Shown here piece by piece: positions 1 through 64,000 of a stretch of 64,000 nt of DNA. The DNA lies in assembly GCA_007750655.1 (NCBI GenBank), contig CP036290.1:930001-994000 (forward strand), written 5' to 3'. Made by a program: the position numbers and the translations under genes. This stretch comes from Rohdeia mirabilis. GTDB lineage: Bacteria > Planctomycetota > UBA1135 > GCA-002686595. Numbering within the stretch: position 1 is the first letter of the stretch; the number at the start of each line of letters is the position of its first letter. The notes below the pieces were generated by a model. It ran no database searches, was not told the DNA's origin, and saw only the letters and a program-made list of their open reading frames with translations.

Positions 1-1
1 T

Positions 2-304
2 CGTCTCCTGGCGCACAGCGACCTCGCGATCCTCGTGCAGGTCTGCGGTGAGGGGGTTCCGAAGGAGCGTCTGCTCGACGGCGACCTGCGCGAGTTGGCC
101 CGCACGCTGTGCGGCAGCGCGCTCGTCTATCGCGTGGACGCCCATCGCGAGCCGGCGGTGCTCGACGCCCTCGGCCTGTCCGCCGTGCCGAGCCTCGCGC
201 TGGTCATGGGAGGCCGCGTGCGTTCGCGGGTCAGTGGCGCGCTCGACCGCGAGGCGCTGCTCGAGTGGCTCGCGTCCCAGGCGCTCGACGTGCTGCACGG
301 CTGA
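2..304 (+). CDS. Thioredoxin-fold protein, C-terminal part only
   Basis: The gene begins before the window; about 100 C-terminal residues are visible and end at TGA 302-304. The visible part reads as the second half of a thioredoxin fold: a beta strand (ILVQV), a helix, then the SAVPSLALV strand whose Pro sits where the conserved cis-proline of thioredoxins lies, then a Gly-containing turn and a closing helix. At the place where the redox CxxC would sit the sequence is CGEG, so the second cysteine seems to be lost and disulfide reductase activity is doubtful. It faces the minus-strand gene at 328 in a convergent arrangement. The fold is fairly clear; the role is unknown and any N-terminal domain is outside the window. 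Confidence 0.6.
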   Translation, partial: RLLAHSDLAILVQVCGEGVPKERLLDGDLRELARTLCGSALVYRVDAHREPAVLDALGLSAVPSLALVMGGRVRSRVSGALDREALLEWLASQALDVLHG

Positions 305-327
305 GCGAGTCCCGCGCCTGTGATCCG

Positions 328-621
328 TCAGCGGGTCGCGATGCCGACGAGCGCCACGATCGCGACCACGCCCCACACGGCGTTGAGCCAGACGCTCTGC
401 CAGACCTTGCGTCGCACGCACAGGTAGCCGAGCGCCGCCGAACCGGCGAGGTTGAGTCCGTGGTACATCCAGCCCGTGTCGTCGATGCGGTCGGTGTTGG
501 CCAGCGCGTGGGCGAGCAGGACCGTGACGGTGCCGATCCAACCGAGCACGTCGACGTGCCGTCCCGGTTCGCGGTCGGCTTCGGCGTCAACGGTGGACGG
601 CTGTGCTTCGGTCGCGTTCAC
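328..621 (-). CDS. Small three-helix membrane protein, CBU_0592-like
   Basis: A 97-residue protein with three predicted membrane helices (about residues 25-43, 52-68 and 77-95). It starts at a GTG whose last three bases form, with the next base, the TGA of the preceding gene (GTGA overlap at 618-621). A good ribosome binding site (GGGGAGG) lies inside the upstream gene, so translational coupling is likely. It aligns along its length with the gene just upstream: both have GWIG or WIGWLG at the first helix, a Tyr/His-Gly-x-Asn turn before helix 2, and a basic-Trp segment before helix 3. It resembles the small CBU_0592-like membrane domain found next to metabolic genes. The function is unknown. 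Confidence 0.7.
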   Translation of the reverse strand: MNATEAQPSTVDAEADREPGRHVDVLGWIGTVTVLLAHALANTDRIDDTGWMYHGLNLAGSAALGYLCVRRKVWQSVWLNAVWGVVAIVALVGIATR

Positions 622-932
622 GCGGCACCTCCCCACAGGGCGGGGACGGACAGCACCACCCACGCGATCTCCAGCGCGAACGCCGGCCAGGCGCGTTTCG
701 CGGCGCAGATGACGGCGACCATCAGAGCTCCGACCACGTTGATGCCGACGTACTCGAGCGAGCGGGGCTCGAGCCACTCGAAGCTCCGCGCGGCGTAGGC
801 GCCCAACAACAGCGCCATGCCGAGCCAACCGATCCACTCGAGGAGCGGGCGAGGCTTCGGGGCCGTCGCGGCCGGCGTCGCGTGCTCGGCCGCGGGCGCG
901 TCCGCATGGGTGGGGGTCGCGTCGGCGTTCAC
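618..932 (-). CDS. Small membrane protein, paralogue of the next gene
   Basis: A 104-residue protein with an Ala/Pro/Thr-rich N-terminal tail of about 28 residues and three membrane helices (about 32-48, 59-77 and 84-101). The start is the GTG at 932, which overlaps the TGA of the homocysteine S-methyltransferase gene (GTGA, 929-932) and is preceded by GGAGGTGAGG. It is the tandem paralogue of the 328-621 protein. The two are stitched together by four-base overlaps, so a heteromeric pair is a reasonable inference. It lacks catalytic-looking residues. The coupling to a methyltransferase gene is positional only; no role in methionine metabolism is shown. Confidence 0.7.
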   Translation of the reverse strand: MNADATPTHADAPAAEHATPAATAPKPRPLLEWIGWLGMALLLGAYAARSFEWLEPRSLEYVGINVVGALMVAVICAAKRAWPAFALEIAWVVLSVPALWGGAA

Positions 933-1897
933 CCCTCACCTCCGCCGTCGTCGTCGAACTCGTCGTCGTCCTCGTCCGGCAGGACCCAGTGGCGTTCGAG
1001 ACCCAGGGCGTCCGAGACGCGCGCCAGGTGCCGCGGCGACGTACCGCAACAGCCGCCGAGTGCGACCAGGTCGAAGCGCTCGATCCACGGGGCCACGCGG
1101 TCCGCGAACGCCTCGGCGTCGACCGGGAACGTCGAGAGGTCGTCGCCCGCGGGCAGGCCGGCCGTGGGGCTGGCGGCCAACGGACCGCTCCAGTGTTCGC
1201 GCAGGGCCGCGAGGTCGCGTTCCGTGTCGTCCGGTCCGCGTCCGCAGTTCGTGCTCAACAGGACGGGCTCGACGCTCCTCGCCCAGGCGGCCACGTCGGC
1301 TGCGCTCGCGCCGTCGGCCAGACGTCCGTCGGGTCCGAAGGCCACCGACGCGATCACGGCCAGACCCTCGCGGTCGGCCAGCTCGCGCAGGCTCGCGTAC
1401 ACGACGCGCAGGTGGTCGAGGCGCGTGATCGTCTCGAGCAACAGTCCGTCGACGCCGCCGCCGACCAGTCGTCGCGCCAGTTCGAGCGCGTCGGCCGCGC
1501 GTTCGCCCGCCGCGGTCGCGTCCGGCGTCCAACCGGGACCGATCGAGCCGAGGACGCGCGCGTCCGGAACGTCTCCGCGCCAGGCGTCCACCGCTTCGCG
1601 TGCGGCCGCCACGGCTGCATCCACCAGGCGATCGCCGCGCTCGGACAGTCCTTGCTGCACGAGGTCCGCGGGCGAGGCGGCGAACGTGTTCGTCGTGATC
1701 CAGTGCGAGCCCGCGTCCAGGTAGCTCTCGTGGACGGCGCGCACCTGCTCGGGCCGCGTCAGGTTCAGAGCCAACGGCCCCTTGTCGCCCAAGAGGTCGC
1801 GCTTCGGATCGAAGCCGCTGACGAGCAACTGCGTGCCGACGGCGCCGTCGAACAGGCGGGGGGCGAGGTCGAGTTCGCGGGCGAGGTCGAAGGTCAT
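929..1897 (-). CDS. Homocysteine S-methyltransferase family protein
   Basis: A 322-residue enzyme of the homocysteine S-methyltransferase family (pfam S-methyl_trans: BHMT, MmuM and the N-terminal module of MetH). It transfers a methyl group to homocysteine to make methionine. The N-terminus has the family signature (RLFDGAVGTQLL). The zinc site is complete: Cys218 in STNCGRG, and Cys283-Cys284 in GGCCG. At about 320 residues it is the length of a free-standing enzyme without cobalamin or folate domains, so the methyl donor (S-methylmethionine, betaine or other) cannot be read from the sequence. An ATG 51 bases further upstream exists, but the family similarity starts at the chosen Met. It lies in an operon with FKBP and Smr genes upstream and two membrane proteins downstream. 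Confidence 0.85.
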   Translation of the reverse strand: MTFDLARELDLAPRLFDGAVGTQLLVSGFDPKRDLLGDKGPLALNLTRPEQVRAVHESYLDAGSHWITTNTFAASPADLVQQGLSERGDRLVDAAVAAAREAVDAWRGDVPDARVLGSIGPGWTPDATAAGERAADALELARRLVGGGVDGLLLETITRLDHLRVVYASLRELADREGLAVIASVAFGPDGRLADGASAADVAAWARSVEPVLLSTNCGRGPDDTERDLAALREHWSGPLAASPTAGLPAGDDLSTFPVDAEAFADRVAPWIERFDLVALGGCCGTSPRHLARVSDALGLERHWVLPDEDDDEFDDDGGGEG

Positions 1898-1944
1898 GGG
1901 CGCGGATGGTACGCGGAGCGCGTGCCGACACCGCGCGCGGAGCC

Positions 1945-2307
1945 TCACACCGAGGGCCGCGCCTTCAGTCGCAGACGCAACGCGCCGCCCTTCTGGCTGC
2001 GTTCGAATCCCAGCACGCCGCGCTCGCGAGCGTCCTGTGTCCGCGTCCAGTGCTCGACCTTCGTCCGCAGCACGGGCTCGTTGCGTTCGTTGCCCCAGCC
2101 GCGGCCGGTCACCACCAGGAGGGCGTCGCTGCCGCGGACGCGCGCGGAGTGCACGGCGAGTGCGAGTCGTCGCAGCGCTTCCTCGGGACGCAGGCCGTGC
2201 AGGTCGATCTCGGGGGCCCGATCGCCGCCGTCCGCGTCACCGTCGAAGCCGTCGTCGCTCCCGTCGTCGTGGTCGTTCCCGCGTCGCGCGCGTCGCCGCG
2301 AAGGCAC
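1945..2307 (-). CDS. Smr-domain protein
   Basis: A 120-residue protein. The first 30 residues are basic then Asp/Gly-rich and probably disordered. Residues 33-115 form a Smr (small MutS-related) domain, with the DLHGL motif near residue 35 and VVTGRGWGN near residue 66 taking the place of the usual TGxG loop. Smr domains are nucleases that nick or cleave branched DNA or stalled mRNA. Free-standing ones like this are common and mostly uncharacterised. The start is a GTG with GGAG six bases upstream. It lies seven bases after the stop of the FKBP lipoprotein gene, so co-transcription is likely, but the functional link to its neighbours is not obvious. Confidence 0.75.
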   Translation of the reverse strand: MPSRRRARRGNDHDDGSDDGFDGDADGGDRAPEIDLHGLRPEEALRRLALAVHSARVRGSDALLVVTGRGWGNERNEPVLRTKVEHWTRTQDARERGVLGFERSQKGGALRLRLKARPSV

Positions 2308-2313
2308 CCGCGA

Positions 2314-2793
2314 CTACTCCGCGGGCGCGCCGACGCCCAGGACCTCGATCGTGATCAGGAGGGTCGAGTCGGGCGGAACCTGCCCGGGGATGCCGCCCGC
2401 GCCGAACGCCACGTCGGGGGGCAGGCGCAGCGCGCGGCGGCCGCGGTCGCGCAGGCCCTCGAGGCCCTCCGAGAAGCCGGTGATGAACGTGGGCGGCAGG
2501 GGCAGGGCCGCTTCCTGACCGCGCACGAACTCGAGCGGCTGGCCACTCTCCTCGGTGTTCTCGATCTGGGTGCCGTCCTCGAGCGTGATGACCAGGTGCA
2601 TGGTCACCGGCTGGCCCGGCTGGATCACGGCCATCTCCTTCGGCACCGTCAGGTCCTGCACGACCACGCCCGATGGCGTGGTGAACGGTTCGTAGACGGG
2701 CGGCTTGCGCGGACCGAACAGGGCGCAGGCGCCAAGGGTCGCGGCGATGACGATCGCGGCGCCACCGAAGGTGCGCTTCGTCAGGATCTGCAT
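2314..2793 (-). CDS. FKBP-type peptidyl-prolyl isomerase lipoprotein
   Basis: A 159-residue exported protein. An N-terminal signal (MQILTKR, then a hydrophobic stretch) ends in LGAC, a good lipobox, so it is probably a lipoprotein. Residues 37-155 form an FKBP domain: a tail-like strand (TPSGVVVQDL), a loop of the DGTQIENTEESG type, the FITGFSEGLEGLRDRGRR segment corresponding to the conserved V-I-x-G-W-x-E-G-L-x-x-M-x-x-G, and the closing P-x-x-x-LLITIEVL strand. It would catalyse prolyl cis-trans isomerisation of exported proteins. Several active-site aromatics of canonical FKBP12 are replaced, so activity may be weak. An ATG 18 bases upstream is a possible alternative start. The stop is TAG. 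Confidence 0.8.
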   Translation of the reverse strand: MQILTKRTFGGAAIVIAATLGACALFGPRKPPVYEPFTTPSGVVVQDLTVPKEMAVIQPGQPVTMHLVITLEDGTQIENTEESGQPLEFVRGQEAALPLPPTFITGFSEGLEGLRDRGRRALRLPPDVAFGAGGIPGQVPPDSTLLITIEVLGVGAPAE

Positions 2794-2907
2794 CGTGGTG
2801 GCCCTGGGCATGGTTCGGTCGGTTCGGCGGGCGGAGATCGGCTCCCCGGCCCGGAAGGGTGGGGCACGCGGGCGGTACGGGGTCGGTGCTCGGCTTCCCC
2901 GGCGGGA

Positions 2908-2913
2908 TACCAT
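2908..2913 (+). promoter_or_regulatory. Candidate -10 element of the 2967 gene
   Basis: TACCAT sits in the divergent intergenic space between the FKBP operon and the 2967 gene. It would place transcription start near 2920 and leave a leader of about 45 bases. The complementary strand also reads TATGGT, so the same patch could serve the minus strand. There is no convincing -35. This is assigned by eye only. Confidence 0.25.
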
Positions 2914-2966
2914 ACGGGCAGGCTGCTGTCCGCGCCGACCCTCTCCCGACGCCCCTCCCGATCCCG

Positions 2967-5726
2967 ATGTCCGACGCGCGCCCCGCGGTCCCCGCCTCCC
3001 GCATGGGAGCCCTCTTCGCCACGTCCTGCGGCCTCCTGATGCTCCAGGTGGCGCTGACGAAGGTCTTCAGCGTGGTGCTCTGGTACCACTTCGGGTTCCT
3101 CGTGATCTCGATCGCCCTGCTCGGCTTCGCGATGAGCGGGGTCTGGCTGGCGCGCCGGCCGGAGTGGTTGGACGAGAACGGCGCTCGGCGTCTCTGGCGT
3201 CCGGCCGCCGTCGCCGCGGTCCTGATCGTCGTCGGCCTGTGGATCGCCCTCCACACGCGCGTCGACGCGATGCACCTGATCGAGGACCGCAACCAGGGCG
3301 GACTCCTGGTGGTGATGGCGGTGCTGTTCGCGCCGTTCTTCTTCCTCGGCAAGGCGGTCAGCGCGACCCTCACCGTGCACCGCGCGGAGGCCGGCAAGGT
3401 CTACGCCGCGAACCTGCTCGGATCCGGCGCCGGTTGCGGCCTCGCCGTCGTCCTGTTCGACGCGCTGCACCTGTCCGCTTCCGAGGTGGCGATCGCCAGC
3501 GGCGGTCTCGTGGCGCTGGGCGCACTGCTCTACGCCCTGGGCACCTCGATCTGGGGCCAGTTCGTCACGGCCGTGCTGTGCGCGGGTTTCGTCGCGCTGG
3601 GCGTGTTCGACGGCCTGCGCGATTCGCAGTTCACGCTCTACCCGCCGGACAGCAAGCCGCTCGCGCGCGTGGTGGAGTGGCTCGAGACCAACTCGCCCAG
3701 CCGCGTCGAGTTCAAGGCGAGCGCCCCCGGCGGAGCGCGGACCGAACTCATCCACGGCGAGATCACGGAGACCGACACGCCCGGCGTCTTCAGCGCACGC
3801 TCCGTGAAGGGCGGCACCGTGGAGGCGCGACTGTTGCCCCCGGAGGAGGCCGATCTCGTCTCGTTCGGCGAGGGGGGCTACGTCAAGGGCGTCCACGGCA
3901 TCGACGACTTCGTCGACTTCCGCGAGTGGACGTCGCTCAGTCGCGTCGACGTCTTCGACTGGCCGGAGGTCTACGGTGCCTGGGGCCTGTGGGGTCTGTC
4001 GTCGAACTACTCGGGTCCGCAGCCGCGTCAGGTCGGGATCACGATCGACACCTGGGCCATGACCAACGTCATGGAGTGGGACCGCACGGACGGTGCCGCG
4101 CCGCCGGAGATCGTCGAGTGGCTGCCGGCGAGTCTCGTCCACCGCCTCGTCTCCGACCACGACGTGCTGTGCATCGGCGCGGGCGGCGGCATGGACCTGT
4201 TGACCGCCAAACGCTTCGGTGCGAAGAAGATCGTCGGCGTCGAGATCAACCCCAGCGTCGTGAAGGGCGTGCGTGAACAGGCGCTCGACTTCCAGGGGCG
4301 CCTGTACGACTGGGACAACGACGGCGACGACGGCACGATCGAGGTGCACGTGGCGGAGGGCCGTCACTGGCTCGAGCGCGACACGACCAAGTACGACATC
4401 GTGCAGCTGTCGGGCGTCGACACCGCGTCCACGACCCAGGCCGGCGCGTTCAGCCTGTCGGAGAACTTCCTCTACACGCGCGAGGCGTTCGGCACCTACC
4501 TCGAGCACACGAACGACGGCGGATTCGTCACGCTCACGCGCTGGTTCCTCCCGGACTCGGACGGACTGCCGCGCAACACGCTGCGCCTGTTCGTCCTGGC
4601 TTGGAACGCACTCCAGGACGCCGGCATCGAGGACCCGTCGCGCCACGTCGTCCTGGTCGAGTCCAACGGCTTCTCGGTCGTCATCTTCTCGCGCACGCCG
4701 TTCGCCGCCGAACAACTCGCCAGCCTCGACGAGGCCGGCGCGAAGCTGGGCGTGCGGACGCTGTACCACCCCGATCGCGACAGCGACTACGTGCTGCCCG
4801 GCGGCACGGCTTCGAACATCGTCGCCCGTCCGTTCGACGACTACGCCACCGCGCAGGACAAGGTCTCCTGGCTGGCGGCCTATCCCTACGACGTGGCGGC
4901 GCCGACGGACGACCGTCCGTTCTTCTTCGAGACCTCGCGCTTCGATCCGAAGTTCGTGACCAACCGCGACTCGTGGATCACGCCGCTCGGTGGGCTCACG
5001 AGCCACGCGATCCTCGTGATCCTGCTCCTGGTGCTGACCGCCGTCTCGTGGCTGTTCGTGATCGGCCCGCTGCTGCGGCTGCGGCGCGAGGTGCGCGCCG
5101 AAGAAGGCCACCGCGTTCCGCTCGCGCCGCTGCTCGTCTACTTCGGCAGCCTGGGCCTCGGCTTCATCCTGGTCGAGGTGGTGCTGGCGCAGAAGTTCGT
5201 GCTGTTCCTCGGCAACCCCGTCTACTCGCTCGCGGTCGTGCTGTTCAGCGTGCTCGTGTTCAGCGGCATCGGCAGCGCCGTCGCGCCGCGCCTCGGCCGC
5301 CCCTGGATCGCGCTCGCCATCGTGGCCGCGATCGCCGGCGTCTACCCGCTCGTGCTCGACACGGTGTTCGACCTGACGCTCCAGCTGCCCGACGCCGCGC
5401 GCATCGCGGTCAGCGTGGCGTTGCTCGCGCCGCTCGCGTTCTTCATGGGCATGCCCTTCCCGCTCGGGCTCGCGCGACTCGCGGACGCCGACCCGCGCGC
5501 CACCGCCTGGGCCTGGGGCATCAACGGCTACACGTCCGTGATCGGCAGCGTCCTCACGATCGTGATCGCGCTGATGGCCGGCTTCACGATGGTCGTGTGG
5601 ATCGGAGCGGGCGTCTACGTGCTGGCGCTGATCGCGAGCCCGTTCCTCGGCCGCGGCGTCTCCGCGCCCGAGCCCGAATCGTCCGAGGAATCCGTGCCCT
5701 GGCGCGACCCGGTCGCCTTCGAGTGA
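2967..5726 (+). CDS. Membrane-embedded spermidine-synthase-like protein
   Basis: A 919-residue protein with three regions. Residues 10-215 hold about six membrane helices. Residues 230-650 are soluble and include a Rossmann methyltransferase-type core: the SAM or decarboxylated-SAM loop CIGAGGGMDLL near residue 402, the acidic strand end VGVEINP, and the YDIVQLSGVD segment near residue 477 where spermidine synthases keep their catalytic Asp. Residues 675-905 hold about seven more helices. The architecture matches long bacterial transmembrane relatives of polyamine aminopropyltransferases. Whether it makes a polyamine or modifies another amine or lipid cannot be read from sequence. A roughly 90-residue insertion (about 235-325) precedes the Rossmann core. 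The ATG at 2967 is preferred over an upstream in-frame ATG because family-like sequence begins there. It is monocistronic. Confidence 0.7.
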   Translation: MSDARPAVPASRMGALFATSCGLLMLQVALTKVFSVVLWYHFGFLVISIALLGFAMSGVWLARRPEWLDENGARRLWRPAAVAAVLIVVGLWIALHTRVDAMHLIEDRNQGGLLVVMAVLFAPFFFLGKAVSATLTVHRAEAGKVYAANLLGSGAGCGLAVVLFDALHLSASEVAIASGGLVALGALLYALGTSIWGQFVTAVLCAGFVALGVFDGLRDSQFTLYPPDSKPLARVVEWLETNSPSRVEFKASAPGGARTELIHGEITETDTPGVFSARSVKGGTVEARLLPPEEADLVSFGEGGYVKGVHGIDDFVDFREWTSLSRVDVFDWPEVYGAWGLWGLSSNYSGPQPRQVGITIDTWAMTNVMEWDRTDGAAPPEIVEWLPASLVHRLVSDHDVLCIGAGGGMDLLTAKRFGAKKIVGVEINPSVVKGVREQALDFQGRLYDWDNDGDDGTIEVHVAEGRHWLERDTTKYDIVQLSGVDTASTTQAGAFSLSENFLYTREAFGTYLEHTNDGGFVTLTRWFLPDSDGLPRNTLRLFVLAWNALQDAGIEDPSRHVVLVESNGFSVVIFSRTPFAAEQLASLDEAGAKLGVRTLYHPDRDSDYVLPGGTASNIVARPFDDYATAQDKVSWLAAYPYDVAAPTDDRPFFFETSRFDPKFVTNRDSWITPLGGLTSHAILVILLLVLTAVSWLFVIGPLLRLRREVRAEEGHRVPLAPLLVYFGSLGLGFILVEVVLAQKFVLFLGNPVYSLAVVLFSVLVFSGIGSAVAPRLGRPWIALAIVAAIAGVYPLVLDTVFDLTLQLPDAARIAVSVALLAPLAFFMGMPFPLGLARLADADPRATAWAWGINGYTSVIGSVLTIVIALMAGFTMVVWIGAGVYVLALIASPFLGRGVSAPEPESSEESVPWRDPVAFE

Positions 5727-5754
5727 CCGGGTCGGCGCCGCACTTCCCGAGCCC

Positions 5755-7425
5755 TCAGCGGCGCTCGAGGTCGAAGGTGGACTCGTAGGCGAGCGTCGCA
5801 CTCGCCCCGGCGTCGAGTTCGATGGTCCACTCGATCTGCGAGTGGGGATTCTCCTCGCGGTGCCAGCGCCAGTTCGCACGCTCCGTGCCGGTCCAGTCCG
5901 CGTCGCGACCCGGTGAAGCTGACACCCGCGCGTCGCCCTCGGTGACCGTCACCTGGCCGCCGAGCCCGAGTCGCGTGCGCACGCGGATCGTCTCGCCGAT
6001 GCGGTTCGTGAGCACCAGGCGCCCGGTCACGGCCGCGGCGCCATCCTTGCGATCGAGCGTGGGCAACGACTCCTCCCAGAACTCCGTCTCCAGTCCGAGC
6101 GCGAGGTTGAGCGGGACCTCGGCGATGTCGCCCGCCGGCGTGTAGCGCAGGGTTTCCTGGGCCAGCGGGAACGGTCCGTCCTCGAGCGCGCGCACCACCA
6201 GCAGCGGTCCGGTCGTCCAGGGCAGAGGGCCGCTATTCGCGAGCGTCAGCCTGTGCCAGGCCTTCGAGCGTCGGTACTCGACGTAGCCGCCGCGATAGGC
6301 CGGTTCCCAGCGCTCCGGTGCACCGAAGGCGTCGCGGATCTCGACGCCGTTCTCCGATCCGCGCCGCACGTCGAGGTCGAGCGTGTACAGGTGATCGACG
6401 CGCGCCGGCGACGTCGTGGTGCGCAGGAGCGCGCGACCGCCGCGCGCGAGATCGACCGCGCCGAGCGGCAGCCGCGTCAGGTCGCCGTCGGAGGAACTCG
6501 GGTTGCGCGATTCGCTCGGCGCGCTCGTCGGAGCACCCGCCCGCAGCGAGTTGTTCGCGAAGTTGCCGATCTGTTGGGACCACTGCTGCTGGGGCTCCGC
6601 GTCGCGCGTGCTCGGCGACAGTCCCGAGAGGAAGCTGAGCGAACCGTCTCGCGTGAAGTTCGCCTCACCCGCGACGAGGTGCACCGTGGTCCCTTCGAGG
6701 TCCACCAGCTCGTTCTTCAGCTCGTAGGCCACCGTCAGCTCGTCCTCGCCCTCGAGGTCGCCGTCGAGCCGGTAGACGGCGCGCCAGTCGATCCCGCGCG
6801 CGAGGAACTGCAGGTCGCAGGTGAACTCACTGTTCGGTTCCGTCGTGAGTTCGAGCGACCAGGCGCCCAGCTCCGTCTCCGCGATCGTGTGCCTCAGATC
6901 GCCGCCGCTGATCGACAGCACGTCGCCGAGCGGGAGCGTGCGCGTCGTGCCGTCGGTCTGCCGGAGGACCACGACGCCGGCCGCCTGCACGTTCGGTCGG
7001 CCGTAGACGTCGACGCCGCCGGGGTCGCTCACGTGCTGGATGCGGCCGCTGATGAAGCTCGGCACGGCGCTCTGAACGGCGCGCGGCGCCCAGACCAGGA
7101 CCACGTCGTTCCCGACGTTCGCTTCGAGCGTCTCGAACAGCGTGGCGCACGGTCGGCGCGTGGTGCGCTCCTCCGCGCCGGCCCTGACCTCGCGCGGGGC
7201 GCGCGGACCTTCGATCCAGGCTCCGCCCTCGAGCAGCCCCGCGTCGGGCAGTTCGAAGGCCAGGGCGCCGTCGGCGTCGGCGGTCCCGACGAGGCGCATC
7301 GAGACGAGCGCGACGCCGTTCTTGTAGGCCTGGACGCGAGTGGCGCGGCCGTCGAGAACGCCGGGTTCGGAGTCGGAGGGCGGGCAGGCGAGTGCGAGAG
7401 CACACAGGGCGAGCGAGTGGATCAT
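5755..7425 (-). CDS. Secreted DUF4139-type protein
   Basis: A 556-residue exported protein. The first 15 residues are a short hydrophobic signal ending at Cys-Pro-Pro. The body is beta-rich. The WRAVYRL segment followed by AYELKNELVDLEGTTVHLVAGEA (about residues 200-240) is the conserved heart of DUF4139, as in the protein at 45105 (there WEPFYDV). It lacks the N-terminal coiled-coil part found in that paralogue. The C-terminus is another beta sandwich (RLVLTNRIGETIRVRTRLGL...). Family members are surface or periplasmic proteins without a known reaction. It converges on the 2967 gene with only 28 bases between the two stop codons. No ribosome binding site is visible at the chosen ATG. Confidence 0.6.
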   Translation of the reverse strand: MIHSLALCALALACPPSDSEPGVLDGRATRVQAYKNGVALVSMRLVGTADADGALAFELPDAGLLEGGAWIEGPRAPREVRAGAEERTTRRPCATLFETLEANVGNDVVLVWAPRAVQSAVPSFISGRIQHVSDPGGVDVYGRPNVQAAGVVVLRQTDGTTRTLPLGDVLSISGGDLRHTIAETELGAWSLELTTEPNSEFTCDLQFLARGIDWRAVYRLDGDLEGEDELTVAYELKNELVDLEGTTVHLVAGEANFTRDGSLSFLSGLSPSTRDAEPQQQWSQQIGNFANNSLRAGAPTSAPSESRNPSSSDGDLTRLPLGAVDLARGGRALLRTTTSPARVDHLYTLDLDVRRGSENGVEIRDAFGAPERWEPAYRGGYVEYRRSKAWHRLTLANSGPLPWTTGPLLVVRALEDGPFPLAQETLRYTPAGDIAEVPLNLALGLETEFWEESLPTLDRKDGAAAVTGRLVLTNRIGETIRVRTRLGLGGQVTVTEGDARVSASPGRDADWTGTERANWRWHREENPHSQIEWTIELDAGASATLAYESTFDLERR

Positions 7426-7668
7426 GGGGGCGGGGTGGGAAGGGGGCCGGCCGACGCGGCGGGCGTTCGGACACGGGACGGCGCTCGCGACGGGCACCGT
7501 CCTTCACCGGGCACCGTTCGCTGAACGTGCTTCGCGGACGTGCGAAGCGACCGCTCGGCTACGGCGCGCGCCGCGTCGCGTTGGGATCGTGCGCGGTCGG
7601 AGCACGTCGACGCCACCTGTTCCGACCGAACGCGGCGTGATGCGCACAGCGTTCGACCGACGCCACAC

Positions 7669-9660
7669 CTAGAGGAACTCGCGGTACGTCCCGCCCGAGT
7701 CCGCTGCCAGGCCTTCGAGCAGTTCCGAGTAGCGACCGAGCGAGATCGTGTGCACGACCACGTGCCGCGTCGCGTTCCAGTGGCGCACGCGCTCGCGGAT
7801 CTCGTGCGGGTCGGTGATCGCGCCGTCGGTCGGGAAGCCGTCGGTCAACAGATAGATCGTGTCGACCGAGGGCTCGAGGTAGGCGGCGAGGATCGCGTCG
7901 TAGACGTTCGTCGATCCGTTGGGGAACTGCCCGTTCACCCACTTGATCGCCTTGCCGCGCGTCGTCCGCTTCATGCGCTTCATCTGCTTGTCGAAGGGCT
8001 CGAGCACGTGGCTGAAGAAGTACACGTTGAACAGCGTGTCGTCGGGGATCTCGCGCAGCACGGCCAACAGTTGCAGCTTGGCGAGCGCGAAGCGCGTCAT
8101 GCCGTCGCGGCCGGTGGAGGCCACGGAGCCTCCCGTGCCCGGCTGCTCCTTCGCGGGCTCCTCCATCGACGAGCTCATGTCGCAGATGAAGATCACGCGG
8201 TCGCTGACCAGGCGGATGTTGAAGAAGCCGGTCGAGGTGCCGGCCGACCCGTCGTCGCGGTTGCGCTTGCGCTGGTCCTCGGCGGCGACGGCTTCTTCGA
8301 ACGTGGGCATCGTGAACGCGGCGCCCTCGGCGTCGAGCCAGGCCTTCCAGCGCGTCGGGTTGATCGAGAGTCCCGTCAGCATCCTCAGCGAGAACGAGAT
8401 CTCTTCGCGCATGCGCAGCGTCTCCTTCTCGATGCGGCCGACGAGGAGCGGGAGCGACTCGGGCAGCCGCAGGTTCTCGAGCGCCTTGAGCGCTTCGTAA
8501 CGCACCGTCCAGTCCTTGTCCTCCTGGAAGAGCTCGAACAGCCGCGCGATGGCGTCCGGGCTGCGCAGCTCGCCGAGCGCGCGTGCCGCTCCTTGACGCG
8601 TCGGGCGGTCCTTGGCGCGCGACATTTCGAGGACCTCCGCGCGCCAGTTCGGGTCGGAGGCGCCGAAGACACCGATCGCAACGACGGCCGCGCGCCGCAC
8701 CGCTTCGTCCTTGGACGCGAGCAGAGGCAGGAGATCCTCGTCGAACGTGTCCCAGGCGCCGCGCTCGCGATGGGCGAGCAGGTGGTCGAGACAGGACAGC
8801 ACGAGCGCGGGGTCGAGATCGCGCAACAGGCGCACGAGCGTCTTCACGACGACGGGCTCGGGGCGGTCTCCGAGGGCGTCGACGAGCACGCGCTTCCAGG
8901 CCGGCGTGACCTTGCCGGTCGCCAATCGTTCGAGCGCGTGCGTCATGCCCGCACCGGCGGTCATCCTGGCGGTGCACAGGGCGAGCACGTCGCGGTGTGA
9001 CAGCGTTGCGGCCGCGTCGCGGTCCTCGCGTGCGATGCCGACGTAGTGGCGCGCGGTCTGCGGCGACTGGCGTGCGAGAGCCAGGTCGAGGGCCAGGTCG
9101 ATGTGCTCGATCGAGCGTCCGCGCAACAGGTACGGCGCCAAGCCGTCGGCGGCGGCGTGGCGCACCTCGACGTCGTCGCTGCTCGCGATCAGCTCGAGCA
9201 GGTCCTCGCGTGCGGCGTGGTCGAAGGCGCAGAGGGCGCGCGTCGCCCCGAGACGATCGATCGCTCGCGCGCCGCCCTTGGCCTGGCGAACGAGGAAGGA
9301 CTTGGCGGTCTCGCTCGTCGCCTGCTTCGCGAAGATCGCGCAGGCGTCGAAGAGGTACTCGCGCCGCGTCTCGTCGCCGATGGTGTCGAGGGCGCCTTCG
9401 AGCACGGCGAGCGCCTCCAGCGTCCCGATCACCGCCAGGTCGTAGAAGACCTGGGGCGTCACGTCGTCACCTTCCGCGGCGATGCGAGCCGCCAGGGCTT
9501 CGACGTCGTTCGCGCGAGCGATCAGCGCGTGGGTCGGGGAGGCCGCCGCGACCGGTTCGGCGCCGACGAACGGGACCGGGTGCGCGTGAGCGAGCGGCAC
9601 CGCGGCGAACAAGAGCGCGCAGGCGGCGAGAAGGCTCGACGACGAGTTGATTGCGGTCAT
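7669..9660 (-). CDS. Exported HEAT-repeat and VWA-domain protein
   Basis: A 663-residue protein. Residues 1-26 are a signal peptide ending in AHAHP. Residues 40-430 are a long alpha solenoid of HEAT-like repeats (for instance near residue 340: AARALGELRSPDAIARLFEL). Residues 485-660 are a von Willebrand A domain with a complete metal-binding MIDAS: DMSSSM near residue 494 and the TDG of YLLTDGFPTDG. The protein probably scaffolds periplasmic or surface complexes through metal-dependent contacts. The same solenoid-then-VWA plan occurs in the 48474 gene. Both proteins carry a TG/SG...W..W element at the junction, here LTGLSINPTRWKAWL. Its ATG overlaps the stop of the upstream gene (ATGA, 9657-9660), so the two are coupled. 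Confidence 0.75.
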   Translation of the reverse strand: MTAINSSSSLLAACALLFAAVPLAHAHPVPFVGAEPVAAASPTHALIARANDVEALAARIAAEGDDVTPQVFYDLAVIGTLEALAVLEGALDTIGDETRREYLFDACAIFAKQATSETAKSFLVRQAKGGARAIDRLGATRALCAFDHAAREDLLELIASSDDVEVRHAAADGLAPYLLRGRSIEHIDLALDLALARQSPQTARHYVGIAREDRDAAATLSHRDVLALCTARMTAGAGMTHALERLATGKVTPAWKRVLVDALGDRPEPVVVKTLVRLLRDLDPALVLSCLDHLLAHRERGAWDTFDEDLLPLLASKDEAVRRAAVVAIGVFGASDPNWRAEVLEMSRAKDRPTRQGAARALGELRSPDAIARLFELFQEDKDWTVRYEALKALENLRLPESLPLLVGRIEKETLRMREEISFSLRMLTGLSINPTRWKAWLDAEGAAFTMPTFEEAVAAEDQRKRNRDDGSAGTSTGFFNIRLVSDRVIFICDMSSSMEEPAKEQPGTGGSVASTGRDGMTRFALAKLQLLAVLREIPDDTLFNVYFFSHVLEPFDKQMKRMKRTTRGKAIKWVNGQFPNGSTNVYDAILAAYLEPSVDTIYLLTDGFPTDGAITDPHEIRERVRHWNATRHVVVHTISLGRYSELLEGLAADSGGTYREFL

Positions 9661-10655
9661 TCGAGTCCCAGGTCCTCGCGGTGTTCACGGATCCAAGCCT
9701 TCGCCACCTCGCCCTCGCCGTCCTCGTCCGGGTAGCCGGGCTTCCAGGTCTGCCCGGTGACCTGCTTCAGCGTCCAGACGGCGTCGCGGTTGAAGCGTTG
9801 CCAGGTCTTGAAGCGCGCTTCCCAGTACGAGGCCGGCGGGTTGTCGGGGGAGTCGACTCCGCCCGGTGTCGGCGCGTTCAGGAGACCGCCGATGTACATC
9901 AGGATGTCGAAGCTCTTCGTGCGGCGCATGCCGAAGTAGCGGATCGCCGCGCTGTACTTGCCGACGTAGTCGTAGCCGTCGACCTGGGCTCCCGGCTTGC
10001 TGTAGTCGAACTTGTCACCGGCGTAGTCGTCGGCGTCGATCGAGTAGAGGATCTCCGCGATCGCCTTGTCGGCCTTCGCGCTCGCCAGTCGGTGTGCGGC
10101 GAGTCCTTCGACGACCGCGCGAACCTGTGGCGGACTCTCCCAGATCTTCTTGTCGCCCAACGCCTTCACCAGAAGGTCGACCGAATCCTCGTCGCCGACC
10201 GACACGCACAGTCGCGCGGCCGCGTCGATCACCCGGGCGACCCGCACCTCGAGCATGCGCTCCTGGGTCAGCTTGTCGTCCATGCCGAGCGACTCGGCTT
10301 CCGTCTTCACGTCGTCGCGATCGGTCTTCGAGGGCTTGTACTTGAAGGCCTCCTTCGCCGCCTTCAGCAGTTCGGGATTGTTGAAGGCCGACAGGCGCTC
10401 GAGCGACGCCGCGATCGCGCGCGACTCCTTGGACTTCCAGGCCGTCTTGAAGTCGTCCTGTAGTTCCTTCAGCTCGTCGTCGCTCGCGGTCCGCACCGAA
10501 CTCGATGACTCGCTCGACGCTTCCTGGTGGTCGTCGAGCGGGCTCGCGTGGGCCGCGGCGAAGGGAGCGCTCCAGGCCGCGAGGACCAGGGCGAGGACGG
10601 TGGCCGCGGACTCGAGGGCGCGGGTCGCGGACTGGTGCGGCGAATGCACGTGCAT
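9657..10655 (-). CDS. Exported alpha-helical protein, HEAT-like, unknown role
   Basis: A 332-residue protein. A signal peptide (about residues 1-38) ends at AAAHA, followed by a Glu/Ser-rich linker (about 40-62) and a helical body resembling HEAT repeats. No enzyme motif is seen. Two blocks match the 10911 protein: SAKADKAIAEILYSIDADDY there reads [20 protein letters not shown], and the C-terminal TG(x)n-AWIREHREDLGLE reads [13 protein letters not shown]. The two are therefore paralogues kept in the same gene cluster. The downstream HEAT/VWA gene overlaps by four bases, which suggests a partnership in the same complex. The only Met giving a signal peptide is at 10655, so it was chosen as the start. 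Confidence 0.6.
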   Translation of the reverse strand: MHVHSPHQSATRALESAATVLALVLAAWSAPFAAAHASPLDDHQEASSESSSSVRTASDDELKELQDDFKTAWKSKESRAIAASLERLSAFNNPELLKAAKEAFKYKPSKTDRDDVKTEAESLGMDDKLTQERMLEVRVARVIDAAARLCVSVGDEDSVDLLVKALGDKKIWESPPQVRAVVEGLAAHRLASAKADKAIAEILYSIDADDYAGDKFDYSKPGAQVDGYDYVGKYSAAIRYFGMRRTKSFDILMYIGGLLNAPTPGGVDSPDNPPASYWEARFKTWQRFNRDAVWTLKQVTGQTWKPGYPDEDGEGEVAKAWIREHREDLGLE

Positions 10656-10910
10656 GGGCTCGGCGATGGGGTTGGACGCGGCGTTCGAGCCCTCGTCGAG
10701 CGAGGGCCGGCGCGTGGGGAACGGTGCCGCCCTGGTGGCCGACCGCGCCGGGGTTCGAGGCCGGCACACGGTGCGGTCGCGGCGGCGCCACGGACCTTCG
10801 GTCGGCCAGCCTACGAGAGGCGGCGCCACCGCGGGAGAGGGACCGAGCCGACACCGAGCCGCGCCCCCGCTGGAGGGCCGAGACCGGTCGTCCGCGTGCC
10901 CGGCGTCGAC

Positions 10911-11861
10911 TCAGTCGAAGCCGTGCTCCTTCCCGTGCTCCGCGATCCAGGCCAGCGCCGCCGCGCGTCCCTCGGCGTCGGCCGTGAACCGCTCGCCCGT
11001 CAGGCGCGCGAGGGCCGTGACCGCCACGGGAGCGAGTTCCGCCGCTGCGGCCGTGCGCCCCGCGCGGTAGTCGTCGTCGCCGCGCTCGAGCTTCTTCACC
11101 GCGCCTTTGCGCTCGGTGTCGCACAGGAGCTCGGCCAGCTCGACGACCACGTCGCGTTCGGTCGTTCCCCAGTGTTCGACGTAGCGCGCCGCCGCCACCA
11201 GTTCGTCGATCCGCGGCGTCGTCATGAGGTCGTTGTCGCGCGGGACGAAGCCGTTCGCGTCGAACTCGGCGTCGTCGAAGTCGAGCAGCAGCTTCTGGAT
11301 CTCGCGATCGGCCTTGGCCGAGCGCATGGGGTGCTCGGTCAGTGCCGTGATGATGGCCGTGCGCCCGACCGGGTTCTCCTTGACCGACTTGAGGCGCACC
11401 GCCTTCTCGAGGGCGTCGAGCGACTCGCGCGAGGCGAGGCGCGCGCCGATCAGTGCACCCGCGCGCACCACCTCGCCGGCGCGCTGCCACAGGCGTTGTT
11501 CGACGAGGTCGTCGTCCTCGAGCTCCTTCTCGTCGAGCTCGCCCTCGAGCTGGTTCTCGTCGAGACGCGTCGGTTCGTGCTCGAGACTCTCGCGCACCAC
11601 GCCCAGCACGACGGAGTTCTTGTAGGGCAGGAAGGCCAGGACGGCGCGGGCGATCTGGGGGCTCGCGCCCGTCGCCTTCTGGAACTCGTACGCGAGCACC
11701 AACGGATCGATCTCGGCCGACGTGCCCTCGCGCGGGGCCTCGTCCGCGCCGCCGCCTCCGTCCTGCACGGCCGGTGTCCCAGGCGTCGCCCGCGCGGGAG
11801 CGAGCGAGTTCGCGACGAGAGCCAGGGTCAGAGCCAGTGCGATGGACGAGCTGTGTTTCAC
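10911..11861 (-). CDS. Exported HEAT-like protein, paralogue of the 9657 gene
   Basis: A 316-residue protein. A GTG start overlaps the stop of phosphate acetyltransferase (GTGA, 11858-11861), which also gives a clean signal peptide ([15 protein letters not shown], cut near ATPGTP). A Gly/Glu linker and an Asp/Glu-rich helical body follow. The SAKAD and AWI-x-EH blocks are shared with the 9657 protein (see that entry). No catalytic motif is visible. Its link to a cytoplasmic enzyme operon is odd: an exported protein translated in coupling with Pta. A gap of 255 bases separates it from the next gene downstream, so it may be the last gene of the AtuA-Pta operon. Confidence 0.6.
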
Positions 11862-12832
11862 GATCGAGGTCGGGACAGGGCCGCGGCGATGCACGCGACG
11901 TCGACGATGTCGTCGGCGGTCGCGCCTCGCGAGAGATCGAGGTAGGGGTGCGCGAGGCCTTGGACGAGCGGCCCGAGAGCGGTCGCTCCGGCCAGGCGCT
12001 GCGTCAACTTGTAGGCGATGTTGCCCGCGTCGAGGTCCGGGAAGACGAGCACGTTGGCCGCACCGGCCAGGGGCGAGTCCGGAGCCTTGGTGCGCGCGAC
12101 CCCGGGCACCAGGGCCGCGTCGCCCTGGAGTTCGCCGTCGAACGCGAAGTCCACGCCGCGCTCGCCCAGCAGCGCCGCGGCGCGCGCGACCTTGTCGACG
12201 CGCGGGTGGTCGGCGGAGCCCTTCGTCGAGAAGGACAGCAGCGCGACGCGCGGTTCCTCGCCGGTGAGCGTCCGGTGCGTCGCTGCGGCCGCGATCGCGA
12301 TGTCGGCCAACTGCGCGGCATCGGGGTCGGGCACGACGCCGCAGTCGGCGTAGGTCAGCGCGCGGCCCGCGAACGGCGCCGGCGCCGAGTCGGGCAGCAC
12401 CATCAGGAACGACGACGAGACCGTGGCGAGCCCCGCCGCGGGTCCGATCGTCCACAGACCCGCGCGGACCACGCGCGCGGTCGCGTTCGCACAGCCGGCG
12501 ACCGCGGCGTCGACGCGACCCGACGCGGCCAACGCACCGGCGTAGAGCAAGGGATCGAGCAGAGCTTCGCGAGCTCCGTCGAGCGTCAGTCCCTTGGCCG
12601 CGCGGCGTTCTTGGAGCGCCGCGGCGAGGGCGTCGAGCCCCGGGTCCGTGCGCGGGTCGAGGCGCTCGATCCCGTCGTCGGCCGGCGCGGCTCCGACGAG
12701 GACGGGCGTGACGAGTCCGCGTTCTACCAGGCTGCGCGCGGCGGCGAGCACGCGTTCGTCCGCGCCCTCGGGCAGGACGATGCGTCGCTCTTGCTCGGCC
12801 GCGCGCCGCCGGAGCCGCTCGAGGACGTTCAC
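11858..12832 (-). CDS. pta: Phosphate acetyltransferase
   Basis: A 324-residue enzyme of the phosphate acetyl/butyryl transferase family that interconverts acetyl-CoA and acetyl phosphate. Visible family blocks are [14 protein letters not shown] at the N-terminus, [28 protein letters not shown], the [21 protein letters not shown] block near residue 275, and [14 protein letters not shown] at the end. The length is that of the short, catalytic-domain-only Pta; there is no DRTGG or BioD-like N-terminal part. The GTG start overlaps the stop of the AtuA-like small gene (GTGA, 12829-12832). No acetate kinase is in the window. A phosphotransbutyrylase-like substrate range is possible given the acyl-CoA-type neighbours. 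Confidence 0.85.
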
Positions 12833-13176
12833 GCTTCGGGCGTCGCCTCGAGCACTTCGGTGGGGACGTCGACCGTCATGCGCAGCGCCGCGAGTCCGTG
12901 CGTCTTGCCCTGGGCGTCGGTCTTCAGCGAGGCCGAACCGCCACCGCCCAGCGAGTCCGAGAGGATGAAGTTCAGGACGCGCATGTTGTCGGCTTCGTAG
13001 CGGACGACGTCGCCCGCGTTGATGCCGTGCATGTGCTCGGCCAGTCGCTCGGTCGTGAGCCACGTGCGCAGGAACTCGTAGGCCGCTTGCGAGCGCGCCA
13101 TGATGCCGACGTTGGAACCTTCGCCCTTGTCGCCCGAGCGGGCGGCGGCGATGCGTGAGAGGAGGACGGTGGGCAT
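12829..13176 (-). CDS. AtuA-related small ferredoxin-like-fold protein
   Basis: A 115-residue protein matching the small C-terminal part of AtuA proteins: [23 protein letters not shown] at the N-terminus (Asp-Lys-Gly motif), then FLRTWLT and a conserved middle block ending [17 protein letters not shown]. In other bacteria this piece is either fused to the large AtuA domain or encoded directly after it, as here. It probably forms one enzyme with the 13223 product. It lies 46 bases downstream of that gene and overlaps pta by four bases. No reaction has been shown for the isolated domain. Confidence 0.75.
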
Positions 13177-13222
13177 GGTGGTGGGGTGGTCGGCGCCGGG
13201 GCGTTCGGCTCGGGTCGAGCGT

Positions 13223-14602
13223 TCAGGATTCCGAGACGGTGACGTTGGTGGTGATGTGCTCCTTCGCGACGAGTGCCGGCCAGAAGCCGATGATCTCGGT
13301 CGCTTTCGGACGTCCGCCCGCGAAGCCGGTGACGCCAGGGGGCCCGCTCGTCACCAGCGGCACCAGTTCGCTGCCGAAGCGGTCGACCTTGGCGCGGTCC
13401 GGTCCTTTCACACCCATGCGCAGGACCACTTCGCTGGGGTCCGACGCCTCGGGGATCGGAATGCCCGCGTGGCACACGTTCGCGCCGACGAACTCGACGA
13501 GGCGTTCTTCGGGTCCGTACTCGAAGCCGTCGTAGGCGAGGCGCTGCCACACGATCTCCGCGCACGCACGCGCCTTGGCGAGAGCGTCGGGGCCGCTGAT
13601 CGTCAGCTGTCCGAGCGCCTTCCAGCCGTCGGCGTAGCTGAGCGAGGCCTTGAACGTCGGCGTGGCCGGGAGCCCCTTCGCGCCGCGGATCGCCACGCGG
13701 TTCTCACCGTCCTGTTCGATGCTGACGCTGGTGAAGTCGGCCACCACGTCGGGCGTGATGTAGTTGGCCGGATCGCCCATCTCGTAGCAGAGCTGGTGCA
13801 CGACCGAACCCACGTCGACGCGGCCGCCCGTGCCTTCGTGCTTCGTGACCGTGAAGTCGCCGCTCGGCGTGGCTTCGATCACCGGGTACCCGATCATCGC
13901 CATGTCGGGGATGGACTGCCAGTCGGTGTGGTTGCCGCCGGTGCACTGGGCGCCGCACTCGACGATGTGTCCGGCGATCGTGCCCGCGGCGAGTTGGTCG
14001 AGATCCTCGGGGCCCCAGCCGAACTCGTGGATGAGCGGGCCCAGCACGAGGCCCGGATCGGTGCCGCGTCCGGTGATCACGATCTGCGCGCCGGTGGCCA
14101 GCGCCTCGGCGATCGGGAACGCGCCGAGGTACACGTTCGCGCTCGTGACGGTGTCGCGCACGCCCGACAGCGCTGCGCCGGTATCCATGTTGGTGAACGG
14201 TTCGCCGGCGGCCGTGAGCGTGTCGAGCGACTCGAGGATGTCGTCGCCCTCGACCGTCGCGACCTTCACTCCATGCAGACCCTGGGCGCGCAGCGCTTCG
14301 AGTACCGCATCACGACAGGCGCGCGGATTCACGCCGCCCGCGTTGGCGACGACCTTGATGTCCTTCTCGACGAGGTCCTTGGCCGTGCGCTCGATCAGCT
14401 TCACGAAGTCGGTCGCGTAGCCCTTGGAGGGATCGCGCGAGCGCAGCTTCTGCATGATCGAGAGCGTCACCTCGGCCAGGTAGTCGAGGGTCAGGTAGTC
14501 GAGCGGACCCTCGCGGACGAGGCGGATCGGGCCGAGGATCGAATCGCCCCAGAAGCCTTGGCCGTTGGCGATGCGGACGAGAGGGCGCTTGGGATCGGAC
14601 AT
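13223..14602 (-). CDS. atuA: AtuA family protein (DUF1446), large domain
   Basis: A 459-residue cytoplasmic protein of the acyclic terpene utilisation AtuA family (DUF1446). The N-terminus has VRIANGQGFWGDS and the early half VVANAGGVNPRACRD. The family is known from citronellol and geraniol degradation gene sets in Pseudomonas, where AtuA is essential but its chemistry is unresolved. The length equals the large domain alone, because the small domain is encoded by the next gene (12829). No acyl-CoA carboxylase genes of the Atu or Liu pathway are nearby, so terpene use should not be assumed. The start ATG gives the conserved beginning. A possible -10 (TAGAGT on the minus strand, 14736-14741) lies about 135 bases upstream. 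Confidence 0.8.
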   Translation of the reverse strand: MSDPKRPLVRIANGQGFWGDSILGPIRLVREGPLDYLTLDYLAEVTLSIMQKLRSRDPSKGYATDFVKLIERTAKDLVEKDIKVVANAGGVNPRACRDAVLEALRAQGLHGVKVATVEGDDILESLDTLTAAGEPFTNMDTGAALSGVRDTVTSANVYLGAFPIAEALATGAQIVITGRGTDPGLVLGPLIHEFGWGPEDLDQLAAGTIAGHIVECGAQCTGGNHTDWQSIPDMAMIGYPVIEATPSGDFTVTKHEGTGGRVDVGSVVHQLCYEMGDPANYITPDVVADFTSVSIEQDGENRVAIRGAKGLPATPTFKASLSYADGWKALGQLTISGPDALAKARACAEIVWQRLAYDGFEYGPEERLVEFVGANVCHAGIPIPEASDPSEVVLRMGVKGPDRAKVDRFGSELVPLVTSGPPGVTGFAGGRPKATEIIGFWPALVAKEHITTNVTVSES

Positions 14603-15128
14603 GAGGCCGGGCGGTGAGCTGAGGGCGCGGGAGGGGCGGACGGGGGCGTCGCCCGATGGGCGGAGCGCGGGCCGGCTGGACCGGAGGCCTCGTCCGCGAC
14701 GGGGTGGGCGTGGTCCGCCGCCCCGAGGGCCGACCACTCTAGTGCCCTGCGACCCGCCTTCCAACGTGCACGCGGGTGGGGGAGCGCGGTGGCTCCATCC
14801 CCAAGTCCCCGGGCCTGCGGACGTTGCGCTCCGTACCCGGCCGAGGCCTGCGCGCCGAACCGTCCGGCGCCGGTCGGTGAAACATCGGTCAAGTCGATCA
14901 AGATCACCCCGAGCGCTGGAGGGATCGGCGGCCTTATTGCAACCTGGTAGGGCTTCGGACAGCGAGGCGAACCCATGCGGGACGGACTCTGCCCATGAGA
15001 CCGGTCCCGGGTGGTCCCCCCCTCGCGTCGTGTCCCGGCCGTGCCGCGACCGAGCGTCCTCCACTTCCCGGTGGGGCGCCGGTTCTCTCTCGGCGCAACC
15101 AACGCACACCCCCAAATCGCTCAACCAC
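14603..15128. other. 526-bp divergent intergenic region
   Basis: This lies between atuA (minus) and the first lamin-tail gene (plus). I see no gene in it. It contains a minus-strand TAGAGT hexamer at 14736-14741 and a patch of lower GC at about 14877-14945 with a TCAAG direct repeat (14889-14893 and 14898-14902, nine bases apart) and a TTATTGCAA stretch. This patch is the likeliest place for the promoter and an operator of the 15129 gene. The 15129 start has no ribosome binding site. Confidence 0.35.
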
Positions 15129-18100
15129 ATGCGACTTCCCCAGACTCTCGCGAGCGCCGCCGCCGCGGCCTCCGTCCTACTCGGTGGCACCGCCGCCGCT
15201 CAGACGACGTTCGGCAGCGGCTGCGCCGGCGCCTCCGGCGTCACGCCGACCCTCGCCGTCAACGGCACCGTCACCTCGGGCCAGACCTGGTTCCTCGAGG
15301 TCACCTCGCCCGGCGGTATCGGTCTCGAGTACCTCCTCATCGGTTTCTCGAACACGAGCTCCACGCTCCTCGGCGGCCTTCCGCTGCCCTTCGACCTCGG
15401 CCTGATCTTCGCCGACCCGGCCTGGACCGGCTGCCCGCTGAACGTCGACGCGGACTACACGATCCTCGCGCGGAACTTCAACCCCGGCATCAACGGCGGT
15501 GTGCACCAGATTCCGTTCCCGGGCTTCGACTCGGGATCGGTCTTCATGCAGATCATCAACGTCGACCCGAACTTCCTGACGTTCAGCCCGATCGCTGGCG
15601 TCTCGGGCGGCATCGAGATCATCGGCACCTTCGGCGCGGGCGCACAGCCCGGCGACCTGGTGATCACCGAGATCATGCAGAACCCGGCCGCCGTCGGTGA
15701 CAACCTCGGTGAGTACTTCGAGGTCCTGAACACCACGGGCGCCGACATCGACGTCGAGGGCTGGACCCTCACCGACGACGGTTCGAACCTGCACGTCATC
15801 GACAACGGTGGCGCGGGCGTCATCGTCCCCGCCGGTTCCTACTTCGTCTTCGGCAACAACGCCGACTTCGGAACCAACGGCGGCGTGGTCGTCGACTACG
15901 AGTACCCGGCCGCCTACGCCCTCGCCAACGGCGACGACGAGATCGTCATCACCGACCTGGCCGCGACCGAGATCGCGCGCGTCAACTACGACGGCGGCCC
16001 GGTCTTCCCCGACCCGACCGGCAAGTCGATGGAGCTGAACGTCGCGTTCCTGAACGAGACGGACAACGACAACGGCGCCAACTGGGCCGAGTCGACCTGC
16101 TTCCTCCCGAACCCGAGCACCGACCTGGGAACGCCCGGCATCGCCAACGACCAGTGCAACACCACGCCCCCCGGCCCCGGCTCGGGCGAGCTGATCTTCA
16201 CCGAGATCATGGCCAACCCGGCCGTCGTCGGTGACACCTACGGCGAGTGGTTCGAGGTCTACAACACGACCGGCGCGGCCATCGACATGAACGGCTTCAC
16301 CGTGACCCAGGGCTCGAACTCGTTCGTCGTCGGCAGCTCGTTCGTCATCCCGGCGGGCGGCTACGGCGTCTTCCTTCGCGACGGCAACCCGGCCAACAAC
16401 GGTGGCCTGGACCCGCTCTCGATCAACGCCTACGACTACGCCGGCAACCCGTTCTTCCTCGGGAACTCGGGCGCCACGCTCGAGATCTTCGACGGCTCGC
16501 TGAACAAGCTCGGTTCGATCGGCTACGACGACGTCACCTTCCCGACCGCCAACGGTCGTTCGATCATCCTCGACCCGACCGTGACCCAGGACCTGGCCAC
16601 GAGCCTCGTCGGCGCCAACTGGTGCACGTCGACCTCGAGCTACGTCGGTGACGGTCTCGACGACGGTGGCCTTCCGGTCACGGGCGTGACCCAGTTCGGC
16701 ACCCCGGTCGGTGCCAACGACACCTGCCCGATCGTCCCGAGCGGCGCGCCCACGGGCGAACTCGTCGTGACGGAGATCATGAACAACGGCATCGCGGAGA
16801 CGACCGACCAGCAGTGGTTCGAGCTCTTCAACGCGACCGGTGCGGCCATCGACATCGACGGCTACATCCTCGCCGACACCACCGGTGACTACCACGTGAT
16901 CAACAACGGCGGTCCGCTCACGGTCCCCGCTGGCGGTCGTGTCACCCTGGGTGCGAGCAACGTCGCGCTCGACAACGGTGGCATCACCCACGACTACGCC
17001 TACGACGGCTTCTTCCTGGGCGGCTTCACCGACTCGATCGTCGTCGCCACGGGCGCCGGCGCGATCGTCGCGCAGGTGGACTACGACGGCAACGCCGGTT
17101 GGCCGGTCGCGAACCCGGGTCACTCGCTGATCCTCGATCCGGCCGTCGGCATCACCCACGCGAACTCCGTCGTGGCCGCCAACTGGTGCAAGTCGTACTT
17201 CACCGGCTACGGCACGGACGCCAACTTCGGCACCCCGGCCGCCGCCAACGACACCTGCCCGATCGTCCCGAGCGGCGTCGCGACCGGTGAGCTGATCATC
17301 ACCGAGTTCCTCGCCGACGGTGCGTCGCTCGCCGACGGCGAAGAGTTCCTCGAGATCTTCAACACGACCGGTGCGGCCATCGACATCAACGGCTACATCC
17401 TCGCCGACGCCGACAACGACTACCACATCATCGACAACGGTGGTGCGCTGCTCGTTCCGGCCGGTGGGTACCTGACCCTGGGCGCGAGCAACGACACCCT
17501 GGTCAACGGCAACACGACCCACGACTACGTCTACGGGAAGGACCTCTTCATCAGCAACGGCACGGACGAGCTCATCCTGGCCACGGCCGGCGGTGCGATC
17601 GTCTGCGAGATCGCCAACGACAACGGCTCCTCGTTCCCGACCAACACGGCTGGCCTCAGCGCGATCCTCGATCCCGCCGCCGCTCAGACCCAGGCCGGCA
17701 GCGAGAACGGGACCAACTGGTGCCAGTCCTCGTCGACCTACGGCGATGCGACGAACGCCGGTACCCCCGGTGCCGCGAACGACAGCTGTGGCGGAGGTGT
17801 CGGTGACACCGCCAACTCCGGCGACATCATCGTGACCGAGGTCATGCAGAACCCGGCGGCGGTCCTCGACAGCGCCGGCGAGTACTTCGAGATCTACAAC
17901 ACCACGGGTTCCGCGATCGACGTCAACGGCTGGACCTTCACCAAGGCCGCCAACGGCGCGAACTTCACGGTCAACCAGATCGGTGGGCTCTCGATCCCGG
18001 CCGGCGGTTTCCTCGTGTTCGGCGTCAACGGTGACTCGCTCACCAACGGCGGCGTCACCGTCGACTACGTCTACCCGTCGGCCTACTTCCTCGGCAACAG

Positions 18101-18332
18101 CTCCGACTCGATCATCGTGTCGGACGTCGCGCTGACGGAGATCTGCCGCGTCGAGTGGGACAACGGTGCGACCTTCCCCGACCCGAACGGCGCGTCGATG
18201 AACCTCGACGCCGGTTCGTTCAACCTGGCGGCGTCCTTGGACGGCGCCAACTGGTGCCCGACGAGCCTGACCCAGATCGGTGGCACCGGCGACTTCGGCA
18301 CGCCCGGCGCGGCCAACGAAGTCTGCCCGTGA
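15129..18332 (+). CDS. Large secreted protein with five lamin-tail domains
   Basis: A 1067-residue exported protein. A signal peptide (about 1-24, cut after TAAAQ) is followed by an N-terminal domain of about 145 residues that starts TTFGSGCAGASGVTPTL, a motif seen in many planctomycete secreted proteins. Then come five lamin-tail domains (LTD) starting near residues 175, 353, 543, 720 and 898, a period of 177-190 residues. Each begins G(D/E)(L/I)(V/I)xTE(I/V/F), continues E(W/Y)FE(V/I)xNTTGxxID(V/I)xG and ends near FGTPGxANxxC, so each has a Cys pair. There is no sortase or membrane anchor, so it is probably released or held by an unseen sorting system. The role is unknown; LTDs bind proteins or DNA in other settings. 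A strong hairpin follows at 18378. Confidence 0.75.
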   Translation: MRLPQTLASAAAAASVLLGGTAAAQTTFGSGCAGASGVTPTLAVNGTVTSGQTWFLEVTSPGGIGLEYLLIGFSNTSSTLLGGLPLPFDLGLIFADPAWTGCPLNVDADYTILARNFNPGINGGVHQIPFPGFDSGSVFMQIINVDPNFLTFSPIAGVSGGIEIIGTFGAGAQPGDLVITEIMQNPAAVGDNLGEYFEVLNTTGADIDVEGWTLTDDGSNLHVIDNGGAGVIVPAGSYFVFGNNADFGTNGGVVVDYEYPAAYALANGDDEIVITDLAATEIARVNYDGGPVFPDPTGKSMELNVAFLNETDNDNGANWAESTCFLPNPSTDLGTPGIANDQCNTTPPGPGSGELIFTEIMANPAVVGDTYGEWFEVYNTTGAAIDMNGFTVTQGSNSFVVGSSFVIPAGGYGVFLRDGNPANNGGLDPLSINAYDYAGNPFFLGNSGATLEIFDGSLNKLGSIGYDDVTFPTANGRSIILDPTVTQDLATSLVGANWCTSTSSYVGDGLDDGGLPVTGVTQFGTPVGANDTCPIVPSGAPTGELVVTEIMNNGIAETTDQQWFELFNATGAAIDIDGYILADTTGDYHVINNGGPLTVPAGGRVTLGASNVALDNGGITHDYAYDGFFLGGFTDSIVVATGAGAIVAQVDYDGNAGWPVANPGHSLILDPAVGITHANSVVAANWCKSYFTGYGTDANFGTPAAANDTCPIVPSGVATGELIITEFLADGASLADGEEFLEIFNTTGAAIDINGYILADADNDYHIIDNGGALLVPAGGYLTLGASNDTLVNGNTTHDYVYGKDLFISNGTDELILATAGGAIVCEIANDNGSSFPTNTAGLSAILDPAAAQTQAGSENGTNWCQSSSTYGDATNAGTPGAANDSCGGGVGDTANSGDIIVTEVMQNPAAVLDSAGEYFEIYNTTGSAIDVNGWTFTKAANGANFTVNQIGGLSIPAGGFLVFGVNGDSLTNGGVTVDYVYPSAYFLGNSSDSIIVSDVALTEICRVEWDNGATFPDPNGASMNLDAGSFNLAASLDGANWCPTSLTQIGGTGDFGTPGAANEVCP

Positions 18333-18676
18333 TCCGGTGACGTGAGCGCGCGCCACTCGGAAGAGCGGCGCGTGCGAGCGAGGAGGGCGGTGGCTCGAAC
18401 GAGCCACCGCCCTCCTCGCGTTGCAGTGCCGTTCACGCGCCCCGAGTCGACCCGCAAGCCGAGGGGACGGGCCGGGTTGCGAACGCCGCACCGCCCTTGG
18501 TGGATCTTGACGAGCACTCTCCGCCCCGGCCGCGTCCACTGCTCGCCGACCCCGTTCCACGGCCTTCCGCCCGATCTCCCCGGACTCTTCGAGGGAGGGG
18601 GGTAGCCTTCGGAACGCTGCGGTCCGTTCCGCCCACGCCCACTCGACGATCTGGCGCCCCGCGCGCCGCCCCGACC
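18333..18676. other. 344-bp intergenic region with terminator and candidate promoter
   Basis: It holds the 20-bp hairpin at 18378-18419 and then a plus-strand TAGCCT at 18603-18608 that could be the -10 of the next lamin-tail gene (leader about 60 bases). No open frame in it looks coding. Confidence 0.4.
18378..18419 (+). terminator. Perfect 20-bp hairpin after the five-LTD gene
   Basis: The arms GCGAGGAGGGCGGTGGCTCG and its exact reverse complement are separated by only AA (18398-18399), 46 bases after the stop codon. The stem is extremely stable and GC-rich. There is no U-tract, so it may act as a 3'-end stabiliser or a non-canonical terminator rather than a classical intrinsic one. Confidence 0.7.
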
Positions 18677-20761
18677 ATGAAGCACGCGACTCTCCTCCTG
18701 GCCGGTGCCGCCCTCGCGGCGACCGCCGCGCCCGCCGGTGCCCAGACCCTGTTCGGCAACGCCTGCGCCGGCCAGTCCGGCCTCGTTCCGACGCTCCAGA
18801 ACGTCGGCCTGCCGATCGTCGGCGACACCTGGCAGCTCGAGATCTCCGGCGTGCCGTCGGGATTCGGCTACTTGCTCGTCGGCCTGTCGAACTCGTTCTC
18901 GCCGCTGGTCGGCTCGACGCTGCCGGTCGACCTCGGAACGCTCCTCGCCGACCCCGCCTGGGCGGGATGCGACCTCAACATCGATCCCGGCTTCCTGATC
19001 CAGACGCACAGCCTCGACGCGCTCGGCAAGAAGACGCTGCTGTTCCCCGGCTTCCCGCCCGGCTCCATCTACTTCCAATGGCTCGGCCTCGATCCGGACT
19101 TCCTCGCGTTCTCCAAGATCGCCGGCCTCAGCCAGGGCCTCGAGATGGAGGGGCGCCTGCCGAGCGGTGTCGATCCCGGCGACCTGGTCATCACGGAGAT
19201 CAGCAAGGACACGTCGTTCGCCTTCGACTCCCAGGGCGAGTGGATCGAGCTCTACAACACCACCGGATCGGCGATCGACATCGAGGGCTTCGTCCTGCGC
19301 GACGACGACGGTGACACGCACACGATCGACGCCGCCGGCTTCGGCGTCGTGGTTCCCGCCGGTGGCTACATCACGCTGGGGATCGACGGCGACTGCACGC
19401 TCAACGGCGGCATCTCCCACGCCTACGTCTACAGCGGCTTCTTCATGTCGAACGGCTCGGACGAGGTGGTTCTCGAGGACTTCAACCAGATCGTCATCGA
19501 CGCCGTGGCCTACGACAACGGCGTGACGTTCCCCGACGACGAGGGCGCGACGCTCTCGCTCGATCCGACCAAGTTGAACGCCGTCGACAACGACGACGGA
19601 GCGAACTGGTCGAGCGCGACCTGCCCGCTCGGCGTCGGCTGTGGCTTCATCTACGCCACCGACCTGGGCACGCCCGGGGCGGACAACGGCACGTGCACCA
19701 CGCCGCCGCCGCCCGTCTCCACGGGAGCCGTGGTCTTCGTCGAGGTGATGAAGGACCCGCTGGCCGTCGACGACCTGTTCGGCGAGTGGTTCGAGATCGT
19801 CAACGCGACGGGAGCCGCGGTCGATCTCGACGGCTACACGTTCGCTTCGGGCCTGCAGGTCTTCACCGTCGCGGGCCCGCTCGTCGTGCCGGCCGGCGGT
19901 CGCCAGCTGTTCATGCGCGACAACGACGCGCTCGACAACGGTGGGATCGACGGTGCGGCGCTCGGGGCCTACGAGTACGACCCGAACGGCGGCGGCCTGT
20001 GGAACATGGGCAACGGCGCCGAGACCCTGCAGGTCTTCGATTCGCTGGGCACCCTGGTCGGACGCCTGGCCTACGACGACGGCGTGCTCTTCCCCGACGA
20101 CGAAGGCGTGGCGTTCGGCCTCGATCCGGCGGTCGCCGCGACCGAGGCGAACACCGACGACGGCGCCAACTGGTGCAACCAGTCGAGCGTCATCCCCGGC
20201 GGCACCGATCTCGGCACTCCGGGGGCGGCGAACGACGCCTGCATCTTCGTCCCGGCCTGCCTCGGCAGCGGCGAGATCATCGTGACCGAGTTCATGCAGA
20301 ACCCCTCGGCGGTGGGGGACGGCGTCGGCGAGTGGATCGAGATCCACAACACGACGGCCGGTTCGATCGACATCGAAGGCTGGATCCTGCGCGACAACGA
20401 CACGGACAGCCACGTGATCGACAACGGAGGCAGCGGCGTCTTCGTTCCGGCCGGTGGCTACCTCGTGCTCGGCGTCTCGGGTGACACGTTCGTCAACGGC
20501 GGGGTGAACGTCGGCTACGTCTACAGCGGCGTGAACCTGGGCAACAGCGACGACGAGATCGTGCTCGAGAACGGCGCCGGCGTCGTGTGCTGCGTCGAGT
20601 ACGACAACGGCGCGACTTTCCCCGACGGCAACGGTGCGGCGGCCCAGCTCGACCCGACGAAGCTCGACGTGGCCTCGGCGGCGGACGGCGCGAACTGGAG
20701 CCTCGCCACCACGCCCTTCGGGGCCGGCGACCTCGGCACGCCCGGTTCCGTGAACCCCTGA
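18677..20761 (+). CDS. Secreted protein with three lamin-tail domains
   Basis: A 694-residue exported protein, the shorter paralogue of the 15129 gene. A signal peptide (about 1-23, cut after PAGAQ) is followed by the same N-terminal domain (TLFGNACAGQSGLVPTL) and three lamin-tail domains starting near residues 168, 350 and 532 (period 182). Each keeps the GEW(I/F)E(I/L)xNxT(G/A)xx(I/V)D(I/L)(E/D)G core. The last unit ends at LGTPGSVNP without the closing Cys seen in most units. The tandem position, shared N-terminal domain and equal period show gene duplication with unequal numbers of LTDs. It has its own hairpin downstream and a possible -10 at 18603, so it is probably transcribed separately. 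Confidence 0.75.
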   Translation: MKHATLLLAGAALAATAAPAGAQTLFGNACAGQSGLVPTLQNVGLPIVGDTWQLEISGVPSGFGYLLVGLSNSFSPLVGSTLPVDLGTLLADPAWAGCDLNIDPGFLIQTHSLDALGKKTLLFPGFPPGSIYFQWLGLDPDFLAFSKIAGLSQGLEMEGRLPSGVDPGDLVITEISKDTSFAFDSQGEWIELYNTTGSAIDIEGFVLRDDDGDTHTIDAAGFGVVVPAGGYITLGIDGDCTLNGGISHAYVYSGFFMSNGSDEVVLEDFNQIVIDAVAYDNGVTFPDDEGATLSLDPTKLNAVDNDDGANWSSATCPLGVGCGFIYATDLGTPGADNGTCTTPPPPVSTGAVVFVEVMKDPLAVDDLFGEWFEIVNATGAAVDLDGYTFASGLQVFTVAGPLVVPAGGRQLFMRDNDALDNGGIDGAALGAYEYDPNGGGLWNMGNGAETLQVFDSLGTLVGRLAYDDGVLFPDDEGVAFGLDPAVAATEANTDDGANWCNQSSVIPGGTDLGTPGAANDACIFVPACLGSGEIIVTEFMQNPSAVGDGVGEWIEIHNTTAGSIDIEGWILRDNDTDSHVIDNGGSGVFVPAGGYLVLGVSGDTFVNGGVNVGYVYSGVNLGNSDDEIVLENGAGVVCCVEYDNGATFPDGNGAAAQLDPTKLDVASAADGANWSLATTPFGAGDLGTPGSVNP

Positions 20762-20804
20762 GCGGCGAACGGCCGCTCGGCGGGTCGCGGCCCGGCCCTC
20801 CGCG

Positions 20805-20842
20805 CGCGGGGCGCTCCACGACGACACGTGGAGCGCCCCGCG
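20805..20842 (+). terminator. 16-bp hairpin after the three-LTD gene
   Basis: The arms CGCGGGGCGCTCCACG (20805-20820) and its perfect reverse complement (20827-20842) flank the loop ACGACA. It lies 43 bases after the stop and 56 bases before pcp. No U-tract follows, as for the other hairpins in this window. Confidence 0.65.
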
Positions 20843-20898
20843 TCGCGTACCAAGGGGCGCCGCTGGACACGACCTCGCGCCCCGGCGACCATCGGCCG

Positions 20899-21552
20899 AT
20901 GGCCACCGACCCCTCAGATCCGCGCCGCGCCGGTTCGGCGGGGCGTCCGATCCTGGTGACGGGTTTCGGGCCGTTCCTCAGCGTGGCCGAGAACCCGTCC
21001 GGCACGCTCGCACGGTGGGCGGACGGGCGGCGCTTCGGTGACCACCAGGTCGTCGGACAGGTGCTGCGCGTCGCGTTCGCCGGGTTGCCCGAAGAGCTGG
21101 AGCGCGCGGTGACCGGCTGCATCGAGCCGCCCTGTGCCCTGGTGTCGCTCGGCGTTCAACGCGAAGCCTGGTGGCGACTCGAGCGGCGCGCGCAGCGGCC
21201 CTTGACCTCGGTGAAGTGCGACGTGGACGGCGCGCTCGCCAGCGGGTTCGACGCGGATGCGCCCGCCTCCGAGCGCCACACGCGTTTCGACCTCGACCGG
21301 CTCTGTGGCGCGATCGCGGACCTCGACCTGCCAGCGCGCCCCTCCGACGACGCCGGCGGCTACGTCTGTGAGTGGTGCTACGACCACCTCTTGGGCCACG
21401 GCGAGCGACTCGGCGTTCCGGCGCTCTTCGTGCACGTTCCGCCCCACGATGCGTTCGAGTACGCGGTCCAGGAGCGAGCTCTCGGCGCGCTGCTGGGCGA
21501 AGTGGCGCGGATCGTCGCGGAAGGCGGTGACGCGGCCGGATCGACCCGGTGA
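20899..21552 (+). CDS. pcp: Pyroglutamyl-peptidase I
   Basis: A 217-residue cysteine peptidase of family C15 that removes N-terminal pyroglutamate from peptides in the cytoplasm. The family start ILVTGFGPFLSVAENPS is clear. The catalytic triad can be placed at Glu95 (in ERRAQR, matching the family ER-x-A-x-N), Cys157 (in GGYVCEWCYDHLL) and His179 (in FVHVP). The Asn usually following the catalytic Cys is a Glu (CE instead of CN), a small departure. The length is typical. The next gene starts at a GTG overlapping its stop by four bases, so peptide hydrolysis and the permease are translationally coupled. Confidence 0.85.
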   Translation: MATDPSDPRRAGSAGRPILVTGFGPFLSVAENPSGTLARWADGRRFGDHQVVGQVLRVAFAGLPEELERAVTGCIEPPCALVSLGVQREAWWRLERRAQRPLTSVKCDVDGALASGFDADAPASERHTRFDLDRLCGAIADLDLPARPSDDAGGYVCEWCYDHLLGHGERLGVPALFVHVPPHDAFEYAVQERALGALLGEVARIVAEGGDAAGSTR

Positions 21553-22795
21553 CGCGCGCCCGGCGGCCCGTGGACCTGACCGCGACGACCGGCGGGCGGC
21601 GACTGCTCTTCACCGGTCTGTACTTCTGCGAGGGAGCGCCGATCGGGTTCCTGTGGTGGGCGTTGCCGAGCGTGCTGCGCAGTCGGGGCGTCGACACGGC
21701 GGTCATCGGGGCGCTGCTCGGCTGGCTGGTCCTGCCGTGGGCGCTCAAGTGGGTGTGGGCGCCGCTCGTCGACAGGGTGCGGACCCAGCGCTTCGGCCTG
21801 CGCGCCTGGATCACCGCGGCCCAGCTCGGCATGGCCGCCAGTCTCGTGCCGCTCCTGCTCGTCGATCCGCTCGAGGACTTCGACCGGCTCGCGACCGCGC
21901 TCGTGTTCCACGCGGTGTTCGCGTCGACCCAGGACGCCGCGATCGACGCCCTGATGATCCGCGTCACGCCGGCGGGGAGCGCGGACGCCTGACCGCTTGG
22001 ATGCAGGCGGGCATGTTGCTCGGTCGGTCGCTGCTCGGAGGAGGAGCGCTGCTCGTGCACGAGCGGTTCGGGTCGCGCGCGCTCGTCCTCGCTCTCGTCG
22101 CGGTGGTCGTCGTCGGTCTCCTGCTCGCGCCGTTCTATCGGGATCCGGGGCCGGCCGGCGGTGCGCCGGGACGTTCGGACTCGATGTGGACGGCGGTGCG
22201 CCGCACGCTCGCCCGGCGCACCACCTGGTTCGGCCTGGCGTTCGCGGCGCTGGGCGGAGCGGGCTTCGAGGCGGTCGGTGGCTTCGCCGGTCCGGCACTG
22301 ACCGACGCGGCCGCCGGCGACACCGGACCGGCCGCGCGCTTCTTCCTGCTGCCCGCCGTGGTGGCCGCGGCCGGTGGTGGATTCCTCGGCGGCTGGCTCT
22401 CGGATCGCAGCGATCCGCGGCGCGCGACCGTGCGAGCGAGCCTCCTGCTGACCGCGGCGATCGCTGTGCTGGCGGTTCTCTTCGCGATGGGGAGTGGCCT
22501 GGAGGGACTCGCCCTCGGTCTCTTCGCCGTCTACGTGGCGATCGGCGCCTTCACGGCCAGTAGCTACGCCCTGTTCATGAGCTGGACCGACCCGCGTCTC
22601 GCGGCGACCCAGTTCAGCGCGTTCATGGGCGCGACGAATCTGTGCGAAGCCTGGTCCGTCGCGTTGGCCGGCGTCCTGATCGCGGACCACGGCTACGCCG
22701 GCACATTCCTCGGACCCCAGTTGCTCGCGCTCGGCGCAGTCGTTCTGCTCGTGGGTCTGCGCGGTGCGTCGAACCGGCACGTCGGGCCAGCCTGA
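21549..22795 (+). pseudogene. AmpG-like MFS permease broken by a one-base frameshift
   Basis: Two frames together encode one 12-helix major facilitator permease of the AmpG/acetyl-CoA-transporter-like group. The first part (GTG 21549, overlapping the pcp stop) runs through LLFTGLYFCEGAPIGFLWWALPS to ALMIRVTPAG and then hits TGA at 21990. The second part continues in another frame from GGERGRLTAWMQAGMLLGRS near 21971 to the stop at 22795. Adding one G to the GGGG run at 21974-21977 restores RVTPAGERGRLTAWMQ, which reads as an uninterrupted family sequence. No other damage is visible in either half, so this is either a recent mutation or a sequencing/assembly error in a homopolymer. AmpG relatives import muropeptides, which would fit next to a pyroglutamyl peptidase; that link is inference. 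Confidence 0.75.
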
Positions 22796-22853
22796 CTCGC
22801 TCGACGCCGCGCTCCCACCCCTTCGCGACCGACCCGGACGCAGAAGCCCCACA

Positions 22854-24443
22854 ATGACCGACTCGAACCCGCCCGACTCCGAACATCAGATCCGCCTCGA
22901 GGACTTCGAACGCGCAATCGTCCTGCGCCAGCTCCGAGCCGACGACTTCGAGGAGTTGGTGGCGATGCAGGTTCGCTGCTTCCCCGGTATGCAGACCTGG
23001 GGGCTCGATCAGATCCAGAGCCAGCTCGGCATGTTTCCCGAGGGGCAGCTCGTCGTCGAGTTCGAGGGGAAGATCGTCGCCTCGGCCTTCTCGTTGATCG
23101 TGGACTTCGAGGACTACTCGGACTGGCACGACTGGAAGGAACTCGCCGACAACGGCTACATCCGCAACCACGATCCGAAGGGCGACACGCTCTACGGGAT
23201 CGAGGTGATGGTCCATCCCGAGTACCGCGGACTGAAGCTGGCGCGCCGCCTCTACCAAGGGCGGCGTGAGCTCGCGCGACGCTACAACCTGGCGCGCAGC
23301 ATCGTCGGTGGACGGATCCCGAACTACCACAAGTACGCCGACCAGATGACGGCGCGCGAGTACGCCGAGAAGGTGGGGGAAGGGCAGATCTACGACCCGG
23401 TGCTGACCACGCAGACCGCGAACGGTTTCGTGTTGAAGCGGATCATCCCCGACTACTTCCCCAGCGACGTCGAATCGGGTGGGTACGCGACGTTCCTCGA
23501 GTGGACGAATCTCGACTACGTCTCGGACCCTCGCAATCGCTACCAGCGCGTCCACAACGTTCGCATCGCCGCGGTCCAGTACCACATGCGTGCGATCAAG
23601 AGCATCGACGACTTCGAGTCGCAGTGCGAGTTCTTCGTGGACGCCGCCTCCGACTACAAGAGCGACTTCGTCGTCTTCCCGGAGCTGATGTCGACCCAGA
23701 TGCTGTCGTTCATCGGCGCGGAGCAGCGGCCCCAGGAGTCCGCGCGGAAGTTGGCGGAGTTGACGCCCCGCTACCTGGACTTCTTCACGCGGATGGCGAT
23801 CAAGTACAACATCAACATCATCGGCGGATCGCAGTTCGTGCTGGAGGAGGAGCGTCTGCGCAACTGCGCCTACCTGTTCCACCGCGACGGCGGCATCGAC
23901 CGCCAGTACAAGATCCACATCACGCCCGCCGAGCGCCGCTGGTGGGGTGTGGTGCCCGGTGACGACGTCGAGGTCTTCGAGACCGACCGCGGCAGGGTGT
24001 CGATCCAGATCTGCTACGACGTCGAGTTCCCCGAACTCTCGCGGATCGCCGCGGCCAAGGGAGCGCAGATCGTCTTCGTCCCGTTCAACACGAACGACCG
24101 CGACGGCTACCTGCGGATCCGGACCTGCGCCCAGGCGCGCTGCATCGAGAACCACGTGTACACGGTGATCTCGGGCTGTACCGGGACGCTGCCGCTCGTC
24201 GAGAACGCGGACGTCCACTACGCCCAGTCGGGGATCTTCACGCCGGCCGACGTGCCCTTCGCGCGGGACGGCGTGGCGGCGGAGTGCACGCCGAACATCG
24301 AGACGCTCGTCGTGCGCGACGTGGACATCGAGCAGCTGCGTCGCCACCGACTGCGCGGCACCGTGCAGAACTGGAACGACCGCCGACGGGATCTCTACAA
24401 GATCGCCTACGAGTCGGAACGCCTGGGCACGCTCGAGATCTGA
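22854..24443 (+). CDS. GNAT acetyltransferase fused to a nitrilase-family amidase
   Basis: A 529-residue two-domain cytoplasmic protein. Residues 15-215 are a GNAT N-acetyltransferase ([18 protein letters not shown] start; [18 protein letters not shown] is the acetyl-CoA binding motif A). Residues 235-525 are a carbon-nitrogen hydrolase with the full nitrilase triad: Glu277 (FPELMS), Lys353 (RQYKIH) and Cys387 ([10 protein letters not shown]). This fusion is a known, conserved but functionally obscure architecture in bacteria. A plausible role is sequential acetylation or deacylation and amide hydrolysis of an omega-amino compound, but nothing here identifies the substrate. It follows the permease by 58 bases on the same strand, so it may share its transcript. 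The ATG at 22854 sits just before the conserved part. Confidence 0.85.
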
Positions 24444-24548
24444 GCCTGTCGGGGTGAGCGGGCGAGCGGCGGACACGGGTCCGTCGCCGTCCGCGGCCGA
24501 CGCTGGCACGCGCGCCGTCGCGGCAACCGCATGCGGGCGCCGCGAGCC

Positions 24549-25022
24549 TCAGGCCTCGTCCGCGCCCGCCTCGCCGACGAGGTCGCCGAGGCGCGGATCG
24601 GCGCCCGCCGGTTCCGCTGCGACGAACGCGCGCCAGCGCTCCAGCCAGGTGCGGCACCGGTGCGTCCACCACGGCGCGCCCTCGGTGCCCCCGGAGTTCG
24701 CCGCGCCATCGAGGGCCGCCGAGAGGCGCTCGATCGCACGCACGCCCAGAGCCTTCTGACCGGACCGATTGCCGGTGCCGCGGTGGTGGAGCGCTCCCGC
24801 GCACAGCACCAGCCCCTGCCACCACAGGGCTTCGGCGGAGCGACCCGTGCCGCGCGCCGCGATCCAGGCCTCCTCGAAGACCTCGTGTGCCGCGTGGTGT
24901 CGCCCCGCGTCGAAGAGCGCGGCCCCGACGGACAGGGCCCCCCGTCCGGTGTGGGACGAGGGGCCCTCGTGGTCGCCCTTCGGCGGGCGCGCGTCGGCGC
25001 TCGATCCCTGCTCGGCCGTCAT
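24549..25022 (-). CDS. DUF309 family protein
   Basis: A 157-residue helical protein. The signature of DUF309 is present: ALFDAGRHHAAHEVFEEAW around residue 40, where the H-x3-HE(V/L)xEExW helix is the conserved core, then a second helix with WWQGLVLCAGALHHRGTGN. DUF309 proteins are small all-helical proteins of unknown function found in many phyla. The first 30 residues and the C-terminus (AGADPRLGDLVGEAGADEA) are probably flexible. The gene follows the methionine-rich protein gene by 34 bases and may be cotranscribed with it. Confidence 0.7.
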   Translation of the reverse strand: MTAEQGSSADARPPKGDHEGPSSHTGRGALSVGAALFDAGRHHAAHEVFEEAWIAARGTGRSAEALWWQGLVLCAGALHHRGTGNRSGQKALGVRAIERLSAALDGAANSGGTEGAPWWTHRCRTWLERWRAFVAAEPAGADPRLGDLVGEAGADEA

Positions 25023-25056
25023 GGCGTCGGAGCTGGCGAGCGCGATCCGGCTCCGA

Positions 25057-26163
25057 TCACTGGTTGGTGAAGCTGGTCTCCATGTCGCCAGCCATCTCCA
25101 TCGTCATGTCGAGCGTCGTGGCTTCGCCGCCCATGTCCGCGTCGACCGAGACTTCCATGCCCATCGTCATGTCGGTCTCCATGGTCATGCTGGCGAAGAC
25201 GCCGGTGCGGGGGTTCCACAGGAGTTCACCGGCACCGTCGAGCGTCAGGTTGAAGTCGGCCGCCGCGATCGAGATGTCGGCTTCCATCGGCATGTCCATG
25301 AGGTCGCTCATGCGGTCCATCATGTCGGTGATCATCGACGAGAGGTCGAGCGTGCCGTCGGTGTCGAGCTTCAGCGTGATGACGGCGTACGTGGCGCCGT
25401 CGACCTCGCGCATGCCCTGGTAGGTGGCCTTGCGCTCACCGTCGAACAGGGTCTCGAGCATGCTCTCGTACTGCTCGAACAACTCGCCCATCGTCTCCTC
25501 GACCAGGGACATGTCCATGTCGGAGTCCATCTCGTCCATGCCCTCGGGCTCGGCACCGAGGAAGCCACCCGGAAGCACGAGGCTCATCAGCGCTTCGTAC
25601 GGAATGTCCCAGGACTCGCCGGCCGAGACCTCGGTGCGCGGCAGGAAGGCGCGCAGGTCCATGTCCTCTTCGAGGCCCTCGAGAAGCTCGACGTCGCGCG
25701 TGTCCTCCTCGTCCTCGTAGGACTTCTTGTACTCACCGGCCTCGTCGTCCCAGGTGAAGATGACGCTGGCGCCTTCGAGGTCGGACGACATCTCGGTCTC
25801 GTTCGACTCGCCCTCGCCCATCATGGACACGTCGACGATGGCGCTGCTGCTGATGGCCTCGAAGGTGCGCTTGAGGCGCGCCGGACGACGGTCTCCGAGC
25901 TCGAGGTACGTGTCCTCGACCGTGACCGCGGTGTTCATGGTCATCGACATCTCGGGCAGACCACCCATCATCGCGGTCATGTCCTGACCGTCGACGTCCA
26001 TGGTGAAGTCCTCGAGGTCGATCGTCATGCGGTTCTCCATCGTGCGGGTCACCGTGGCGCCGCGCTCGGGGGCGAACGCGATGCGATCAGCGGTCCCGGA
26101 GAAGGAGAGGAGGAGGCCCATGCCGACGACGGGCGTGATGGTCTTGACGCAGGTGAGATTCAT
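25057..26163 (-). CDS. Secreted, methionine- and acid-rich protein of unknown function
   Basis: A 368-residue protein with an N-terminal signal-like segment (TITPVVGMGLLLSFSG). About 40 residues are Met (near 11 %), much of it in acidic clusters such as MDEMDSDMDMSLVEETM (about 205-221), MITDMMDRMSDLMDMPM (about 279-295) and METDMTMGMEV. The fold looks beta-rich and repeats strand-like segments ending in polar-Met alternation. It is a paralogue of the 26880 protein: both have LEGxxVxFxWD, then Y, then a DE-rich LL(E/D)GLxEDxDLRxxLP block, then G(E/D)xW and L-x-PGG-x-LG. The Met enrichment is confined to this copy. No family I know fits; Met/Asp patches could bind metal or buffer oxidants, but that is speculation. 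Confidence 0.55.
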   Translation of the reverse strand: MNLTCVKTITPVVGMGLLLSFSGTADRIAFAPERGATVTRTMENRMTIDLEDFTMDVDGQDMTAMMGGLPEMSMTMNTAVTVEDTYLELGDRRPARLKRTFEAISSSAIVDVSMMGEGESNETEMSSDLEGASVIFTWDDEAGEYKKSYEDEEDTRDVELLEGLEEDMDLRAFLPRTEVSAGESWDIPYEALMSLVLPGGFLGAEPEGMDEMDSDMDMSLVEETMGELFEQYESMLETLFDGERKATYQGMREVDGATYAVITLKLDTDGTLDLSSMITDMMDRMSDLMDMPMEADISIAAADFNLTLDGAGELLWNPRTGVFASMTMETDMTMGMEVSVDADMGGEATTLDMTMEMAGDMETSFTNQ

Positions 26164-26879
26164 GGTTGGTCAGAGGGTGATCGAACGTTCGGCGTCGTGG
26201 GGGAGCGGGCCCCGGCGACTTCGCCGGGAAGAACCGCGCTCCGCAGGGCGTCGGTGGTTCGAGTCGTGGTTCGGGTGGTCGGGGATGGCGAGAGCGCCGC
26301 GGGCGTTCGAGGCACTCGGAATTCGGTGCCGGATCTCGGTTCGTCGCAGCGCGGTGGTTCGGATCGGGGTTTCGTCGAGTTGCGGTTCTTCGAGTTGCAG
26401 TTCGTCGAGTTGCAGTCGGTCGGCGGACGTCGCGCTCGTCGGTCCGCGCCGCCTCCGTCGCCAACGTCGTGTCGTCGTTCGAGCCGCGCGTGGGCGGAGT
26501 GTGTCGCGCGAAGGGTCCGTGGCGCGCACGTCACGCAACGCGCAAGGGCGGGCGACGGGTGGTGTGGACGGCGAGTCGGTCTGCGGACGAGGGGGGCGTC
26601 GAAGAGCTGGTCGGGGAGGGAACGACCGCGCAGGGGGACCTTCGCGGGAGGTGGGTTCGCTCGGGGGAGGGACCTGGGGGAGGGACCTGCCGCTCGCGAC
26701 CGTCCGGCGCGGGGCGCGCCAGCGCGGGTTTCAGGCGCGACAGGATACGAGAGTGGGGCCGCCGACGCTTCGAGGGCCCCACGGTCGAACTGCGGGCTAC
26801 GCGCTCGGCCGGGGCGGATTCTCGCTCCGAGCCGCCGAATCTGCCCCGTCGAGCTCGCTCGAGGGGGGGCGAACGTGGC
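26164..26879. other. 716-bp gap without a convincing gene
   Basis: This lies between the two paralogous secreted-protein genes, both on the minus strand. Short frames exist on both strands but have skewed Arg/Thr/Asn composition and no start context, so I do not call them. The notable content is the 15-bp tandem repeat at 26371-26415 and a purine-rich plus-strand stretch (about 26600-26700, GGGGGA runs). It should hold the promoter of the 25057 gene. Confidence 0.4.
26371..26415. repeat. Three tandem 15-bp units
   Basis: TTCGTCGAGTTGCGG, TTCTTCGAGTTGCAG and TTCGTCGAGTTGCAG follow one another without a spacer. They differ at two positions. The unit is a multiple of three, but the region is not part of a credible gene. 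It may be slippage-prone or a set of protein-binding sites upstream of the 25057 gene. Confidence 0.7.
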
Positions 26880-28004
26880 CTAGAGGGCCTTCGAGGCCGC
26901 TTCCAACCGCTGGGCCAGGGTCCAGGACAGCTCCATGCGGACCGGGGCCTTCTCCTCACCCAGGGAGAGCACCAGGTCCTGGGTCGCCCGCAGGTCCAGG
27001 GTCAGGTCGAGGTCGAAGCTCACGAACCGCCCCCCGTCCACGTCCCACACCAACGTGGCCACCCCGCGATCGGCGAGGGCGTCGAGTTCGGTGGACGACA
27101 CGGTCACCTTCACCTCCTCGTCGCCGGGCGGCGCCGGGTCGACGAACGCCGGCCAGCTCTCGCCCGACAGCTCGGCGAAGAAGCGCACGTCGATCGTGAA
27201 CTCCATCGTCGCGACGCGCGCTCCGGCGGGACCGCGGACGTGGAGCAACTTGCCCTCGATCGTTCCGGTGGGCGTCCCGAGCAGGCCCGCGAGTCCACCG
27301 GAGCGATCGAAGGCGCCGAGACGTTCCGCAGCGGCGGCGTCGGTCGGAGCGAGTCCCAGATCGCCGCCGGGTCGCAGCGCCGCGCGCAGGACGGCGGGCT
27401 CGACGAGCCAACGATCGCCCTCGTCGACCGAGTCGCCCGGGAGCCACCCGCGCAGATCGAGGTCCTCGTCGAGGCCGTCGAGCAGCGCGCGCTCCTCGTC
27501 GTCGGGTTCGCTCGTCTCGTCGGAGAAGCGCCGCGTGTAGGCCGTGGTCGCCGGATCCCACTGAAAGCGCACGCCGCGCCCTTCGAGCGCGCTGGCGTGT
27601 TCGACCTCGATGTCGCCACCGCCCAGCGTGGGCGTGCGCGAGTCGGCCGTGGCCCGGGCGCCGACGGAGATGTACTGACGTTCGATGCGCAGGGGGCGGC
27701 CACCGCCGACCTCGGCGTACTCGTCGCGCACGGACAGCTGTGAGATCGTCCGCGTCGACATCTCGATCGGCACGTCCTCGTACTCGCCGTCGACGACCAG
27801 GCTGGCCGAGTCGAGATCGAGCTTCGTCGTGACCTCGAACTCCTTCTCGACGCGTTGGCCGGGAACGGGTCCGAACGCGAACTCCTCGAAGGCGGCGAGC
27901 GCGTCGCGCAGCGTGGTTCCGGGGTGCGCGACCGCCGCTGTGACGCCGACGGTCGAGGCGGTGGCGAGCGCGAGGGCGAGAAGAGGGCGTTGGATGGGTC
28001 GCAC
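26880..28004 (-). CDS. Secreted protein of unknown function, paralogue of the 25057 gene
   Basis: A 374-residue protein beginning at a GTG with a clear signal peptide (LLALALATASTVGVTAAVAHP). It shares with the 25057 product the block order LEGRGVRFQWD, YTRRFSDE, ALLDGLDEDLDLRGWLP, GDRWLV and LRPGGDLGL in the middle of the protein, with a similar spacing, and a beta-rich body before and after. It lacks the methionine clusters. No enzyme motif was found. It may be a periplasmic or surface beta-protein. It is divergent from the glycosyltransferase gene at 28150, with 145 bases between them that contain TAGAGT-AGATAC (28075-28086), a patch that could hold promoters on either strand. Confidence 0.55.
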   Translation of the reverse strand: MRPIQRPLLALALATASTVGVTAAVAHPGTTLRDALAAFEEFAFGPVPGQRVEKEFEVTTKLDLDSASLVVDGEYEDVPIEMSTRTISQLSVRDEYAEVGGGRPLRIERQYISVGARATADSRTPTLGGGDIEVEHASALEGRGVRFQWDPATTAYTRRFSDETSEPDDEERALLDGLDEDLDLRGWLPGDSVDEGDRWLVEPAVLRAALRPGGDLGLAPTDAAAAERLGAFDRSGGLAGLLGTPTGTIEGKLLHVRGPAGARVATMEFTIDVRFFAELSGESWPAFVDPAPPGDEEVKVTVSSTELDALADRGVATLVWDVDGGRFVSFDLDLTLDLRATQDLVLSLGEEKAPVRMELSWTLAQRLEAASKAL

Positions 28005-28149
28005 GGGCGGAAGCCTCGATCGAGGAGTGGGCGGACGGAGCGAGCGCGGAGCGGGAGCGGACCCGCCGCGGCGCTAGAGTAGATACGGCGCCGACCCCAG
28101 CGTCACTTCGGCCACCGTCGACTTTCTCCCCGCACCCTAGCCCTCCACG

Positions 28150-30021
28150 ATGCGAATCGACCGCTCGGCCGTCCTCGCCGGCCTGATCGCCGCGGTGATC
28201 GCGCTCGCGGCGAACCTGCCCTGGGTCGGCCGCGGCGAGCTCGAGTCCGAGGAGGCCCGGCGCGCGCTGCCCACCGCCTCGTTCCTGGATCGACTCGCGG
28301 CCGACGACGCCGACGTGGACGGAGCGCTCGCCACCTGGGCGGTCCCACGCGTCTTCGGTCGCGCCTACCTGGCCAAGCCGCCGGCCTTCTACTGGTGGTC
28401 CGCCGCGCACCAGGTCGCACTCGAGCGCACCGGACTCGACGCAGCGCTGCGGCCCGCCGAACGCACCGACGCGGGCTGGTGGCCCGCGGCCCGGCGCGGC
28501 AGTCCTGTCGCCATCCGCCTCGCGGCCCTCTCCTCGGCGGCGCTGCTGGCCGCACTCGTCGCGGTCCTGGCGTCGCTCGCGCAGGGACGGCGTCGCGCGG
28601 TGGTCGCGAGCGCTTCGACCTCCGAGCGGACGTCGGCGACGGCACTGGGGATCGGGGTCGCAGCGGGCGCCATGGTGGTCGCCGCCCCGAGCATGCTCTC
28701 GAAGGCGTCCCTCGGCGAACTCGAGTCCACGTTCGCGCTGACCTGTGCCGTCGCGGCGCTGGCCCTGCTGCGCGCGGCCACGAAGCCGGGACCCTTCATC
28801 GCCCTGGTCGCCGCCAGCGCCATCGGCCTCGCCTGTCTGACCAAGGGGCCGCTCGCCCTGCTGTTCTCCGCGGTGCCGGCGTTCACGTGCGCGGTGGCGC
28901 GGATCGGCGTGCGCCCGGCACTGCGGCGACTCGCGTTGCCGATCGCGCTCGGTGTCGGCCTGTTCGCCTGGTGGCCGTTCTTCGTGCGCGGCGTCGTCGA
29001 ACCGAACGACGCGCGCGAGGGTGTCGACGCGGCGCGCGACGTGACGGCCAGTTGGTTGGCCGAGCTGTGGCGCGGCGGAACGGGCGGATTCGTCACCTAC
29101 CTGAAGGACCGGTGGCGCCTCGTGACCGGCGTGCTGGGCGGATGGGCGCCGGCGTCGCTCCTCGCGCTCGGGATCTTCAGCGCGCGGCGGCGGGCGCAGT
29201 GGCGCACGGAGGGCGCGACCCACCTGGCCCTGCACGTGGTGTTCTGGGGCCTGCTCGTGCTGCTCGTGTGGCCGGGCGTCCGTCCGCGCTACGCCCTGCC
29301 GCTCCTGCCCTTCGTGGTGCTGCTCGCGGCGCAGCGTCTCGGATCGGGCGGCTTCCCGCGCGCGCCGCGCCTGATCGCAGGGGTTCTCGCGTTCGCGGCC
29401 GTCGCGATCGGACCCGTGGCCTTCTGGCTCGTCGGGCGCGCGGCCGAGGCGGGGTCCTCGGACTTCGCCGAGCCCGCGGTCGCAGCGATCGGCTCGGCCG
29501 AGTGGCTCGCGATCGCCCTCAGCGCGACCGTGGGCACCGCCGTCCTCGTTCGGCTGCGACACCTCGGCCCGCGCGGACTCCTGGTCGCGGCCGTGGCCTG
29601 CCTCGTGGCCGGGCGCGCGGTCGAACTCGGACCGATCGAGCGCACCCGCACGTCCAGCCTGCGGGTGTCGGCCGCCGCCCACGTCGAGGCCACCTGTCGC
29701 GCGCTCGGCCAGGAGCGGCTCCACCTCGACACCTGGACCTACTTCAACGACCTCTACTACACGGACCTCGACGTGCGCTGGTGCACGCACACAGCGGGGC
29801 TGCCCGCTGGTTCGTTGGTCCTCTCTCGGGGCGCCGACCCGCAGCGCGAGGCGAGCGCGGGCTGGGAACGGATTCCGCTCTTCGAAGGCAGTTCGTGGCG
29901 TTTCGCACCGCTCCCGCCGCGGGCCTTCGGGCGCGAGGGGACGGACGGCGGAGCGCGCCTGTGGCGACGGACCGCAGCGGTCGAACCGGTGTCGGCCGAG
30001 CCACCGAGCGATGGGCGCTGA
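28150..30021 (+). CDS. Membrane glycosyltransferase, ArnT/PMT-like (GT39/GT83)
   Basis: A 623-residue integral membrane protein with about 11-12 helices. The N-terminal loop ESEEARRALPTASFLDR, then YLAKPPAFYWW, corresponds to the acidic DE-AR and (F/Y)-x-KPP(L/A)-x-Y motifs of ArnT and related C-type glycosyltransferases that use polyprenyl-phosphate sugars. Helices continue to about residue 500, and a short periplasmic C-terminal domain (about 520-623) follows. The acceptor (lipid A-like lipid, protein or polysaccharide) cannot be told. The gene stands alone, divergent from the 26880 gene and 116 bases before mec. The ATG at 28150 gives the usual short cytoplasmic N-terminus before helix 1. 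Confidence 0.75.
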   Translation: MRIDRSAVLAGLIAAVIALAANLPWVGRGELESEEARRALPTASFLDRLAADDADVDGALATWAVPRVFGRAYLAKPPAFYWWSAAHQVALERTGLDAALRPAERTDAGWWPAARRGSPVAIRLAALSSAALLAALVAVLASLAQGRRRAVVASASTSERTSATALGIGVAAGAMVVAAPSMLSKASLGELESTFALTCAVAALALLRAATKPGPFIALVAASAIGLACLTKGPLALLFSAVPAFTCAVARIGVRPALRRLALPIALGVGLFAWWPFFVRGVVEPNDAREGVDAARDVTASWLAELWRGGTGGFVTYLKDRWRLVTGVLGGWAPASLLALGIFSARRRAQWRTEGATHLALHVVFWGLLVLLVWPGVRPRYALPLLPFVVLLAAQRLGSGGFPRAPRLIAGVLAFAAVAIGPVAFWLVGRAAEAGSSDFAEPAVAAIGSAEWLAIALSATVGTAVLVRLRHLGPRGLLVAAVACLVAGRAVELGPIERTRTSSLRVSAAAHVEATCRALGQERLHLDTWTYFNDLYYTDLDVRWCTHTAGLPAGSLVLSRGADPQREASAGWERIPLFEGSSWRFAPLPPRAFGREGTDGGARLWRRTAAVEPVSAEPPSDGR

Positions 30022-30137
30022 GGTCCACTCCGCAACCGTGTCGCATTTCGCAGCGTCCCGATCCGGGGCCGACCGGGTGCGCGTCTCCGCTTCCTAGGAC
30101 TGCGGCCCGTCGCGCGCTTGGGGTCGGGGCGCGCGCG

Positions 30138-30599
30138 ATGGACAATCGCACCGTGCAGATCGAGATCGACCCCGACCAGCTGGCCCGCGCGATCGAGCGT
30201 TCGGCCGCGGAACTCCCGAACGAGGCCTGTGGCCTCCTGCTCGGGACGGACCACGGGGACGGCCGGGTCGTGGTCGAACGGGTCGAGCCCACGCGCAACG
30301 CGACGCGCGAGCCGGCCGCCGACACGTTCGAGGTCCACCCCGAGGACTTCGTGCGCCTCGACGGACTCGCGCGCGAGCTCGGTCTCGACGTGGTCGGCGT
30401 CTGGCACAGCCACCCGGACTCGGCCGCGATCCCGTCCCGCACGGACACGGAACGCGCCTGGCCCGGTTGGTCCTACCTGATCGTCGGCCGCGCGGCCCAC
30501 TCCGACGTGCACGCGCGGTCCTGGCGCCTCGACGCGACCGCTCGTTTCGCCGAGGAGCGACTGCTCGCGCCGCGCGGCGCCGTGGCCGTCGCTTCCTGA
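30138..30599 (+). CDS. mec: JAMM/MPN+ metallopeptidase, Mec-type
   Basis: A 153-residue zinc peptidase of family M67 (JAMM). The motif is complete: Glu29 in NEACGLLLG, His90 and His92 in VWHSHPDSAAIPS, and Asp103. In Mycobacterium the homologue Mec releases cysteine from the C-terminus of the sulfur carrier CysO. In Wolinella a homologue trims an extra residue from a methionine-pathway carrier. The same four functions are neighbours here: mec, carrier, activating enzyme and cysteine synthase. It begins 116 bases after the glycosyltransferase stop, which leaves room for the operon promoter. Either trimming the carrier tail (see the 30719 gene) or releasing cysteine, or both, would fit. Confidence 0.85.
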   Translation: MDNRTVQIEIDPDQLARAIERSAAELPNEACGLLLGTDHGDGRVVVERVEPTRNATREPAADTFEVHPEDFVRLDGLARELGLDVVGVWHSHPDSAAIPSRTDTERAWPGWSYLIVGRAAHSDVHARSWRLDATARFAEERLLAPRGAVAVAS

Positions 30600-30718
30600 G
30601 TCGCGCCGCTCGCAGCGCACCGTCCGCAGCACGCCGCTCGATCCGCTCCGTCCGCGCCCCGACGGCGCGCGCTCTTCCGTCCATCGCACGTCTCATCGCT
30701 CGAGCCCCTACGACCGCC

Positions 30719-31012
30719 ATGACCAGCGCCACCCTGCGCCTGCCCACGCCCCTGCGCGCCTTCTGCGGCGGGCAGGACGAAGTCACCCTCGAAGGGGCCA
30801 CCGTCGGTGAACTCCTGCGCGCCCTCGAGCGCGAGCACCCGGACCTGCGCGGGCGCATCCTCGACGAGAACGGCGAGGTGCGCCGCTTCGTCAACGTGTT
30901 CGTCGACGGCGCGAACGCGCGCGGCAACGGTGGACTCGACGCCGACGTGCGCGACGGTTCGCAACTGACGATCGTTCCCGCCGTCGCCGGCGGTTCGGGC
31001 CGCTCGCGGTGA
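30719..31012 (+). CDS. cysO: MoaD/CysO-like sulfur-carrier protein with a C-terminal tail
   Basis: A 97-residue beta-grasp protein of the MoaD/ThiS/CysO group (LRLPTPLRAFCGGQDEV at the N-terminus, VGELLRALEREHPDLRGRI, FVNVFVDG, DGSQLTIVPAVAGG). Such carriers end in Gly-Gly, which is adenylated and turned into a thiocarboxylate. Here Gly91-Gly92 is followed by five more residues, SGRSR, so the protein should be inactive until cut. The adjoining JAMM peptidase is the obvious candidate. The stop overlaps the GTG of the activating enzyme (GTGA, 31009-31012), so carrier and activator are made in coupling. The frame and stop are unambiguous, but a mis-sequenced base near the end could also create such a tail. 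Confidence 0.8.
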   Translation: MTSATLRLPTPLRAFCGGQDEVTLEGATVGELLRALEREHPDLRGRILDENGEVRRFVNVFVDGANARGNGGLDADVRDGSQLTIVPAVAGGSGRSR

Positions 31013-32166
31013 GCACGTCCCGGGAACGCCTCGACGCGTTGCGCGCCGCGCTCGGCGAGGTCGAGCCGCGCCAGGCCGCCGGTGATCCCGACGGCGTCGT
31101 GCTCGACGTGCGCGAACCCGACGAGACGTCCCAGGGCAGTCCCACCGGCGCGCTGCGCGTGCCGAAGAGCTTCCTCGAACTGCGCGTGGAGGAGGCGTTG
31201 CCCGATCGTTCGCGACCGGTCTACGTGCTGTGCGCGGGCGGCGTGCGTTCGCTGTTCGCCACCGAGGCCCTGCGCGCGCTCGGCTACGAGCGCGCCGTCA
31301 GCGTCGCGGGCGGCTTCTCGCGCTGGAAGGCCGACGGACTCGCGTTCGAGGTTCCGCGCGCGCTCGACGCCGCCGGCCGCGTGCGTTACGGGCGGCAGGT
31401 GATCCTGCCCGAGGTGGGCGAGGAGGGGCAGCTCGCGCTCGGACGCAGCCGCGCCGTCCTGGTCGGCGCCGGCGGACTCGGATCGCCCGCGGCCTACTAC
31501 CTGGCGGCGGCCGGCGTGGGCGAACTGGTGATCGTGGACGACGACGTGGTCGATCGCTCGAACCTGCACCGCCAGATCCTGCACACCGATGCGCGCGTCG
31601 GTCGGCCCAAGGTCGAATCGGCGAAGCAGACGCTCGAGGCGCTCAATCCCGACGTGCGCGTCGATGCACGGCGCGTGCGCCTCGTCCCGGAGAACGTCGA
31701 GGAGGTCTTCGCCGGCGCGGACGTGGTGCTCGACGGCACGGACAACTTCCAGACGCGCTACCTGGTCAACGACGCCTGCGTGAACCTCGGCATCGCCAAC
31801 GTACACGGCGCGATCTTCCGCTTCGAAGGCCAGGTCTCGGTCTTCCACCCAGCGCGCGAACGCGGCGTCGCGCCCTGCTATCGCTGCCTCTACCCCGAGC
31901 CGCCGCCGCCGGAACTGGCGCCGTCGTGCGCGGAGGCGGGCGTTCTCGGCGTCCTGCCGGGCGTGATCGGGTGCCTGCAGGGGATCGAGGCCATCAAACT
32001 GTTGCTCGGCATCGGCGAGCCGCTGATCGGCCGGATGCTGCACTACGACGCCCTGCGTCAGCGCTTCCAGGAGCTCACGTTCGGCGCCGATCCGAAGTGC
32101 ACCCACTGTGCGCCCGACGCGCCGGTGCGGCCGTACCAGACCTTGGCCGAGAGCTGCGGCGCGTGA
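31009..32166 (+). CDS. Rhodanese-ThiF fusion, sulfur-carrier activating enzyme
   Basis: A 385-residue protein combining two MoeZ functions. Residues 15-108 are a rhodanese domain with Cys75 in YVLCAGGVRS. Residues 122-375 are a ThiF/MoeB adenylyltransferase with the ATP loop GAGGLGSPAAYYL at 153, the DDDVVDRSNLHRQ segment and two Cys pairs (CYRC, CTHC) for zinc. It should adenylate CysO and transfer sulfur to it. In MoeZ and MOCS3 the rhodanese is at the C-terminus; here it comes first, a reversed order. The GTG start overlaps the carrier stop, and its own stop overlaps the cysM start, so the three genes are stitched together. A second role in molybdopterin or thiamine carriers is possible. 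Confidence 0.85.
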   Translation: MSTSRERLDALRAALGEVEPRQAAGDPDGVVLDVREPDETSQGSPTGALRVPKSFLELRVEEALPDRSRPVYVLCAGGVRSLFATEALRALGYERAVSVAGGFSRWKADGLAFEVPRALDAAGRVRYGRQVILPEVGEEGQLALGRSRAVLVGAGGLGSPAAYYLAAAGVGELVIVDDDVVDRSNLHRQILHTDARVGRPKVESAKQTLEALNPDVRVDARRVRLVPENVEEVFAGADVVLDGTDNFQTRYLVNDACVNLGIANVHGAIFRFEGQVSVFHPARERGVAPCYRCLYPEPPPPELAPSCAEAGVLGVLPGVIGCLQGIEAIKLLLGIGEPLIGRMLHYDALRQRFQELTFGADPKCTHCAPDAPVRPYQTLAESCGA

Positions 32167-33185
32167 GCACGCGCGACACCACGACCATGACGACGATCGA
32201 AGAGACGAACGCGCGCGAGATTCGGCGCAGCGCAACCGGTGTCCCCGCGTCCGCGCCCATGCCCGCCGTCGGTCGCGCGCTGCTCGCCACGGTCGGAGGG
32301 ACGCCGCTCGTCGAACTGACCGAACTCGGCGGTCTGCCCGCGGGAACGCGGCTCTTCGCGAAGCTTGAGACGCGCAACCCGACGGGTTCCGTCAAGGACC
32401 GGCCGGTGGCCAGCATGCTCGCCGCCGCCGTGCGCGACGGACACGTCGGGCCGGGCAGCGGCCGCCGTCTGCTCGACTCGTCCTCGGGCAACGCGGGCAT
32501 CGCCTATGCCGCGCTCGGTCCGCTGTTCGGCGTGGACGTCACGTTGGTCGTGCCCGGAAACGCCAGCCGCGAGCGACTCGAACGCATCCGCGCGCACGGC
32601 GCCGAGCTGATCCTCACCGACCCGCTCGAAGGCTACGACGCCGCGCGCGCGTTGGCGTGCTCGCTCGCCACCGACGACCCGGAGCGCTACTGGTACTGCA
32701 ACCAGTACGCGAACGACGCCAACTGGCGCGCGCACCACGACGGCACTGCGGGCGAGTTGCTGGAACAGCTCGCAGAGCTCGGACTCGGCGCGCCCGACCT
32801 GTTCGTGTCCGGCGTCGGGACCGGCGGGACGCTGACGGGCGTCGGCAGGCGGCTCAAGGCCGAGTCACCGAACGCCCGCGTGGGGGCCGTGGTTCCCGAC
32901 CTCTTCCCGGGCATCGAGGGTCTGAAACCGCTCGGTGCTCCCGGCGACCGCGCCCCCGAGCTCTTCGACGCCAGCCTGGTCGACCACCGCGTCGACGTGC
33001 GGCTCGAAGAGGCTCTCCCGGTCTGCAGTGAACTGGCGCGCTCGGGACTGTTCGTCGGACCTTCGTCCGGCGCGAACGTCTACACGGCGCGCCGCTTGGC
33101 TCACGAACTGGGGGCGCCGCCGATCGTCGCGACGCTCCTGTGCGACCTCGGCGAGCGCTACCTCTCGACCGGGATGTGGTCGTGA
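32163..33185 (+). CDS. cysM: Cysteine synthase, CysM type
   Basis: A 340-residue PLP enzyme of the O-acetylserine sulfhydrylase family. LETRNPTGSVKDRP holds the PLP lysine, Lys78; SSGNAGIAYA is the substrate loop; GVGTGGTLTGVGR binds the cofactor phosphate. In the Mycobacterium pathway CysM uses O-phosphoserine and the thiocarboxylate of CysO rather than sulfide. The genes around it make the same assignment likely here, though the residues that choose phosphoserine were not checked. I take the GTG at 32163, which overlaps the stop of the preceding gene (GTGA) like other genes in this operon. An in-frame ATG at 32187 is an alternative. Confidence 0.85.
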   Translation: MSTRDTTTMTTIEETNAREIRRSATGVPASAPMPAVGRALLATVGGTPLVELTELGGLPAGTRLFAKLETRNPTGSVKDRPVASMLAAAVRDGHVGPGSGRRLLDSSSGNAGIAYAALGPLFGVDVTLVVPGNASRERLERIRAHGAELILTDPLEGYDAARALACSLATDDPERYWYCNQYANDANWRAHHDGTAGELLEQLAELGLGAPDLFVSGVGTGGTLTGVGRRLKAESPNARVGAVVPDLFPGIEGLKPLGAPGDRAPELFDASLVDHRVDVRLEEALPVCSELARSGLFVGPSSGANVYTARRLAHELGAPPIVATLLCDLGERYLSTGMWS

Positions 33186-33316
33186 ACACCGACAGCTCTC
33201 GACCGAACCGCGACACCTCCACCGATTTGGAGCCCCCGAGCACGCCGGGTAGTCTGCTCGGAGGTTCCGACCGGGATCACGACCAGTACCGATCCGATCG
33301 AGGACGGACCGCTTCG

Positions 33317-34846
33317 ATGAACGATGGATCGACAAGTGGCGAACCCGACGAGTTCGAGCCCGACGACAGCCAGCGCACGCCGACCCCGATCGAGCGTCGC
33401 CGCCGGCTGAACGCCCGCCGCGTCCGCGAACGCGCACGCACGAAAATCGTCGCGACGATCGGTCCCGCGTCCGAGGGGCGCGTCGACGAACTGATCGAGG
33501 CGGGCATGTCGGTCGCGCGCCTCAACTTCAGCCACGGCGAGGCCAAGGAACACAGGCGGCGCGCGGACGTGGTGCGCAAGGCCGCCAAACGCGCCGGTCG
33601 TCCCGTCGCACTCCTGGCCGACATCCAGGGCCCGAAGCTGCGGATGGGGCGCTTCGCCGACAAGTCGCGCGAGCTCGAGTTCGGCCAGCAGGTCGTCGTC
33701 CGCCAGGGCGACGAGTTGGCGGGTCCGGGCGAGATCTACTTCAACTTCGACGGCTTCCTCGGCGCGGTCGAGGAGGGGCACCGACTCGTGCTCGCCGACG
33801 GTGCGGTCGAGCTGATCGCGATCGAGGTCGCGTCGGACCGCATCGTGGCCGAGGTCGAGCGCGGTGGCGTCGTCGCCGATCGCAAGGGCGTCAACCTTCC
33901 GGACACGCGCCTCGCCGTCACCCTGCCGACCGAGAAGGACCTGGCCGACATCACGATCGCGCAACAGATCGGCGTCGAGATGCTGGGACTCAGCTTCGTC
34001 GGCGACGCCGAGGAGGTCGAGCGCATCCGCGAGCTGGCACCGGGCACGATGCTGGTCTCGAAGATCGAACGCGCGATCGCGCTCGAGCACATCCACGAGA
34101 TCCTGCGCGCCTCCGACGGAATCATGGTCGCGCGCGGCGACCTGGGCGTCGAGGTGGACCTCGAACAGCTCCCGATGATCCAGAAGTCGCTGATCCACGC
34201 AGCGGTGATGGAGGGACGTTTCGTGATCACGGCGACGGAGATGCTCGAGTCGATGATCTCGTCCTCGCGGCCCACGCGCGCCGAGGTGACCGACATCGCG
34301 AACGCGGTGCTCGACGGCACCGACGCGGTGATGCTCTCGGCCGAGACCGCGATGGGGCGGTATCCCGTGGAAGCGGTCGCGGTGATGAGCCGCATCTGCC
34401 GCGCCGTCGAGCAGAGCCAGCGCTACCTCGACCTGCCGCGCGTCGCCTTCCGCCAGTCCGAGCAGACCTTCTCGAACGCCATCGCGCTCGCCGCCGTGCA
34501 GGCCGCCGAGGCCCTCGGCCTGTCGAAGATCATCGCCTTCACAGAGACCGGCAACACGGTGCGCCTGCTCAGTCGCTACCGCCCGCAGGCCGAGGTGGTC
34601 GCGATCACGCCGTCCGAGCGCGTCTACAATGCGATGGCGATCCTCGCCCACGTGCGGCCGTTCATGTGCCGTCGCGGGACGTCGATCGAAGGCATGTGGC
34701 AGACCGCCAGCGACGATCTCCTCGCGGCCGGCATGGTGCGCCAGGGCGAGAAGATCATCTTCGTCGCCGGCATCCCGCCCGGCGTCGCGCGCACGACGAA
34801 CCTGCTCAAGCTGCACCGCATCGGCGAGCAGCTGCGGTTCCACTGA
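33317..34846 (+). CDS. pyk: Pyruvate kinase
   Basis: A 509-residue glycolytic enzyme that converts phosphoenolpyruvate and ADP to pyruvate and ATP. Signature blocks are RTKIVATIGPAS after an acidic and basic extension of about 40 residues, LNFSHG, the active-site helix block MLVSKIERAIAL, then GIMVARGDLGVE, ITATEMLESMI, and the C-terminal allosteric domain ending RTTNLLKLHRI. A GTG at 33182 would overlap the cysM stop and keep the frame, adding 45 low-complexity residues. I prefer the ATG at 33317 because a TAGTCT hexamer near 33250 could supply a promoter between the two. The N-terminal extension is still longer than in most pyruvate kinases. Confidence 0.9.
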   Translation: MNDGSTSGEPDEFEPDDSQRTPTPIERRRRLNARRVRERARTKIVATIGPASEGRVDELIEAGMSVARLNFSHGEAKEHRRRADVVRKAAKRAGRPVALLADIQGPKLRMGRFADKSRELEFGQQVVVRQGDELAGPGEIYFNFDGFLGAVEEGHRLVLADGAVELIAIEVASDRIVAEVERGGVVADRKGVNLPDTRLAVTLPTEKDLADITIAQQIGVEMLGLSFVGDAEEVERIRELAPGTMLVSKIERAIALEHIHEILRASDGIMVARGDLGVEVDLEQLPMIQKSLIHAAVMEGRFVITATEMLESMISSSRPTRAEVTDIANAVLDGTDAVMLSAETAMGRYPVEAVAVMSRICRAVEQSQRYLDLPRVAFRQSEQTFSNAIALAAVQAAEALGLSKIIAFTETGNTVRLLSRYRPQAEVVAITPSERVYNAMAILAHVRPFMCRRGTSIEGMWQTASDDLLAAGMVRQGEKIIFVAGIPPGVARTTNLLKLHRIGEQLRFH

Positions 34847-35026
34847 GCGAAGGAGGGAGCCCCGGACGGATCGGATCCGCGGCGGATGCTCGTGGCGCGC
34901 GGGGCGTACCGCGCACGTGCGCACCCCCGGGGCGCGGCGGCGGACGGGCTCGAGCGCCGTCGACGCGTTCGAACGCCATGGGGGGGCTCCCGAGCGGTCG
35001 TGCGTCGCACCCCGGTAGTGGCTAGG

Positions 35027-35899
35027 ATGCCCACCGTGGAGCACCTGCACGAAACGGAGTCGAGCACCGGCGCTGCGAGCTCGTCCGAGCGCGCGGGGTC
35101 GAACTCGCCCCTGCGCGGCGGCGGCCCGGTCTGGACCTTCGCGAACCAGAAGGGCGGCTGCGGGAAGACGACCACGGCCGTGCACCTGGCCGGGGCTCTG
35201 GCGGCGGCGGGCGAACAGGTCCTGTTGATCGACATGGATCCCCAGGCCCACGCGACGATGGCGCTCGGGCGCGCGAGTTCCCCCGGGTCGTCGATCGGCG
35301 ACGTGCTGATGGGGGAGCGGCGGCTCGACGACGTGCTGCAGCAGGTGTCCGAGCAGGTCTGGCTCGCTCCCGCCGCCGGCGATCTCGCGCGTTTCGAGCG
35401 CGCGGCCTCCGAGCGTCCGGACCCCGAACGGGCCCTGCGCCGGGCGCTCGGGACCATGCAGACGCCCTTCGACTGGGTGCTCGTGGACTGTCCGCCGCGC
35501 GCCGACGGGATCCTCACCGCCAACGCGGTCGTGGCCTCGACGACGGTGCTGCTGGTGGTCGAGACCGGCGCGTTCTCCCTGCAGGGGGCGCTCAAGGCCC
35601 GCGGACTGCTCGAGGACATGGCGGACGCGCTCGAGGTCCCGCTCGAGATGCGCGTCGTCGCGACCATCTTCGATCGCGAGCTCGAGTTCGCGCGCGAGGT
35701 CCTCGTGGCCATGCAGGCGCGCTTCGGCGAGCTGCTCTTCGACACGACCGTGCGCTCGGACCGCCGCCTGCGCGAAGCCGCCGGCTACGGCGCGTTCGTC
35801 CAGGACCTGGCGCCCGAGTCGGAGGCCTGCGACGACTTCCGGGCGCTGGCCGAGGAGGCCCGCGCCCACGTTCGGCGCACCTCGGCGGCACGGAGCTGA
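35027..35899 (+). CDS. ParA-family ATPase without a ParB partner
   Basis: A 290-residue P-loop ATPase of the ParA/Soj/MinD class. NQKGGCGKTTTAVHLAGAL is the deviant Walker A (the signature Lys precedes GCGKT), LLIDMDPQAHAT is the A' motif and VLVDCPPRADG is Walker B. Such ATPases position chromosomes, plasmids, chemoreceptors or carbon-fixing shells. No parB, centromere-like repeats or cargo gene is seen next to it, so the cargo is unknown. A TAGGAT hexamer overlaps the ATG (35023-35028), so a GTG nine bases downstream is also possible as a leaderless start. The preceding 180 bases after pyk contain no gene. Confidence 0.8.
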   Translation: MPTVEHLHETESSTGAASSSERAGSNSPLRGGGPVWTFANQKGGCGKTTTAVHLAGALAAAGEQVLLIDMDPQAHATMALGRASSPGSSIGDVLMGERRLDDVLQQVSEQVWLAPAAGDLARFERAASERPDPERALRRALGTMQTPFDWVLVDCPPRADGILTANAVVASTTVLLVVETGAFSLQGALKARGLLEDMADALEVPLEMRVVATIFDRELEFAREVLVAMQARFGELLFDTTVRSDRRLREAAGYGAFVQDLAPESEACDDFRALAEEARAHVRRTSAARS

Positions 35900-36086
35900 G
35901 GGCGGGGCGCCAGGCGCCGGGGCGAGCACGCACTCGGCCCGAACCCGCGTGCTGGCTCCAGCTTGGGTCGCCCGGCGCCCGGCGAGCGGTCCGCGGGACG
36001 ACGCGTGCACCGCGCGCTCGCGACGCTACCCTTGGGGACCGATCGCCGACCGACTTCGGCGCCACCACCGTGAGACACCGCACGTG

Positions 36087-37043
36087 ATGATCGACCTCGC
36101 CCTGCTCTGCAACCTCTACGCGGACGGCCCGACGACGCTCGGCCGTCTCAAGGAGTTGGGGTGCGAGTCGCTCGAGGACGTGGTCGCCCTGTCCGGCACC
36201 GATCTGGGCTGGGCGCTGCAGGAGAGTTCGGAGGCCTGCGAGCGTTTCCGACGCGAGGCGCGGCTCCTGCGCGAACGACGCGGTCCGGTCGCGGGCGAGG
36301 TCCAGGCGAGCGAACGCAGTCGTGGCGCAGCCGAACCGACCCCCGAGGCACGCGCTCGCACGACCGGCGCAGGGGCCGCGACCGCCGGCGATCCCGCCCG
36401 CACCGGACAGCCCGAGGACGAACGCGGCTCGGCGATCGAGCGCCGCCATGCATCCGGCGCCCAACGCCGCGCCAGCGAGTCGGGCAGGCGCGACGGTTCG
36501 TTGCTCGACGTCCTGCTGCGTGCCTGGCGCCGCGCCTCGGGTCGGGACGACGACCAGGATGCGACCGACGTCGCACCGAGCGCCGACGCGAACGGGCCGA
36601 GCGAAGGTTCGAACGCCGAAGTGCCGCGCCCCACCTTCGAGCCCCGTCCGCCCGAACCCTCCGTGCCCGAGCGCCGCGCCCACGACGGACCCGCGCTCGC
36701 GCCCAGCTTCGAGCAGCGCGTCGAACTGAACGCCGCTCCGCGCCGCGCCGAGCCCACCGTCGACACCGCGGCCAACTCGCTGGCCGGCCAGTCGCCGCGC
36801 GCGGCCGCCCAGGCCCCCGCCACCCGAGCCGAGCGCGTGCGGCGCGGAACGCCTCTTCTGCGCGTCGGCTTCGAAGGGGTCGAGGCCGACTACGCGCGCG
36901 AACTCGAGGGCCTGGGGATCGACACGGTGGAGGACTTCCTCGCCTCCCAACCCCTCGACCTCGCCGGGCGCTCGTCCATGCGCTACACGGTCCTGTTGCG
37001 CATGCAGTTCGTGGCCCGCCGCGAGCTCGAACGGGTTCCCTGA
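36087..37043 (+). CDS. Protein with two terminal helical modules and a disordered middle
   Basis: A 318-residue protein. Residues 1-50 (LCNLYADGPTTLGRLKELGCESLEDVVALSGTDLGWAL) and residues 255-318 (LRVGFEGVEADYARELEGLGIDTVEDFLA) each resemble a helix-hairpin-helix turn of the kind in DUF4332 and related Gly-x-(D/T)-x-(E/D)-(D/V)-(L/F)-L modules. The 200 residues between them are rich in Ala, Arg, Pro, Glu and Ser and look disordered. A DNA- or protein-bridging role is suggested by the layout. It follows the ParA gene by 187 bases on the same strand and could be its partner, but there is no evidence beyond position. A GTG immediately before the ATG is another possible start. Confidence 0.5.
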   Translation: MIDLALLCNLYADGPTTLGRLKELGCESLEDVVALSGTDLGWALQESSEACERFRREARLLRERRGPVAGEVQASERSRGAAEPTPEARARTTGAGAATAGDPARTGQPEDERGSAIERRHASGAQRRASESGRRDGSLLDVLLRAWRRASGRDDDQDATDVAPSADANGPSEGSNAEVPRPTFEPRPPEPSVPERRAHDGPALAPSFEQRVELNAAPRRAEPTVDTAANSLAGQSPRAAAQAPATRAERVRRGTPLLRVGFEGVEADYARELEGLGIDTVEDFLASQPLDLAGRSSMRYTVLLRMQFVARRELERVP

Positions 37044-37118
37044 CCGGCTGGACGCCCGTGGATGCCCGGGCACCGCGGTTCGAGCCCGTGCGGGGCCGGT
37101 CGCACGGGGTCGATCGAG

Positions 37119-37124
37119 TATCGT
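37119..37124 (+). promoter_or_regulatory. Candidate -10 element of the aminotransferase gene
   Basis: TATCGT 26 bases before the GTG at 37150 would start transcription near 37131 and give a leader of about 19 bases. The upstream alternative start at 37123 overlaps this hexamer, which argues for 37150. Confidence 0.3.
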
Positions 37125-37149
37125 GGTCGCCCTCCCGACCCAAAGCCTC

Positions 37150-38415
37150 GTGAATCCGCCCTCAGCCAACGCCGGACCGCTCGATCGGAGCATCGCCCTG
37201 ATCCCCGAGTCCCAAGACCGTCCCGGTGACGATCCGATCTTCTCGCTGAACGCGGAAGCCCTCGAACGCGCCGCCACCGGTGCGAAGGTCGTCAACGCGA
37301 CGCTCGGTGCCCTGTTCGACGACGACGGGTCGCTGGCGGTGATGCAGAGCGTGTTCGACGCCCTGCGTGCCGTGCCGCCCGAACGCGCCGCCGCCTACGC
37401 ACCCATCGCCGGACCGCCCGAGTTCCTGACGGCGGTGCTCGACGACCTCTACGGCGGGCACGCGCTGCACGAGCAGTCGGTGATCGTCGGCACGCCGGGC
37501 GGAACGGGCGCGCTGTACGACGCGATCGTCAACTTCACCGAGCCGGGCCACGCGCTCCTGACGTCGAGCTACTACTGGTCGCCCTACGGGATCCTGGCCG
37601 ATCACGCGCGCCGCGGACTGACCACGTTCCGCATGTTCGACGAGGCGGGCGACTTCGACGTCGCGAGCCTCGAGCGACGCCTCCACGAACTGCTGGACGA
37701 GCAGGGGCGCGCGCTGGTCGTCCTGAACACGCCGTGCCACAACCCGACGGGCTTCTCGCTCGACGACGACGAGTGGCGCCGCACGGTGAAGGTCCTGCGC
37801 GACGCGAGCGAGAAGGGCCCGATCGCCCTGTGCATCGACTACGCCTACGCCGAGTTCGCGGCCGAGCGCTCGGGGAGTTGGCGCGATCACGTGGCCGGAC
37901 TGATCGACCGCGTGACCCTCCTGGTGGCCTGGACCGCGTCCAAGTCGTTCACCCAGTACGGCGCCCGGGTCGGCGCGCTGGTGGCGAGCCACGCGGACCC
38001 CGCCGAGCGCGAGCGCCTCCTGAACGCCTTGCGCTACACCTGCCGCGGCACCTGGTCGAACTGCAACCACCTCGGCATGTCGGGCGTGGCCGACGCGCTG
38101 ATCCGGCCCGAGCTGCGGGCGCGCCTCGAGAGCGAACGCGGCGACCTGCGCGCGCTCCTCGACGCGCGTGTGAAGGTCTTCAACGAGCACGCGAGCGGCA
38201 CGTCGTTGCGCTATCCGCGCTACGAGGGCGGCTTCTTCGTGTCGTGCTTCACCAGCGACCCGCACGCCGTCGCGCAGCGCTGCAAGGCGCAGGGCCTCTT
38301 CCTCGTTCCGCTGCAAGGAGCCGTGCGCGTGGCGCTGTGCTCGGTGCCGGCCGCGGACATCCCGTTCCTCGTCGAAGTGCTCGACGAAGCCGTCCGAAGC
38401 GTCGAGAACCGCTGA
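37150..38415 (+). CDS. Class I/II (aspartate/aromatic) aminotransferase
   Basis: A 421-residue PLP fold-type I aminotransferase. The substrate and cofactor blocks are LNTPCHNPTGFSL (the Asn of N-P-T-G that contacts PLP), CIDYAYAEF with the Asp that binds the pyridine nitrogen, and the AWTASKSFTQYGARVGAL segment, where Lys265 is the PLP lysine and Arg follows. The overall pattern is that of aromatic and aspartate aminotransferases (AspC/TyrB-like), which transaminate aspartate, tyrosine or phenylalanine with 2-oxoglutarate. The exact specificity is not readable. It is followed after one base by upp, so the two are probably cotranscribed. The start is uncertain: GTG 37150 was chosen over GTG 37123. 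Confidence 0.8.
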   Translation: MNPPSANAGPLDRSIALIPESQDRPGDDPIFSLNAEALERAATGAKVVNATLGALFDDDGSLAVMQSVFDALRAVPPERAAAYAPIAGPPEFLTAVLDDLYGGHALHEQSVIVGTPGGTGALYDAIVNFTEPGHALLTSSYYWSPYGILADHARRGLTTFRMFDEAGDFDVASLERRLHELLDEQGRALVVLNTPCHNPTGFSLDDDEWRRTVKVLRDASEKGPIALCIDYAYAEFAAERSGSWRDHVAGLIDRVTLLVAWTASKSFTQYGARVGALVASHADPAERERLLNALRYTCRGTWSNCNHLGMSGVADALIRPELRARLESERGDLRALLDARVKVFNEHASGTSLRYPRYEGGFFVSCFTSDPHAVAQRCKAQGLFLVPLQGAVRVALCSVPAADIPFLVEVLDEAVRSVENR

Positions 38416-38416
38416 C

Positions 38417-39196
38417 ATGCACAGGAGCGAGCACGGCTACGGCGAACGCGTCACCATCTTCGACGACCCGGTGACCGCGACGCTGCTGGCCCGGCTCGGT
38501 TCGCCCGACAGCACGCGCGCCGAGGTCCTCGCGAACCTGCGCAGCGTGTACGCGGGCCTCTGCGCCGAAGCCGCCGTCGACCGCCTTCCGCGCGTGCGCC
38601 GCGAAGTGCCGACGCGGATGGAGGAGAAGCACCCGGGGACCGGGATCTGGCGTGGCGAGTTGGTCGATCCGGCGTCAGAGGTCGTGGTCGTCGACGTGAT
38701 CCGCGGCGGCATCGTTCCCAGCCAGGTCTGCTTCGAGGCGCTGTCGCGGATCCTGCCCGAGGACCACGTGCGCCTCGACCACCTGCACATGTCGCGCGTC
38801 ACCGGACCGGACGGCTCGATCACCGGCACGGACCTGTTCGGGAGCAAGATCGGCGGTCCCGTCGAAGGTCGGCACCTGTTCGTGCCCGATCCGATGGGCG
38901 CGACCGGCTCGACCGTGGTGACGGCGCTCGACCACTACCTCGAGTCGTTCGGCACGCCCGCGTCGGTCAGCGTCCTGACCGCGATCTGCACCCCGGAGTT
39001 CCTGCGGCGCGTCCTCGAGCACCCCGCGAACGTGCACGTGGTGACGGGGCGCCTCGATCGCGGCCTGTCGCCGGACGTGGTGCTCGCGACGCCGCCGGGC
39101 ACGCGCTGGAGCGAGGAGCGCGGACTGGACGCGGACGGCTACATCGTCCCCGGCGCCGGTGGCGTGGGCGAGGTCCTGAACAACAGCTGGTGCTGA
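38417..39196 (+). CDS. upp: Uracil phosphoribosyltransferase
   Basis: A 259-residue type I phosphoribosyltransferase of the UPRTase group, which makes UMP from uracil and PRPP. The PRPP-binding motif is LFVPDPMGATGSTVVTALDHYL, with the usual acidic pair replaced by DP as in UPRTases. The uracil-binding C-terminal loop reads DGYIVPGAGGVGEVL, and the flexible-loop region is near HMSRV. It is longer than typical UPRTases (about 210) by an N-terminal extension of some 40-50 residues. The ATG at 38417 lies one base after the aminotransferase stop. Pyrimidine salvage is the likely role, although a related phosphoribosyl transfer is possible. Confidence 0.8.
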   Translation: MHRSEHGYGERVTIFDDPVTATLLARLGSPDSTRAEVLANLRSVYAGLCAEAAVDRLPRVRREVPTRMEEKHPGTGIWRGELVDPASEVVVVDVIRGGIVPSQVCFEALSRILPEDHVRLDHLHMSRVTGPDGSITGTDLFGSKIGGPVEGRHLFVPDPMGATGSTVVTALDHYLESFGTPASVSVLTAICTPEFLRRVLEHPANVHVVTGRLDRGLSPDVVLATPPGTRWSEERGLDADGYIVPGAGGVGEVLNNSWC

Positions 39197-39258
39197 GCGC
39201 CGGTCGGCCATCTGGGCGACTCGTGCTCCTTCATTCTCGAACCCGTACCGATCCCACC

Positions 39259-39684
39259 ATGGAACGACGCCTTCTCACGCTCACTGGTCTCGCCCTCTCG
39301 GTCGTCGTCGCGAGCTGCACGGGTTCCGACGACGCCGCGCCGGCCACGGACGGTGGCGCGGCGCAGGCCCCGGCGGTCGAGGAACGTCCGCTGTCCGACG
39401 CGGTCGCGCTCTACTCCGGCGGCACGCAGCCGTCCTGCGCCTTCTGCCACGGAGCGAAGGGCGAGGGCGCGATGATGGGGCCCGCTCTCGACGGTCTCGG
39501 CGAGGACTGGACGATCGACGAGTTGGCGTCGTTCATCAGCGATCCGCCGGCGTACGCGGCCGACCACGCGCGCCTGACCGAGCTCGCCGGTCGCTACCAG
39601 ATGCCGATGCCCAAGCCGAGTGGCTTCGACGCGAGCGACTCGCGGGTCATGGCGCGCTGGTTGCTCGAGGGCATGCCGCGCTGA
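39259..39684 (+). CDS. Cytochrome c lipoprotein
   Basis: A 141-residue exported protein. A signal peptide ends in a VVASC lipobox, so it should be lipid-anchored. An acidic, Ala-rich linker (about 25-48) comes next. Residues 50-140 form a single class I cytochrome c domain: heme attachment at CAFCH (Cys60, Cys63, His64), and the axial methionine probably in YQMPMPKPSGFD, with an HxxMxxW-like helical end (VMARWLLEGMP). It would shuttle electrons in the periplasm. The isolated gene has no oxidase, reductase or maturation partner nearby. It lies 62 bases after upp, so cotranscription with the metabolic genes is possible but not informative. Confidence 0.85.
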   Translation: MERRLLTLTGLALSVVVASCTGSDDAAPATDGGAAQAPAVEERPLSDAVALYSGGTQPSCAFCHGAKGEGAMMGPALDGLGEDWTIDELASFISDPPAYAADHARLTELAGRYQMPMPKPSGFDASDSRVMARWLLEGMPR

Positions 39685-39701
39685 CGGTCGCGCGCGGTCG
39701 T

Positions 39702-40193
39702 TCAGCGCGCCGCGCCCGATGCCACGTAGAAGGCGGGCGCGCGGTCCCAGTGCAGCACGGTGACCTCGGTCCCGCGCGGCTGGGTGGTCAGCACGCGGCG
39801 CAGCTCGCTCTCGCGCATGACCACGCCGCAGCCGCTGAAACGCCCGTCGCGTTCGCAGGCGAAGACGCGGCAGGTTCCGGCCAGCACGTCCTCGATCAGA
39901 TCGATCGCCGCCGGCAGTTCGCTCGCGCGTCCGCTGCCCGGCGGTGCGTCGAACTCGGCCGAGAAGCGCCCCCAGCGCACCGCGACGCGATCGCGGTCTC
40001 CCGTGTCGACGAGCAGCGGTCCGTGTTCGCCGGAAGGGGAGGGGACCTCGAGCACGAAGTAGCGTCCGCCGCCCGGGGCCGCTTCACTGCGAGCGAAACG
40101 CGCGAGGACCGGATTGCCGTGCAGGAGCGCGTGGGCGAGGTCGGCGCTCGTCTCGTCGAGCTGGTCGATGCCGTCGAATCCGTAGGTGGCCAT
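39702..40193 (-). CDS. Protein of unknown function, 163 residues
   Basis: A cytoplasmic-looking protein starting MATYGFDGIDQLDETSADLAHALLHGNPVLARFARSE. Strand-like segments follow (YFVLEVPSPSGEHGPLLVDTGD, RVAVRWGRFSAEF), then a helical region (AAIDLIEDVLAG) and an alternating strand (VFACERDGRFSGCGVVM). No signal peptide or membrane segment is present, and I recognise no family. The ATG at 40193 was preferred because the upstream in-frame sequence is Arg/Ala-rich and lacks a plausible coding character. It converges with the cytochrome gene and shares the minus strand with the kinase gene 240 bases upstream. Confidence 0.5.
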   Translation of the reverse strand: MATYGFDGIDQLDETSADLAHALLHGNPVLARFARSEAAPGGGRYFVLEVPSPSGEHGPLLVDTGDRDRVAVRWGRFSAEFDAPPGSGRASELPAAIDLIEDVLAGTCRVFACERDGRFSGCGVVMRESELRRVLTTQPRGTEVTVLHWDRAPAFYVASGAAR

Positions 40194-40432
40194 GGTCGCA
40201 GGTCGGGGTGGGGCGGCCCGACACCTTAGTGATGTGATCGACTCGCTCGGCGCGCGCTCTCCCTTCGAATCGGCCCCGCGAGTCGGAGCCGCCTCGCGCG
40301 GGCGCGCCGCTGCGCCCTGGCCTTCGGCGGGCCGCACTGCCCGGAGCGTCTCGAGCAGGGGGCGGCGTCGGCGCCACGCAACCCGCACGGCGCGCCGAGC
40401 TGTCTCGACGGACCGCATCGAGCCACGAGCGC

Positions 40433-41518
40433 TCAGCGCGCCGCGACGATCGCTTCGAGCTCGCGTCGGCGTCCTTCGATGCGCTCGACGAGTCGGAGCT
40501 GGGCCCGCGCGCGGTCGAGGTTCTGGCCCTCGCGCTCGACGCGGAAGTAGACGTCGCCCGCCAAGTGGTCAGCGAGGAAGCGCACGCCCTGCTGCAGGGT
40601 CATGATGCGAGCGCCCTCGACGAGCAGCGCCCGCTCGAGCGGTTCGATCGTCGCGCCGAATCCGTCCAGGAACCCGTCCACCAGCGCCACGAAGACTTCG
40701 CGGCCCACGTCGATCGCATCGAGGTCGGTCTCGTCCTCCGGGCGCCCCGAAGCCATCGAGCGCACGAGGTCGCCGAAGTCGAACAGGCTGCTGGTGGGCA
40801 TCACCGTGTCGAGGTCGATGACGCACAGACCGCGGCGGGTCGCGTCGTCGAACAGCACGTTCGAGATCTTCGCGTCGTTGTGCGCGATGCGTTCGGGCAG
40901 CACTCCGGCGGCGAGGGCCGAGGTGATCGACCCGGCGCCGGCGCGGCGGGCGAGCGCGAACTCGATCGCGTCCGCGGCGGAGGCCCGGCGTTCGTCCGTC
41001 GCCCGTTCGAGAGCGCTCGCCAGTTGCTCGAAGCGGTGCGGCGTGTCGTGGAAGCGCGGCAGCGACTCGGCCAGTCGCGGCCCGTCGTAGCCAGCCATGT
41101 GCGTGAGGAATCGTCCACAGGCGACGGCCGCTTCGCGCGCGTCGTTCGCGTCCCGCGGTTCGAGCAGGCAGATGCTGTTCTCGATGAACTCGAAGCAACG
41201 CCAGGGCTGTCCGTCGGCGGCGTCGCGCAGCCAGTCGTCACCATTGCGCGTGCGCACCAACCGCAGCGCGCGCCGCTCCTGGTCCGTGCTGCCCGCCAAG
41301 TGTCCCGAGAGGTGATCGGTGACGGCGACGAGGTTGTCCATGACCACCTCGGGGCGCGTGAAGACCGTGGTGTTGACGCGCTGCAGCAGGAAGCGCCGAG
41401 CGCCGCCGGTCGTCGTGACGACGTACGAGCTGTTGATGTGCCCACCGGCCTGGGGGCGGATCGAGTCGACGGGGGCGCCCAGGTCGAAGTGGGCGGCGAT
41501 CGTGGCGGGGGAGGACAC
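40433..41518 (-). CDS. N-acetylhexosamine-1-kinase-like phosphotransferase
   Basis: A 361-residue kinase of the aminoglycoside phosphotransferase/choline kinase fold. The catalytic HND-x-K-x-x-N motif (HNDAKISNVLFD, His213, Asp215) and the metal-binding IDLDTVMP segment (Asp235, Asp237) are present. The N-terminal half has the ATP-binding beta sheet (SIRPQAGGHINSSYVV, FLLQRVN). The IDLDTV(M/K)P(T/G)-x-x-x-x-D(F/I)GD-x-x-R(S)x block is typical of NahK, which phosphorylates the anomeric position of N-acetylgalactosamine or N-acetylglucosamine. The specificity is therefore sugar-like but not proven. The GTG at 41518 begins immediately upstream of the family match. The repeat cluster occupies its upstream region, so its promoter must lie inside or beyond the repeats. 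Confidence 0.75.
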   Translation of the reverse strand: MSSPATIAAHFDLGAPVDSIRPQAGGHINSSYVVTTTGGARRFLLQRVNTTVFTRPEVVMDNLVAVTDHLSGHLAGSTDQERRALRLVRTRNGDDWLRDAADGQPWRCFEFIENSICLLEPRDANDAREAAVACGRFLTHMAGYDGPRLAESLPRFHDTPHRFEQLASALERATDERRASAADAIEFALARRAGAGSITSALAAGVLPERIAHNDAKISNVLFDDATRRGLCVIDLDTVMPTSSLFDFGDLVRSMASGRPEDETDLDAIDVGREVFVALVDGFLDGFGATIEPLERALLVEGARIMTLQQGVRFLADHLAGDVYFRVEREGQNLDRARAQLRLVERIEGRRRELEAIVAAR

Positions 41519-41534
41519 GTGGGTGGGGGTCCGT

Positions 41535-41571
41535 TCGGTACGGCGTCAGGCACGCAGCTGCCACCTGCCGC
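41535..41571. repeat. Palindromic repeat, copy 1 (diverged)
   Basis: TCGGTACGGCGTCAGGCAC (41535-41553), GCAGC, then TGCCACCTGCCGC (41559-41571). It is the same element as the two copies of the adjacent inverted repeat but with a different five-base centre. Each copy is an interrupted palindrome (CAGGCAC against GTGCC-ACCTG), like REP or RAYT-associated elements. It lies in the same orientation as copy 2, with 52 bases between their starts. Confidence 0.8.
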
Positions 41572-41575
41572 GCCG

Positions 41576-41700
41576 ACGCCCGTTGATCGGTACGGCGTCA
41601 GGCACACATGTGCCACCTGCCGCCAACGATGCTGCGATTCGCAACGACCAGGGCGGCAGGTGGCACATGTGTGCCTGACGCCGTACCGATCAACGGGCGT
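41576..41700. repeat. Perfect 49-bp inverted repeat made of two palindromic copies
   Basis: The left arm 41576-41624 and right arm 41652-41700 are exact reverse complements over 49 bases, separated by 27 bases (41625-41651). Each arm contains the core TCGGTACGGCGTCAGGCAC, ACATG, TGCCACCTGCCGC and a 10-base outer flank ACGCCCGTTG. The right arm covers the last two sense codons and the stop codon of the radical SAM gene, and the same bases are therefore copied in the left arm. The whole could fold as a very large cruciform or serve as a bidirectional terminator between the two minus-strand genes. No transposase for it is in the window. Confidence 0.85.
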
Positions 41701-43090
41701 AGGCGCGCCGGGCGAACAAGAGCGTCAGGAACGGCAGCATGTTCGTCTTGTTCGGGATCAGACTGAAGATCCGGAACAGGCGCTTCGGCTTCAGGTAGAA
41801 GCGGCGGTAGGCCTTCTTGCGCAGCTTGAAGATCTGCTCCTCGGTCACCGCGCTGAGGTTGATCTGCGACTGGTAGGGCTCGTAGGTGCTCCAGTCGTTC
41901 GGCAGCTCGAAGCCCGCGTTCTCGACCTGCTTGAACAGTTCCGTGCCCTTGAACGGGATGACGCGGAAGAACGCGGCGGTGTGGAACGACGAACTGGCCG
42001 CCCAGTCGATCGTCGCCTCCATCTCCTCCTCGGTCTCGGTCGGGAAGCCCAGCATGAACGCGCCGTGGACCATGACGCCCTGCTTGGCCGTGAAGTCGAC
42101 GATGTGGCGCACCTTGTCGATCTTCAGGTTCTTCTTCATGACCTTCTGGATCCGCGGCACGGCGGACTCCACGGCGATCATGCAGCGGTACATGCCGGCC
42201 TGCTTGAGCAGCACCACGAGCTCCTCGTCGAGGATGTCGCCGCGGAAGCCGTTCGGGAAGGTCAGCTTGATCTTCCAGCCGTTGTCGATGATGCCGCGCG
42301 CGATGGTCTTCGCGCGCTCCGGCTTGAAGTTGAAGATGTCGTCCATGAAGACGAACTCCTTCACGCCGTAGTCCTCGACCAGGAGCCGCATCTCGGCCAG
42401 CACGTTCTCGGCCGAGCGCTCGCGGAACACCTTGCCGTAGGAGTTGTGGCAGTAGGTGCAGCGCCACGGGCAGGCGCGCGACGAGAACATCGTCGCGAAC
42501 TCCTTGTGCGCGTAGATCACGCCGCCACGCGGGACCTTGTGGTACTTCGCGTGGTCGACCAGGTCCCAGGCCGGGAAGGGCAGTTCGTCGAGGTCGCGCG
42601 GGGGCGACCGATCGGGCTCGTGGACGACCTCGCCCTCGGCGTTGCGCCACGAGATGCCTTCGCAGCCCGACCACTCGGTCCGACCGAGCGCCACACCGTC
42701 GAGCACGTCGGCGAAGGTGACCTCGCCCTCGCCGCGCACCACGATGTGGACGTTCTCGTCCTTCATGACGTCGTCGGACGCCACGCTCGGGTGCGGTCCG
42801 CCGCAGACGACCACGGCCTTCGGCAGGCGCTCGCGGACGAGCTTCGCCAGCTCGTGCATGCAGCCCGCCTCGTAGGTCATCGCCGACAGGCCCACGACGT
42901 CGGGCGCGAGGCGTTCGAGTTCCTCCACGCAGCGCTCGGGGGTCCAGTCCTCGACCTTCATGTCGAGGATGTGCATGTCGCCGTGGCCGCGCTCTCGGGC
43001 GACCGCGGCGATCATCATCACGCCCAGCGGGTGGACGTGCGTGAACTGGGTGTACGGGTGATACGTCTGGACGAGTGCGGTGCGGACCAT
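41690..43090 (-). CDS. B12-binding radical SAM protein
   Basis: A 466-residue class B radical SAM enzyme. Residues 1-150 are a cobalamin-binding Rossmann domain (VGLSAMTYEAGCMHELAKLV, VVCGGPHPS). Residues 195-400 are the radical SAM barrel with the 4Fe-4S motif C-x3-C-x2-C (Cys207, Cys211, Cys214 in SSRACPWRCTYCHN), followed by MDDIFNF and the AVES region. The C-terminal part (about 410-466) is basic and hydrophobic. Such enzymes methylate or rearrange unactivated carbons of lipids, phosphonates or peptides; the substrate is unknown. The DxHxxG lower-ligand motif is absent, as is common in this class. Its final codons lie inside the inverted repeat. It is divergent from the 43420 gene. Confidence 0.8.
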   Translation of the reverse strand: MVRTALVQTYHPYTQFTHVHPLGVMMIAAVARERGHGDMHILDMKVEDWTPERCVEELERLAPDVVGLSAMTYEAGCMHELAKLVRERLPKAVVVCGGPHPSVASDDVMKDENVHIVVRGEGEVTFADVLDGVALGRTEWSGCEGISWRNAEGEVVHEPDRSPPRDLDELPFPAWDLVDHAKYHKVPRGGVIYAHKEFATMFSSRACPWRCTYCHNSYGKVFRERSAENVLAEMRLLVEDYGVKEFVFMDDIFNFKPERAKTIARGIIDNGWKIKLTFPNGFRGDILDEELVVLLKQAGMYRCMIAVESAVPRIQKVMKKNLKIDKVRHIVDFTAKQGVMVHGAFMLGFPTETEEEMEATIDWAASSSFHTAAFFRVIPFKGTELFKQVENAGFELPNDWSTYEPYQSQINLSAVTEEQIFKLRKKAYRRFYLKPKRLFRIFSLIPNKTNMLPFLTLLFARRAYAR

Positions 43091-43419
43091 GGTGGCCGTC
43101 GATGATAGCCGCGATCGGTCCTCGCGCCGCGCACGGTCGCGGGCGGCGGGTCGGCGCAACGACTTCCGACCGAGGGCCCGTGCTGGTTCGCCGCGCGCCA
43201 CCCTGGGGCTCGCCCCGACCTCTTGCCAGCGGGCTCGCGACCGCGCACGTCCGCGCCCTGCGGCGGGTACGATTCTCCACGGATCGAGCGAACGTCGCGG
43301 TCCGCGCTCACGTCGATCTCCGAGGAGTCCGTGCGCGCCGCAGATCGACGACACCGCTCGCGATCTCGAACGACGACCCCACCTGCCGGCCCACCCTTCC
43401 GTCCCCCGGAGCGCCTCCC
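43091..43419. other. 329-bp divergent promoter region of two radical SAM genes
   Basis: On the minus strand, TATCAT (43102-43107) lies 11 bases before the ATG at 43090, giving a leader of only a few bases. On the plus strand, TACGAT (43268-43273) could start a leader of about 140 bases for the 43420 gene, whose TTG has GGAG eight bases upstream (43408-43411). I see no gene here. Confidence 0.35.
43102..43107 (-). promoter_or_regulatory. Candidate -10 element of the 41690 gene
   Basis: TATCAT on the minus strand, 11 bases upstream of the start codon. There is no ribosome binding site between them, consistent with a nearly leaderless mRNA. Judged by eye. Confidence 0.35.
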
Positions 43420-44931
43420 TTGGCACGCGTCGCCTTCATCGTCACCACCTGCCACGAGTTCGAGGGCATCAAGGTCCTCTCGTCGGTCCTCAAGCAGCAC
43501 GGCCACGAGTGCGACTGCTTCATCACGTCCGAGGAGAAGGACTTCCACGGTGCGGTGCGCGACTACGCGCCGGACGTGCTCGGCATCTACGCCACGACGG
43601 GACAGGAGGCCTGGGCCCACCGCCACATCGAGGCCTGGAAGAAGGAGCTCCCGCACCTCAAGACCGTGATGGGCGGCCCGCACCCGTCCTTCGACCCGGG
43701 CAACCTGCGCGACGAGGGGATCATCGACGCGATCATCAAGGCCGAGGCCGAGTACGCGATGCTCGACCTGGTCAACGCGTGGGAGGGGAACAACTCGATC
43801 GAGCTGATCCCCAACGTCGGCTTCTTGCGCGACGGCGAGCCGTGGGTCAATCCGATCCGTCCGGTGATCCAGGACCTCGACGAGCTGCCGTTCCCGGACG
43901 TCGACCTCTTCTACAAGTACCCGTTCCTCGCGAAGAAGCGGGTGATGCAGGTCCACGCGAGCCGCGGCTGTCAGAACAGCTGCACCTACTGCTCGGTCGG
44001 CCTGATGAAGAAGGAGTGGATCAGCGGCAAGAAGGGCGAGCGCTTCAACCGCACGAAGTCGGTCGACTACCTGGTCGCGGAGATGAACGACATCCTCGCG
44101 CGCTTCCCGCACTTCAAGATGGTCAACTTCGGCGACGCCGCGCTCAACATGGAGAGCGGCTGGATCCAGGAGTTCGCCGAGAAGTGGCCCGCGAAGGTCG
44201 GTCTGCCGTTCGCCTGCAACGTCAACATCAACTACCTGGACGAGGACGACATCGAAGCCATGTCGCGCGCCGGCTGCGTCTCGGTGCAGTTCGGCCTCGA
44301 GTCGGGCTCCGAGGACGTCCGCCTCAAGGTCTACAAGAAGGGCTACACCGACAAGGTCGTCTACGGCATCCCGACCTTGCTGCGGAAGCACAAGATCACC
44401 TACCGCACGAACAACATCATGGGCTCGCCGGCGGAGACGCTGGACGACATGTTCAACACCGTGCGCACGAACCGCGCGATCAAGCCCAACGGCTGCACGG
44501 TGTTGATCTACCGCCCGTTCCGCTCGACCGAACTGGGGCGCGAGGACTTCGAGAAGGAGCGCGTCGACTTCAGCCGCGACATCGGCCCCTCGATCCAGGC
44601 CGACAGCCAGATGCTGCGCGACGACGTGGAGGAGGTGGTCAACCTCCAGAAGCTCTTCAACGTGGCGGTCTACCTGCCGTTCGGTCTGCCGCTGGTGAAG
44701 GCGCTGATCAAGCTGCCGCGCAACCCGCTGTTCGACTGGACCTTGCTGGCGTTCCTCTGGTACCAGCACGCGGTCGTCTCGGGCTACGGGATGGTCGACG
44801 ACTTCAAACTGGGCCTGAAGAACATCGGACAGATCTTCGGCAAGAAGTCGGGCGGGATGCACAGCTACGGCGACACCCAGAAGAACCAGTTCCTCGACAC
44901 CTTGGACACGGGGCAGGACGTCTCGGTCTGA
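43420..44931 (+). CDS. B12-binding radical SAM protein
   Basis: A 503-residue enzyme of the same class as the divergent neighbour, though clearly different in sequence. Residues 1-145 are the cobalamin-binding domain (VLKQHGHECDCF, VMGGPHPSFDPGNL). Residues 170-380 hold the radical SAM core with Cys184, Cys188 and Cys191 in SRGCQNSCTYC, followed by FGLESGSEDVRLKVYKKGYT. The C-terminal 100 residues contain a hydrophobic helical stretch (LPLVKALIKLPRNPLFDWTLLAFLWYQHAVV) that may contact the membrane, which suggests a lipid-like substrate. The start is TTG at 43420: family similarity begins there, GGAG is well placed, and no better codon is upstream. A hairpin follows at 44952. Confidence 0.8.
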   Translation: MARVAFIVTTCHEFEGIKVLSSVLKQHGHECDCFITSEEKDFHGAVRDYAPDVLGIYATTGQEAWAHRHIEAWKKELPHLKTVMGGPHPSFDPGNLRDEGIIDAIIKAEAEYAMLDLVNAWEGNNSIELIPNVGFLRDGEPWVNPIRPVIQDLDELPFPDVDLFYKYPFLAKKRVMQVHASRGCQNSCTYCSVGLMKKEWISGKKGERFNRTKSVDYLVAEMNDILARFPHFKMVNFGDAALNMESGWIQEFAEKWPAKVGLPFACNVNINYLDEDDIEAMSRAGCVSVQFGLESGSEDVRLKVYKKGYTDKVVYGIPTLLRKHKITYRTNNIMGSPAETLDDMFNTVRTNRAIKPNGCTVLIYRPFRSTELGREDFEKERVDFSRDIGPSIQADSQMLRDDVEEVVNLQKLFNVAVYLPFGLPLVKALIKLPRNPLFDWTLLAFLWYQHAVVSGYGMVDDFKLGLKNIGQIFGKKSGGMHSYGDTQKNQFLDTLDTGQDVSV

Positions 44932-44951
44932 GGCGAAGGACGGCTGCCGTT

Positions 44952-44996
44952 CGGGCGGGGCGGGTGTGCGCGAGCGGCGCACACCCGCCCCGTTCG
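44952..44996 (+). terminator. GC-rich hairpin after the radical SAM gene
   Basis: CGGGGCGGGTGTGCGC (44956-44971) pairs perfectly with 44977-44992 over 16 bp around the loop GAGCG. Two further G-U and two G-C pairs extend the stem to 44952 and 44996. It begins 21 bases after the stop. A TTCG-like end follows instead of a U-run. Confidence 0.65.
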
Positions 44997-45104
44997 CGTT
45001 CGAGAGCCACTCGTCGCGCGCGCATCGCTCGCGACTTTCGTCCAACAGGCGGCGGTGGCGTACCGTTCGACCGTCCTCGAACGGCCCCAAGAACCTCGAC
45101 CACC

Positions 45105-46757
45105 ATGCTGCTCACCTCCGCTCTGCTCGCCTCGCTCGCTCTCCAGGATCCGACCGCGATCGACAGCCGCGTCGCGTCCGTCGACGTCTATCCGAACACC
45201 GCGCTCGTGACGCGCGCCGGCCAGGTCCCCGCGGGCGACGGTCGGGTGCTGCTGCGCGGTCTGCCCGAGTCCCTCGACCCGTCGACCATCCGCCTGCGGG
45301 CACCGGGGTCCGAGATCGTGGCGCTCGAGGTCCTCGAGCGCTTCGTGCGTTCGGTCCCGGCCGACGCGATCGCCGAGGCCAGCGCGCGCATCGAGGCGAT
45401 CGACGCCGAACTGCGCCGGCGCGGCGACGAGGTGGGCCTGCTCGAGATGCTGTCCAAGCACTTCCTGACGCTCCTGGACGAGCAGGCGCGCGGCGACGCG
45501 GCCCTCGAACTCTCGGCCGCCGCGCGCATGGAGTCCGTCGCGATGGTGCGCGAGCAGGTCTCGTCCCTGGCGGCCGAGACGCGCGACCAGCGCGCCGCGA
45601 TCGCCGAGCTCCAGGCCGAGCGCGAGCGACTCCAGGCCGACGTCGGCCGCTGGCGCAACGGGACGTCGACGCGCGTCTACGACGTGCAGTGCGACCTGCT
45701 CGACACGGACGGCGACGCGGATCCGTTCGAACTCGAGTACCAAGTTTCGGGCGCCCGTTGGGAGCCGTTCTACGACGTGCGCGCCGACAGCGATCTGGCC
45801 GGCGTCGACCTGGTCTTCCGCGCGCGCATCTTCCAACGCACGGGCGAGGACTGGGACGGGGCGACGATCGCGCTGTCCACCGCCGTCCCGCGCCGCCGGT
45901 TGACCGCCCCCGAGCCGCGGATCGCGTGGGTCGACCTGATCGATCCGACGTCCAACAAGTGGGGCTCGTCGGGCGCGATCATGATGGACTCCGCCGTCGA
46001 GATGTCGGCGGAAGCTCCGCCCGAAGGGAGTCCGAGCGATCGCGCGGGCTTCACCATGAGCAACGAGGCACGCAAGGCCGCTTCGGGGCGCTGGGCCGAC
46101 ATCCAGGCCGACGGCGTGAATCTGCGCTACGTGCTGCCCGTGGCCCAGTCCGTGCCGAGTCGCCCCGAACCGAGCTCCGTCCTGATCGGTCGCGAGCGCC
46201 TCGACGTCGAGATGGAGCGCGTCTGCCTGCCCGGCATCGACACGACCGTCTGGCTGCGCGGGCGCGCCACGAACACCACGCCCTGGGTGCTGCTCGAGGG
46301 CGACGCGAGCATCTACCTCGGCTCGACCTTCCTCGGCCGCACGCCGCTCGCGCGCGCGCAGGTCGGAGCGACGTTCGACGTGCCGCTCGGCGAGGATCCG
46401 ACGATCGCCGTCGAGCGCATCGAGACCGAGAACGAGGTGGACTCGGCCGGCGTCTTTTCGAGCACCGAGCGTCGCTTCACCACGCACCGCATCAAGATCA
46501 CGGACAGCTCCGTCGCCGGTGGCGCGCCGAAGCGCCTGATCGTCCACGAGTCTCTGCCGCGCCCGCGGACCGATCGCATCGACGTGAAGATCGACCGGGT
46601 GTCGCCCGCGCTCGCCACCGGCGAACGTTGGAAGGAGCTGCGCGAGGAACGCGGCGTGCTGACCTGGACCCTCGATCTGGCGCCGGGTGGCGAGCGCGTC
46701 GTCGAACTGCGCGTCAGCCTGGGGTACCCCGAGGGGCGGACGGTCGTGGGCGGGTGA
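45105..46757 (+). CDS. MuiA-type DUF4139/DUF4140 exported protein
   Basis: A 550-residue exported protein. A short signal peptide (MLLTSALLASLALQD) is followed by the DUF4140-like N-terminal domain (VASVDVYPNTALVTRAGQVPAGDGRVLLRGLP), a long coiled-coil-like segment (about 95-185, Arg/Glu/Gln-rich: ETRDQRAAIAELQAERERLQAD), and a beta-rich DUF4139 domain (about 200-548, WEPFYDVRADSDLAG, MDSAVEMSAEAPP, ASIYLGSTFLGRTPL). These domains are combined in proteins annotated as mucoidy inhibitor MuiA; their molecular role is unknown. It shares the DUF4139 core with the 5755 protein. A TACCGT hexamer at 45061-45066 could be the promoter, with a leader of about 30 bases. Confidence 0.75.
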   Translation: MLLTSALLASLALQDPTAIDSRVASVDVYPNTALVTRAGQVPAGDGRVLLRGLPESLDPSTIRLRAPGSEIVALEVLERFVRSVPADAIAEASARIEAIDAELRRRGDEVGLLEMLSKHFLTLLDEQARGDAALELSAAARMESVAMVREQVSSLAAETRDQRAAIAELQAERERLQADVGRWRNGTSTRVYDVQCDLLDTDGDADPFELEYQVSGARWEPFYDVRADSDLAGVDLVFRARIFQRTGEDWDGATIALSTAVPRRRLTAPEPRIAWVDLIDPTSNKWGSSGAIMMDSAVEMSAEAPPEGSPSDRAGFTMSNEARKAASGRWADIQADGVNLRYVLPVAQSVPSRPEPSSVLIGRERLDVEMERVCLPGIDTTVWLRGRATNTTPWVLLEGDASIYLGSTFLGRTPLARAQVGATFDVPLGEDPTIAVERIETENEVDSAGVFSSTERRFTTHRIKITDSSVAGGAPKRLIVHESLPRPRTDRIDVKIDRVSPALATGERWKELREERGVLTWTLDLAPGGERVVELRVSLGYPEGRTVVGG

Positions 46758-46830
46758 AGTTTCCGCTGGAAGGGCCGCCACCGAGTCGATCCTCGGGCGG
46801 TCCTTCACGTGACCTGGGCGCCGTCCTGGC

Positions 46831-46836
46831 TACCCT
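46831..46836 (+). promoter_or_regulatory. Candidate -10 element of the 5'-nucleotidase gene
   Basis: TACCCT ends nine bases before the ATG at 46846. Transcription would begin about two or three bases before the start codon, so the mRNA would be effectively leaderless. No ribosome binding site is present. Confidence 0.3.
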
Positions 46837-46845
46837 GGTCCCACC

Positions 46846-48462
46846 ATGAGCGGCCGCATCACGAACCTGTCGAACCCGAGCGCAGCGCGCCCGGTCACGA
46901 ACGCCCGGGGCACTCTTCGGCGCCTGGCGTCGATCGCCGCCGTCCTCCTCGTCTGTCTGTGGACCCAGGGGCTGGCGGCGTCGGATGCCGGCGCGTCCGC
47001 GAGCGAGGAGCCGATCCACCTGATCCTCCTGCACACGAACGACGTGCACGGACAGACGCTGCCGCGCCGCGCCACGTGGATCGAGGACCGCGAGGTGTGG
47101 GTCGGCGGGCTCGAGCGGGCGGCGGCCTACATCGAGAGCGTGCGCCGACGCGCCGACGGCCCGGGCGAGGGCGTGGTGCTGGTGGACGGCGGCGACTGGT
47201 TCCAAGGCACGCCCGAGGGCCGCGTGCGCGAGGGGCGGGAGTTCGTGAAGCTCCTGAAGCGGCTCGACTACGACGCCATGGCCCTCGGCAACCACGAGTT
47301 CGACCTGGGGATCGAGCCGCTGTTGGCGCTGTTGCTCGAGGCCGAGATGCCCAGCGTCTGCGCGAACCTCTACGAGAGCGGCGAGCGCGTCGGTTGGGTG
47401 CGCCCGTACCGGATCGTCGAGCGCTGCGGCCTGCGCATCGCTTTCGTCGGGCTGATCTCGCCGTCGACGCCCGACATCACGCACGTGGAGGCGCGGCGCC
47501 TCGACTTCCGGGACCCGATCGCCGAGTTCACGCGCGTCTGCGACGAACTGCCCGACGACATCGACCTCGTGATCCCGCTGACGCACAACGGTCTGTACCT
47601 GGATCGCGAACTCGCGGTGGCGCGACCGGATCTGCCGCTCGTCGTGGGAGGGCACAGTCACACCTACCTGCGCGACGGCGTGGTCGTGGGTCCCACGCGC
47701 ATCGTCCAGGCCGGTGACAAGTGCACGGTCGTCGGTCGCGTGGACCTTCTGATCGACCCGGCCACGAAGCGCGTGCTGTCGAGCACGTCGCGCCTGATCG
47801 AACTGGACCGCGATCCCGACCCCGAGTTCGTGGACGCCGAGCTCGCGGCCGGCGTCGCGCGGCTCGTCGAACGCACCGACGCCGCGATGTCGGTCGAGGT
47901 CGGGCGCCTGTCCGAGACCCCCGTGCCTCCGACGCCGTTCGCGTCCGGCGGCCTCGGGAGTTGGATCGCCGACTCCATGCGCACCTTCGCGCGCGCCGAC
48001 GTCGGGCTGCACAACCGCGGCGGGATCCGCAGTTCCCTGGCCAAGGGACCCGTCACGCGCCGTGCGCTGTTCGAGGTCTGCCCGTTCGGGAACACCGTGG
48101 TCTCGTTCGAACTCACCGGCGCCGAACTCGAGGCCTGCCTCGAGCAGGCGATCGAGAGTCGCCCCGAGATCCGCATCGAGGTCAGCGGCGTCGAACTGGA
48201 CGTGCGCATGGTCGACGACGAAGAGCACCCGCTGCGGCTCGTCGCGGTGCGCGTCGGCGGCGAGCCCCTGGACCCGAAGCGCACCTACCGCATGGCGACC
48301 AACTCGTTCCTGGCCACCGGCGGAGACCGCGTCTTCCGCTTCGATCGCGAGCTCGACTTGCTCGACTCGGGCGTCCTGATCAACGAACTGCTCGAGCAGC
48401 AGTTCGCTGGCACCAAGAGCATCGCCCTGCCGACCGACTCCCGCTTCGCCCGCGTCGACTGA
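46846..48462 (+). CDS. 5'-nucleotidase/UshA-like metallophosphatase
   Basis: A 538-residue exported enzyme. The signal segment is at about residues 24-46 after a basic start. The N-terminal metallophosphatase domain carries all metal-ligand motifs in order: LLHTNDVHG, VDGGDWFQG, GNHEFD, VIPLTHNG and GHSHT. The C-terminal 5'-nucleotidase domain (about 330-535) has the substrate-stacking region (LHNRGGIRSSL, CPFGNTVVSFELTGAEL, TNSFLATGGD). It would hydrolyse nucleotides or other organic phosphates in the periplasm. The length is typical of UshA/CpdB-type enzymes. It follows the MuiA-type gene by 88 bases with its own possible promoter. The HEAT/VWA gene begins 11 bases after its stop, so the two form an operon. 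Confidence 0.85.
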   Translation: MSGRITNLSNPSAARPVTNARGTLRRLASIAAVLLVCLWTQGLAASDAGASASEEPIHLILLHTNDVHGQTLPRRATWIEDREVWVGGLERAAAYIESVRRRADGPGEGVVLVDGGDWFQGTPEGRVREGREFVKLLKRLDYDAMALGNHEFDLGIEPLLALLLEAEMPSVCANLYESGERVGWVRPYRIVERCGLRIAFVGLISPSTPDITHVEARRLDFRDPIAEFTRVCDELPDDIDLVIPLTHNGLYLDRELAVARPDLPLVVGGHSHTYLRDGVVVGPTRIVQAGDKCTVVGRVDLLIDPATKRVLSSTSRLIELDRDPDPEFVDAELAAGVARLVERTDAAMSVEVGRLSETPVPPTPFASGGLGSWIADSMRTFARADVGLHNRGGIRSSLAKGPVTRRALFEVCPFGNTVVSFELTGAELEACLEQAIESRPEIRIEVSGVELDVRMVDDEEHPLRLVAVRVGGEPLDPKRTYRMATNSFLATGGDRVFRFDRELDLLDSGVLINELLEQQFAGTKSIALPTDSRFARVD

Positions 48463-48473
48463 GGCGTTCCGTG

Positions 48474-50075
48474 ATGCACATGATCCGCACCCTCCTCGCC
48501 GTACCGTTCCTCTTCCTGCCGCTCGCTGGGCAGGACCAGAACGCCACCGCTCCGCGCACGTCCGAGACCACCGGACCCGCGGTCCAGGACGGCAAGACCT
48601 ACGACGAACTGCTCGAGGACGTGGCCGACGACGACGCGCGCAAGCGTCGTGTGGCCGTCAGGCGCCTGAGCGAGCTCGGAACGCCGAAGGCCTGGGAGCG
48701 CGTGCTCGAGCGCCTCGCCGATCCCGACGCCCAGGTGGCCGACGAGGCCCAGCTGCGCGTCGCCGATCTCACCGACGACGAGCTGTGGGAGGACCTCGTG
48801 TTCGGCAAGCTGGGCACCGGGCACAAGGATCCGCTCGTGCGGCGGCGCGTGCTCGAGGCCCTCGGGCGAGCGAACGCGCCGCTCGACGTCAGGACCGTCG
48901 TCGGGCTGTTCAAGGAGCGCGATCTCGAGGCGCGGCGCCTGTTGGCGTTCAGCCTGGAACGCTTGGCTGCGGCCGACGGTGCTGGGATCGGACGCATCGA
49001 CGACGAAGGTCGGACCGAGCTCGTCGAGACCCTCCTGCGCCTCGCGTCGAAGGAGAAGGACGGCGGACTGCGGGCGGCGGCGTTGCTCGCGGCCCAACGG
49101 GTCGAAGCGCTCGTCACGCCCGCGGCGCCGCTCTCCCGCGAGCTGGCCGAGGACCTGTTGCGCAAGTCGAAGGACACGCCGGCCATGGTCGGTGCCTTGG
49201 CTGCCCTCGGGCGCAGCGCGGACGACGCGGCGCTGGCGCTGTGCGTCGCGGCGATCGGGGACGAGGCGTTGGCGGTCCGCCTGCAGGTGGTGGACTCGCT
49301 CTTCTCGGCGCGCAACCGCACAGCGGCGCGTGGGCTCGTGACTGTGCTCGAGTCCGAGCCCGTGCCCGCCGTCGCGCGCCGGGCGGTGAACGCGCTCCAG
49401 CGTTTCAGCGGCCTCAAGTTCCGCACCGATCCGCGCCCCTGGCGCGACTGGGCCGAAGCGCTGTCGGAGGACTGGGCGCCCGAGGATCGCAACCTCGAGG
49501 GGCGCGGCGACGGCGCGGGCGACGAGTCGACCGTCACCAAGCTCGTCGGCCTTCCGATCCGCTCGGACCGCCTCGCGATCCTGATCGACATGTCGGGTTC
49601 GATGTGGCAGTCGCGACCGGACGGCCGCAAGACCAAGGACCTCGTCGACGTGGAGGTGCGGCGCTGTCTCGAAGGCCTGCCGGAGTCCGCGCGTTTCAAC
49701 CTCGTGCCCTACGCCACCGAACCGGGCCCGTACGCCGACGAACTGGTCGCGGCGAGCCCGAAGAAGGTCGCCAAGGCCCTCGAGTGGTTCGAGGAGAACG
49801 AGCAGCGCGGCAAGGGCAACGTGTGGGACGCGATCGAGGTCGCGCTCGCCGATCCGGACGTGGACACGCTCGTGGTGATGACCGACGGCGCGCCCACGGG
49901 TGGACCGCACTGGAACCTCGAACTGATGGTCCCGCTGTTGCTCGAGCGCAACCGGTTCCGGCACGTGACCTTCGACGTGCTGCTGACGGAGACGAGCGGC
50001 GGGCTCGTGCGCCACTGGGAGGCGCTCAGCGAGGCGACGGGCGGCACGTGCCTCGAAGTCTCGTTCGACGAGTGA
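48474..50075 (+). CDS. HEAT-repeat and VWA-domain protein, exported
   Basis: A 533-residue protein with a signal peptide (IRTLLAVPFLFLPLAGQD), a HEAT-type solenoid (about residues 40-320, with repeated ALGRANAPLDVRTV- and AALAALGRSADDAALALC-type helices), and a VWA domain (about 360-530) with a complete MIDAS: DMSGSM at Asp372 and MTDG. It repeats the architecture of the 7669 gene, including the F/L-SGL...RPWRDWAEAL element before the VWA, but is 130 residues shorter. A GTG three bases upstream of the ATG is an equal start candidate. nnrE overlaps its stop by four bases, an unexpected coupling of an exported protein with a cytoplasmic repair enzyme. Confidence 0.75.
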   Translation: MHMIRTLLAVPFLFLPLAGQDQNATAPRTSETTGPAVQDGKTYDELLEDVADDDARKRRVAVRRLSELGTPKAWERVLERLADPDAQVADEAQLRVADLTDDELWEDLVFGKLGTGHKDPLVRRRVLEALGRANAPLDVRTVVGLFKERDLEARRLLAFSLERLAAADGAGIGRIDDEGRTELVETLLRLASKEKDGGLRAAALLAAQRVEALVTPAAPLSRELAEDLLRKSKDTPAMVGALAALGRSADDAALALCVAAIGDEALAVRLQVVDSLFSARNRTAARGLVTVLESEPVPAVARRAVNALQRFSGLKFRTDPRPWRDWAEALSEDWAPEDRNLEGRGDGAGDESTVTKLVGLPIRSDRLAILIDMSGSMWQSRPDGRKTKDLVDVEVRRCLEGLPESARFNLVPYATEPGPYADELVAASPKKVAKALEWFEENEQRGKGNVWDAIEVALADPDVDTLVVMTDGAPTGGPHWNLELMVPLLLERNRFRHVTFDVLLTETSGGLVRHWEALSEATGGTCLEVSFDE

Positions 50076-50863
50076 GCGGCGCGCCCGTGCACGCCGTGAA
50101 CAGCACGAACGCCTTCTCGCGTGTTCCCCGCCCGGGCGACCCGATCGCGACGGCCGAACAGATGCGCGCCGTCGACGCGCGCGCGATCGGAGACTTCGGG
50201 ATCCCCGGCGCGGTTCTCATGGAGAGCGCCGGGCGGGCGTGCGCCGAGCGGCTCGAGCGCCTGGCGGCGAGCGGGCAGTGCGCCCGACGCGCGCTGGTCC
50301 TCTGCGGCCCGGGCAACAACGGCGGCGACGGTTTCGTGATCGGACGCACGCTGCGCGCCATCGGTTGGGACGCGGGCGAGCGCTTCTTCGCTGCTCCCGA
50401 GCCACGCTCGCGCTTCGGCCCCGATCTCGTGCTCCAGCTGGACCTGGCCGAGCGACTCGGGCGGCCCGCGCGTTCCGTTCTCACGAGCTCCGAGACCGAC
50501 ACCCTGATCGCCGACATCGACGCCACCGCGCGCTCCGGCGGCGTCGTGGTGGACGCGCTCTTCGGGACGGGGCTCGCTCGCCCGCTCACGGGCTCGATCG
50601 CACGGACGCTCGACCACCTCGCGCGCGCGGGCGCCCTCGTGTTCGCGGTCGACGTTCCCAGTGGGCTCTGTGCGGACACGGGCCAGGTCCTCGGCACGGC
50701 CTGCCCGGCTCGCTGGACGACGACGCTGGCGGCGCTCAAGCCCGGACTCCTCGTGCAGCACGGGCCGCGGCTCGTGGGGGAGCTCGAGATCGCCGAGATC
50801 GGCATCCCGCCCGCGCTGCTCGCCGACCTGCCGCGGTTCCAGCCCGGCGACGCGCCTCGCTAG
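50072..50863 (+). CDS. nnrE: NAD(P)H-hydrate epimerase
   Basis: A 263-residue enzyme of the YjeF N-terminal family that repairs hydrated NAD(P)H by converting R- to S-NAD(P)HX. The phosphate-binding loop LCGPGNNGGDGFVIGR, the substrate-side GVVVDALFGTGLARPL and VFAVDVPSGLCADTGQV are all present. The dehydratase partner (NnrD, YjeF C-terminal) is not fused and not in the window. The start is GTG 50072, overlapping the VWA gene stop (GTGA). The N-terminal 20 residues before ATAEQMRAVDA are an extension. The stop codon TAG is part of the TAGACT hexamer that may drive the next gene. Confidence 0.85.
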   Translation: MSGAPVHAVNSTNAFSRVPRPGDPIATAEQMRAVDARAIGDFGIPGAVLMESAGRACAERLERLAASGQCARRALVLCGPGNNGGDGFVIGRTLRAIGWDAGERFFAAPEPRSRFGPDLVLQLDLAERLGRPARSVLTSSETDTLIADIDATARSGGVVVDALFGTGLARPLTGSIARTLDHLARAGALVFAVDVPSGLCADTGQVLGTACPARWTTTLAALKPGLLVQHGPRLVGELEIAEIGIPPALLADLPRFQPGDAPR

Positions 50864-50866
50864 ACT
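50861..50866 (+). promoter_or_regulatory. Candidate -10 element of hldD, overlapping the nnrE stop
   Basis: TAGACT, whose first three bases are the nnrE stop codon, ends seven bases before the ATG at 50874. The expected mRNA would be leaderless. No ribosome binding site is present. Confidence 0.35.
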
Positions 50867-50873
50867 CGTCCCC

Positions 50874-51875
50874 ATGATCGTCGTCACGGGTGGTGCGGGT
50901 TTCATCGGGTCGAATCTGGTCGCGGCGCTGGCCGAGCGCGGCGAGCACGACATCGCCGTGGTCGACCGCTTCGGGCACGACGAGGGCGGCGTCGCGAAGT
51001 GGCGGAACCTCGCGAAGCACGAGCTCGCGAACGCGGTCGATCCAGCGGACCTCCACGAGTTCCTCGAGGCCCACCGCTCCCAGATCCGCGCGATCTTCCA
51101 CATGGGCGCGATCTCGGCCACGACCGAGACCGACGTGGACCTGATCGTGAGCTCGAACCTGCGGCTGTCGCTCGGACTGTGGGACTGGTGTACGGCGCGC
51201 GGCGTGCGGTTCATCTACGCCTCGTCCGCGGCCACCTACGGCGACGGCTCGCAGGGGTTCGAGGACGACGGCAGCTGCGACGCGCTCGCGACGCTGCGTC
51301 CGCTCAACGCCTACGGCTGGAGCAAGCACGCGTTCGACCGGCGCGTGGCCCGGATCGTCCAGCAGGGCGGCGCGACCCCGCCCCAGTGGGCCGGCCTCAA
51401 GTTCTTCAACGTCTACGGGCCGAACGAGGGGCACAAGGGCTCGATGATGAGCGTCGTCGCGAAGACGCACGCGCGCCTCGCGGCCGGCGAGCGCGCCGTC
51501 CTGTTCCGCTCGCACCACCCCGACTACACCGACGGCGGACAGTCGCGCGACTTCGTCTGGGTGGGGGACTGCGTGGCGATGATGCTGTGGTTGCTCGACT
51601 CGCCGAAGGTCAATGGCCTCTTCAACTGCGGCTCGGGGAAGGCGCGCAGTTTCAAGGATCTCGCACACGCGGTGTTCTCCGCGCTCGGTCGCGAGCCGCA
51701 GATCGACTTCGTCGACACGCCGATCGAGATCCGCGACAAGTACCAGTACTTCACCGAAGCGACGATGGCGCGCGCGGCGGCGGCCGGTTTCGTGCATCCC
51801 GCCACGTCGCTCGAGGAGGGAGTCCGCCAGTACGTGCGGGACTTCCTCGAACAGCGCGACGACCCGTACCGGTAG
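50874..51875 (+). CDS. hldD: ADP-L-glycero-D-manno-heptose 6-epimerase
   Basis: A 333-residue extended short-chain dehydrogenase with a GGAGFIGSN NAD(P)-binding loop at the very N-terminus, the catalytic Tyr147-x3-Lys151 in NAYGWSKHAFD, and the preceding YASSAATYGDG. Features specific to HldD/GmhD include VVDRFG followed by WRNL, the HMGAISATTETD block and DYTDGGQSRDFVWVGDCVAMMLW. HldD epimerises the heptose nucleotide used for inner-core lipopolysaccharide. Its presence fits a Gram-negative outer envelope with heptose-bearing glycans. The other heptose genes (hldE, gmhA, gmhB) are not in the window. It follows nnrE by 10 bases. Confidence 0.85.
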   Translation: MIVVTGGAGFIGSNLVAALAERGEHDIAVVDRFGHDEGGVAKWRNLAKHELANAVDPADLHEFLEAHRSQIRAIFHMGAISATTETDVDLIVSSNLRLSLGLWDWCTARGVRFIYASSAATYGDGSQGFEDDGSCDALATLRPLNAYGWSKHAFDRRVARIVQQGGATPPQWAGLKFFNVYGPNEGHKGSMMSVVAKTHARLAAGERAVLFRSHHPDYTDGGQSRDFVWVGDCVAMMLWLLDSPKVNGLFNCGSGKARSFKDLAHAVFSALGREPQIDFVDTPIEIRDKYQYFTEATMARAAAAGFVHPATSLEEGVRQYVRDFLEQRDDPYR

Positions 51876-52284
51876 GCCGCGCGCGACCGGCGCCGGACGT
51901 CCGCGAAACGGACGGACCGCGGCACTCGCGTCAGGTTCTCGGCGGCGCAGCGGGCGAGCGGCTCGCGTCGGCCCCGCTCGGCGGTTCGACGGAGTGGGCG
52001 TCGCGGCGACGAGCCGGCCGAGCCGGCCGAGCACTCGGACACACCGTGCGGGCCCAGCGTTCGGTGCCCCCTCGGCGGCGGCGTCCGCCGCGATCTCGAC
52101 CGCGACTTCGACCGCGACTTCGACCGCGATCTCGACTGCGAATTCGGCGCGACGATCCGGCGGACCGCGCCGCACGGCCAGGGGCCCGGGGCGGTTCGAT
52201 GCGCGCCCCTCTCGTCCTCCGCTTCAATGGTGGCATCTGCTAGAACACTCGGCCGGAAGTCCTCTCCAGCCCCGTTCGACGCCC
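51876..52284. other. 409-bp intergenic region
   Basis: No convincing gene. It contains the 12-bp tandem repeat at 52089-52148. A TAGAAC hexamer near 52241 could be the -10 of the enoyl-CoA hydratase gene, with a leader of about 30 bases. Several frames run through, but their composition (Arg/Gly or Val-Glu-Val-Ala runs from the repeat) is artefactual. Confidence 0.4.
52089..52148. repeat. 12-bp tandem repeat, five units
   Basis: The units are CGCGATCTCGAC, CGCGACTTCGAC (twice), CGCGATCTCGAC again and a degenerate TGCGAATTCGGC. The order of variants (A-B-B-A) suggests duplication of a two-unit block or slippage. The unit is 12 bases, close to one helical turn, and contains TCGA or GATC half-palindromes. 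Confidence 0.75.
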
Positions 52285-53118
52285 ATGCCCACCCTCGCCG
52301 ACCTCAGTGAACCCGAGTCCTTCGCCCACGGGCGGGTCACCTGGCGCAGCGGCGCCGGCGTGTGCCTGCTGACGCTCACGAACCCGCCGGCGAACGGCTA
52401 TTCGTACGAGATGATGCGCGACCTCGACGAGGCCGTGCTCCGCGCTCGGATGGACACCGCCGTCGAGGTGATCGTGTTGGCCGGCGCGAGCGAGAAGTTC
52501 TTCTGCGCCGGCGCCGACATCGGAATGCTCGATCGGCTCGATCCGGACTTCAAGTACGCCTTCTGCCTGCACGCCAACGAGACGCTGCTGCGCCTCGAGC
52601 ACACGCCCAAGCTCGTCGTCGCGGCGCTCGGTGGACACTGCGTCGGCGGTGGACTCGAAGTGGCGATGGCTGCCGACCTGCGCTGGGCCCGTGCCGACTC
52701 CGGCAAGTGCGGCCTGCCCGAGGTCGCGCTCGGCGTGCTGCCCGGCACGGGCGGTACCCAGCGCCTGTCGCGCATCGTCGGCAAGTCGCGTTCGATCGCG
52801 ATGATGGCCAGCGGCGAGCTGGTCGGCTACGCGCGCGCCCAGGAGCTCGGCCTGGTCGACGAAGTCATCGCCGCGGACGACGACGCCTCGTTCCTGGACG
52901 CCGTGCTCGATCGGATCGGCGCGTTCCTGCGACCCGGTCACTCGTCCACGAGCGTCGGCCTGATCAAGCGTGCGGTGCAGACCGGGTGGGAGCTGCCGCT
53001 CGAAGCCGGACTCGCCCTGGAACGCGAGCTCCAGGCTCGTCTGTTCGCCAGCGACGACGCGAAGGAAGGACTCGCCGCCTTCGTCGAGAAGCGTCCGGCC
53101 CGTTTCGAGGGGAAGTGA
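52285..53118 (+). CDS. Enoyl-CoA hydratase/isomerase family protein
   Basis: A 277-residue crotonase-fold enzyme. The oxyanion-hole segments KFFCAGADI and GHCVGGGLEVAMAADLRWA are present, then LPEVALGVLPGTGGTQRL with the two positions of the catalytic acids: Glu in PEVxLG and Gly-Thr-Gly in the second. In mitochondrial-type hydratases these are Glu144 and Glu164; the second Glu is replaced, as in many isomerases or hydratase-like enzymes. The reaction on an acyl-CoA (hydration, isomerisation or hydrolysis) cannot be fixed. It starts a run with a dehydrogenase (53123) and a 3-hydroxyacyl-CoA dehydrogenase (54276), which suggests an acyl-CoA oxidation or short-chain acid pathway. Confidence 0.8.
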   Translation: MPTLADLSEPESFAHGRVTWRSGAGVCLLTLTNPPANGYSYEMMRDLDEAVLRARMDTAVEVIVLAGASEKFFCAGADIGMLDRLDPDFKYAFCLHANETLLRLEHTPKLVVAALGGHCVGGGLEVAMAADLRWARADSGKCGLPEVALGVLPGTGGTQRLSRIVGKSRSIAMMASGELVGYARAQELGLVDEVIAADDDASFLDAVLDRIGAFLRPGHSSTSVGLIKRAVQTGWELPLEAGLALERELQARLFASDDAKEGLAAFVEKRPARFEGK

Positions 53119-53122
53119 CGCG

Positions 53123-54175
53123 ATGAAGGCCCTGCGCATCCACGCCCATGGCGGCCCCGAGGTCCTGCGTTGGGAGGACGTCGACCGCCCGACGCCCGGC
53201 CCCGGCCAAGTCCTCGTCCGCGTCCTCGCCGCTTCGATCAACCACCTCGACGTCTGGGTGCGCCGCGGCATGCCCGGCTTCCCCGTGCCGTTCCCGCGCG
53301 TCCTCGGCTGCGACGGCACCGGCGAGGTCGTCGAGGTCGGCGCCGGAGTGACCGCCTGGTCACCGGGTCGCAAGGTCGTGCTCGAACCCGGCTACGTCGG
53401 CTCGCGCACCGACCCGGAGGAAGCGGCCGAAGCGCGCGTCGGGGGCTTCGACCACCTGCTCGCCGACTACGAGATCCGCGGCGAGCACTCGGACGGCTTC
53501 GACGCCCAGTACGTGGTGCTCGACGAGCGCTATCTGTGCCCGCTGCCCGACGGGCTCGATCCGATCCAGGCCGCGGCCGTTCCGCTCGCGTTCCTCACCG
53601 CGTGGGGGATGGTCGAGCGCGCCGAGGTGCAGCCCCAGGAGTCGGTCCTCGTGATCGGCGGAGCCAGCGGCGTCGGCTCGGCCGCCATCCAGATCGCGCG
53701 CCACATGGGCGCCTACGTGATCGCCACGGCCGGCTCCGAGGCGAAGCGCGAACTGTGCGCGGAACTCGGCGCGGACGAGGTGCTCGACCACGGCGACGCG
53801 AACTGGCCCAAACAGGTGAAGGCCGTCACGGAGGGCGCCGGCTGCGACGTGGTGATCGAACACGTGGGTCCGGCCACGTGGACCGGTTCGATGCGCAGCC
53901 TCGCGCGTCTCGGTCGCCTCGTCACCTGCGGCGGCACGACCGGTCCCGAGGTGTCGATCACGCTGCCGCACCTGTTCATCAAGAACCAGTCGGTGCTCGG
54001 CTCGACGATGGGGCCGGCCAGCGCGCTGCCGACGATCCTCGATCGTGTGGCGCGCGGCATCTATCGCCCCGTGCTCGACCGTGCACTGCCGATGTCCGAG
54101 GCCGCCGACGCCCACCGCCTGCTCGAGGACCGCGCCGTCGCCGGCAAGATCGTCCTCGTCCCCGACGCCGACTGA
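53123..54175 (+). CDS. Medium-chain dehydrogenase/quinone-reductase family protein
   Basis: A 350-residue medium-chain dehydrogenase. The GroES-like half has QVLVRVLAASINHLDVWVRRGMPG and VLGCDGTGEVVEVGAGV. The Rossmann half has VLVIGGASGVGSAAIQIARHMGAYVIATAGSEAK, with GGASGVGSAA as the NAD(P) loop. Zinc ligands are partly kept (Cys in LGCDGTG) but the structural-zinc cysteines are missing, so it could be a quinone- or enoyl-reductase-type member. The ATG lies four bases after the hydratase stop, with GGGGAAG upstream, so the two genes are in one operon. A substrate related to acyl-CoA or alcohol oxidation is inferred only from context. Confidence 0.75.
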   Translation: MKALRIHAHGGPEVLRWEDVDRPTPGPGQVLVRVLAASINHLDVWVRRGMPGFPVPFPRVLGCDGTGEVVEVGAGVTAWSPGRKVVLEPGYVGSRTDPEEAAEARVGGFDHLLADYEIRGEHSDGFDAQYVVLDERYLCPLPDGLDPIQAAAVPLAFLTAWGMVERAEVQPQESVLVIGGASGVGSAAIQIARHMGAYVIATAGSEAKRELCAELGADEVLDHGDANWPKQVKAVTEGAGCDVVIEHVGPATWTGSMRSLARLGRLVTCGGTTGPEVSITLPHLFIKNQSVLGSTMGPASALPTILDRVARGIYRPVLDRALPMSEAADAHRLLEDRAVAGKIVLVPDAD

Positions 54176-54275
54176 CGCGTTCGCACGTCCGATCGGGCGA
54201 GCACGTCACTTCCAGACAGCACGCCAACTGCAATCGATCGCGCCGCGAACGACGGCGCCCAGCCACCCGCGCACC

Positions 54276-55139
54276 ATGAACCACATCGACACGATCGACA
54301 CCGCCATCGTCCTCGGAGCCGGAACCATGGGCGCCGGGATCGCTCAGGTCCTGGCCATGTCCGGGATCGAAGCCCGCCTGGTCGACGTGAACGCGGACGC
54401 GCTCGAGCGGGCCCAGGGCCGGATCCGCGCCGCGCTCGACAAGGGCGTCGAGAAGGGCAAGGTCACCCAGGTCGCGCGCGACGAGGCCCTAGGTCTGTTG
54501 CACGTGCGCACCGACCTCGCGGAGGCCTGCCACGGCGCCAACGCGCTGATCGAGGCAGTTCCCGAGCGGATGGAGCTGAAGACGAAGCTCCTCGCGCTCG
54601 CCGCCGAGCACCTGCCGTCCTCCGCGCTGATCGCTTCGAACACGTCGTCCCTGTCGCTGACCGCGATCGCCGACGCGGTGCCGCACCCCGAGCGCGTCAC
54701 CGGCATGCATTTCTTCAACCCGGTGCACCTGATGAAGCTGGTCGAGGTGGTGCGCGCCGATCAGAGCTCCGACGCGGCGGTCGAGGCCACCACGGCGCTC
54801 GCGATCCGTCTGGGCAAGGACCCGATCGTGGTGAAGGACCGCCCCGGTTTCGCCTCGTCGCGCCTCGGCATCGCCATCGGGATGGAGGCCATCCGCATGG
54901 TCGAGGAGGAGGTCGCGAGCCCTGAGGACATCGACAAGGCCATGACCCTGGGCTACGGGTTCCCGATGGGACCGCTGCGGCTGACGGACCTGGTCGGGCT
55001 CGACGTGCGCCTCTCGATCGCCCAGTACCTGACGGAAAGGCTGGGTCCGCGCTTCCAGCCGCCGCAGCTGCTCGCGAACATGGTCGCCCGCGGAGAGCTG
55101 GGCAAGAAGAGCGGCAAAGGCTTCTACAGCTACGACTGA
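54276..55139 (+). CDS. 3-hydroxyacyl-CoA dehydrogenase (3-hydroxybutyryl-CoA type)
   Basis: A 287-residue single-function dehydrogenase. The NAD loop is VLGAGTMGAGIAQVLA. The catalytic segment is VTGMHFFNPVHLMKLVEVV, with His in HFFNPV as the general base and Asn nearby. The C-terminal domain has KDRPGFASSRLGIAIGMEAIRMVEEEV, and the family end GKKSGKGFYSYD is intact. The length and features fit 3-hydroxybutyryl-CoA dehydrogenase (Hbd/PaaH). It oxidises 3-hydroxyacyl-CoA to 3-ketoacyl-CoA, the step after the hydratase encoded two genes upstream. It has a 100-base upstream gap, so it may or may not share their transcript. No thiolase is visible. Confidence 0.85.
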   Translation: MNHIDTIDTAIVLGAGTMGAGIAQVLAMSGIEARLVDVNADALERAQGRIRAALDKGVEKGKVTQVARDEALGLLHVRTDLAEACHGANALIEAVPERMELKTKLLALAAEHLPSSALIASNTSSLSLTAIADAVPHPERVTGMHFFNPVHLMKLVEVVRADQSSDAAVEATTALAIRLGKDPIVVKDRPGFASSRLGIAIGMEAIRMVEEEVASPEDIDKAMTLGYGFPMGPLRLTDLVGLDVRLSIAQYLTERLGPRFQPPQLLANMVARGELGKKSGKGFYSYD

Positions 55140-55287
55140 GTGACGCAGTGGGGGCGGAGGGCGACGCCGAGCGCCCCCGTCACCTCGCCGCCCGCGCCGG
55201 CGTCCGCAGCGGCTCCCGCTCCGCGCCGACCTCGATCCGATTCCACCGCCCGCCGGGCCCGCTCGCGGCCCTGAACGCACGACACCG

Positions 55288-56055
55288 ATGAACGAACAGA
55301 CCGAAGACCGCTGGGACGTCCAACTCGAAGATGCCGCACCCCCGAAGCGCGGCGTGCCGATCTGGGTCTGGGGCTGTGGTGGCGGCTGCCTCTTCATGCT
55401 CGTCGCCGCGATCGTCTTCACGATGTGGTTCGGCAACAAGCTGATGAACATGTTCGGTCCCGAGGCGGCCTGGCCCGTGATCGCCGAGGTCATGCCGTAC
55501 GCCGAGGACGGCGCGACCGAGGAAGAACTCGTCGCGGCGCGCCCGCCGGGCTACCAACCCGTGCTCTTCCCGATCTCCCAGCTGGCGGACATGGTCGGTG
55601 CCGAGGGAGAAGACATCTCGGCCGGCGGCGGTGTCTCGCTCGACTCGCTCGTCTTCCTGAGCCCCGGCGAGGACCCGAGCCAACCGGCCGGTACCGGGCT
55701 CGCGACGATGATCTTCGTCTTCGACGGGCTCGTCGAGGGCGACCCGCTCGACTGGATCGTCTCGGAGTTCAAACTCGAGGAGAACGACACGGCGACAGCG
55801 AGCAGCCGCGGACGCGCCCGCGCGAGTTTCCAGGGCCGCGAGGTGGACACGTTCCACATGCGCGTCGAACCGGATGGCAACAACAAGATGATGCTCCCGG
55901 GCGGCGGCGATCCGCAGGGGCTCCTGTTCGTCGACGCGACCGGTGATCGGACGCGCACGGTCGTCATCACCTGCGTCGCCACCGGCGAAGTGGACGCGAC
56001 GCTCGAAGGTCTCTCCGAGCAGCTCTTCCCCTTCCGCGTCTGGGACGGCAAGTGA
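55288..56055 (+). CDS. Single-pass anchored protein, unknown function
   Basis: A 255-residue protein. A 20-residue charged N-terminus precedes one membrane helix (about 24-46) that begins WVWGCGGGCLFMLV. The rest is predicted outside or periplasmic with Asp/Glu/Gly-rich beta strands (LFPISQLADMVGAEGEDISAG, FVDATGDRTRTVVITCVATGEVDATLEGLSEQLFPF). A stretch at 110-140 (PGEDPSQPAGTGLATMIFVFDG) is Gly-rich. No catalytic motif. A GTGA overlap (56052-56055) couples it to the next gene, which also has one N-terminal helix and a similarly acidic beta-rich domain. The pair may work together; nothing identifies the task. Confidence 0.6.
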   Translation: MNEQTEDRWDVQLEDAAPPKRGVPIWVWGCGGGCLFMLVAAIVFTMWFGNKLMNMFGPEAAWPVIAEVMPYAEDGATEEELVAARPPGYQPVLFPISQLADMVGAEGEDISAGGGVSLDSLVFLSPGEDPSQPAGTGLATMIFVFDGLVEGDPLDWIVSEFKLEENDTATASSRGRARASFQGREVDTFHMRVEPDGNNKMMLPGGGDPQGLLFVDATGDRTRTVVITCVATGEVDATLEGLSEQLFPFRVWDGK

Positions 56056-56792
56056 GCGCCGACAGCGGCGCACAGGGCTCGGCGGCGGAACCTGTATCCA
56101 CGGGTCCGCCGGCCCAGCCCGAGCCCGAGGGCCTCTTCACGGCTCTGTTCGTGATCATCGGGCTGGTCGTCGTCGTCGGGGCCGCGATCGCCGTGTTCGG
56201 TCTGCGCGTCCAGAACATGGACGTCATGGCGCTGTACGACGACGCGTTCCCGGGCGACGAGCCGATTCCGCTGGGACTCGAACTCGTCGACGGGACCGCG
56301 CTCGCCGGCGCACAGCGTTGGATCGTGCTGCGCCGGCCGACCGCGGACGCGAGCGAGGATCCGACGCCCGAGCTCCCGATCCGCGTCGCGCTCGGGCGCA
56401 TGGGGGACGCCTTGCCCGCGCGGCGACTCTTCGCTCCGGTCGCGGCGAACCTCCCGCGCGATCTCTCCAAGGACCTCGAGAAGTGGGCGAAGGAGCCCTA
56501 CCGCTTCGAGGCCGTCACGCGCCGCGGAACGGTGGTCTTCGACGGTTTCGAGACCGACTACCTGGTCATGCGCACGTTCGAGGACGACGGCACGTTCTTC
56601 GATCGCGTGCGGGTGGACCTGACCGTGGGCAACACAGGTGGCGTGCTCGATGCGGAGTGGGCGCGCGACCACGACGGCGCCGAGGTCGGCGTTCTCGTTC
56701 CGCTGCTCGAGCGCATCGAGCTGCCCGCGGCCGATCCCGACGCGGCGCCGGTGCTGCCGGTCATGGGCGGCACCGAGGCGACCGGTTCCTGA
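56052..56792 (+). CDS. Single-pass anchored protein, unknown function
   Basis: A 246-residue protein. A Pro/Gln/Ala-rich N-terminal tail is followed by one membrane helix (about 29-51, ALFVIIGLVVVVGAAIAVFGL) and a soluble domain (RVQNMDVMALYDDAFPGDEPIPLGLELVDG... MVDFDGFETDYLVMRTFEDDGTFFDRVRVDLTVG). The GTG start overlaps the stop of the preceding gene by four bases. Both proteins of the pair share an anchor-then-acidic-domain layout, though I could not align their domains with certainty. The glcF gene converges from the other strand 58 bases after its stop. Confidence 0.6.
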   Translation: MSADSGAQGSAAEPVSTGPPAQPEPEGLFTALFVIIGLVVVVGAAIAVFGLRVQNMDVMALYDDAFPGDEPIPLGLELVDGTALAGAQRWIVLRRPTADASEDPTPELPIRVALGRMGDALPARRLFAPVAANLPRDLSKDLEKWAKEPYRFEAVTRRGTVVFDGFETDYLVMRTFEDDGTFFDRVRVDLTVGNTGGVLDAEWARDHDGAEVGVLVPLLERIELPAADPDAAPVLPVMGGTEATGS

Positions 56793-56850
56793 GCAGGCGG
56801 GTTCCGAAGCAGCCGGTCCGCGGCGACCTTCGACGCGCGCCGCGTCCGGC

Positions 56851-58215
56851 TCACTCGGTCGTGCGCCCGTCGTAGGCGCGCGCTACCAACTCGGCCACGT
56901 GCACGACGCGCACGTCGAGGCCGCGACGCTCGATGCCCGCCTGCCACTGGAGGTGACAGCCGGGGTTCGCGGTCACGAGCGTGCGCGCGCCGCTGCGTTC
57001 CAGGGCGTCGAGCTTGGGCTCGAGCACCGCGGCCGAGTCCGCCGGGCGCAGGACCGAGTAGATCCCGGCCGAACCGCAGCAGCCCTCGCTGTTCTCGAGC
57101 GGCACGAGCTCGAGACCGGGCAGCGCCGCCAGCACGTCGCGCGGTGGCGTCCGGATCTGTTGGGCGTGGCAGAGGTGGCACGGATCGTCGTAGGCGAACG
57201 GACCCTTCCACGCGCCCTCGATCGAGCGCTCGGGCGGCCGACGGCGCAGGCGCGGCGCGGCGAACTCGGTGAAGTCGTACACGCGCGCCGCCAACTCCTC
57301 GGCGGCGGCGCGATCGGGATCGTCCGGGTCGAACAAGTGGTGCAGCTCCTTGAGGTGGGCGCTGCACCCGGCGCTGTTGACCACGAGCGGTAGCGGGTCC
57401 GAGCCGTCCCGTTCCGTCGCGCGCGCCGCCGCGAGCATGCGGCGGGCGAGCGTGCGCGCTCCGTCGAGGTCGCCGTTGTGGGCGTGCAGACTGCCGCAGC
57501 AGGTCACGCCGGCGAGCGGACGCGACTCGTAGCCGAGCCCGGCCAGGCTGCGGCCCGTCGCGCGGTTCACGCGTCCGAACAGAACGGGCATGACGCAGCC
57601 CTCGAGCACGTCCACCGCGCCGCGCGCCGCGCCGTCGGCGGGCGTGCTCGGTTCGAGTCGCCGTCGCGCGCGCCCCTTCGGCACGCGCGGGGACGTCGGA
57701 ACGACGCTGCCCGCGCGCGCGAGCAGCCAGCGCCCGATCCGCTCGACGCCCGTGATCTGGACCGCACGCAGCGCCGCGCCGGCGAGGTCGAGCACCCGAC
57801 GCCGTGGCAGCACGAACCGGAACCCGATCCATCGCAGCGCGCGCGCCAACGGTGGCCGCGGCATCTGTTCGGTCAGGCCCGAGCGCGCGTGCTCCATCAG
57901 CGCACCGAACTCCACGCCCGCCGGACAGGCCGTCTCGCAGTGGCGGCACAACAGGCAGAAGTCCATCTCGTCCGCGTACTCGGCGTCGGGTTCGAGGTCG
58001 CCCTCCGCCACGCTGCGCATCAGGTGGATGCGGCCGCGCGGACTCGACGACTCGACGCCGGTCAACTGGTACGTCGGACAGCTCGTGAGGCACAAGCCGC
58101 AGTGGATGCATTCGAGCGTCTTCGTGTACTCGACGAGACTCGCGAGGTCGAAACCGCGCGTGCTGCCACCGGTCCTCGGTGCATCGGCCGCGGTGTGGTT
58201 CGGGTGCCCGCTCAC
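56851..58215 (-). CDS. glcF: Glycolate dehydrogenase iron-sulfur subunit
   Basis: A 454-residue protein with two N-terminal 4Fe-4S clusters: CIHCGLCLTSCPTY and CLLCRHCETACPAGVEFG. Two cysteine-rich CCG domains follow (TCCGSLHAHNGDL with SAGCSAHLKEL; DDPCHLCHAQQIRTPP with EGCCGSAGIYSVL and NPGCHLQWQAG). This is the GlcF layout. The complex with GlcD and GlcE oxidises glycolate, or D-lactate in related complexes, to glyoxylate at the membrane and passes electrons to the quinone pool. The GTG start overlaps the GlcE stop (GTGA, 58212-58215). The gene order is D-E-F on the minus strand. Confidence 0.9.
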   Translation of the reverse strand: MSGHPNHTAADAPRTGGSTRGFDLASLVEYTKTLECIHCGLCLTSCPTYQLTGVESSSPRGRIHLMRSVAEGDLEPDAEYADEMDFCLLCRHCETACPAGVEFGALMEHARSGLTEQMPRPPLARALRWIGFRFVLPRRRVLDLAGAALRAVQITGVERIGRWLLARAGSVVPTSPRVPKGRARRRLEPSTPADGAARGAVDVLEGCVMPVLFGRVNRATGRSLAGLGYESRPLAGVTCCGSLHAHNGDLDGARTLARRMLAAARATERDGSDPLPLVVNSAGCSAHLKELHHLFDPDDPDRAAAEELAARVYDFTEFAAPRLRRRPPERSIEGAWKGPFAYDDPCHLCHAQQIRTPPRDVLAALPGLELVPLENSEGCCGSAGIYSVLRPADSAAVLEPKLDALERSGARTLVTANPGCHLQWQAGIERRGLDVRVVHVAELVARAYDGRTTE

Positions 58216-59453
58216 GACGGTCCGAGCTCCGGGTGCAGTCGCGGCGTCGCCAGCGTGTCGGTCGGATCGAAGGCGCGCCGCAGCCGCTCCATCAGGGCCA
58301 GGCCGGCGGGCGGTCCGGCCGCCTCGACGAGTTCGCGGCGCACCTCGGCGTCGAGTCCGCACCAGCGGGACGTTGCACCGGCGGCTCTCAGCGCGCGCGC
58401 CAGCGTGTGGGCTCCGGCACGGCCCGGCGTGTGCGCGAATCGGACCCAACCCAGTCCGAGCGCCGGGTGCAGCTCGACCGACAGCTTCGCGTCGCGCACC
58501 TCGTTCCGCACGGCGGCGAGCGCGGCACCGAAACGACTCGGCAGCGCGTCGATCTCGAGCTGCGGCCAGCGCCCGCCCAGCCGCCGCGACTCGCGAAGTT
58601 CGTCGGCGACGCGTTTCGCGCCCGCGTCGCGCAGCACGTGCACGGGGCCCAGGACGTCGTGCGCGCGCGCCAGCGAGCGTTCCACGACCGCGGCCCGTCC
58701 CTCGATGTCGACCGTGAGCCACGGGCGCTCGGGGTCGCCGTCGATGCGCAGGGCGCGCAGACTCGCGTGCAGCGCTGCGGCGAGCGCACGCGCGAGTTCG
58801 AGTCCTTCGTCGACCGATGCGAGACGCCGTCGCACGAGGACGCGCTCGTCCGCCGCGGACGCCAGTCGGATCGAGACCTCGAGCACCACGCCCAGCGAAC
58901 CGTGCGCGCCGACGACCAGCCGTTGCAGGTCGTAGCCGGCCACGTCCTTCACCAACGCGCCGCCGCTGCGCACGACGCGTCCGTCGGTCCGCGCGAGGCG
59001 CACACCGAGCACGCGATCGCGCACCGGACCGTGGCGCAGTCGATCGGCACCGCTCGGAGCGGCGGAGACGACGCCACCGAGCGTCGCGCGGTCCTCGTGC
59101 GGCACCTCCGGCGAAAAGTGGTGCCCGTGCGCGGCGACGGTCTCGCGCAGGACGCGCAGGCTCGTTCCGGCGCGCGCGGTCAGCACGCCCTCGGCCGGTT
59201 CGTAGGCGACGATCCCGGTCAGGCGGCGCGTCGAGAGCGCGAGGTCGACGCGCGTCGGGATCAAGGCGTGGTCGAGCTTGGTGCCGTTCCCGATCGGCAG
59301 GACCGCGAGTCCGTCCGCGCGGGCCGCGTCGAGCAGCGCCAACACCTCGGACTCGCTGCGCGGACTCGCGATCGGCACGTTCGGCCCGCCCCAGTGGGAG
59401 AGTCGGCCGACGCGGTCGCCGAGCAGTTCGTCGATGCGGGTGGAGAGGGGCAT
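58212..59453 (-). CDS. glcE: Glycolate dehydrogenase FAD-binding subunit GlcE
   Basis: A 413-residue FAD-binding PCMH-type protein. The N-terminal signature is LPIGNGTKLDHALIPTRVDLALSTRRLTGIVAYEPAEGVLTARAGTSL, and the FAD-binding ATLGGVVSA, GPVRDRVLGVRLARTDGRVVRSGG and VKDVAGYDLQRLVVGAHGSLGVVLE segments follow, the last being diagnostic for GlcE. It is the second flavin-binding subunit of glycolate dehydrogenase. It starts eight bases after glcD and overlaps glcF by four bases. No C-terminal iron-sulfur motif is present, as expected. Substrate scope (glycolate or D-lactate) is shared with GlcD. Confidence 0.85.
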   Translation of the reverse strand: MPLSTRIDELLGDRVGRLSHWGGPNVPIASPRSESEVLALLDAARADGLAVLPIGNGTKLDHALIPTRVDLALSTRRLTGIVAYEPAEGVLTARAGTSLRVLRETVAAHGHHFSPEVPHEDRATLGGVVSAAPSGADRLRHGPVRDRVLGVRLARTDGRVVRSGGALVKDVAGYDLQRLVVGAHGSLGVVLEVSIRLASAADERVLVRRRLASVDEGLELARALAAALHASLRALRIDGDPERPWLTVDIEGRAAVVERSLARAHDVLGPVHVLRDAGAKRVADELRESRRLGGRWPQLEIDALPSRFGAALAAVRNEVRDAKLSVELHPALGLGWVRFAHTPGRAGAHTLARALRAAGATSRWCGLDAEVRRELVEAAGPPAGLALMERLRRAFDPTDTLATPRLHPELGPS

Positions 59454-59461
59454 CGCTGGCG

Positions 59462-60919
59462 TCAGGCCGAAGGGACGACGCGTTCGGTCGTGACCGCGTC
59501 CGCGTGGATCTCGCTGCAGCGCCGGATCGGCAGCAGCTTGTCGGGATTCAGGCGGCCGGAGGGATCCCAGGCGCGCCGCACGTCGCGCATCGCGTCCAGG
59601 TCGTCCTCGCCGAACAGCGCGCACATGTGGTCGCGCTTCTCGAGCCCGACGCCGTGCTCACCGGTGATCGAACCGCCCGCGGCGACGCAGGCCTCGAGGA
59701 TGCGCGTGCCGGCCAACAGGACGCGCCGCACTTCGTCGGGATCGCGACGGTCGTAGGAGATGTTCGGGTGCAGGTTGCCGTCGCCGGCGTGGAAGACGTT
59801 CGCGAGCTTCAGGTCGAGTTCGCGGCAGATCTCGGTCGCGAGGCGGACCAGTTCGCGCAGCTTGGTCCGCGGAACCACGGCGTCGGCCACGTACAGGTCC
59901 GGTGCGACGCGGCCCATGGCGCCGAACGCACCCTTGCGGCCGGCCCACAGGCGTTTGCGCTCGGCTGCGTCGGCGGCGCGGCGCACCTCGAACGCGCCGT
60001 TGCGCTCGGCGATCCGCACCAGGTCGGTGGCGATCGCTTCGACCTCCTCGTCGGTGCCCTCGACGTCGCAAAGCACCACGGCGCCCGCGTCCACCGGATA
60101 GCCGGCGGCGTAGACCGAGGCCTCGACCGCTTCGATCGTCAGGCGGTCGAGCACCTCGATCGCCGAGGGTTCGAGACGCTGCGCGATCAGGTCGCTGACC
60201 GCACCGCAGGCGGCGTCGAGATCGGTGAACAGCGCCAGCAGCGTTTCGACGCGCTCGGGCACGGGCACCAGCTTCACGACCACCTCGGTCACGATGCCGA
60301 ACGTGCCCTCCGAGCCGCAGAAGTTGCCGACCAGATCGAGTCCGACCGGGTCGTTCGAGTCGCGCACCAGGTCGAGCACCTCGCCGTCCGCGAGCACGAC
60401 CACGACGCCGAGCAGGTGGCGGGTCGTGTTGCCGTGGCGGAAGCAGTGGGGGCCGCCCGAGTTGTTGGCCACGTTGCCGCCGATCGTGCAGGCCTGCTGG
60501 CTCGACGGGTCGGGAGCGTAGAACAGGCCGTGCGCCGCCGCAGCGGTCGTGAGGTCCGCGTTGACGACGCCGGCCTGTACGCGCGCGCGTCGGTCGGCGG
60601 GCGCGAGCTCGAGGATCGACCGCATGCGCGCCGTGGAGACGACGACGCCGCCCGCGGCCGGCGTCGCACCGCCGGTGAGGCCCGTGCCCGAACCGCGCGC
60701 GGCGATCGGCACTCCGGCGGTGTGCAGCAGAGCCATCACGCGCGCCGTCTCGTCGGTGTCGCGCGGCAGGACGACGAGGTCCGGGGCCTGGGAGAAGAGC
60801 GGGAGACCGTCGGCCGCGTAGGTCGAGAGGCGCGCGTGCCCGCTCACGATTCCGCGCGCGCCGACGACCGCCTCGAGCGCTCGCAGCAGGGTCTCGTCGA
60901 TCGCGGAGGGGGCGGCCAT
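59462..60919 (-). CDS. glcD: Glycolate dehydrogenase catalytic subunit GlcD
   Basis: A 485-residue FAD-linked oxidase. The FAD pyrophosphate-binding loop is RGSGTGLTGGATPAAGGVVVST, with the ACTIGGNVANNSGGPHCFRHGNTTRHLLGVVVVLADG block. The C-terminal VFHAGDGNLHPN and SITGEHGVGLEKR segments carry the substrate and metal histidines of the D-lactate/glycolate oxidase family. It begins the glcDEF operon. A minus-strand CACAAT hexamer ends six bases before the ATG, and no ribosome binding site is seen. A second glcD-like D-lactate dehydrogenase identity is possible, but the following E and F genes favour glycolate. Confidence 0.9.
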   Translation of the reverse strand: MAAPSAIDETLLRALEAVVGARGIVSGHARLSTYAADGLPLFSQAPDLVVLPRDTDETARVMALLHTAGVPIAARGSGTGLTGGATPAAGGVVVSTARMRSILELAPADRRARVQAGVVNADLTTAAAAHGLFYAPDPSSQQACTIGGNVANNSGGPHCFRHGNTTRHLLGVVVVLADGEVLDLVRDSNDPVGLDLVGNFCGSEGTFGIVTEVVVKLVPVPERVETLLALFTDLDAACGAVSDLIAQRLEPSAIEVLDRLTIEAVEASVYAAGYPVDAGAVVLCDVEGTDEEVEAIATDLVRIAERNGAFEVRRAADAAERKRLWAGRKGAFGAMGRVAPDLYVADAVVPRTKLRELVRLATEICRELDLKLANVFHAGDGNLHPNISYDRRDPDEVRRVLLAGTRILEACVAAGGSITGEHGVGLEKRDHMCALFGEDDLDAMRDVRRAWDPSGRLNPDKLLPIRRCSEIHADAVTTERVVPSA

Positions 60920-60925
60920 CCGCCC

Positions 60926-60931
60926 ATTGTG
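60926..60931 (-). promoter_or_regulatory. Candidate -10 element of glcDEF
   Basis: CACAAT on the minus strand, six bases upstream of the glcD ATG. This would give a leaderless transcript. It is a weak match to TATAAT. Confidence 0.25.
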
Positions 60932-60983
60932 GCACCCGGTCGGTGGGTTGCCAGCGGGGGACGGCCGGCCTCCGCGGCGGGAA

Positions 60984-62435
60984 TCAGAAGTCGATGCGGC
61001 GCACGCGCCAGATCGCGAGCAGCACCAGGACGGCGCTCGACAGGAGCGACGAGAGGAACGAGAAGATCGGACTGAAGCCCCAGTCGGACTGGCCCCAGAC
61101 GAAGCGGCGCTGCAGGAAGGTCGCGGGGTCTTCGAGCCCGAAGTCGATCTCGTCCGGCGGCACGATGTCGGTGGGCTCGGTCCACGAGGGCGGCCAGGCC
61201 GCCGTCTCGTCGCCAGCGGTTTCGCCGTCCGCTTCGCCGTCCGAACCAGCGGCCTCCGCTTCCTCGGCCTCTTCGCGCCCCCGGCGCATGTCGCGCATCG
61301 ACGTGGGGACCCAGGCTTCGAGAGATCCGTCCTCGCCGATGCGCAGGAACAGCGGACGCCGCCCACCGGTCTCGATGTCCGTCCCGCGGGCGTCGGGGTA
61401 GAGCGCCTCGCTCCCGTCGGGACTGACCACGACGTAGGCGCCGTCCGCCTGCTCGTAGACCTGCAGCATCTGGTTGCGCATGTTCACGCCCCCGACGAGC
61501 GTACGGATCTCGCCGTGCAGCGTCTTGCGCACGAGCTCGGTCAACTGGGCCGCGTCGCCGGTCTTCGGTAGCGCGTAGTGCAGGCCTTCGACGACGCCGC
61601 GGACGACCGAGACCACGGGGCCGTACTCGTCGGATGCCGCGGTGTCCGTCGCGAGCGTCGGATCGTCGAAGCGCGCGCCGTCGATCGACGAGTCCACGCG
61701 CTCGTTGTGTTCGACGAACTCCCAGATGAGCCAGCCACCGTGCACGCCGACACAGCCCCACCACGACAGGACGGTGAGCAACAGGGTCGCGATGCTCGAA
61801 CGCGTCATCGCGCCCCAGAAGGTCGAGAATGCCGAGAGGATTGCGAACAGGTAGATCAGCATCGGCCCCGACCACAGGAACTCGGGGTTCGTGTAGCCGG
61901 ACGACACGGCGAAGCCGAGGTACATGCCGAGGACCAGCACCACGGTCAGGAGGCTGACGAAGATCAGCGACGCGAGGTAGCGCGAGACGACGAGCGCGCC
62001 GCGGCTGACCGGCTTCGAGAAGAGCGTGTCGGCGGAACCGCGCTCGAGCATGCGCGGCAGGAAGAAGGACGTGGCGACGACGGCGAAGAGTGCGCCGAAA
62101 CTGCCGCTGATCACGGTGGTGAACAGGTTCTGGATCGCACGCACGATCGTCTCGTTCGTGTTGTCGCCGCCGATCACCCCGAAGGCGAAGCCGAACGTGC
62201 CCAGGAACTGCTCGTAGTCGTACTTGAACATCCCGAACAGCACTTCGACGCCGTCCTGGCGGAAGCCGATGACGAACGTCAGCGCCACCATCAACAGGAC
62301 CAGACCGAGCAGCACCTTGAAGACGGCGTTGTCGATGACCTGCAGGTACGCGTCGCGCACGAGCGCCCGGTAGATCGCGCCGCGCGAGACGTTCGGATCG
62401 TCGAAGTCGGTGTTCGTGTGGTCGAGCGCGTTCAC
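60984..62435 (-). CDS. ABC-2 type transporter permease with large extracytoplasmic insert
   Basis: A 483-residue membrane protein. Early helices are at about residues 40-60, 100-125, 155-190 and 195-230. A soluble stretch of about 190 residues follows (about 235-430) with acidic and Gly-rich low-complexity parts (GREEAEEAEAAGSDGEADGETAGDE), and a final membrane helix near residue 460. It fits the ABC-2 permease/gliding-type family in which one permease pairs with one ATPase. The GTG start overlaps the ATPase stop (GTGA, 62432-62435) and has AAGGAGGT upstream. Whether the insert is outside is inferred from the helices on either side. It would export lipids or polysaccharide-related substrates, or act in ABC-dependent surface processes. 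Confidence 0.75.
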   Translation of the reverse strand: MNALDHTNTDFDDPNVSRGAIYRALVRDAYLQVIDNAVFKVLLGLVLLMVALTFVIGFRQDGVEVLFGMFKYDYEQFLGTFGFAFGVIGGDNTNETIVRAIQNLFTTVISGSFGALFAVVATSFFLPRMLERGSADTLFSKPVSRGALVVSRYLASLIFVSLLTVVLVLGMYLGFAVSSGYTNPEFLWSGPMLIYLFAILSAFSTFWGAMTRSSIATLLLTVLSWWGCVGVHGGWLIWEFVEHNERVDSSIDGARFDDPTLATDTAASDEYGPVVSVVRGVVEGLHYALPKTGDAAQLTELVRKTLHGEIRTLVGGVNMRNQMLQVYEQADGAYVVVSPDGSEALYPDARGTDIETGGRRPLFLRIGEDGSLEAWVPTSMRDMRRGREEAEEAEAAGSDGEADGETAGDETAAWPPSWTEPTDIVPPDEIDFGLEDPATFLQRRFVWGQSDWGFSPIFSFLSSLLSSAVLVLLAIWRVRRIDF

Positions 62436-63421
62436 GCGGCACCTCCTTGCGTCGCTGCGCCGGACGTGCGCCGGTTCTCGGCCACGACCAGGTCGATGAA
62501 CGAGGACTCGAGCGACTGGCGTTCGGGGCTCACCGCGCGGATCGAGATCCCCGCACCGCGCAGTGCGTCGATGACGCGATCGGTCTCCTCGGTCCGCATG
62601 CGACAGCGCAGGCCGTCGGGGGTCGTCTCGACGCCCGCGACCAGCGGTGTCACGAGCGCCTCGGCGCGGTCGAGGCCGGACTCGAGCTCGAAACGCACGA
62701 GTCCCGTGTCGGGCGTCAGGTCGTCGACCGTGCCCTGCTTCAGGATCTGGCCGCGGTCGATGATCACGATGCGATCGCACATCTGCTCGATCTCCATCAG
62801 AAGGTGCGAGTTGATGAAGATGGTCACGCCGCGTTCACGCAGGCGCGCGATGATCTCGCGGATCTTCGCGCGACCGACGGGGTCGACGCCGTCGGTCGGT
62901 TCGTCGAGGAAGATCAGCCGCGGCTCGTGGATCAGCGCCTGGGCGAGTCCGATGCGCTGCTGCATGCCCTTGCTGTACTCGCGCACCTTGCGGTCGGCGC
63001 CCTCGGTCATGTCGACCGCGTCGAGTAGCGCCGGGATGCGTTCCTTCAACCACGACGGCGAGCGCCCGCACAGGCCGCCGAAGAGCTGCATCACCTGACG
63101 GCCGGTGAGGTACTGGGGCAAGCGGTGTGCTTCGGGCAGGTAGCCCACGCGCGTGCGCGACGAGGCGCGACCGGCGCGTTCACCGAACAGGAACGCATCG
63201 CCCGTCCAGCCGCCGGCGAGACCGAGGAGGATCTTGATCATCGTCGTCTTGCCCGCGCCGTTCGGCCCGAGCAGTCCGAAGACCGATCCCGGTTCGACGG
63301 CCAGGCTGACACCGCGTAGCGCTTCGAAGCCCTTTCCGAAGAGTCCCTTGCGGTAGCGCATCCGCAGGTTCTTGACCTCGAGCACGAGGTCGGGCGTGGG
63401 GGCTGTGGTCGTGGTCGTCAT
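62432..63421 (-). CDS. ABC transporter ATP-binding protein
   Basis: A 329-residue ATPase. Walker A is GLLGPNGAGKTTMIKILLG, the Q-loop region GYLPEAHRLPQYLTGRQVM, the signature YSKGMQQRIGLAQAL (SKGMQQR instead of LSGGQQQR, usual in ABC-2 exporter ATPases), Walker B RLIFLDEPTDGVDP and the H-loop INSHLLMEIEQM. The C-terminal 100 residues form an extra domain (RFELESGLDRAEALVTPLVAGVETTPDGLRC). It pairs with the permease downstream. The start ATG overlaps the stop of the ROK gene (ATGA, 63418-63421), with GGAG seven bases upstream. DRA/CcmA-type exporters are the closest group. Confidence 0.9.
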   Translation of the reverse strand: MTTTTTAPTPDLVLEVKNLRMRYRKGLFGKGFEALRGVSLAVEPGSVFGLLGPNGAGKTTMIKILLGLAGGWTGDAFLFGERAGRASSRTRVGYLPEAHRLPQYLTGRQVMQLFGGLCGRSPSWLKERIPALLDAVDMTEGADRKVREYSKGMQQRIGLAQALIHEPRLIFLDEPTDGVDPVGRAKIREIIARLRERGVTIFINSHLLMEIEQMCDRIVIIDRGQILKQGTVDDLTPDTGLVRFELESGLDRAEALVTPLVAGVETTPDGLRCRMRTEETDRVIDALRGAGISIRAVSPERQSLESSFIDLVVAENRRTSGAATQGGAA

Positions 63422-64000
63422 GGAGTCTCCAACATGGCTGCTCGTGCGGCGCCGATCCAACCCGCTGCCGGACCGAGCACGGCGGGCAGCAGTTCGATCT
63501 CGGCCGTGCGCCCACCGTAACTGGCTGCTTCGATGCCGCGGCGCACTCCGGGCAGCAGCACATCGAGCGCGGCGGCGAATCCGCCGCCGAACAGGTAGGT
63601 ACGCAGGTCGAAGAGATTGATTGCGGCGCCGACGCCGCGGCCGAGGTCCTCACCGATCGCTTCGAGCAGGTCGCGTTCGGGACCGGACGCTGCGCGCGCG
63701 CGTTCGGCCAACAGTTCGAGATCGCCCGGTGAAGCGCTGGGCAGACCCGCAGCGAGTGCGAGCCTTTCGGCGGCGGAAGCCGATGCGAAGGTCTCGAGGC
63801 AGCCGACGCGTCCGCAGCCACAGACCGGCCCGGTGTCGTGGATCTTCGTGTGCCCGATCTCGCCCGCCATCCCGCGTCCGCGCCACAGCCGGTTGCCGAG
63901 CACGACGCCGCCGCCGATGCCGGTCCCGAGCGTGAGCAGGAACAGGTCGTCGCGCTCCGCCCCCGCGCCGAGCCAGGACTCGCCCAGCGCCGCGCTGTTG
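63418..64000 (-). CDS. ROK family sugar kinase, incomplete at the window end
   Basis: The N-terminus lies beyond base 64000; 193 residues plus the stop are visible. They show the ROK kinase phosphate loop TLGTGIGGGVVLGN, the sugar-binding GMAGEIGHTKIH, the zinc-binding CGCGRVGCLETFAS (H-x9-C-x-C-x4-C pattern starting at the His of GHTKIH) and the ATP-binding LFGGGFAA. The family includes glucokinases and N-acetylglucosamine or fructose kinases, so the sugar is undetermined. It overlaps the ABC ATPase by four bases and is the first of the three genes in view, so translational coupling with the exporter is expected. No DNA-binding domain (NagC/XylR-type) can be judged because the N-terminus is missing. 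Confidence 0.8.
   Translation of the reverse strand, partial: NSAALGESWLGAGAERDDLFLLTLGTGIGGGVVLGNRLWRGRGMAGEIGHTKIHDTGPVCGCGRVGCLETFASASAAERLALAAGLPSASPGDLELLAERARAASGPERDLLEAIGEDLGRGVGAAINLFDLRTYLFGGGFAAALDVLLPGVRRGIEAASYGGRTAEIELLPAVLGPAAGWIGAARAAMLETP

Follow-up and report, generated by a model that had tools for sequence, protein, structure and literature searches.

Within most copies of a repeat family in the Rohdeia mirabilis genome, the two arms and the host bases adjoining them mirror each other, while the copies differ from one another; this is the new observation reported here. One copy lies in the 64,000-nt stretch of DNA that we analyzed (the window; positions 930,001 to 994,000 of CP036290.1). 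This window element is a REPIN, probably mobile, and one of at least 67 in the genome. A RAYT-type gene lies between two REPINs, most copies are positioned close behind predicted stop codons, and the gene end that is mirrored in the window is conserved among relatives. We consider it somewhat probable that one arm, together with up to about 20 host bases, is rewritten from the opposite arm and flank in inverted orientation. Hairpin-templated rewriting of the arm would then overshoot into host DNA, probably at insertion.

Inverted repeat in the window

The longest perfect inverted repeat at the window locus consists of two 49-nt arms (41576-41624 and 41652-41700) around a 27-nt spacer, which reproduces the exact 49-bp inverted repeat with a 27-bp spacer noted in the original prediction. 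The repeat and an extra arm at 41535-41571 lie between two genes. The parts of the locus, in window coordinates, are as follows.

41535-41571, plus strand: single REP arm of loop type GCAGC (unlike that of the main element), half of a second, truncated REPIN
41576-41588, plus strand: copied flank, in which the radical SAM gene's last codons, stop and TC return inverted; it forms the outer 13 nt of the left 49-nt arm
41589-41623, plus strand: first REP arm of the REPIN, 35 nt, loop type ACAT, from the family alignment
41625-41651, no strand: 27-nt REPIN spacer that separates the perfect arms and has a small hairpin at its centre in the fold
41653-41687, minus strand: second REP arm of the REPIN, identical to the first (family alignment row 971589)
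41688-41700, minus strand: gene-side flank (TC, TGA stop and last radical SAM codons), the source of the copy
41690-43090, minus strand: radical SAM gene whose end is mirrored, 466 aa from this start; an ORF also called by our own gene finder, with homologues of up to 92% identity named radical SAM
40433-41518, minus strand: next same-strand gene, phosphotransferase-like by eye; an ORF also called by our own gene finder

The extra arm is identical to 41587-41623 at 34 of 37 positions. Three element copies had been proposed for this locus; three arms are indeed present, but they make up one and a half elements, since the extra arm is the single arm of a second, truncated element. When 41574-41702 was folded as single-stranded DNA, the energy was -78.4 kcal/mol, compared with -26.8 kcal/mol (sd 2.9) for shuffled sequences. 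An Rfam search of the window gave no match at the gathering level.

Read on the minus strand, the TGA stop of the radical SAM gene is followed by TC, by the element and, on the far side, by the same 13 bases inverted. The stop codon (41690-41692) lies inside the right arm together with the last codons, and the mirrored bases encode AYAR-stop. The coordinates therefore agree with the earlier claim that the right arm includes the end of the gene and that the left arm copies it.

Three perfect GC-rich hairpins were also seen in the window at 18378-18419, 20805-20842 and 44956-44992 (arms of 20, 16 and 16 nt, respectively). They lie 24-45 nt past predicted stops and are probable terminators unrelated to REPINs.

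REPIN family of the genome

The 17-nt core GGTACGGCGTCAGGCAC gave 80 + 79 matches at up to 2 mismatches in the 4.95-Mb genome, compared with 9 + 1 matches for the reversed control. These 159 arms, against 10 for the control, indicate that the core frequency is far above chance, and the genome-wide motif count suggested in the original prediction thus reveals a dispersed family. Exact cores faced each other in pairs at 62 places genome-wide. REPINs were defined by pairing cores with up to 4 mismatches that were 75-95 nt apart, and one double-counted pair was removed. The resulting 67 REPINs are the pairs in the stretches fetched around core matches, and the 159 arms imply roughly 75-80 in total. 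At up to 1 mismatch, the core occurred 147 times in this genome; of 60 other genomes from the family and order, 9 contained it, with 1-5 occurrences each. The rarity of the core in these 60 genomes indicates that the REPIN family is special to this lineage.

Each arm folds as a REP does, with a four-base foot, a GAAA loop and two stems that flank an internal loop of 3 x 3. The 67 pairs and the fold of the window copy agree with the definition of a REPIN as two inverted REPs and a spacer that form a hairpin. As in known REPINs, the many copies lie outside genes, and only 1 of the 67 was wholly intragenic according to our own gene finder. The foot in the fold is GGTA, unlike the unpaired 5' GT[AG]G foot of GTAG-tagged REPs. 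Assignment to CGTC-tagged REPs with a dedicated transposase was dropped, as the fold places CGTC in a stem and the internal loop and not in an unpaired position; excerpts of PMC3733652 describe CGTC-tagged repeats that occur without a dedicated transposase.

Two copies (genome positions 4703580 and 3127696) carry arms of differing loop type, and their flanks are unmatched too. Recombination between two REPINs would give this pattern.

Y1 transposase genes

Two Y1 transposase genes were detected in the genome, both over the Pfam cut-off for PF01797. The protein of the first, P0001, scored 30.2 bits (cut-off 23), and its HYH and YIDNN motifs could be read, so that it has a Y1_Tnp domain with HUH and catalytic tyrosine. 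Its gene sits between the REPINs at 2894829-2894928 and 2895971-2896069, and a putative RAYT gene is thus flanked by the same repeat. The search for a Y1 or RAYT transposase proposed earlier was therefore positive: two Y1 genes, one of them between two complete REPIN copies. The outcome that had been named as speaking against the prediction, a motif confined to this locus together with no RAYT-type gene, is not what was found. Judged by this association, the REPIN may be mobilised by the RAYT-type protein; no empty site was seen among the genomes compared, all of them from other genera.

Against the model for REP-associated tyrosine transposases (NF047646), P0001 gave an E value of 1.3e-12 and 47.8 bits, below the cut-off of 80. 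According to excerpts of PMC6006769, class 3 Y1 proteins of Planctomycetes have a Y----Q motif and a CnGA foot; P0001 has YIDNNVV and the foot is GGTA. No relative emerged when the RAYT protein was used for a genome scan, and a PDB sequence search gave no match. Of the 154 genomes of the order, 50 contained relatives of P0001, this genome counted. Related ends flanked the P0001-type gene on both sides in 4 of 29 relatives' loci (L096, L099, L109 and L113).

The second Y1 gene (3361217-3362281) has a different inverted end, GTACGGTGTCGCACACC / GTACGGAGTCGCACACC, on its flanks. These ends, at about 3361212 and 3362380 in this genome (G000:C1), correspond to about 6213 and 7381 of L061.

Mirrored arms and host flanks

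To compare the arms, we aligned 134 half-arms and calculated the mismatch of each column within a copy and between copies; a variant seen in at most 8 of the 134 was regarded as rare. In the REP (columns 1-35), rare variants occurred in both arms of a copy 16 times and in a single arm 13 times, compared with 5 and 74 times in the spacer (columns 36-52). In 1000 random re-pairings, the both-arm count for the outer columns averaged 0.67 and never exceeded 5. The corresponding mean and maximum for the inner columns were 1.0 and 5, and the observed 5 is a slight excess. The arms were identical in 57 of the 67 copies, compared with 8% of random pairings. The spacer is unmirrored in this genome (ratios of about 1); the exceptions are column 43 (0.21) and 7 copies with full-length symmetry.

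The flanks matched outward from the core over a mean of 8.6 nt (range 2-21), and the maximum in 2000 permutations was 4.3 nt. The within/between mismatch ratio was 0.12 beside the arm, 0.5 at 8-9 nt, 0.66-0.98 at 10-17 nt and 0.86-1.17 past 17 nt; the mirroring thus declines across about 17 host bases. The motifs TGGATTGTC and TGATC recur in the flanks of different copies and supply part of the flank match; being shared between copies, they set the permuted baseline. They may be part of the element or of a target preference.

Four groups of copies with identical bodies were found (12 copies). Their flanks differ past the shared motifs, and 11 of the 12 are mirrored over at least 5 nt. The possibility that the outer flank bases are a fixed part of the element was rejected, since identical-body copies carry differing flanks. 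The innermost 6-9 flank bases, with motifs that recur between copies, may still be a fixed part.

The mirrored length showed no increase as the nearest copy became more distant (rho -0.11, p 0.35). It averaged 9.4 nt for near copies (n = 25) and 7.5 nt for distant copies (n = 21; Mann-Whitney p 0.15). The flat relationship argues for an origin of the mirroring at or close to insertion.

Gene ends

The gene ends used here were predicted by our simple gene finder and are not annotated ends. A predicted gene end lay near 53 of the 67 copies, and the other 14 had none nearby. In 52 of the 67, the REPIN starts 2-18 nt past a predicted stop, whereas only 5.8% of intergenic bases are that close. The mirrored bases include a whole stop codon in 25 of the 53 copies near gene ends, and the mirroring also spans several codons at 110105, at 1102282 and in the window copy.

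The radical SAM gene was compared at 34 loci of relatives; four of these (L211, L212, L213 and L215) were incomplete and left out. The remaining 30 C-termini ended in RAYAR (27), RAYSR (2) or were interrupted (1), and the nine closest homologues whose sequence was read all end in RAYAR. The named relatives are mostly from Planctomycetota, the best being from Engelhardtia mirabilis Pla86. The longest perfect palindrome arm around the stop in the 30 relatives was 8 nt, compared with 13 flank bases here. Since RAYAR ends the gene in 27 of these 30, it is the native ending; the gene side thus served as the source, and the far side holds the copy. The prediction that the duplication had captured a gene end is supported.

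The absence of a comparable palindrome at the gene end of these relatives also bears on a second explanation, in which the element inserts at the tip of a pre-existing hairpin, for example a terminator, so that its flanks are mirrored beforehand. Some REPs are described as inserting at palindromes in excerpts of PMC3733652, and some copies here seem to be nested in the end of another (437103, 791698 and 795497). However, 358,862 non-element bases hold a single TCGA-centred palindrome with arms of at least 8 (arm 9) and none of 12, and no site in the genome matches the joined flank motif GATTGTCGACAATC with 0 or 1 mismatch; at 2 mismatches it has six sites, equal to the control. Perfect hairpins whose arms measure 11 or more numbered nine: five past predicted stops (loops of 2-6), three intragenic and one without a nearby predicted gene. 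None of the nine resembles REPIN flanks, and the five terminator-like hairpins near stops sit 24-45 nt after them. Insertion into hairpins would also leave the mirrored arms unexplained. Ready-made hairpin targets are therefore unsupported by the palindrome counts, the joined-motif search and the gene ends of relatives, and we regard this explanation as improbable.

The stop-proximal positions would be expected if a perfect hairpin were selected as an RNA 3'-end structure, with the arms kept paired by compensatory mutations; in E. coli, many REPs likewise lie 1-20 nt from a gene end, as stated in part of PMC12306157. Such selection as the source of the mirroring is very improbable: unique mirrored stretches of 10-80 nt are beyond the reach of single compensatory changes, the spacer, which is also within the hairpin, is not kept symmetric in this genome, and no terminator-like site was called at the window REPIN locus. 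Selection for the hairpin may add to copying, but long unique mirrored stretches are not easily made by it.

Other genomes

A genome of another genus (G006) contained 5 units of 234 nt. The mirrored flanks of 4 units matched at 37/37, 69/70, 39/43 and 79/81 bases, and the fifth, beside a contig end, had 4 mirrored bases. In the 81-base case (L166), both convergent genes end within the mirrored stretch. Both C-termini resemble those of relatives, so that either side may be the source of the copy there. At L163-L166, one REP-like layer is nested inside another, and each layer is mirrored.

The cultured strain Engelhardtia mirabilis Pla86 (L182, CP036296.1), whose genome is complete, gave 46 + 44 motif matches, compared with 1 + 1 for the control. 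From these 90 matches, only the 32 pairs and 23 solo REPs within fetched loci were sampled. The Pla86 spacers are near-random between copies and mirrored within copies (ratios of 0.05-0.30 in columns 30-46), and the flanks match over a mean of 13.3 nt, compared with 8.2 nt on average and at most 9.5 nt under permutation. Although Pla86 has about 90 REP motifs and no fewer than 32 REPINs, its genome gave no PF01797 match at an E value of 0.001. The flanks of 8 element pairs from four genomes (G019, G032, G080 and G091), whose element ends are related, were unmirrored beyond a short shared consensus.

Fold-back joins at palindromes can be imagined as assembly artefacts, and several G006 motif matches are indeed no more than about 150 bases away from the start of a contig. 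The pattern is nevertheless present in a one-contig genome and in the complete genome of a cultured strain, the mirrored length differs per copy, and unmirrored sequence with predicted genes comes next. An artefact is extremely improbable.

Proposed mechanism

The mirrored pattern calls for copying from arm to arm, beginning near the inner edge and running outward into the host, and fold-back synthesis does so. Two forms of rewriting remain: fold-back synthesis coupled to insertion and plain template switching in replication.

In the first form, the RAYT would move the element as single-stranded DNA. One junction would be made first, and the element would then fold back on itself. The free 3' end could be extended along the already joined arm and then past it into the host flank, and a short match would let the extended end rejoin the far side. 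The outcome would be a symmetric element restored from an asymmetric intermediate, with the inverted flank copy left as a scar. At the window locus, the copy may have rejoined in the GCGCC stretch of the older, truncated REPIN. The insertion-coupled form is favoured by the mirrored length, which is flat with copy distance, and by identical bodies with differing mirrored flanks. In its full version, REPINs would not enter the target as complete symmetric units: once a HUH transposase had joined one end, fold-back of the element would allow a new second arm to be made on the template of the first, with synthesis continuing into the target. We hold this to be somewhat unlikely as a whole.

In the second form, any long palindrome that has been inserted would be subject to ordinary template switching in replication: the nascent strand would fold back, one arm would be copied onto the other, and the copying would overshoot into the flank. 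The RAYT would serve only for insertion. A section of PMC8794818 reports that hairpins are generated and kept up through template switching. Plain template switching is favoured by Pla86, which is mirrored without a detectable Y1 transposase, and by the four negative genomes with related ends, in which insertion alone was seemingly insufficient. The variants confined to one arm, which become commoner toward the inner edge of the arm, also agree with it. However, in copies with a close neighbour the mirroring reaches as far as in old copies, and identical-body copies are mirrored already. Taken as the sole source of the pattern, template switching appears unlikely.

If the insertion-coupled form is true, such transposition would be recognisable by an inverted target duplication, which would also be the missing step that restores REPIN symmetry, and host gene ends would be rewritten by the same act. 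Gene conversion among REPs was reportedly raised in the title of a 1988 paper. In excerpts of the paper by Bertels and Rainey that named REPINs (PMC3116915), an asymmetric excised form is reported, restoring its symmetry is a key issue, and REPIN spread and the return to symmetry are called unresolved. Locus-specific mirrored flanks, which occur also in the complete Pla86 genome, would directly read out the symmetry-restoring step. In our search of the open-access literature, with subscription papers outside it, no description of inverted host flanks at REPINs was found. The pattern also shows gene ends of the host copied inverted next to the gene, and covariation in such a hairpin need not imply selection on RNA.

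Comparison with known systems

The family resembles the REPINs of Pseudomonas fluorescens SBW25, as outlined in the same excerpts of PMC3116915, in having inverted REPs around a spacer, a hairpin, many copies and a RAYT adjoined by REPs. It differs in that arms are mirrored per copy together with host flanks, whereas the excerpts on SBW25 describe compensatory changes inside the hairpin and contain no mention of inverted host flanks. REPtrons and TnpAREP systems, as far as portions of PMC6006769, PMC8266576 and PMC2817692 describe them, share an HUH-Y1 gene between inverted REPs, and their REPs also have two stems around an internal loop and a short 5' foot. In contrast to these, the foot here is GGTA by fold and not GT[AG]G, and the best model, NF047646, is below its cut-off.

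Like the double-foot REPs of PMC6006769 (seen in excerpt), the solo REPs in Pla86 carry a foot at either end, GTAG and CTAC. Unlike the latter, 11 of the 23 Pla86 solos mirror at least 6 unique host bases outside the feet. In quasipalindrome template-switch mutations, as treated in part of PMC8794818, fold-back copying likewise rewrites one arm from the other; the present case differs in being genome-wide in a repeat family and in reaching host gene ends. REPs and Y1 proteins of other kinds have already been reported from the phylum, according to parts of PMC3733652 and PMC6006769. Judged from sequence, the present planctomycete repeats form a REPIN family accompanied by a RAYT-type gene.
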